From the IMG/VR virus record IMGVR_UViG_3300033550_000038, positions 1 to 21,058 of that record: 21,058 bases of DNA, one strand, 5' to 3'. The notes under the pieces were generated by a model that was given only the letters and a program-made list of their open reading frames with translations, was not told the DNA's origin and did not search any database. Source of the DNA: a virus. Shown piece after piece: positions 1-21,058 of the stretch; the stretch's first letter is position 1; each line of letters begins with the position of its first letter. The translations under genes and the position numbers were made by a program.

Positions 1-5
1 AATAT

Positions 6-200
6 GTGGCGAGGCAACTGTGCCGCGCCGATGGGAAAAGCTGGGACCGCCTGCCGAATATCTCAACGCTCTGGTTTCGCGACAAGATGCACTACCGGGC
101 GATGGCGGATCGAGCAATTAGCGCGGCACGGTTGTGGGACGTAAATAACGACTACCGGTCCTACATCGCCCACCTCCCCTCCAAAGGGAACAAGGAATGA
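6..200 (+). CDS. Hypothetical protein, possibly 5'-truncated by window edge
   Basis: The frame is open to the left edge of the window. The first usable start is a GTG at base 6, giving 64 aa, but the real start may lie outside. The segment ARQLCRADGKSW followed by RAMADRAISAARLW resembles short phage proteins that carry an 'AR-LCRADG' motif and a helical 'RA-A-AAI' motif; their function is unknown to me. There is no signal peptide or membrane segment. Its stop overlaps the next start (ATGA at 197-200), which suggests translational coupling. I am fairly sure this is coding but cannot name a role. Confidence 0.55.
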   Translation: MARQLCRADGKSWDRLPNISTLWFRDKMHYRAMADRAISAARLWDVNNDYRSYIAHLPSKGNKE

Positions 201-373
201 CGGAGACACCGAAGATCAAAGGTCCGTACAAACGTCCCTCGCGTCTCAAGGCCATCGTCCCGCTGGAGTTTGACTACACTCCGGGCCGCGTCGGTCGCAG
301 CGCCTACCGCGCCAAACCTCGGCCACTCCGGGACCTGTTCGAGCTGAGAAACAAACTCAGGCCAACCACCTAG
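197..373 (+). CDS. Small basic hypothetical protein (58 aa)
   Basis: This 58-codon gene starts MTETPKIKGPYKRPSR and ends KLRPTT. The ATG at 197 sits in an ATGA overlap with the preceding stop, and a purine-rich AAGGGAACAAGGA lies just upstream as a ribosome binding site. The product is strongly basic (many K and R, few acidic residues), proline-rich and without a membrane segment. That would suit a nucleic-acid-binding or otherwise small accessory protein, but this is inference only. I recognise no family. It is supported mainly by the coupling, the ribosome binding site and uninterrupted good codon use. Confidence 0.5.
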   Translation: MTETPKIKGPYKRPSRLKAIVPLEFDYTPGRVGRSAYRAKPRPLRDLFELRNKLRPTT

Positions 374-407
374 ACTAGCACATCCACCAACCCAGGGGCG
401 CAATACG

Positions 408-971
408 ATGGGTAAGCCAAAGACCAAGGAACGACAGACCGAGATCGGCCCTGACATTCGCGGGGTATGGGTGGAGGCGCCACTAAAGACATGGGCGCAG
501 ACACTGCACGAGCTGGAGGCTGGTATCCCGCAGGCGGGCCGCGAACGGGTCGCGCTTGACCGCAGGACGCTCATGGGCGGGTTCTGCCGCTTCCATGGTA
601 CCGAAGCACAGGAAAAGGCTGCGGCCCGGTTTAAGGCCATCTATGAGCGCAGCCAGGTTGGCGGGGCAAAGGCAGTAGATCCATCTCGCGAGCCCGTCGA
701 TGGCGGCGGCATCAACCCGGAGTCGGTGATTGAGATCGGGGCAGATGCACGCTCGGCCTACAATCGGCTGTTCAACCACTTCGGCCGCGATGACATGCGC
801 CGGCTTGAGTTCGTCATCATCGGCGACCATGGTCCAACTGCCTACGCGCGCTGGCGCTATCGTGACCGGGCGCCTGATGGCAGGGCAATTGGCAGGGCTT
901 CTGTGGAGCTTCGTGGGCTCGTGGACGTGCTGGCTGTGCGTCTCGGATATCAGAACCTGAAGTGCGCTTGA
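408..971 (+). CDS. DUF6456-like protein, possible late-gene regulator
   Basis: The 187-aa product has an N-terminal part of about 60 residues (KTWAQTLHELEAGIPQAGRE), then a stretch reading AAARFKAIYERSQVGGAKAVDPSREPVDGGG, and a C-terminal helical part with RLEFVIIGDHGPTAYARWRY. From memory the middle and end resemble DUF6456-type alphaproteobacterial proteins, in which a C-terminal helical domain follows or replaces a helix-turn-helix; no search was possible. An AGGGGCG lies about 9 bases before the ATG. The gene is alone between two small genes and a strong terminator, directly ahead of the terminase genes, a position often held by late regulators. A regulatory role is inference; no classical helix-turn-helix was recognised. 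Confidence 0.6.
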   Translation: MGKPKTKERQTEIGPDIRGVWVEAPLKTWAQTLHELEAGIPQAGRERVALDRRTLMGGFCRFHGTEAQEKAAARFKAIYERSQVGGAKAVDPSREPVDGGGINPESVIEIGADARSAYNRLFNHFGRDDMRRLEFVIIGDHGPTAYARWRYRDRAPDGRAIGRASVELRGLVDVLAVRLGYQNLKCA

Positions 972-1027
972 CATCTGCCGTGAATTTGGAGACAAAAGAG
1001 CACGGTCGCTTCGTGTGACTGATTTGC

Positions 1028-1065
1028 GGCCCCGTGGTTTGACCTCCTGCGGGGCCTTTTGTTTT
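1028..1065 (+). terminator. Rho-independent terminator after the DUF6456-like gene
   Basis: GGCCCCG at 1028-1034 pairs perfectly with CGGGGCC at 1050-1056 (7 bp, all G-C). The loop is 15 nt, and the stem is followed by the T-rich TTTTGTTTT at 1057-1065. It lies 57 bases past the stop of the 187-aa gene and separates that unit from the terminase operon. Confidence 0.8.
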
Positions 1066-1333
1066 CGCCGCGAACTTCGAATGCCAGCGGCGGCAACGCG
1101 GACGCCCGATGCCGTTGACACAAACCGAACAGGGCACGAAGTCACTGGCTCAAAAATGAGCCGGTAGCGTGCGAGGCGCGAGTAGCTCTCAATCCTCGAA
1201 GTCGTTCCGGTACGGCGAGCTGCTGAGCGCCAGCATAATCCGCTCATAGAGTTTCTCCCCGGGTATGAGCGTTGAGCCGCTAGTGCACGCCCGGCCCGCC
1301 AGTATCCCCCTATACCAGAGCAGGCAGAGCCCC
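1066..1333. other. Non-coding stretch upstream of the terminase genes
   Basis: No convincing gene is seen on either strand in about 270 bases. The stretch holds the hairpin described at 1145-1164 and a lone TTGACA at 1115-1120 with no matching -10 box. It must contain or receive the promoter for the terminase operon, because a strong terminator lies just upstream. In headful-packaging phages the pac site usually lies in or near terS, so packaging signals here or inside terS are possible but not shown. Confidence 0.4.
1145..1164. repeat. Hairpin / inverted repeat upstream of terS
   Basis: GGCTCA at 1147-1152 and TGAGCC at 1157-1162 form a perfect 6-bp stem around AAAA. A T-G wobble and a C-G pair can extend it to 1145-1164. 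No T-tract follows, so it is not an intrinsic terminator. It could be an operator, an RNA structure in the leader of the terminase transcript, or a packaging signal. The choice is open. Confidence 0.45.
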
Positions 1334-1645
1334 ATGGCTGAACGAGGCAGACAGCCCGGCTTTCGCATGTCGAACGAGCACCGGGTTAAAATCCAGAACA
1401 GCAACATCCTCAACGCGCTTATTGAGCACGTGGAAGGTAAGCGAGACATGAGCGCCACACAGGTGAGCGCCGGCCTCGGGCTGCTGAAGAAGATCATGCC
1501 AGATCTCGCCGCAACGGCCGACATGGGCGACGCAGGCGAACTGACCCCGGTCAACAGGATGACGGATGAAGAGCTTGAGGCCATCGCCGCAGGCCGCAGC
1601 GCTCGAACTGCTGCGCCGCCGGAAAGCCCGCACAAGCTTAACTGA
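1334..1645 (+). CDS. Terminase small subunit
   Basis: The 103-aa product starts MAERGRQPGFRMSNEHRVKI and continues NSNILNALIEHVEGKR, MSATQVSAGLGLLKK and IMPDLAATA. This matches, from memory, small DNA-recognition subunits of terminases in alphaproteobacterial phages: a short helical DNA-binding region followed by an oligomerisation part. It would bind the packaging start site and load the large subunit. An in-frame ATG exists at 1265, but the added 23 residues are low quality and the family usually begins at MAERG, so 1334 was chosen. The ribosome binding site there is weak (AGGCAG). Its 3' end overlaps the large-subunit gene by 80 bases in another frame. It lies immediately before terL, as expected. 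Confidence 0.8.
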   Translation: MAERGRQPGFRMSNEHRVKIQNSNILNALIEHVEGKRDMSATQVSAGLGLLKKIMPDLAATADMGDAGELTPVNRMTDEELEAIAAGRSARTAAPPESPHKLN

Positions 1646-3128
1646 GTACGCGCGGTACATCGAAGTCCCAGGCGCTCCAGTAGAGGCGCAGGACGAGGAC
1701 AGCGACAAAGCGGAGCGCAGAGCAGAGACGGTCCTTGCAGCGCACCACGTGCTTGCATTGGACGCCTGCCAACGCTGCATCGAAGCGCCAAACGGCCGGC
1801 TGATGCTGTTCATGCCTCCCGGCAGCGCCAAGAGCACCTACGGTTCGGTGGTTGTCCCAAGCTGGGTAATGGGCAGGACACCGGGCTACCGCATGATCGG
1901 CGTCAGCTATGCCAGTGACCTGGCCCGCAAGCTGGGGCGCCGGACACGCAGCATCGTGAGGCAGGGCGCGTACAAGACGCTGTTTGGCACCGAGATCAGC
2001 CAAGACAGCAGCGCCGCGGATGAGTGGGCGCTTGAGAACGGCTCCGAGTACATGTCGGGCGGCTTGCTCTCGGGCATCACAGGCAACCGTGCAGACCTCG
2101 TTGTGGTGGATGACCCCGTGAAGGGGCGGCAAGACGCCGAGTCTGAGGTGATCCGCAAGCGGACCATTGAAGCATTTGACGATGACGTGCGCACCCGTCT
2201 CAAGCCGGGCGGCTCGGTGATCATCATTCAGACGCGCTGGCATGAAGAGGACTTGGCGGGGTCAATCCTGCCGATCGGTTATGACGGCGAGAGCGGGATC
2301 ATCCGCTGCCGTGATGACGCTGATTGGGAAGTGGTGTGCCTGCCGGCAATGGCAGAGCGCAGCGACGACCCGCTAGGGCGCCGGCCGGGTGAGTATCTGT
2401 GGCCTGAGTGGTTCCCTCGCAGTCACTGGACGCAGTTCGAGCGGAAGCCGCGCACCTGGGCCAGCCTGTACCAGCAGCGGCCGGCGCCAGAGGAAGGCGA
2501 CCTGTTCCAGGCGGCATGGCTGCTGCCTTACGACAAGATGCCAGACCGCAGCACGATGCAAATCTACGGCGGGTCTGACTACGCGGTCACGGCAGACGGT
2601 GGCGACTATACCGTTCACGTGGTAGTCGGCATCGACCCGCAAGACCGCATGTGGCTGCTGGACCTGTGGCGAGGGCAGACGGCTTCGGACGAGTGGGTCG
2701 AAGCGTTCTGCGACCTCGTGCTGGAGTGGAAGCCCCTCGGGTGGGCTGAAGAAACCGGCCAGATCAAGTCAGGCGTTGGGCCGTTCCTCGAGAAGCGTAT
2801 GCGAGAGCGTAAGGCGTTCGTTGCCCGAGAGGTGTTCCCGACCCGCGGTGACAAGGCGATCAGGGCTCAGTCAATCCGTGGTCGCATGGCGCTTGATGGG
2901 CTGCATGTTCCACACCAGTTGCCTTGGTACCCCGGGTTCAGGTCAGAGCTGCTGACGTTCCCTACGGGCCGCAATGACGACCAAGTAGACGCCCTGGGCC
3001 TTGTCGGTCAGTTGCTCGATCGCATGACCAGCGGACGCAATCAGCGCCCGACCACCAAGCCGGTTCGCGACAGGTACGACCGGCGCAACGATGACGATGA
3101 GGAGGGCGTGAATTGGAGAACGGTATGA
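1566..3128 (+). CDS. Terminase large subunit (packaging ATPase/nuclease)
   Basis: The 520-aa product has the two-domain plan of phage packaging motors. In the N-terminal ATPase, MPPGSAKST at about 83-91 is the Walker A loop and DLVVVDDP at 177-184 is Walker B. QTRWHEEDL from about 222 is the motif typical of Terminase_6-type enzymes. In the C-terminal RNase H-like nuclease, acidic residues D338 (GGSDY), D344/D347 and DDQVDALG (D471, D472, D475) are the likely metal ligands. It cuts concatemeric DNA and pumps it through the portal. The start at 1566 has AGGA about 8 bases upstream, and the family-typical ALELLRRRKAR begins within the first 25 residues, so the overlap with terS is real. Its stop overlaps the next start (ATGA at 3125-3128). 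Confidence 0.95.
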   Translation: MKSLRPSPQAAALELLRRRKARTSLTEYARYIEVPGAPVEAQDEDSDKAERRAETVLAAHHVLALDACQRCIEAPNGRLMLFMPPGSAKSTYGSVVVPSWVMGRTPGYRMIGVSYASDLARKLGRRTRSIVRQGAYKTLFGTEISQDSSAADEWALENGSEYMSGGLLSGITGNRADLVVVDDPVKGRQDAESEVIRKRTIEAFDDDVRTRLKPGGSVIIIQTRWHEEDLAGSILPIGYDGESGIIRCRDDADWEVVCLPAMAERSDDPLGRRPGEYLWPEWFPRSHWTQFERKPRTWASLYQQRPAPEEGDLFQAAWLLPYDKMPDRSTMQIYGGSDYAVTADGGDYTVHVVVGIDPQDRMWLLDLWRGQTASDEWVEAFCDLVLEWKPLGWAEETGQIKSGVGPFLEKRMRERKAFVAREVFPTRGDKAIRAQSIRGRMALDGLHVPHQLPWYPGFRSELLTFPTGRNDDQVDALGLVGQLLDRMTSGRNQRPTTKPVRDRYDRRNDDDEEGVNWRTV

Positions 3129-3355
3129 GCGAACTGGATCGCCTCACAGGCGTCGGAGGCGGGCCTGCGCTGGCCGCAATCTATCTACCCGCAGACGAGC
3201 GGCTGGCACTCTATCGCCGGGTGCTTGCGTCCATCGAGTCCTATATGGCCAACATGAGACGAGCTTCGGACCGTGCGCGAGCGGCGCAGTTCTTTGCTCC
3301 GAAGATGAGCCGCCTTCGTCGGTGGATTGCAATGCTGGAGGAGGGTTCCAGATGA
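3125..3355 (+). CDS. Small hypothetical protein (76 aa) after terL
   Basis: The product starts MSELDRLTGVGGGPALAAIY and has a helical, arginine-rich remainder (RASDRARAAQFFAPKMSRLR). The ATG at 3125 overlaps the terL stop as ATGA and has GGAG at 3115-3118, 6 bases before it. An alternative TTG start at 3113 would add four residues and has GGAGGG in front of it. No membrane segment or known domain was recognised. Its place between terminase and portal is typical for small packaging or head accessory genes, but no role can be given. Its stop again overlaps the next small open frame as ATGA (3352-3355). Confidence 0.65.
   Translation: MSELDRLTGVGGGPALAAIYLPADERLALYRRVLASIESYMANMRRASDRARAAQFFAPKMSRLRRWIAMLEEGSR
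3337..3345 (+). promoter_or_regulatory. Strong ribosome binding site before the 11-codon frame
   Basis: GGAGGAGGG ends 6 bases before the ATG at 3352. It is one of the best Shine-Dalgarno matches in the window, although the frame it serves has only 11 codons. Confidence 0.6.
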
Positions 3356-3387
3356 GCAAGCGGCCTCGTAGCGGTACGGGCACGTGA
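3352..3387 (+). CDS. 11-codon micro-ORF, possible translational coupler
   Basis: The frame encodes MSKRPRSGTGT and stops at 3385-3387. It follows the strong ribosome binding site at 3337-3345. Its start overlaps the previous stop (ATGA) and its stop overlaps the next GTG start (GTGA at 3384-3387), so it bridges two genes that otherwise would not touch. It may work only as a coupling leader. It could also be the true N-terminus of the following 91-aa protein, displaced by a single-base sequencing or natural frameshift. A stable peptide product is doubtful. Confidence 0.4.
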   Translation: MSKRPRSGTGT

Positions 3388-3659
3388 ACCAGGCGCTACG
3401 CCGCGATCGGCTCATTCGGCTACTTGAACAGGAAGCTGAAGGGTCTTTCTACATCGTGCAGAAGGCCTTGTCGGATGTGTCCCGCAAGACCAAGTCCAAC
3501 GAACTCAATATCGACGCGGTTCTTGCTCGCATCCACGAACTTGTAACCGGCCCGCCAGTTACTGATCGTTGGCCGGCTCATCGTTCACTGGGTCGCTATC
3601 GTCAGCGGCTAGAAAATCCACCAACGTTCCAGCCAGCAGCGCGGCAACGTTCCGATTGA
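3384..3659 (+). CDS. Hypothetical helical protein (91 aa)
   Basis: The product begins at a GTG and reads NQALRRDRLIRLLEQEAEGS, then SDVSRKTKSNELNIDAVLARI. The first 60 residues look like a coherent charged helical protein, while the last 30 (rich in R, P, Q) are of poorer quality and overlap, antisense, the end of the minus-strand gene at 3559-3783. No family was recognised. The GTG overlaps the stop of the 11-codon frame and has no good ribosome binding site of its own, so expression probably depends on coupling. Confidence 0.5.
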   Translation: MNQALRRDRLIRLLEQEAEGSFYIVQKALSDVSRKTKSNELNIDAVLARIHELVTGPPVTDRWPAHRSLGRYRQRLENPPTFQPAARQRSD

Positions 3660-3783
3660 TCGCCAATTCAAGCGGTCCATCGTCCGTCTCCATCTTCAGC
3701 ACGCCGACCTTTGGGTCGAACGACAGCATGCCAACGTCCACGTCCAACAGGCGCGGCGGCGCGGTGTTCGATACTCTCGGCAT
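3559..3783 (-). CDS. Antisense small acidic protein (74 aa)
   Basis: The product contains LLDVDVGMLSFDPKVGVLKM, ETDDGPLELAINRNVAALLA and an acidic tail ending DPVNDEPANDQ. The pattern of beta strands, 'DGPLELAI' and then one helix recalls small phage proteins of unknown function that share a 'GPLEIAL' core (memory only). GAGGAA at 3794-3789 lies 5 bases before its ATG. The gene runs against all its neighbours: it starts 14 bp from the portal start and ends inside the 91-aa gene. Any promoter for it would have to lie within the portal gene. It may be a regulator or lysogeny-expressed gene, but no role is shown. Confidence 0.55.
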   Translation of the reverse strand: MPRVSNTAPPRLLDVDVGMLSFDPKVGVLKMETDDGPLELAINRNVAALLAGTLVDFLAADDSDPVNDEPANDQ

Positions 3784-3797
3784 AGAGGTTCCTCAGT

Positions 3798-5801
3798 GTG
3801 ATGCAGATGACCATACAGGCGGAGGAAGTCCGCGACAACGACGGCAAGATCACCGTCAACGAACTGGTTCAGATGTTCGAAGCCTCGGAGGATGCTACAC
3901 AGCAGGCCCGCGCCGCGTCCGAGCGTGACCGTGACTATCACGATAACATCCAGTTGACCGCCGAAGAGCTGAAGACGCTGAAGAAGCGCGGCCAGCCGCC
4001 TTACATCGACAACCGTATCAAGACCAAGATCGACTATCTCGTTGGTCTGGAGAAGCAGCAGCGCATCAACCCACGCGCTCTCCCCCGCACCCCGATGCAT
4101 GAGCAGGACGCAGACAGCGCCAGCCAGGCACTCAACTACGTCGCCGATGAGGAGAACTTCGATTACAAGCGCTCGGCCATCTGGCGCAATCTGCTGATCG
4201 AGGGCGCCGGCGGCATGGCCGTCGCCGTAGAGCAGGACCAGAACGGCTACTGGTGCGTGCGCCTGCGTCGTATTGCCTGGGATCGTATGTTCTGGGATCC
4301 GCACTCGTCTGAGGTGGATTTCTCCGATGCCACGTATCTCGGCACAGTCCAATGGATGGACTATGACGACGCGCTGTCGATGTATCGTGACAACGAGGAG
4401 GCCGGCGACATCCTTGATGCTACCATTTCTTCGGTAGCAGTGACGGACACCTACGACGACAAGCCGAAGTTCAACCAGTGGGCGGACAAGAAGCGCAAAC
4501 GCGTTCGTGTCGTGGCCATCTGGATCAAGCGTGATGATGAATGGTTCTTCGCTGAGTTCACGAAGGGCGGCATCCTCAAGTCGGGCCCGTCGCCATACAA
4601 GGACGACCAGGGCAAGGGCGACTGCGAGCTGATCTTCCAGTCGGCATATGTCGACCGTGAGAACAACCGCTTTGGCCTCGTGCGGGAACTGATCTCGCTG
4701 CAGGATGCCATCAACAAGCGCAACTCCAAGGCCCTGCACCAGCTCAACACTGCCCAGATCATCACCAATGAAATGGGACTGGCCGGCCAGGACGTGGAGA
4801 AGCTCCGCCGTGAGGCAGCGCGCCCTGACGGTGTGATCGTACTGTCAGGCACCGACAAGATCGGGGACAACTTCCAGTTCAACACCCGCACCGATCTAGC
4901 GCAGGCTCAATTCCTGCTGCTGCAGGAAGCCAAGAACAGCATCGACCTCAAGGGCCCGAACGCTACGGCCATGGGCGACAAGGCGCAGGGCAGCGCCGCA
5001 GCATCGGGCAAGGCCATCATCGCCAGCCAGCAGGGCGGCATGGTGTCTCTGGGTGATCTGCTGGACAACCTGCGCCACCTCGACAAGCGCACATTCCGCG
5101 CCATCTGGTGCCGCATTCGGCAGTTCTGGACCGGCGAGAAGTGGATCAGGGTCACCGACGACGAGCAGAACATCAAGTGGGTGGGCGTGAACGTCGACCC
5201 GCGCATGGTGCAGATGCAGGCCCAGCAGAACCCGCAGATTGCCGAGATGGTGTCGGGCGTGGTGCGGAACGTGGCCGAATTGGACTGCGACATCATTATT
5301 GATGAGGGCCCGGATAGCGTGACCCCGGCACTCGAGCAGTGGCAGGCGTTGGTGGAGCTGGCCAAGGCCGGCATTCAGATCCCGCCGGATGTGTTGATCA
5401 CCGCGGCGCCGAACCTGAAGAACAAGAAGGCGCTGCTGGAGAAGATGAAGCAGCCCAATCCGATGCAGCAGATGGCCGGACAGCTCGAGATGGCCGACAA
5501 GAAGGCAGGGATCGACAAGACCATTGCCGAGACGCAGAAGATCACTGTCGAAACGCAGCAGCTCGGCATGGGCGAAGACCCGCGCGGCCCGATGATGGAA
5601 GCGCAGGCACGGATGACCGAAGGCCAGATGAAGCTGGCTGGCATCGCTGCCAAGGCAGAGGCCGACCAGGCTAATGCGGCGCTCAAGCAGCGCGGGCAGA
5701 CGCTCGACAACGCCGGCAAGGAATTGGACCTGATCGGCAAGCGCCTCGACATTCAACGCCAGCGCGAAACCCCTCCGCCTCAACCCGCCAGCGCGGCATA
5801 G
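3798..5801 (+). CDS. Portal protein, P22-like
   Basis: The 667-aa product matches the P22-type portal plan. An N-terminal wing region includes PPYIDNRIKTKIDYLVGLEK. The middle carries RRIAWDRMFWDPHSSEVDFS and FGLVRELISLQDAINKRNSK, which resemble hallmark stretches of the family. A long glutamine- and alanine-rich helical tail follows (MQAQQNPQIAEMV, then EMADKKAGIDKTIAE onward), matching the barrel helix at the C-terminus. Twelve copies would form the channel through which terminase pumps DNA and to which the tail attaches. The start could be GTG 3798 (AGAGG 9 bases upstream) or ATG 3801 or 3807; the difference is at most three residues. It lies downstream of terL, separated by several small genes. 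Confidence 0.92.
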   Translation: MMQMTIQAEEVRDNDGKITVNELVQMFEASEDATQQARAASERDRDYHDNIQLTAEELKTLKKRGQPPYIDNRIKTKIDYLVGLEKQQRINPRALPRTPMHEQDADSASQALNYVADEENFDYKRSAIWRNLLIEGAGGMAVAVEQDQNGYWCVRLRRIAWDRMFWDPHSSEVDFSDATYLGTVQWMDYDDALSMYRDNEEAGDILDATISSVAVTDTYDDKPKFNQWADKKRKRVRVVAIWIKRDDEWFFAEFTKGGILKSGPSPYKDDQGKGDCELIFQSAYVDRENNRFGLVRELISLQDAINKRNSKALHQLNTAQIITNEMGLAGQDVEKLRREAARPDGVIVLSGTDKIGDNFQFNTRTDLAQAQFLLLQEAKNSIDLKGPNATAMGDKAQGSAAASGKAIIASQQGGMVSLGDLLDNLRHLDKRTFRAIWCRIRQFWTGEKWIRVTDDEQNIKWVGVNVDPRMVQMQAQQNPQIAEMVSGVVRNVAELDCDIIIDEGPDSVTPALEQWQALVELAKAGIQIPPDVLITAAPNLKNKKALLEKMKQPNPMQQMAGQLEMADKKAGIDKTIAETQKITVETQQLGMGEDPRGPMMEAQARMTEGQMKLAGIAAKAEADQANAALKQRGQTLDNAGKELDLIGKRLDIQRQRETPPPQPASAA

Positions 5802-5812
5802 GAGATTAACCC

Positions 5813-6142
5813 ATGACCACTCTGTTCGCTCCGGCTGGGCTAACGACCCGGCTGGACGTTGATGCAACGACTGACAGCGTTGCCCTGCCGGGTGCCGTTA
5901 ACCCGCCGACTGGCGCAACCGTGCGTGTGTTCAACAACGGCTCCAATGAATGCTTCGTGGCCTTCGGCAGTTCGACCGTCACGGCAACGCTCGGCGCCGA
6001 CAAGGCGACGCAGACCGGCATTCCGTTGGCAGCAGGCCGCGAGACAGGGTTTCGCCTGACGAGCGCCGTCACCCACATCGCGGCAATCTGCAATAGCGGC
6101 GAGACGACCACGATCTACGTCACGATTGGCGACGGCATCTAG
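5813..6142 (+). CDS. Small beta-rich hypothetical virion protein (109 aa)
   Basis: The product starts MTTLFAPAGLTTRLDVDATT and consists of alternating hydrophobic and polar residues with TGATVRVFNNGSNECFVAFG and a closing TIYVTIGDGI. This suggests an all-beta sandwich. I recall similar short proteins near portal, head or fibre genes of phages, without known function. GGAG lies 8 bases before the ATG. It sits between portal and the SGNH adhesin, 2 bases from the latter. It could be a small head decoration or an adaptor for the adhesin; both are inference. Confidence 0.65.
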   Translation: MTTLFAPAGLTTRLDVDATTDSVALPGAVNPPTGATVRVFNNGSNECFVAFGSSTVTATLGADKATQTGIPLAAGRETGFRLTSAVTHIAAICNSGETTTIYVTIGDGI

Positions 6143-6144
6143 CC

Positions 6145-8076
6145 ATGGACATGTCGATGCGCATGGCTGGGGCGCAGCCTGCCGCCCTGTCTCAGGGCGT
6201 GGGGGGCAGATATCAGGACTTGGCCGCCGCCATAGCTCGTTGGAACGCTGATCAGGCCGCCACGCGTGTTATCTACGGCGGGCGGACCACATTTACACAA
6301 TCTACCAACCTGAACGGCGGCACTGGCAGCGGGCGCACCCTTGTCGGAGGTTATGTCACCGAAGGAATGTTGCAGGACGGCTATATCCGCACCATAGACG
6401 CGGAAGTCAGCCAAGTCGGGACAGCCAACGGCTGGAAGTTCAAGCTATTCCGGCCGGATGGCAGCGGCAACTACAATATGGTGGCTGAGACCGAGACCTT
6501 TACGCCTGCCGGCACTGGTACAAGGACTTTTACCCCAGCAACGCCGCTCGGCCCGTGCCAGCCTGGCGATAGGGTAGGCCTATGGATCATTGGCACCAAT
6601 GGCGGGTCGACAACGCGAGCGCAGGTGTTCATCTCATCTGACGCAGCATCGTCGTGCTACTATTCAGACGGCGATTTGAGTACGCTCACGGCGCCGACGC
6701 TAGTCGATGACTTCTCGCTGAATATCCGCTTCAACGGCATCCCGCCATTCCTCATTGGTACTGGCGACAGCCGTATGGAGGGGCACAACTCGGCCACTCC
6801 ATGGCATGGCTGGCGGCATACCGGTCCGACAGGCACCCCAGCCGCCGAAGTGCTCAACCAGATGCGGGCGCTCGTCCCTACGCTCGAATATCAGAACTAC
6901 GGACGCGGGTCGGAGAAATGGGACCAACTGGCGGCAGCGGCGTCGGCTATCGCAGCTAAGGCTCCTTACGCCGTGCTTGTGCAGTGCGGCGTGAACGATG
7001 TCAGTACAGGCCGCGCATGGGTCGACATCGAAGCGAACATGGACACTTTCCTCGCGGCGATGCCGGCGGGGACTCGGCTGTTCATTGACGAAGTGCTTCC
7101 GTGGACAAATGGAAATGACACCCAAGCTGCAGCGGTGCGGGATCTGAACACGAACTACGCAGCATGGTGTGCTGCCAACGGCGCCATCCTGGTTTCATCG
7201 CACGATCAGATGGGCAAGACGCGGGTCTCTACTGGAGAGCTGGATGACCTGAAAACCGAATACGACTACGACGGCCTCCATCTTTCGCTGGCCGGTGTCG
7301 ATGCGTGGGCAGGCCTGCTGACAGCCGCTATGGAGGCCAATGTATACGAGGCCGAGACAACTGCTTTGGTGTCCCGGTTCACCGTCCCGCCCACATCTGA
7401 GCGCAAAGTCGCAATCAATGATGTGGTGAAGTCGCTCAAAGACGCGGGTGTCTGGTCGAAGCTCGACGCGTTCTATGTGTATGCCGGCGCCGACAGCCAG
7501 GCTGCCAGGCAAAACTGGGTTGCCAACCAGTACAACGCGGTAGCCGTCAATGCTCCGACTTTTACAGTAGACAGGGGCTACACCCCGGATGGGTCCACGA
7601 GTTACTTGGACACCGGTTTCAACCCGACTACTGCGGCTTCGCCAAAGTTCGTCCAGGATAATTGCCACATGGGAGCGTGGCATCTGACCGATCTAGACAA
7701 TGGTGGCGCCAGCAGTTTCGATAACGGTAACGGGCCGGCGCGGATCATCAACACATCGGCGCTTTCGACTCAGTTCCGCTCGCAGTCTGGCACAAATGTC
7801 ACGGTCATTGACGACTACGCCAAGCATAAGGTTTGGAGCCGGTCCGGCGCTGCGGCTCGGGAATACTACAACGATGGAGTTGGGACCTCCTCCGGGACGG
7901 AGGCGAGCACGACGCTGACCAACTTCGCATTCGGCGTTGGCCGAACTGCCGCAGCAGCCGCCTTTGGGCGCAACCAGTGCGCCGTGTACCACTTCGGAAG
8001 CAATCTCACGGCGGATAATGTGTCAGCCATCAAGGCTGCACTTCGCACGTACCTGACAGCGGTTGGAGTTCCGTAG
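6145..8076 (+). CDS. SGNH/GDSL hydrolase fused to LamG-like domain (virion adhesin/esterase)
   Basis: This 643-aa protein has three parts. Residues 1-200 are beta-rich with no recognised domain. Residues 200-400 carry the SGNH signature: block I GTGDSRMEG with S209, a glycine in QNYGRGSEKW, block III CGVNDVS with N284, and block V YDGLHLSL with D376 and H379. Residues 415-643 form a LamG/concanavalin-like module (VVKSLKDAGVWSKLDAFYVY, GSTSYLDTGFNPTT) seen at the ends of phage fibres. Such enzymes remove acyl groups from capsule or exopolysaccharide, so this is likely a surface-glycan esterase on the virion. The substrate is unknown. No good ribosome binding site is seen; several ATGs lie within 20 bases. 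Its position between portal and scaffold is odd for an adhesin. Confidence 0.85.
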   Translation: MDMSMRMAGAQPAALSQGVGGRYQDLAAAIARWNADQAATRVIYGGRTTFTQSTNLNGGTGSGRTLVGGYVTEGMLQDGYIRTIDAEVSQVGTANGWKFKLFRPDGSGNYNMVAETETFTPAGTGTRTFTPATPLGPCQPGDRVGLWIIGTNGGSTTRAQVFISSDAASSCYYSDGDLSTLTAPTLVDDFSLNIRFNGIPPFLIGTGDSRMEGHNSATPWHGWRHTGPTGTPAAEVLNQMRALVPTLEYQNYGRGSEKWDQLAAAASAIAAKAPYAVLVQCGVNDVSTGRAWVDIEANMDTFLAAMPAGTRLFIDEVLPWTNGNDTQAAAVRDLNTNYAAWCAANGAILVSSHDQMGKTRVSTGELDDLKTEYDYDGLHLSLAGVDAWAGLLTAAMEANVYEAETTALVSRFTVPPTSERKVAINDVVKSLKDAGVWSKLDAFYVYAGADSQAARQNWVANQYNAVAVNAPTFTVDRGYTPDGSTSYLDTGFNPTTAASPKFVQDNCHMGAWHLTDLDNGGASSFDNGNGPARIINTSALSTQFRSQSGTNVTVIDDYAKHKVWSRSGAAAREYYNDGVGTSSGTEASTTLTNFAFGVGRTAAAAAFGRNQCAVYHFGSNLTADNVSAIKAALRTYLTAVGVP

Positions 8077-8077
8077 A

Positions 8078-8392
8078 ATGAGCACACAAAACTACTTCGT
8101 CCTCACCGCCGCCCAGCGCAGTTCCGCCGTGGCCCTGAACGGTGAGAACTGCGCAATAGACCCCCGTGCCATCGACAGCGCATCCCCCGGCAGTGGCATC
8201 AATACCAACCAGGACGCTATCGGCTTCGATGTTGGCGATGCGGTGCCCCTCGTCGGCAACTATGTCGCGCCGGTTCGGATCGTTAACGACCCCGCCTATC
8301 TGGCAGAAGTGCCGGACATGATCACATTCCTTCTGACGCTACCGGCCGCTCTGCTGGAGAACGAGACGATCTTCCTGCCCCCTGAGGAGTAA
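8078..8392 (+). CDS. Companion of the SGNH adhesin, hypothetical (104 aa)
   Basis: The product starts MSTQNYFVLTAAQRSSAVAL and includes CAIDPRAIDSASPGSGINTN and an acidic end (FLPPEE). The ATG at 8078, with GGAG 9 bases upstream and one base after the previous stop, is preferred over an in-frame start at 8063 inside that gene. No domain or membrane segment was recognised. Genes of this size directly behind a fibre or adhesin often encode a partner or chaperone; here that is inference from position only. It is the last gene before a strong terminator. Confidence 0.6.
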   Translation: MSTQNYFVLTAAQRSSAVALNGENCAIDPRAIDSASPGSGINTNQDAIGFDVGDAVPLVGNYVAPVRIVNDPAYLAEVPDMITFLLTLPAALLENETIFLPPEE

Positions 8393-8435
8393 GCTCCCCA
8401 GCGCCCCTCATCATCTGTGGGGCACACAAGTTTCC

Positions 8436-8460
8436 AAGGCTCGCTTCGGCGGGCCTTTTT
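8436..8460 (+). terminator. UUCG-loop intrinsic terminator
   Basis: AAGGCTCGC at 8436-8444 pairs over 9 bp (one T-G wobble) with GCGGGCCTT at 8449-8457 around a TTCG loop. The stem is followed by more T residues to 8460. It closes the portal-adhesin block. Confidence 0.85.
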
Positions 8461-8470
8461 CGTGCCTACC

Positions 8471-8573
8471 CGCCGCCGGGGTTAACGGGCGATCGGGGTC
8501 ACGCCGTCTCGTGACAGGTGCCGCCGACCTTCAACGGGTGTCCGCCGCCGCCGGGCTGTCTTCCGGGCGATCG
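8471..8573. repeat. Two-part direct repeat upstream of the scaffold gene
   Basis: CGCCGCCGGG followed by CGGGCGATCG occurs twice. The first copy is at 8471-8480 plus 8486-8495, with a 5-base spacer. The second is at 8546-8555 plus 8564-8573, with an 8-base spacer. The copies lie in the 136-base non-coding gap between the terminator and the scaffold start. They may be regulator binding sites or a remnant of duplication. GC-rich triplets partly explain the first half, but the second half is more specific. Confidence 0.45.
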
Positions 8574-8596
8574 TAAACTTCCAACGACATCGGAGT

Positions 8597-9481
8597 ATGA
8601 CCTTGGAAACCAAGGGCTTGGACGAAATCTTGTCCGGCGTTGAGCCGGTGCAGGAGCAAGAGACTGTTGCCGAAACCCCGGCACCTGAAACCACTGAACC
8701 GCAGCAGACCGAAGGCCAGCCGCGCGGCGCAGATGGCAAGTTCGCCCCAAAGGCGACTGAGCCGGATACGTCAGCCCAGCAGACCGTCGAAGGGACCGAG
8801 CAGCCGCACGAGCGCGGCGGCGTGGTGCCACAGCAGGCGCTTCACGCGGCAAGGGAAAAGGCACGGACCGAACAGGACCGCGCAGACCGTCTCGAGCAGC
8901 AACTGGCGGAAATCCGAGGCCAGGTATCGGTATTGGCGCAGCAGCGTCAGCCGGCACCCGCCCCGGTAGAGCCGCCGAAGCCGATTGAATTCTGGGACAA
9001 TCCCCAAGAATGGGGACAGAGCCTCCTGACGCCTATTCAGGAACAGCTCTTTGAAACCCGTCTCATGGTGTCGGAAACCGCGGCGATCACCAAGTTCGGT
9101 GAACCCGCGCTGACAGCAGCCAAAGCAGCGTTGGAAGACGCCGTGAAGGCAGGTCAGGTCGACGGAAAAGCGGTGCAGGCGCAGTTGCGCCAGTCTCGTG
9201 ACCCCGTTGGCGACATCGTGCGTTGGCACCAGAGTTCGCCGGCAGTCCAAGAGCAGACCATGCGCGAAAAGCTTCGCGCTGAGCTGATGGCAGAACTTGG
9301 CATCGATCCGGGCGCAAAGCCTGCACCGACGCCAGCAGCAGCCACCCCCGCATCTTCCGCAGTCATGCCTTCCAACCTCGCTGGTCGTCCGAATGTCGGA
9401 ACCCGCAGCGGCCCGGCCTGGTCCGGCCCCGCACCCCTCAATGACATCTTCGACCGCACCCGGCCCAAGAAAGCCGGCTGA
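8597..9481 (+). CDS. Capsid scaffolding protein
   Basis: The 294-aa product is highly charged, rich in Q, E, A and P and without hydrophobic segments. It has an acidic disordered N-terminus (EPVQEQETVAETPAPETTEP), a central coiled coil (about residues 80-115, RTEQDRADRLEQQLAEIRGQ) and a C-terminal part with NDIFDRTRPKKAG. Length, composition and position directly before the coat gene are those of an internal scaffold that guides shell assembly and then leaves. I see no protease gene nearby, so it may exit intact as in P22. The ATG has GGAG only one base upstream, which is too close, so initiation may be weak. Confidence 0.85.
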   Translation: MTLETKGLDEILSGVEPVQEQETVAETPAPETTEPQQTEGQPRGADGKFAPKATEPDTSAQQTVEGTEQPHERGGVVPQQALHAAREKARTEQDRADRLEQQLAEIRGQVSVLAQQRQPAPAPVEPPKPIEFWDNPQEWGQSLLTPIQEQLFETRLMVSETAAITKFGEPALTAAKAALEDAVKAGQVDGKAVQAQLRQSRDPVGDIVRWHQSSPAVQEQTMREKLRAELMAELGIDPGAKPAPTPAAATPASSAVMPSNLAGRPNVGTRSGPAWSGPAPLNDIFDRTRPKKAG

Positions 9482-9519
9482 TCGTGGTCGCGGGTGTTTC
9501 CATGAAAGGTTGAGCCAAA

Positions 9520-10638
9520 ATGGCTGACACTCGCGCTAATGCGAACCTGACTCCCGAGATCTGGGATGACCAGTTCTTCACCGAATACCTCACCGAGAAC
9601 CGCTATGCGGGCGAGATGGGGACGAACGAGAACAACGTCATTCAGGTCAAGGAAGATCTGACCAAGAAGAAGGGCGATCGCGTCAACTTCGCGCTCGTCA
9701 ACAAGCTCACCCAGGACGCGGTCACTGGCCGCGGCACCATGGAGGGCAACGAAGAAGAGCTGGGCACCCGCTCGTTCGAGCTTGCCGTCGACAAGCGCCG
9801 TAATGCGGTGCGCGTGGCGGAAATCGATGAGCAGTTCTCCGCCATCTCACTTCGTGAAGCGGCCAAGTTCACCCTCAAGGACTGGTCGATGAAGGACACC
9901 GAGCGCCTGATCACCATGGCGCTGGGTGACATGAACGGCATCCCGATGACGGCAGCCGCCGTTGGGCTCGCCGGCAACCAGGCCGCGCTCGACGCGTGGC
10001 TCGTCGACAATGCCGATCGTGTGTTCTTCGGCAACAGCGCCTATGCCGCCTCCTCAGGCGACCTGAGCGCCGGCCTTGCGACCCTGACCGCTGGTACTGC
10101 GGCAGAGCGCCTGACCGCGGCCAACATCAGCGCGATGAAGTTCATGGCGATGAACCAGGCTAACCCGAAAATCCGCCCCATCCGGTCGGAAGCCAACGGG
10201 CGCCACTACTACCTGATGTACGCCCACCCGCTCGGGTTCCGCGACCTCAAGACGGACAGCACCATTACCGCGGCCCAGCGCGAAGTCTCGCTCGAGATGG
10301 AGAACAACCGCCTGTTCAAGGGCGGCGACCTCCTGTGGGATGGCGTCATCATCAAGGAAGCCCACGACCTCTACGACTATTCGACCCTGACCGCCCTGGG
10401 GGACACCAGCACCGTTGTGCCGGCCTTCCTCTGCGGCGCTCAGGCCATCGGCGTGGCGTATGCCCGTCGCTGGCGTTCGAAGACCGAGGAATTCGATTAC
10501 GGCGACAAGCACGGCGTCGAAATCTCCTCGATCTACGGCATCGACAAGATGGTCTTCGGTTCGGGTGCGGGCGACCGCGACGACCTGAAGGACCATGGCG
10601 TCGTGACGGGCTTCTTCGCTTCGTCCACGGCCAGCTAA
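9520..10638 (+). CDS. Major capsid protein, N4-gp56 family
   Basis: The 372-aa product starts MADTRANANLTPEIWDDQFF and carries the stretches NVIQVKEDLTKKKGDRVNFA, GTMEGNEEELGTRSFELAV and AVRVAEIDEQFSAISLREAA. I recognise these as typical of the N4-gp56 / DUF4043 coat family (HK97 fold). The C-terminal half contains AHPLGFRDLKTD and YGIDKMVFGSGAGDRDDLKD. Several hundred copies would build the shell. It follows the scaffold by 38 bases with AAAGG about 10 bases before the start. Codons are strongly biased toward GC-ending forms, as expected for the most highly made protein. Pairing this coat with a P22-like portal is a mosaic arrangement. Confidence 0.92.
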   Translation: MADTRANANLTPEIWDDQFFTEYLTENRYAGEMGTNENNVIQVKEDLTKKKGDRVNFALVNKLTQDAVTGRGTMEGNEEELGTRSFELAVDKRRNAVRVAEIDEQFSAISLREAAKFTLKDWSMKDTERLITMALGDMNGIPMTAAAVGLAGNQAALDAWLVDNADRVFFGNSAYAASSGDLSAGLATLTAGTAAERLTAANISAMKFMAMNQANPKIRPIRSEANGRHYYLMYAHPLGFRDLKTDSTITAAQREVSLEMENNRLFKGGDLLWDGVIIKEAHDLYDYSTLTALGDTSTVVPAFLCGAQAIGVAYARRWRSKTEEFDYGDKHGVEISSIYGIDKMVFGSGAGDRDDLKDHGVVTGFFASSTAS

Positions 10639-10651
10639 GGAGAAACCTGAA

Positions 10652-11122
10652 ATGGCAACCGTTCTTGCTACTCGCGCCGCCTCTGGTTTCCCGGTGTTCA
10701 AGCCGACCGGAGCCGGCATCCTCGGAGTTGCGTGGGGCACTTACACCCACGCCTCCAACCTCGCCGCGACCACGATCATCCAGTACTGCCGCGTCCCCAA
10801 GGGCGCGACTGTCATCGGTGGCTACTGGTACGCCGACGATCTCGACACCGGCACGGAAGAGCTGGATATCGACCTCGGCTGGGCAGCCAATGGCGTTGAC
10901 GCGGCTGATCCGGATGGGTTCGGCAATCTCGGCGTCCTGACCGGCGATGTGTCGGTGCATGTCCCCGTAGCCGGTATCTGGATCCCGCTTCAGGGTGTCC
11001 TGATGTCGGCCGGCCCGAAGACCTTCGCGGCCGAGACGATCATCCAGGCCGTGGTCAACACCGACGCCGCAACCGGCGGCACTGGCCAGTCCACGATGGT
11101 CGTTCACTACGCCATCGACTGA
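10652..11122 (+). CDS. Hypothetical capsid-associated protein (156 aa)
   Basis: The product contains FKPTGAGILGVAWGTYTHAS, TIIQYCRVPKGATVIGGYW and DDLDTGTEELDIDLGWAANG, and ends STMVVHYAID. It is beta-rich with no membrane segment. Similar proteins lie directly behind N4-gp56-type coat genes in many phages (memory), which points to a head decoration or stabilising protein; this is not proven. AAGGAG lies about 8 bases before the ATG, and only 13 bases separate it from the coat stop, so the two are co-expressed. A strong terminator follows 7 bases after its stop. Confidence 0.7.
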   Translation: MATVLATRAASGFPVFKPTGAGILGVAWGTYTHASNLAATTIIQYCRVPKGATVIGGYWYADDLDTGTEELDIDLGWAANGVDAADPDGFGNLGVLTGDVSVHVPVAGIWIPLQGVLMSAGPKTFAAETIIQAVVNTDAATGGTGQSTMVVHYAID

Positions 11123-11128
11123 ACCAAG

Positions 11129-11157
11129 AGGGCGGGGCTTCGGCTCCGCCCTTTCTC
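11129..11157 (+). terminator. UUCG-loop intrinsic terminator after the coat unit
   Basis: AGGGCGGGGC at 11129-11138 pairs over 10 bp (one G-T wobble) with GCTCCGCCCT at 11143-11152 around a TTCG loop. A short T-rich tail (TTCTC) follows. The tail is less uniform than at 8458, so read-through into the connector genes is plausible. Confidence 0.8.
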
Positions 11158-11173
11158 ATGCTGGAGGCACCAG

Positions 11174-11497
11174 ATGCCCAAAGTGACGTTTACCGGCGAC
11201 CCTCGGGGCCCAGGCACTGACCCGCAGGCGCTCACCATGCATGGGATCGTGTTCCCGTTCGGCGTGGCAGTGGAAGCCAGCGACGAGATCGCGGCCAAAC
11301 TGGCCAGCCATTCCCATTTCACGGTTGAGGTTGCCGAGGCCCCGAAGGGCTATCGAGCTGTGCACAAGGGCCGTGGCAAGTTCGCCATCGTCTTTGGCGA
11401 CGAGGACGAGCAGATCGTCACCGACCTCACCAAGGCTGATGCTGCGGCGTTCAATGCGCTGCCGGCCGAAGAGCAAGCGGCGTTCGTCGCAAAATGA
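11174..11497 (+). CDS. Hypothetical protein (107 aa) before the connector
   Basis: The product starts MPKVTFTGDPRGPGTDPQAL, continues MHGIVFPFGVAVEASDEIAA and ends in an alanine-rich helix (AAFNALPAEEQAAFVAK). The N-terminal half looks beta-rich and the C-terminal helical. GGAGG lies 6 bases before the ATG, a strong site directly after the terminator. Its stop overlaps the start of the connector gene (ATGA at 11494-11497). Small proteins of this type between coat and connector genes are common in phages, but I cannot name a function. Confidence 0.65.
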   Translation: MPKVTFTGDPRGPGTDPQALTMHGIVFPFGVAVEASDEIAAKLASHSHFTVEVAEAPKGYRAVHKGRGKFAIVFGDEDEQIVTDLTKADAAAFNALPAEEQAAFVAK

Positions 11498-11829
11498 AGA
11501 GCAAGCAGGAACTCATCGACCGGGTGCTGGTGGAGCTTGGCGTCATAGGCGCCGGGCAAACCGCCGCTGCCGAGGACGTGGCGCTGATCACCTCCGAGAT
11601 TGAGCCGGTCATGAGTGACCTCGCGACCCGCAATATCTACTCCTGGGGCGACCCGGACGAATACGACGAGGACGCATTCATTCACCTTGCCAAGATCACG
11701 GCAAACTCGCTGGCACGCGCCTATGGCATCGAGCCGGATGACGGCAAGCGCCTGTATGCGGAGAGCCGATTGAGGCTCCTGCAAACTGTGGTGCTGTCCG
11801 GCCAGAACCAGAGCGTCGAGTATTACTAA
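11494..11829 (+). CDS. Head-tail connector, P22 gp4-like
   Basis: The 111-aa helical product starts MKSKQELIDRVLVELGVIGA and contains IEPVMSDLATRNIYSWGDPD and HLAKITANSLARAYGIEPDD. Helix content, size and position directly before a gp10-like protein match the P22 gp4 / lambda gpW-gp6-type connector fold that extends the portal. P22 gp4 is longer (166 aa) and has lytic activity in its extra part; here only the core is present. Translation is coupled to the preceding gene by an ATGA overlap. The assignment rests on fold pattern and context, not on strong sequence identity. Confidence 0.7.
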   Translation: MKSKQELIDRVLVELGVIGAGQTAAAEDVALITSEIEPVMSDLATRNIYSWGDPDEYDEDAFIHLAKITANSLARAYGIEPDDGKRLYAESRLRLLQTVVLSGQNQSVEYY

Positions 11830-13248
11830 GTGCCGGAAATCACGTTTCCCACCAGCACGGCGCCTGGCGTCAACCCCACCGAGAATGGTGGCCGGCTGAT
11901 CAACTGCTACGCTGAGGCAGCGCCTCCTGGCTCTCGCAGCAAGGTGATCTGGCGCCGGGCCCCAGGGCTCACCCACGCATTCAGCACCACAGAGACAGAA
12001 GCGCGCGGTTCGCTGCTTGTCGGATCGGTGCTCTACATCATTTCTGGCGACAAGGCCTATTCAGTCACCTCGAGCTACGTGGTTACGGAGCTGACCGGCA
12101 CGGTCGGAGGTTCCGGCCCGGTGTTCATGGCCCGCAACATGGCCGCGACGCCGGATGTGCTCATCGTCCATTCGGCCGGCATGTCGCAGATCAACACTGG
12201 CGCTGCGTCCGTTTCGGACTTCAGCGACGGGGATCTGCCGGCGGTTAACTCCATCTGCTGGATCGATGGCTACTTCATCGTCACGTCGGCGGCGGGCAAA
12301 GCATACCAGTCCGGCATCAACGCCACGACGTTCTCATCGGTGGACTTCACTACGGCGGAAGCCGATCCAGATGGGCTATATCGCGCGGTTGCCCTGGGCA
12401 GCGATCTGCTGCTGATGGGGGCGGCCTCCATCGAGTTCTACGGCAATGCCGGCAATGCGACTGGCTTTGCCTTCTCTCGCGGTCCTGTAATCCCCGTAGG
12501 CCTCAAAGGGCCATATGCGGTTGCCGGCTTCGAAACCGGGTTCTCTGACAACCTGATCTATGTCGCCAACGACAACACCGTTCGACAGCAGGAAGGCTAT
12601 ACGCCGACCAAGATTTCGACTCCAGAGCTGGAGCGCTTTATTGAAGCCGTGACGGACGTGACGACGCTCGAGGCTTCGGTGTTCGTGGCCGCTGGCCATG
12701 CCTATTGGGTACTCACCGGGCCCGACTGGACCTGGGTCTACGACGTATCCACGGGCAACTGGCACGAGCGCGCGTCCTATGGTGAGGAACGCTGGCGCGG
12801 CCGGTTTGGCGTCAACGCCTGGGACAAGTGGTTTGTCTTCGACCGCGACAGCGAAAAGGTCTTTCAGGTCAGCGCGACAGTTAAGCGCGAGGACGATCAG
12901 CCCCTACTGTGGGAACTGCACTCGGTACAGGCGCACCGGTTCCCCGGCAAAGCCTTCATCAAGCGCGCCAGCTTCGACTTCGTGACGGGCGTAGGTGTCG
13001 ACGCAGGTATCGACCCGATCGAGAGCGACCCGGTGGTTCGCATCTCGTGGTCTTTCGATGGCGGGCGCACGTTCGGGCAGCCGCTAACCCGTGAGTTGGG
13101 CACGCAGGGGCAGGACGTGCCGATCGATATCTTCCGGTGCGGTGTCACCAATCGCCGCGGCGTGCAGTGGCGGCTGCAGTGCAGCGACCCCATCGAACTA
13201 GCCTTCATCGGCGGCGCGATGGACGTTGAGGAGCGCAAGGCCTCATGA
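11830..13248 (+). CDS. Packaged DNA stabilisation / tail hub protein, P22 gp10-like
   Basis: The 472-aa product begins PEITFPTSTAPGVNPTENGG and RLINCYAEAAPPGS, close to the start of the P22 gp10 family (Phage_stabilise). The rest is a beta-propeller-like series of short strands (GSLLVGSVLYIISGDKAYSV, WTWVYDVSTGNWHERASYGE), ending with a beta domain (WSFDGGRTFGQPL). In P22, gp10 forms the tail hub under gp4 and prevents packaged DNA from leaking. The start is a GTG directly after the connector stop, with only a weak ribosome binding site, so it is probably coupled to that gene. Its own stop overlaps the next start (ATGA at 13245-13248). Confidence 0.88.
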   Translation: MPEITFPTSTAPGVNPTENGGRLINCYAEAAPPGSRSKVIWRRAPGLTHAFSTTETEARGSLLVGSVLYIISGDKAYSVTSSYVVTELTGTVGGSGPVFMARNMAATPDVLIVHSAGMSQINTGAASVSDFSDGDLPAVNSICWIDGYFIVTSAAGKAYQSGINATTFSSVDFTTAEADPDGLYRAVALGSDLLLMGAASIEFYGNAGNATGFAFSRGPVIPVGLKGPYAVAGFETGFSDNLIYVANDNTVRQQEGYTPTKISTPELERFIEAVTDVTTLEASVFVAAGHAYWVLTGPDWTWVYDVSTGNWHERASYGEERWRGRFGVNAWDKWFVFDRDSEKVFQVSATVKREDDQPLLWELHSVQAHRFPGKAFIKRASFDFVTGVGVDAGIDPIESDPVVRISWSFDGGRTFGQPLTRELGTQGQDVPIDIFRCGVTNRRGVQWRLQCSDPIELAFIGGAMDVEERKAS

Positions 13249-13418
13249 CCATCGAACAGCCACGCAAGCTGCCGCCGCCGGCTCAGCGCCTTATCAACGC
13301 TGATGGGACCATGAACGAGTACTGGCGCAAGTATTTCGAAGAGTGGGACACGCGCCTGCGCCAGCTCATCGACGCCTCCAACGATCACGAAACACGCATC
13401 ACCGCACTGGAGCCCTGA
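13245..13418 (+). CDS. Small coiled-coil protein (57 aa) of the tail module
   Basis: The product starts MTIEQPRKLPPPAQRLINAD, followed by a helical part with NEYWRKYFEEWDTRL and heptad-like RITALEP at the end. It begins in an ATGA overlap with the gp10-like gene and ends two bases before the next start. Small proteins with a 'PPP' segment and a short trimeric coiled coil occur at this place in several podophages (memory). P22 has its tail needle gene (gp26) here, but this protein is far too short to be a needle. A structural tail accessory role is likely but unproven. Confidence 0.65.
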   Translation: MTIEQPRKLPPPAQRLINADGTMNEYWRKYFEEWDTRLRQLIDASNDHETRITALEP

Positions 13419-13420
13419 CC

Positions 13421-14035
13421 ATGGCATCTTGGCTAGACAATCTGCTGGGCCTGAACCAGGGCGATCCGCTGCTGGACGCTTCCAAGCGGAATACCGGGCT
13501 CATCAACCAGCTCGATACGACTGGCACGGGCTACCTGAACCAGGCCAAGGACATTACCGGGGACTATCTCAATCTCGGCAAGTCCGGCGCCAATGCCTAC
13601 GCCAATGCGACCGGCGTCAACGGGGCGGCAGGTAATGCAGAGGCTTTGGCGAACTTCCAGGCGGGGCCCGGCTACCAGTTCGGCCTTGACCAGGGGCTAC
13701 AAGCCCTGCAGCGCACGGCCTCGTCGCAGGGGCGGCTGCAGTCGGGCAATACCGATATCGACCTGCTGCAGTACGGCGTGAAGGCCGCAAACGACGAGTG
13801 GGGCAACTATGTCGATCGGCTCGGCGGCTACAACGATATGTACGGCGCCGGAGTAGGGGCGGCGACCAAATCGCTTGGCGACCTCACCAGCTTCAAGTCG
13901 GGTATCACGTCTGACCTGATCAGCGCGAACAACCAGCGCGCCGAGGGCGAGTCCACCAACAACGCTGGGCTCGGCAACCTGTTCGGCAACGTGCTTGGCA
14001 TCGGCGGCAAACTGCTGGGCTTTGGGGGCTTCTGA
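13421..14035 (+). CDS. Internal virion / DNA ejection protein (204 aa), gp7/gp14-like
   Basis: The product starts MASWLDNLLGLNQGDPLLDA. It is rich in G, N, A, Q and Y with few charges, contains GPGYQFGLDQGLQALQRTAS and SSQGRLQSGNTDIDLLQYG, and ends in a glycine-rich amphipathic helix (LFGNVLGIGGKLLGFGGF). This is the usual look of the first ejection protein in P22-like (gp7) and T7-like (gp14) phages, which inserts in the outer membrane. An in-frame start at 13343 exists but would overlap the 57-aa gene; the ATG at 13421 has GGAG 8 bases upstream and is preferred. Its stop shares bases with the next start (TGATG). Confidence 0.75.
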   Translation: MASWLDNLLGLNQGDPLLDASKRNTGLINQLDTTGTGYLNQAKDITGDYLNLGKSGANAYANATGVNGAAGNAEALANFQAGPGYQFGLDQGLQALQRTASSQGRLQSGNTDIDLLQYGVKAANDEWGNYVDRLGGYNDMYGAGVGAATKSLGDLTSFKSGITSDLISANNQRAEGESTNNAGLGNLFGNVLGIGGKLLGFGGF

Positions 14036-15663
14036 TGGCTTACTCGTGGCGTCCGATTGAGCTTCGCGACCCGCTGGGCGTTGGCATCGACAAGTTCGAT
14101 GCTGGCCTCACCTGGGGGCGGAACGAGCGTTTCGAGAAGGACGCGCCGGAGACGTTCGGCAAGTACCTCGATAGCCTCAGCAACGCCACTACCTCGCAGG
14201 CACTGGTTCCCGGCTCGGGTGTCACCACCGACGCACTGGTGAGCGGTTCCCATAATGCCGCGACAGCCGCGCAGGATCCGTTGCTGACGGCATTCTTTGC
14301 CAACACGCGGCGCTCGGAAAGCGGCGGTAACGACAACGCCAAAAACCCCAATTCCAGCGCCACCGGCCGTTACCAGTTCCTTGAGGGGACATGGGCCGAT
14401 CTGGCGCAGCGTCATCCTGAGCTGGGGTTGACCCCAGACGGCCGCACCGACCCTGCCCAGCAGGAACGGGCCATGAAGGTGTTCACACAGGAGAACGCCG
14501 GAACGCTTGGCAAGTCGGGTGTTCCGGTCAATCCCGGTACGCTCTACGCTGCCCACTTCCTCGGCGCCGGCGGGGCCGCGAAGGTGCTGGCTGGCGACCC
14601 AAACAGCCCTGTATCGGCATATGTCGACCCGGCAGTGGTGCAGGCCAACCCGCAGCTCGCGGACATGACCGTGGCTCAGTTCGCTCAGTGGGCCAGTGAG
14701 AAGGGCGGCAATGCTGGCGGGGGGTATCAGGCTCCGATGGCTCCGCAGCCGCAGGCGGCGCCACAGCCACAGCAGGGGCAGGGTGGAGCGCCTGGCATGC
14801 CGCCGCGCGAAGTCATGCTGGAATTGTTCCGCAACCCGAATACCCGGCCCATCGCCATAGAGCTTGCCAAGGCCAACATGGAAGGTCGCAGCGCCAAGCC
14901 AGTTGTGATCAACGACCGGCTGGTAAACCCGTACACGGGCCAGGTGATTGGCGACTACAGCGACACGACGGCCAATGGTGGCGCCGGTGATCTCGGGCTG
15001 AACCCACAGTATGGCGTCGATGCGGAAGGCAACCCAGTCATTCTCCAGATCGGCAAGAACGGCAAGGCTGTGCAGACCGCATTGCCTGAAGGGGTGAAAC
15101 TGTCCAAAGAGCCGATCAAGATCGATGCCGGTACGCATTGGGTGCTGCTGGATCCGATCACGCGCCAGCCCGTTGGACAGGTGGAAAAGAACAACGAAGA
15201 GGCCGCCTTCCAAAGTGGCTTCGGCACCGCCGCTGGCAAAGCGGCCGCTGAGCGTATCGACGCGCTACCCGGCGCGATCGCCAAAGCCGACAATATGATG
15301 GCGACCATCGACGGAATCCTGAACGATCCCGCCCTCGACGTGTCCACAGGTTGGCTCTCGTGGATGCAGCAAGTGCCAGGCACTGATCAGTATCGTTTTG
15401 GGCAGCGCGCTCTTCAGCTACAGGGGCAGTCGTTTCTGCAGGCTTTCGAAAGTCTCAAGGGTGGCGGACAGATTACCGAAGTGGAGGGCGCCAAGGCAAC
15501 GCAGGCTATCGGGCGGCTCAGCACGGCGCAATCCGCAGAGGACTATCGGGATGCTCTGGACGAACTCAAAGGCATCATCGCCGCGGCGAAACAGCGAACC
15601 CAAGCCGCGGCTGGTGGTTCGCAGGGCGGCGCTGGCTCCTTCACAGTTCTTGGAGTCGAGTAA
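14035..15663 (+). CDS. Virion-borne lytic transglycosylase / ejection protein (542 aa)
   Basis: Residues about 85-220 form a lysozyme-like domain. RRSESGGNDN places the catalytic glutamate at E95, and GRYQF at 111-115 is the family's substrate-cleft motif. TLYAAHFLGAGGAAKVL with DMTVAQFAQWASEKGG completes the fold. After a Q/P/A-rich linker (about 230-255) comes a long mixed region, and the C-terminal 150 residues are helical. The enzyme would cut peptidoglycan during infection so the ejected proteins and DNA can cross the wall, as T7 gp16 does. It is translationally linked to the 204-aa gene (TGATG) and is followed without a gap by the 597-aa gene. A bacterial housekeeping transglycosylase is excluded by the context and the lack of a signal peptide. 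Confidence 0.88.
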   Translation: MAYSWRPIELRDPLGVGIDKFDAGLTWGRNERFEKDAPETFGKYLDSLSNATTSQALVPGSGVTTDALVSGSHNAATAAQDPLLTAFFANTRRSESGGNDNAKNPNSSATGRYQFLEGTWADLAQRHPELGLTPDGRTDPAQQERAMKVFTQENAGTLGKSGVPVNPGTLYAAHFLGAGGAAKVLAGDPNSPVSAYVDPAVVQANPQLADMTVAQFAQWASEKGGNAGGGYQAPMAPQPQAAPQPQQGQGGAPGMPPREVMLELFRNPNTRPIAIELAKANMEGRSAKPVVINDRLVNPYTGQVIGDYSDTTANGGAGDLGLNPQYGVDAEGNPVILQIGKNGKAVQTALPEGVKLSKEPIKIDAGTHWVLLDPITRQPVGQVEKNNEEAAFQSGFGTAAGKAAAERIDALPGAIAKADNMMATIDGILNDPALDVSTGWLSWMQQVPGTDQYRFGQRALQLQGQSFLQAFESLKGGGQITEVEGAKATQAIGRLSTAQSAEDYRDALDELKGIIAAAKQRTQAAAGGSQGGAGSFTVLGVE

Positions 15664-17457
15664 ATGGCCGTCTTCACAATCCAGGCCCCGGATGGCCGCA
15701 AGATCAAGATCGACGCAGATGACGAGGCAACGGCGATCCGGGGTGCGCAGGAATGGACGGCCGCCAACCCGAAGGCTATCTCACTTCAAGGCAAGGTAGA
15801 GCCAAAGGGTTCGTCTGGCGAGGCGTCGACCAATGTTCAGGGCTTGGATGCTCAGGGCGGCTACGACTTCGCGCTTGACCGGGTACAGCGGAACTATCTG
15901 CCGGACGTGCCAAAGGAAAAGGTCGCAGAGATGTATGCGCCCTACGATGCCGGGAAGCTCTTGCAGGCCGGTGGCACATTGGGCTTCGCTGACGAGGCAG
16001 CTGGTGCCGGCAACGCGGTTGGTGAGGCTCTGAGAGGCAAGGACTTCGGCCAGGCCTTCAATGACTATTCCCAACTGGAGAGGGCTCGAGCAGACCTTGG
16101 CCGCGAGCAACAGGGTGCATTGGGTACTGCCGCGGAGATTGCAGGCTCGCTGCTCTCTGGCCGCCCAGATCTCGCCGCAGGCCGAGCCGCCGGGCTTATC
16201 CCAACCGTTATCGATGGGGCAAAGGGCGGCGCTGTTAGCGGCGGGATCTATGGGTTTGGCTCCGCTGATGGAGACTTGGTCAAGCGCGCTCACGGTGCGT
16301 CTGAAGGGGCGCTCATCGGCGCGGGGATCGGCGCGGCCGTCCCTGTCGCCGTAGAGGGCGTCAAGCGCGTCATTTCACCGCTTCGCGCGCCACAAGCAAA
16401 GACCAACGCCGCAAATGTTCTCAGGAACGAGGGCGTAGAACTTACTGCGGGGCAGGCCACTGGCAGCAAGGGCCTTCAGTACCGAGAAGCTGAGTTGGGT
16501 GGATCGGCGGCAGAGAATTTTGCGGAGCGGCAGGCCGATCAGTTTACGTCGGCAGCCCTGCGGCGCGCTCAGATTAATGCGGAGCGCGCTACTCCAGACG
16601 TGATCGACCAGGCGTATACGCAGATCGGGCAGCAGATCGATGGGCTAAGCTCTCGCAATACCCTCGAAAGCGACTCGCGCTTTGCGGGGGAACTCGGCCA
16701 AGTGTGGCGTGACTATGCATCGCTGGTGAACCCGTCGCAACGAGCGCCAATAGTGCAACAGACTATTGTGGATATTACCGACGCGCTGAGGAACGGTGGC
16801 GGGAGGCTGTCTGGCCGCGCCTATCAGTCGCTGCGTAGTCGGCTGGAGCGGGCCGCTCGCGGTTCAAAAGACCCGGAACTGACCATGACCCTACGGGATA
16901 TCAATTCGGCGCTCGATGGGGCGATGGAACGCACTATCGGACGGACCAACCCAGCAGATCTCGGGGCGTGGCAAGAAGTCCGCCGGTCGTACCGCAACAT
17001 GCTGGTGATTGAGGACGCCGTTGGGCGGGCCGGGGAGAAGGCCGCTGACGGCATCATCACCCCCGCCAACCTTCGAAGTGCGGCAAAGAAGCAGGGACGA
17101 CGCAGCTTTTCCCGCGGACGCAATGACTTTGCTGCGCTGGCGAACGCCGGGGTGTCGGCCATGACCCCGCTTCCCAACAGCGGAACGGCTGGACGGCTCG
17201 GTGCTAAGTTGTTTGTCCCGGCTGGCGCCGCGACCGGCGCGACCGTTGGCGGCATGGCGGCTGGGCCGTTGGGCGCCGGAGTGGGGGCCGCAGTAGGTGC
17301 AGCGGTGCCGTGGGCTGCGGGTAGGGCGGTATTGTCTGGACCGGGCCGGGCGTATCTCGCAAACCAGTTGGCGTCAGCGCCGGTCGATGAACTAACGGCT
17401 TTGTTGGGTAGCGGTGTGGCCAGAGGCGTACAGCCAGTACTACCGTCTAGTCGATAG
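15664..17457 (+). CDS. Large ejection / internal virion protein (597 aa), membrane-active
   Basis: The product starts MAVFTIQAPDGRKIKIDADD, a short beta motif that I recall from the N-termini of several alphaproteobacterial phage virion proteins. Two glycine-zipper segments look membrane-active: about 214-232 (GALIGAGIGAAVPVAVEGV) and about 516-555 (GATVGGMAAGPLGAGVGAAV). Between them is a long helical, charged region (RNEGVELTAGQATGSKGLQY onward). This suits the pore-forming ejection proteins gp16/gp20 of P22 or gp15/gp16 of T7, which cross the inner membrane. GGAG lies 8 bases before the ATG. It ends tail-to-tail with a minus-strand gene, overlapping it by 18 bases. Confidence 0.75.
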   Translation: MAVFTIQAPDGRKIKIDADDEATAIRGAQEWTAANPKAISLQGKVEPKGSSGEASTNVQGLDAQGGYDFALDRVQRNYLPDVPKEKVAEMYAPYDAGKLLQAGGTLGFADEAAGAGNAVGEALRGKDFGQAFNDYSQLERARADLGREQQGALGTAAEIAGSLLSGRPDLAAGRAAGLIPTVIDGAKGGAVSGGIYGFGSADGDLVKRAHGASEGALIGAGIGAAVPVAVEGVKRVISPLRAPQAKTNAANVLRNEGVELTAGQATGSKGLQYREAELGGSAAENFAERQADQFTSAALRRAQINAERATPDVIDQAYTQIGQQIDGLSSRNTLESDSRFAGELGQVWRDYASLVNPSQRAPIVQQTIVDITDALRNGGGRLSGRAYQSLRSRLERAARGSKDPELTMTLRDINSALDGAMERTIGRTNPADLGAWQEVRRSYRNMLVIEDAVGRAGEKAADGIITPANLRSAAKKQGRRSFSRGRNDFAALANAGVSAMTPLPNSGTAGRLGAKLFVPAGAATGATVGGMAAGPLGAGVGAAVGAAVPWAAGRAVLSGPGRAYLANQLASAPVDELTALLGSGVARGVQPVLPSSR

Positions 17458-17637
17458 ACCCGCCTCTATCCAGTCGAACACTCCGTGCGCCGTTGGCGAA
17501 TAAACGTAACGGATAAAGAGCGCCAGCAAGAACACAAGAACGATGGCTGCAAGCCCCACCTTCCAGCGAGGATGCAGAAGCGGTTCGCGTTTCCCGTTCT
17601 CGGTGTATTCGTGCGGCTCTAGATCCAAATCAGGCAT
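17440..17637 (-). CDS. Antisense small membrane protein (65 aa)
   Basis: The product has a charged N-terminal part of about 25 residues (MPDLDLEPHEYTENGKREPL), one membrane span at about 27-45 (KVGLAAIVLVFLLALFIRYV), and a short tail ending GLSTRR. Its ATG overlaps the stop of the 43-aa gene by 8 bases, so the two form a minus-strand two-gene unit. The own ribosome binding site is weak (AAGAAG), which supports coupling. It could be a holin-like or exclusion protein; I recognise no family. Position between ejection and tail genes is like the immI / sieA accessory site of P22. Confidence 0.65.
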   Translation of the reverse strand: MPDLDLEPHEYTENGKREPLLHPRWKVGLAAIVLVFLLALFIRYVYSPTAHGVFDWIEAGLSTRR

Positions 17638-17761
17638 CGGGCTTCTTTTTACGCCTTAGCCGCCAAACGTCAAACATCGCATAGGCGATGATCAGGGCGC
17701 AGCACCCAGCGACCCAGAGCAGCATATCGAGTATGGGCGGTCCGACCGGGCCGTCAATCAT
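17630..17761 (-). CDS. Antisense tiny membrane protein (43 aa)
   Basis: The product has a short N-terminus (MIDGPVGPPI), one membrane span (about 11-31, LDMLLWVAGCCALIIAYAMF with two adjacent cysteines) and a strongly basic tail (RLRRKKKPDA). The positive-inside rule predicts the C-terminus in the cytoplasm. AGGAGGG at 17776-17770 is 8 bases before the ATG, an excellent ribosome binding site that sets this start against longer in-frame alternatives running into the plus-strand tail gene. It is the first gene of the minus-strand pair. No family was recognised. Confidence 0.65.
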   Translation of the reverse strand: MIDGPVGPPILDMLLWVAGCCALIIAYAMFDVWRLRRKKKPDA

Positions 17762-17851
17762 CGCTAAATCCCTCCTGGTCTCCTCCAGCACACAGAAGTA
17801 ATCGGCCGTTGCTTCGCCCGCAAGGCGCTGTCGGCCGTTTGGAGCATGTAA
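17762..17851. promoter_or_regulatory. Divergent intergenic region between membrane-gene pair and tail gene
   Basis: These 90 bases separate two divergent starts and hold both ribosome binding sites: AGGAGGG at 17776-17770 for the minus pair and GGAG about 7 bases before the tail gene. TCGGCCGTT is repeated at 17802-17810 and 17831-17839. A promoter for the minus pair is expected here or a little into the tail gene, but no clear -35/-10 pair was found. Confidence 0.4.
17802..17839. repeat. 9-bp direct repeat pair, possible operator
   Basis: TCGGCCGTT occurs at 17802-17810 and again at 17831-17839, with starts 29 bases apart (close to three helical turns). Each holds the palindrome CGGCCG. The location between divergent genes makes a regulator-binding pair plausible, but chance is possible in GC-rich DNA. 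Confidence 0.4.
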
Positions 17852-18862
17852 ATGGCAACAACTTGGCCCGGCAGCCGTATTCCGTTCATTGATGAGAACG
17901 GCGACCCAATGGTGGGTGCAAAGCTCTATTTCTACGACAGCGAGACGACAACCCCGCAGGTTGTCTACTCTGACGCGTCGCTTAGCACTGCGATTGATCA
18001 GCCTATCTTGGCCAATGCCCGCGGTGCTTTCCCAATAATCTTCCTGAACCCGTCGCCGGGAAGTTACCGCCAAAAACTGCTCGAAGCGGACGATACGTTG
18101 GTTTTCGACGATGACAATGTCGATGTGCCGCAGTCGGCTACCTTTGTGCCCCCCGACGCTGGCGACACCTCCATCGACCTGCTGGCCAGAACCGGCGACC
18201 TGAAGCCGTACTATGGCACGTCAGCCCCCTCTGGCTGGGTGCGCGCCGCTGGCCGAACGATCGGGTCAGCAGCCTCCGGAGCGACTGAGCGGGCAAACGA
18301 CGATACCGAGGACCTATTCCTTCATCTTTGGGCGGTCGATGCCACCCTGAGCGTCAGCGGAGGGCGCGGCGGCTCAGCAGCAGGCGACTGGGCTGCGAAC
18401 AAGACGATTGCTCTCCCGGACTTCCGCGAGCGGACATTCGTTGGGCTCGCCACGATGGGCAACACCGACGCCGGGTTGATTGCAGACAGCCTCATGGACG
18501 GAGGCGAAACATCCTCTGACCTTGGCGCAACAGCGGGCGTAGATGACGTAGCGCTGAGTGAGGCACAGCTCCCGGCTCACTTGCACGGGAATGGCACCCT
18601 CAAGATGCCAAACCACGGCCACCCGGTGCGCTATAGCCCATCGAACGAACAGGAAACCCGAACGGAGGGCGGCCTCGCCTTGGTGTCGAATATCGACACG
18701 AACTATGCTGCGTACACAGGCACCCCCACCAATACAGCCGGCGAGCAGATCGGCGGGTCTGGAGAAATCGCGCTGACCGGCGCCATGGCGACGACAGGCT
18801 CCGGCACGGCGCATACCAATATGCAGCCGTCTCAGTTCGTTCTGATCCTAATCAAGCTCTGA
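17852..18862 (+). CDS. Tail fibre with collar domain (336 aa)
   Basis: The N-terminal 95 residues (WPGSRIPFIDENGDPMVGAK, YSDASLSTAIDQPILANARG) resemble the attachment domain found at the start of many podophage fibres. Residues about 110-205 form a phage tail collar domain: GDLKPYYGTSAPSGWVRAAG near the start and LPDFRERTFVGLATMGN near its end. After a repeat-poor linker it finishes with AHTNMQPSQFVLILIKL, the typical ending of collar proteins. It would form a trimeric fibre contacting the host surface. GGAG lies 7 bases before the ATG. It starts the tail appendage unit and is divergent from the minus-strand pair. Confidence 0.82.
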   Translation: MATTWPGSRIPFIDENGDPMVGAKLYFYDSETTTPQVVYSDASLSTAIDQPILANARGAFPIIFLNPSPGSYRQKLLEADDTLVFDDDNVDVPQSATFVPPDAGDTSIDLLARTGDLKPYYGTSAPSGWVRAAGRTIGSAASGATERANDDTEDLFLHLWAVDATLSVSGGRGGSAAGDWAANKTIALPDFRERTFVGLATMGNTDAGLIADSLMDGGETSSDLGATAGVDDVALSEAQLPAHLHGNGTLKMPNHGHPVRYSPSNEQETRTEGGLALVSNIDTNYAAYTGTPTNTAGEQIGGSGEIALTGAMATTGSGTAHTNMQPSQFVLILIKL

Positions 18863-18869
18863 GGCCCCG

Positions 18870-19211
18870 ATGGCATACGCAGGCACGTTTTACGCGACCG
18901 ATGACGCCGATTGGGTCGAAGCGATCAAGATCATCGATGATGACACCGGTCTTGCGCTCACAGATGCGACGGACGCCGACTTTCACCTTGAGGTAAAGGA
19001 CTGCGATACGACGCTACTGAGCGCTTCGACCGATGATGCAACGATCACCAAGCCGGCTGACAACGTCATCCGCTGGCGCTTCACGGTCGCGCAGCTCGGC
19101 TCGCTTTGCACGGGGCGCAACTACAAAGTCGGCATTACCATGACTATTGACGGCGGCCAGGTGGTGCAACTGCTGACGGGCTCCCTGGTATTCAAGGACG
19201 GGGGCCTCTGA
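18870..19211 (+). CDS. Small beta-rich tail appendage protein (113 aa)
   Basis: The product starts [20 protein letters not shown] and contains [20 protein letters not shown] and [19 protein letters not shown]. The pattern suggests a single immunoglobulin-like or BppU-N-like beta sandwich, which would fit a baseplate or fibre adaptor; this is fold inference. GAGG lies 5 bases before the ATG, 7 bases after the collar protein. Its stop shares bases with the next start (TGATG), so it is co-translated with the 413-aa fibre and probably binds it. Confidence 0.65.
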
Positions 19212-20452
19212 TGGTCGATCACTACCAGACCATTCGCCTTCAGCGGGTCGAAGAACCGAAGATCCGGCTGCGTGTGTTGCCTCGCATTCCGCCGCTCGAA
19301 ATCGAGTTGCAGAACACTGGAACCATGGTCCAGTGGCGAGTGGGGACCACGGGAGCTTGGCAGGATCTAATCCCGATCAGCGACCTTGACGCCGATATCT
19401 CAATAGGTACGGTAACCACCCTGCCTGCTGGTTCTTCGGCGACGGTAGTGAACTCTGGCACAGCGCAGGATGCCGTGCTGGACTTCGGCATCCCTCGCGG
19501 GCAAGACGGACTTATCGCGTCGATCGTAGCCGGGACGAACATCACGGTCGATGATACCGATCCGGCTAACCCGATCGTCTCGGCTGTAAGTAGCGCTGGC
19601 GTCGACAGCGTTAACGGTGCGACGGGTGTGGTCGTGCTGGACGCCGGGGATATCGGCGTTACTCCGGCAGGCAACATTGCAGCGACCGATGTCCAGGCCG
19701 CGTTGCAAGAACTGGATGGGGAGAAGCAACCGCTAGACGCAGACCTGACTGCCATCGCGGCACTCAGCACGCAGGCATACGGGCGCGGGTTGCTCACCTA
19801 TGCCAACGAGGCAGCGTTCAAGGCGGGCGTGAACCTTGAGGCGGGTGTGGACTACCAGGCCTATGATGCAGAACTCGCTGCCATAGCCGGACTCACCAGC
19901 GCAGCTGACCGGCTGCCATATTTTACCGGGTCTGGCACAGCGGCGCTGGCAACATTCACCTCATTCGCCAGAACGCTTCTGGATGATGCTGACGCCGCAG
20001 CAATGCGAACCACCCTCGGCGTCAGTGTCGGGGGGATGACCCTTCTGGGTACGCTAACGACTACATCAGGGTCTACTCAAGACCTCACCGGTATCGCTGG
20101 GGGGTATCGGAAATTGTACTGCGAACTTGACGGGGTCAGCCAATCCTCCGCAGCAGCCATAGCTGTTGCTCTTAGCAGCACGAACGGCGCGGCCTACGGA
20201 ACGGCACAGGTGCTGATCACGCTGAGTTCTGCCGGTAATCTAGTCAGCGGATGGATCGAGATCGGCAACATCGGTTCAACCATCGCAAATGGCAAGACCG
20301 CCATCAAGGTGATAGCCGAAGGCACCACGATATCTGCCATCACGTCGTTCTTGCCGCCTACAAATACGGCTGCTGCAGTGGATGCCATCCGGTTCTCAAC
20401 TGCCACTGGAGTGTTCGACGCCGGCTCGATCCGCATCTACGGCGTAAAGTAG
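19211..20452 (+). CDS. Tail fibre / spike protein (413 aa)
   Basis: The N-terminal 115 residues ([20 protein letters not shown]) form a beta attachment region ending in a short collagen-like GIPRGQDG motif common in fibres. The middle shows fibre repeats: [29 protein letters not shown] and [16 protein letters not shown], the last a very common phage-fibre motif. The C-terminal 135 residues ([20 protein letters not shown] to SIRIYGVK) are an all-beta receptor-binding tip. No lectin fold of the kind varied by retroelements and no template repeat was seen. It is coupled to the 113-aa gene. A depolymerase activity cannot be judged from sequence. Confidence 0.8.
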
Positions 20453-20501
20453 CCACCCACTATGCGGGCATGCCCCGCGATCCCTCACATCGGAGACATC
20501 C

Positions 20502-21058
20502 ATGAACCCGAACGTGCCAGCAGGCGCGGCGATCTTGCTCGACTTCATCGGATCGATCGAAGCCCCAAAAGGCTACGGAACGATCTTCGCCAACAAGCAG
20601 GACAAGCTGCCGAAGCCGCTCACTGAGATGACGCTGGACGAAGTGCAGGCAGCGCAAGCCCTCTGGTCCAAGCGCAATGGCTCATCTGCCGCCGGCCGCT
20701 ACCAATTCATGCGGGCCACGCTCAAGGGCCTGATCGCCGAGATGGGGCTCCGCGGTTCCCAGCACATGACGCCCGACCTGCAAGACCTGATGGGCTACCA
20801 TCTACTGAAGCGTCGCGGCTACCTGAACTTCGTTGCCGGCGAATTGTCGCTCAAGGGCTTCGCGCTCGGGCTGGCAAAGGAGTGGGCCAGCCTTCCGGTG
20901 CTGTCCACAGTGCAGGGCGCGCATCGTCAACTGTCACGCGGCGACAGTTACTATGCCGGCGACAAGCTGAACAAGTCGCTGACGAAGGCGGGCGATTTCG
21001 AAGCCGTGCTGTCCGAGGCGCTGAACGCAGCGGGCAGGAAGGGCGCACAGCCCGCCCC
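20502..21058 (+). CDS. Endolysin, lambda R-type lytic transglycosylase (3'-partial)
   Basis: The frame is open to the window end; 185 codons are visible. It carries FIGSIEAPKGYG with probable catalytic E20, SSAAGRYQF at 61-69 and KEWASLP at 126-132. The same order (E, then GAGRYQ, then WASLP) occurs in the phage lambda endolysin R, which cuts peptidoglycan by transglycosylation. There is no signal peptide, so export would need a holin, probably encoded downstream outside the window. GGAG lies 7 bases before the ATG, and it follows the fibre gene by 49 bases. After residue about 150 the sequence (AGDKLNKSLTKAGDFEAVLS) extends beyond the core domain. Sure of lysozyme class, less of exact family. 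Confidence 0.82.
   Translation, partial: MNPNVPAGAAILLDFIGSIEAPKGYGTIFANKQDKLPKPLTEMTLDEVQAAQALWSKRNGSSAAGRYQFMRATLKGLIAEMGLRGSQHMTPDLQDLMGYHLLKRRGYLNFVAGELSLKGFALGLAKEWASLPVLSTVQGAHRQLSRGDSYYAGDKLNKSLTKAGDFEAVLSEALNAAGRKGAQPA

What the first reader, a model, noticed from the sequence alone, without database searches (positions are those of the whole stretch)
17440..17761. Pair of tiny antisense membrane genes at the P22 immI-like site
Two minus-strand genes (43 and 65 aa, 8-base overlap, one membrane span each) sit between the last ejection gene and the tail genes. The first has a near-perfect AGGAGGG site 8 bases before its start. Everything around them is on the plus strand. In P22 the corresponding gap between gene 16 and gene 9 holds sieA and the mnt/arc/ant immI region, expressed apart from late genes. 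A prophage-expressed superinfection-exclusion or host-modifying pair, or an unusual holin pair, is plausible. I recognise no family, so this is the best candidate for an undescribed system.
Basis: partly seen in the sequence, partly recalled or inferred. Interest (0 to 1): 0.7.

Follow-up and report, generated by a model that had tools for sequence, protein, structure and literature searches.

The report
Backwards membrane genes guarding phage entry
Next to the gene for its DNA-injection protein, this phage carries two tiny membrane-protein genes running backwards; one belongs to a previously unnamed family that sits in the same spot in many related phages, where the well-studied phage P22 keeps a gene that stops a second phage from injecting its DNA.

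Summary
Window 17630-17761(-) and 17440-17637(-) encode 43- and 65-aa one-span membrane proteins that overlap by 8 bases; none of 1000 shuffles gives such a pair. The 65-aa frame is a real gene. Its N-terminus, MPDLDLEPHEY, recurs in other (pro)phages of Devosia and unnamed hosts, with synonymous codon changes. Genome-wide profile searches blind to context recover relatives that lie antisense to, and tail-to-tail with, a gp16-like ejection gene. In seven phages the two genes' 3' ends overlap by 4-20 bp. The body of the protein varies (65-131 aa, 1-2 spans). Unrelated membrane genes fill the same slot elsewhere: a 3-span family in Devosia, small genes in cyanophage Pam5 and prophage CBW1004C-Prop1, and sieA in P22. 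The 43-aa gene has a strong ribosome-binding site but no relative; it may be variable cargo. Best explanation: a prophage-expressed exclusion locus whose inner-membrane proteins block the injection conduit of incoming related phages, as P22 SieA does, but by sequence-unrelated, much smaller proteins. Position and predicted membrane nature are shown; expression and exclusion are inferred. A holin role is unlikely.

The parts
17440..17637 (-). 65-aa one-span membrane protein with the N-terminal MPDLDLEPHEY motif (founder here of the 'DLEPHEY' family)
   Evidence: relatives antisense beside ejection genes in other (pro)phages; span at residues 27-45
17630..17761 (-). 43-aa one-span membrane protein, 8-base overlap with the next gene (ATGCCTGA), predicted N-out/C-in (RLRRKKK tail)
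   Evidence: no relative found in the fetched loci, Pfam, PHROGs, PADLOC, NCBIfam
17770..17776 (-). Shine-Dalgarno AGGAGGG, 8 bases before the 43-aa start
   Evidence: direct reading
17762..17851 (.). 90-bp gap between the two divergent starts (antisense genes and tail fibre); the antisense promoter must lie here or further into the tail gene, but none is recognisable
15664..17457 (+). gp16-like DNA-ejection protein gene; 3' end overlaps the 65-aa gene by 18 bp
   Evidence: phrog_26400 DNA ejection protein E=2.5e-26, phrog_5880
14035..15663 (+). transglycosylase-domain gene before the ejection gene; a mosaic boundary lies near base 14861
   Evidence: blastn against G004
17852..18862 (+). tail fibre/collar gene, downstream flank of the slot
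   Evidence: phrog_8763 E=2e-40
20502..21058 (+). endolysin gene, running off the contig; the lysis region is away from the finding
   Evidence: phrog_90 endolysin E=1.8e-29

Best explanation
The two genes form a prophage-expressed superinfection-exclusion locus in the slot that P22 uses for sieA. Shown: they are antisense, at least one is a real conserved gene, both are predicted membrane proteins, and the conserved one is tied in position to the gp16-like ejection gene. Inferred: they are transcribed in the lysogen from a promoter in or just beyond the 90-bp gap, and read against by late transcription after induction. The 65-aa protein sits in the inner membrane with its conserved PDLDLEPHEY end in the cytoplasm. 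There it obstructs the ejection conduit of an incoming related phage, by binding the gp16-like ejection protein or a host inner-membrane factor that it needs. The 43-aa protein is a translationally coupled partner or separate cargo.
For: Slot geometry matches P22: gene 16 ends at 13313 and sieA is 13336-13830(-). [quoted passage not shown] Whole-genome profile searches over Devosiaceae returned family members antisense beside ejection genes in G001, G002, G075 and G125; an order-level search added G122. Inspecting the slots of G135 and G105 added two more. 3' overlaps: 18, 4, 20, 7, 18, 14, 7 bp and 17 bp in G105. G003 has a second ejection-type gene with its own antisense pair, one member being a full-length relative of the 65-aa protein, so the genes follow ejection genes, not the tail fibre. 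All 12 tail-fibre-bait loci carry antisense membrane ORFs in the slot. dN/dS is below 1 for every pair tested (e.g. 0.11/0.28, 0.38/1.12). Relatives are prophages or temperate: Devosia sp. Root413D1 on a 233-kb contig; integrase in G004. Cyanophage Pam5, which has lysogeny-associated genes (PMC9382816), has an antisense pair in the slot. Family similarity tracks the ejection C-terminal 250 aa weakly (rho 0.27, p 0.018) but not the N-terminal 250 (p 0.26).
Against: No functional or expression data. No sequence similarity to SieA by hhalign for the 'DLEPHEY' or 3-span families. 65 aa with one span is far smaller than SieA (162-164 aa, three spans). No clear sigma-70 promoter for the pair. The covariation test is weak and confounded by physical linkage. 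In phiAX1 the equivalent antisense gene is soluble. The window itself shows no integrase; temperate life is inferred from relatives.
Confidence: 0.58

Rival explanations
1. A moron hotspot for general lysogenic conversion: the slot tolerates any independently transcribed antisense cargo that alters the host envelope or physiology, without a common exclusion role.
For: Variable cargo: a glycosyltransferase-like gene in G004, lipoprotein and HigA-like antitoxin genes in G122, several unrelated membrane families and decayed copies.
Against: The gene touching the ejection gene is a membrane gene in most relatives and belongs to one motif family in many of them. G003 carries such genes beside a second ejection-type gene, away from the tail fibre.
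Confidence: 0.25
2. An unusual holin or holin/antiholin pair.
For: Two tiny one-span proteins; weak, sub-threshold Pfam holin similarity of some slot proteins (L034 E=0.04, L041 E=0.3).
Against: Opposite strand to the late operon. Endolysin lies on + at 20502. In the close relative G004 the endolysin-like gene is followed on + by two small ORFs with hydrophobic spans (no PHROG match). No holin family hit above cut-off for the window proteins.
Confidence: 0.05
3. The membrane proteins regulate or protect against the phage's own ejection proteins (antisense RNA plus immunity-like protein), rather than excluding other phages.
For: Conserved tail-to-tail 3' overlap of 4-20 bp, and 131-158 bp in the long versions, allows mutual antisense control.
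Against: Synonymous variation shows selection on the protein; an antisense gene would not be made together with its late target.
Confidence: 0.08
4. The 43-aa frame is a chance ORF and only the 65-aa gene is real (compatible with the best explanation).
For: No relative of the 43-aa protein found; upstream partners differ between phages.
Against: AGGAGGG at ideal spacing, hydrophobic span, coupling overlap; 0 of 1000 shuffles give such a pair. The same ATGCCTGA overlap with an upstream gene occurs in G004.
Confidence: 0.15

Closest known systems
P22 SieA superinfection-exclusion protein (PHROG 7745)
   Same: Opposite strand, convergent with the last ejection gene, before the tail gene; predicted inner-membrane protein in a P22-like podovirus
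   Different: No detectable homology; 65 or 43 aa with one span against 162-164 aa with three; lacks the FxRYPxEAxxFNK motif; 3' ends overlap instead of a 22-bp gap
HK97 gp15, Tuc2009 Sie2009 and T4 Imm (DNA-injection blockers, as described in PMC10883804 and PMC11436027)
   Same: Phage-encoded proteins that block DNA injection; the first two are described as membrane proteins
   Different: HK97 and Tuc2009 are long-tailed and T4 has a contractile tail; sequence relation was not tested here beyond family libraries
Antisense genes 14-15 of Pseudanabaena phage Pam5 and gp54-55 of CBW1004C-Prop1
   Same: Same slot and orientation directly after the ejection-type gene; small proteins with hydrophobic spans (Pam5 14/15, CBW gp54; Pam5 14 is below the 1.6 hydropathy cut-off)
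   Different: No sequence relation seen by eye; annotated only as hypothetical, or 'putative exported protein' for gp55
P22 gene 13-type holins
   Same: Small membrane proteins of a podovirus
   Different: Those lie with the endolysin on the late strand; these do not

Membership tests
P22 SieA family | Gene on the opposite strand, convergent with the gp16 ejection gene, before the tail gene | tested here: met
   window 17440-17637(-) against 15664-17457(+); P22
P22 SieA family | Sequence homology to SieA (PHROG 7745) | tested here: not met
P22 SieA family | About 160 aa with three membrane spans | tested here: not met
   65 and 43 aa, one span each; another family in the slot of relatives (L035 etc.) has 128-139 aa and about three helices but low model confidence
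P22 SieA family | FxRYPxEAxxFNK cytoplasmic motif | tested here: not met
   absent by inspection; motif from PMC10883804
P22 SieA family | Expressed from the prophage by its own promoter | tested here: inconclusive
   only a weak consensus match inside the 43-aa gene
P22 SieA family | Blocks DNA entry by P22-like phages through gp16/gp20 | not testable with these tools
   needs plating and DNA-entry assays
Holin | Located and transcribed with endolysin in the late operon | tested here: not met
Holin | Match to a holin family above cut-off | tested here: not met
P22 immI (mnt/arc/ant) | Arc/Mnt repressors and antirepressor in the gap | tested here: not met
   394-bp gap holds only the two membrane ORFs
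Known anti-phage defence systems (PADLOC) | Match to a defence-protein model | tested here: not met
'DLEPHEY' slot family (defined here) | N-terminal M-x(0-2)-[IL]-[DE]-L-x-P-x-x-[YH] motif followed by membrane span(s), convergent with an ejection gene | tested here: met
   divergent motif variants occur (L034, L041, G105)

The most novel reading that the evidence does not exclude
P22-like temperate phages from Proteobacteria to Cyanobacteria share a tail-to-tail 'exclusion slot' behind the ejection gene, refilled again and again with unrelated small inner-membrane proteins matched to the neighbouring ejection protein. The 'DLEPHEY' family is a minimal (65-aa) exclusion protein that uses a conserved cytoplasmic N-terminal motif to jam a shared step of DNA entry.
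Probability: 0.4. Interest if true: 0.75.

Novelty: new variant of a known kind. Interest (0 to 1): 0.55.

Why it matters
How SieA interacts with very diverse ejection proteins is stated as unresolved in the P22 work (PMC10883804). A family of 65-80 aa proteins with a fixed short motif, next to ejection genes of several types, would give a much smaller system for asking which step of podovirus DNA entry is blocked. The slot also predicts where to look for unannotated exclusion genes in temperate podoviruses.

Tried and rejected
The ejection protein as bait found no relatives in viral contigs; the tail-fibre alignment worked. Phage GenBank tblastn with the 65-aa protein and with three slot proteins of relatives found nothing. 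The 43-aa protein was too short for a collection scan. AlphaFold of the 65-aa protein gave only a confident membrane helix (pLDDT 94 in residues 31-40, pTM 0.33), and the 3-span family gave a poor model (pLDDT 56), so no fold search was run. Genome hits for the motif in Prevotella and other non-Devosia genomes are unrelated proteins and were discarded, as were low-scoring hits in other genomes (G393, G315, G221, G339, G022) and in G105:C2. No Rfam element was found. Phage Fc02's overlapping exclusion genes were read as a lead and are not similar in position. A DNA-element reading of the conserved 35 bp shared with G004 was rejected because the codons differ synonymously between phages.

Full report
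Observation. The window is a 21,058-bp IMG/VR virus record of a P22-like podovirus. Two antisense frames, 43 aa (17630-17761) and 65 aa (17440-17637), lie between a gp16-like ejection gene (15664-17457, PHROG 26400) and a tail-fibre gene (17852-18862). They overlap by 8 bases (ATGCCTGA). The first has AGGAGGG 8 bases before ATG. The second overlaps the ejection gene's 3' end by 18 bp. No member of 1000 dinucleotide shuffles of the stretch reproduced a membrane ORF with a Shine-Dalgarno site followed by an adjacent or overlapping membrane ORF.

The 65-aa gene is real. A first scan found three viral contigs encoding proteins that begin MPDLDLEPH[EQ]Y, all antisense and between an ejection gene and a tail-fibre gene. 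A DNA-pattern scan added Devosia insulae and Devosia sp. Root413D1. The motif codons differ synonymously in the five distinct copies while the peptide is fixed except for E/Q. Between the window and its near relative G004, nucleotide similarity is 90.7% over window 11506-14861 and resumes at 17838. In between, the only nucleotide match is a 35-bp island (17606-17640) that is this motif.

Position. Profile searches of 136 Devosiaceae genomes, blind to context, found the family in G001 and G002 (two copies each), G075, G100 and G125, with a weak hit in G105:C2. Mapping shows an antisense, convergent ejection gene beside it in G001, G002, G075 and G125; in G002 the family member overlaps that gene, and in G001 a 3-span membrane gene lies between. 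G100 is a short contig with a 3-span copy next to it and only a partial ejection-gene match. The weak G105:C2 hit lies in a region without ejection genes and is discarded. An order-level search of 397 genomes added G122 (MPDIELEPRKH, overlap 18 bp). Inspection of the slots of G135 (MQIDLKPHEH; 86% terminase identity to the window over 64 aa) and of the G105 prophage on contig 4 (MPDLEPKTVE) added two more. 3' overlaps are 18, 4, 20, 7, 18, 14 and 7 bp in seven phages, and 131-158 bp in three phages with longer C-termini. Contig G003 carries a second such gene, with another small antisense membrane gene, between a second ejection-type gene and the tail hub. The genes therefore track ejection genes rather than the tail fibre.

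The slot in general. All 12 loci recovered with the tail-fibre bait carry antisense membrane ORFs in the slot; several loci are near-duplicates. Families include a 128-139 aa 3-span group (A4), a 189-222 aa group and an ~89-aa group. Pairwise dN/dS is below 1 in all seven comparisons. Of 12 more distant genome loci inspected, five (L046, L049, L053, L058, L059) show antisense membrane ORFs. Among named phages with the same tail hub, Pam5 has two small antisense genes there, CBW1004C-Prop1 has an 89-aa two-span antisense gene, and phiAX1 has a soluble 173-aa antisense gene followed by Arc-type repressors. Pam1, Pan3, VSN-002, VvAW1, DSL-LC05 and ctkAd229 have no antisense gene directly after the ejection genes in the stretches read; their lifestyles were not all checked. 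P22 itself has sieA there.

Mechanism. [quoted passage not shown]). The same slot, orientation, membrane nature and temperate context (integrase in G004; prophage on a 233-kb Devosia contig) make exclusion the best-supported reading. It remains inference: expression and phenotype are untested, homology to SieA is absent, and no promoter is evident. The positive-inside rule (my reading) puts the 65-aa motif in the cytoplasm. Similarity of the family correlates weakly with the ejection protein's C-terminal 250 residues (rho 0.27, p 0.018) and not with its N-terminal 250 (p 0.26); four tests were made, linkage can explain it, and it is only a hint.

Rivals. Holin: lysis genes are elsewhere on +. 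General moron hotspot: cargo upstream of the family gene varies, so this remains the main rival and may hold for the 43-aa gene. Chance frame: excluded for the 65-aa gene, still possible for the 43-aa one.

Novelty. The position and probable role follow a known kind (SieA). The protein family matches no Pfam, PHROGs, NCBIfam or PADLOC model above cut-off and appears new.

Noticed in passing
L003:7016-8008(+) (contig IMGVR_UViG_3300028809_000094): In the nearest relative, a glycosyltransferase-family-2-like gene (weak Pfam, E about 0.007) takes the place of the 43-aa gene and overlaps the MPDLDLEPHEY gene by the same ATGCCTGA.
   Followed up: partly
L002:13991-15084(+): A second antisense small-membrane pair beside another ejection-type gene, including a full-length relative of the 65-aa protein.
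   Followed up: partly
L118:9367-10004(-): Antisense slot of the G122 prophage also holds a lipoprotein-like gene and a HigA-like antitoxin gene.
   Followed up: no
L040:2979-4153(-), L041:4523-5595(-), L036:5123-5383(-): Duplicated, truncated or remnant copies of the 3-span family in the slot, suggesting rapid turnover.
   Followed up: no
L128:17429-19927: Acetobacter phage phiAX1 has a P22-immI-like order after its ejection gene: antisense gene, Arc-type repressors on both strands, KilA-N gene.
   Followed up: no
window 14861-17837: Mosaic block against contig G004: the transglycosylase C-terminal half, ejection gene and antisense genes are replaced together, between 91% and 72% identical flanks.
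   Followed up: partly
L004:6102-6596(-): Hexapeptide-repeat acetyltransferase-like gene directly after the tail fibre of contig IMGVR_UViG_3300037418_002050, possibly surface modification (name from my reading).
   Followed up: no
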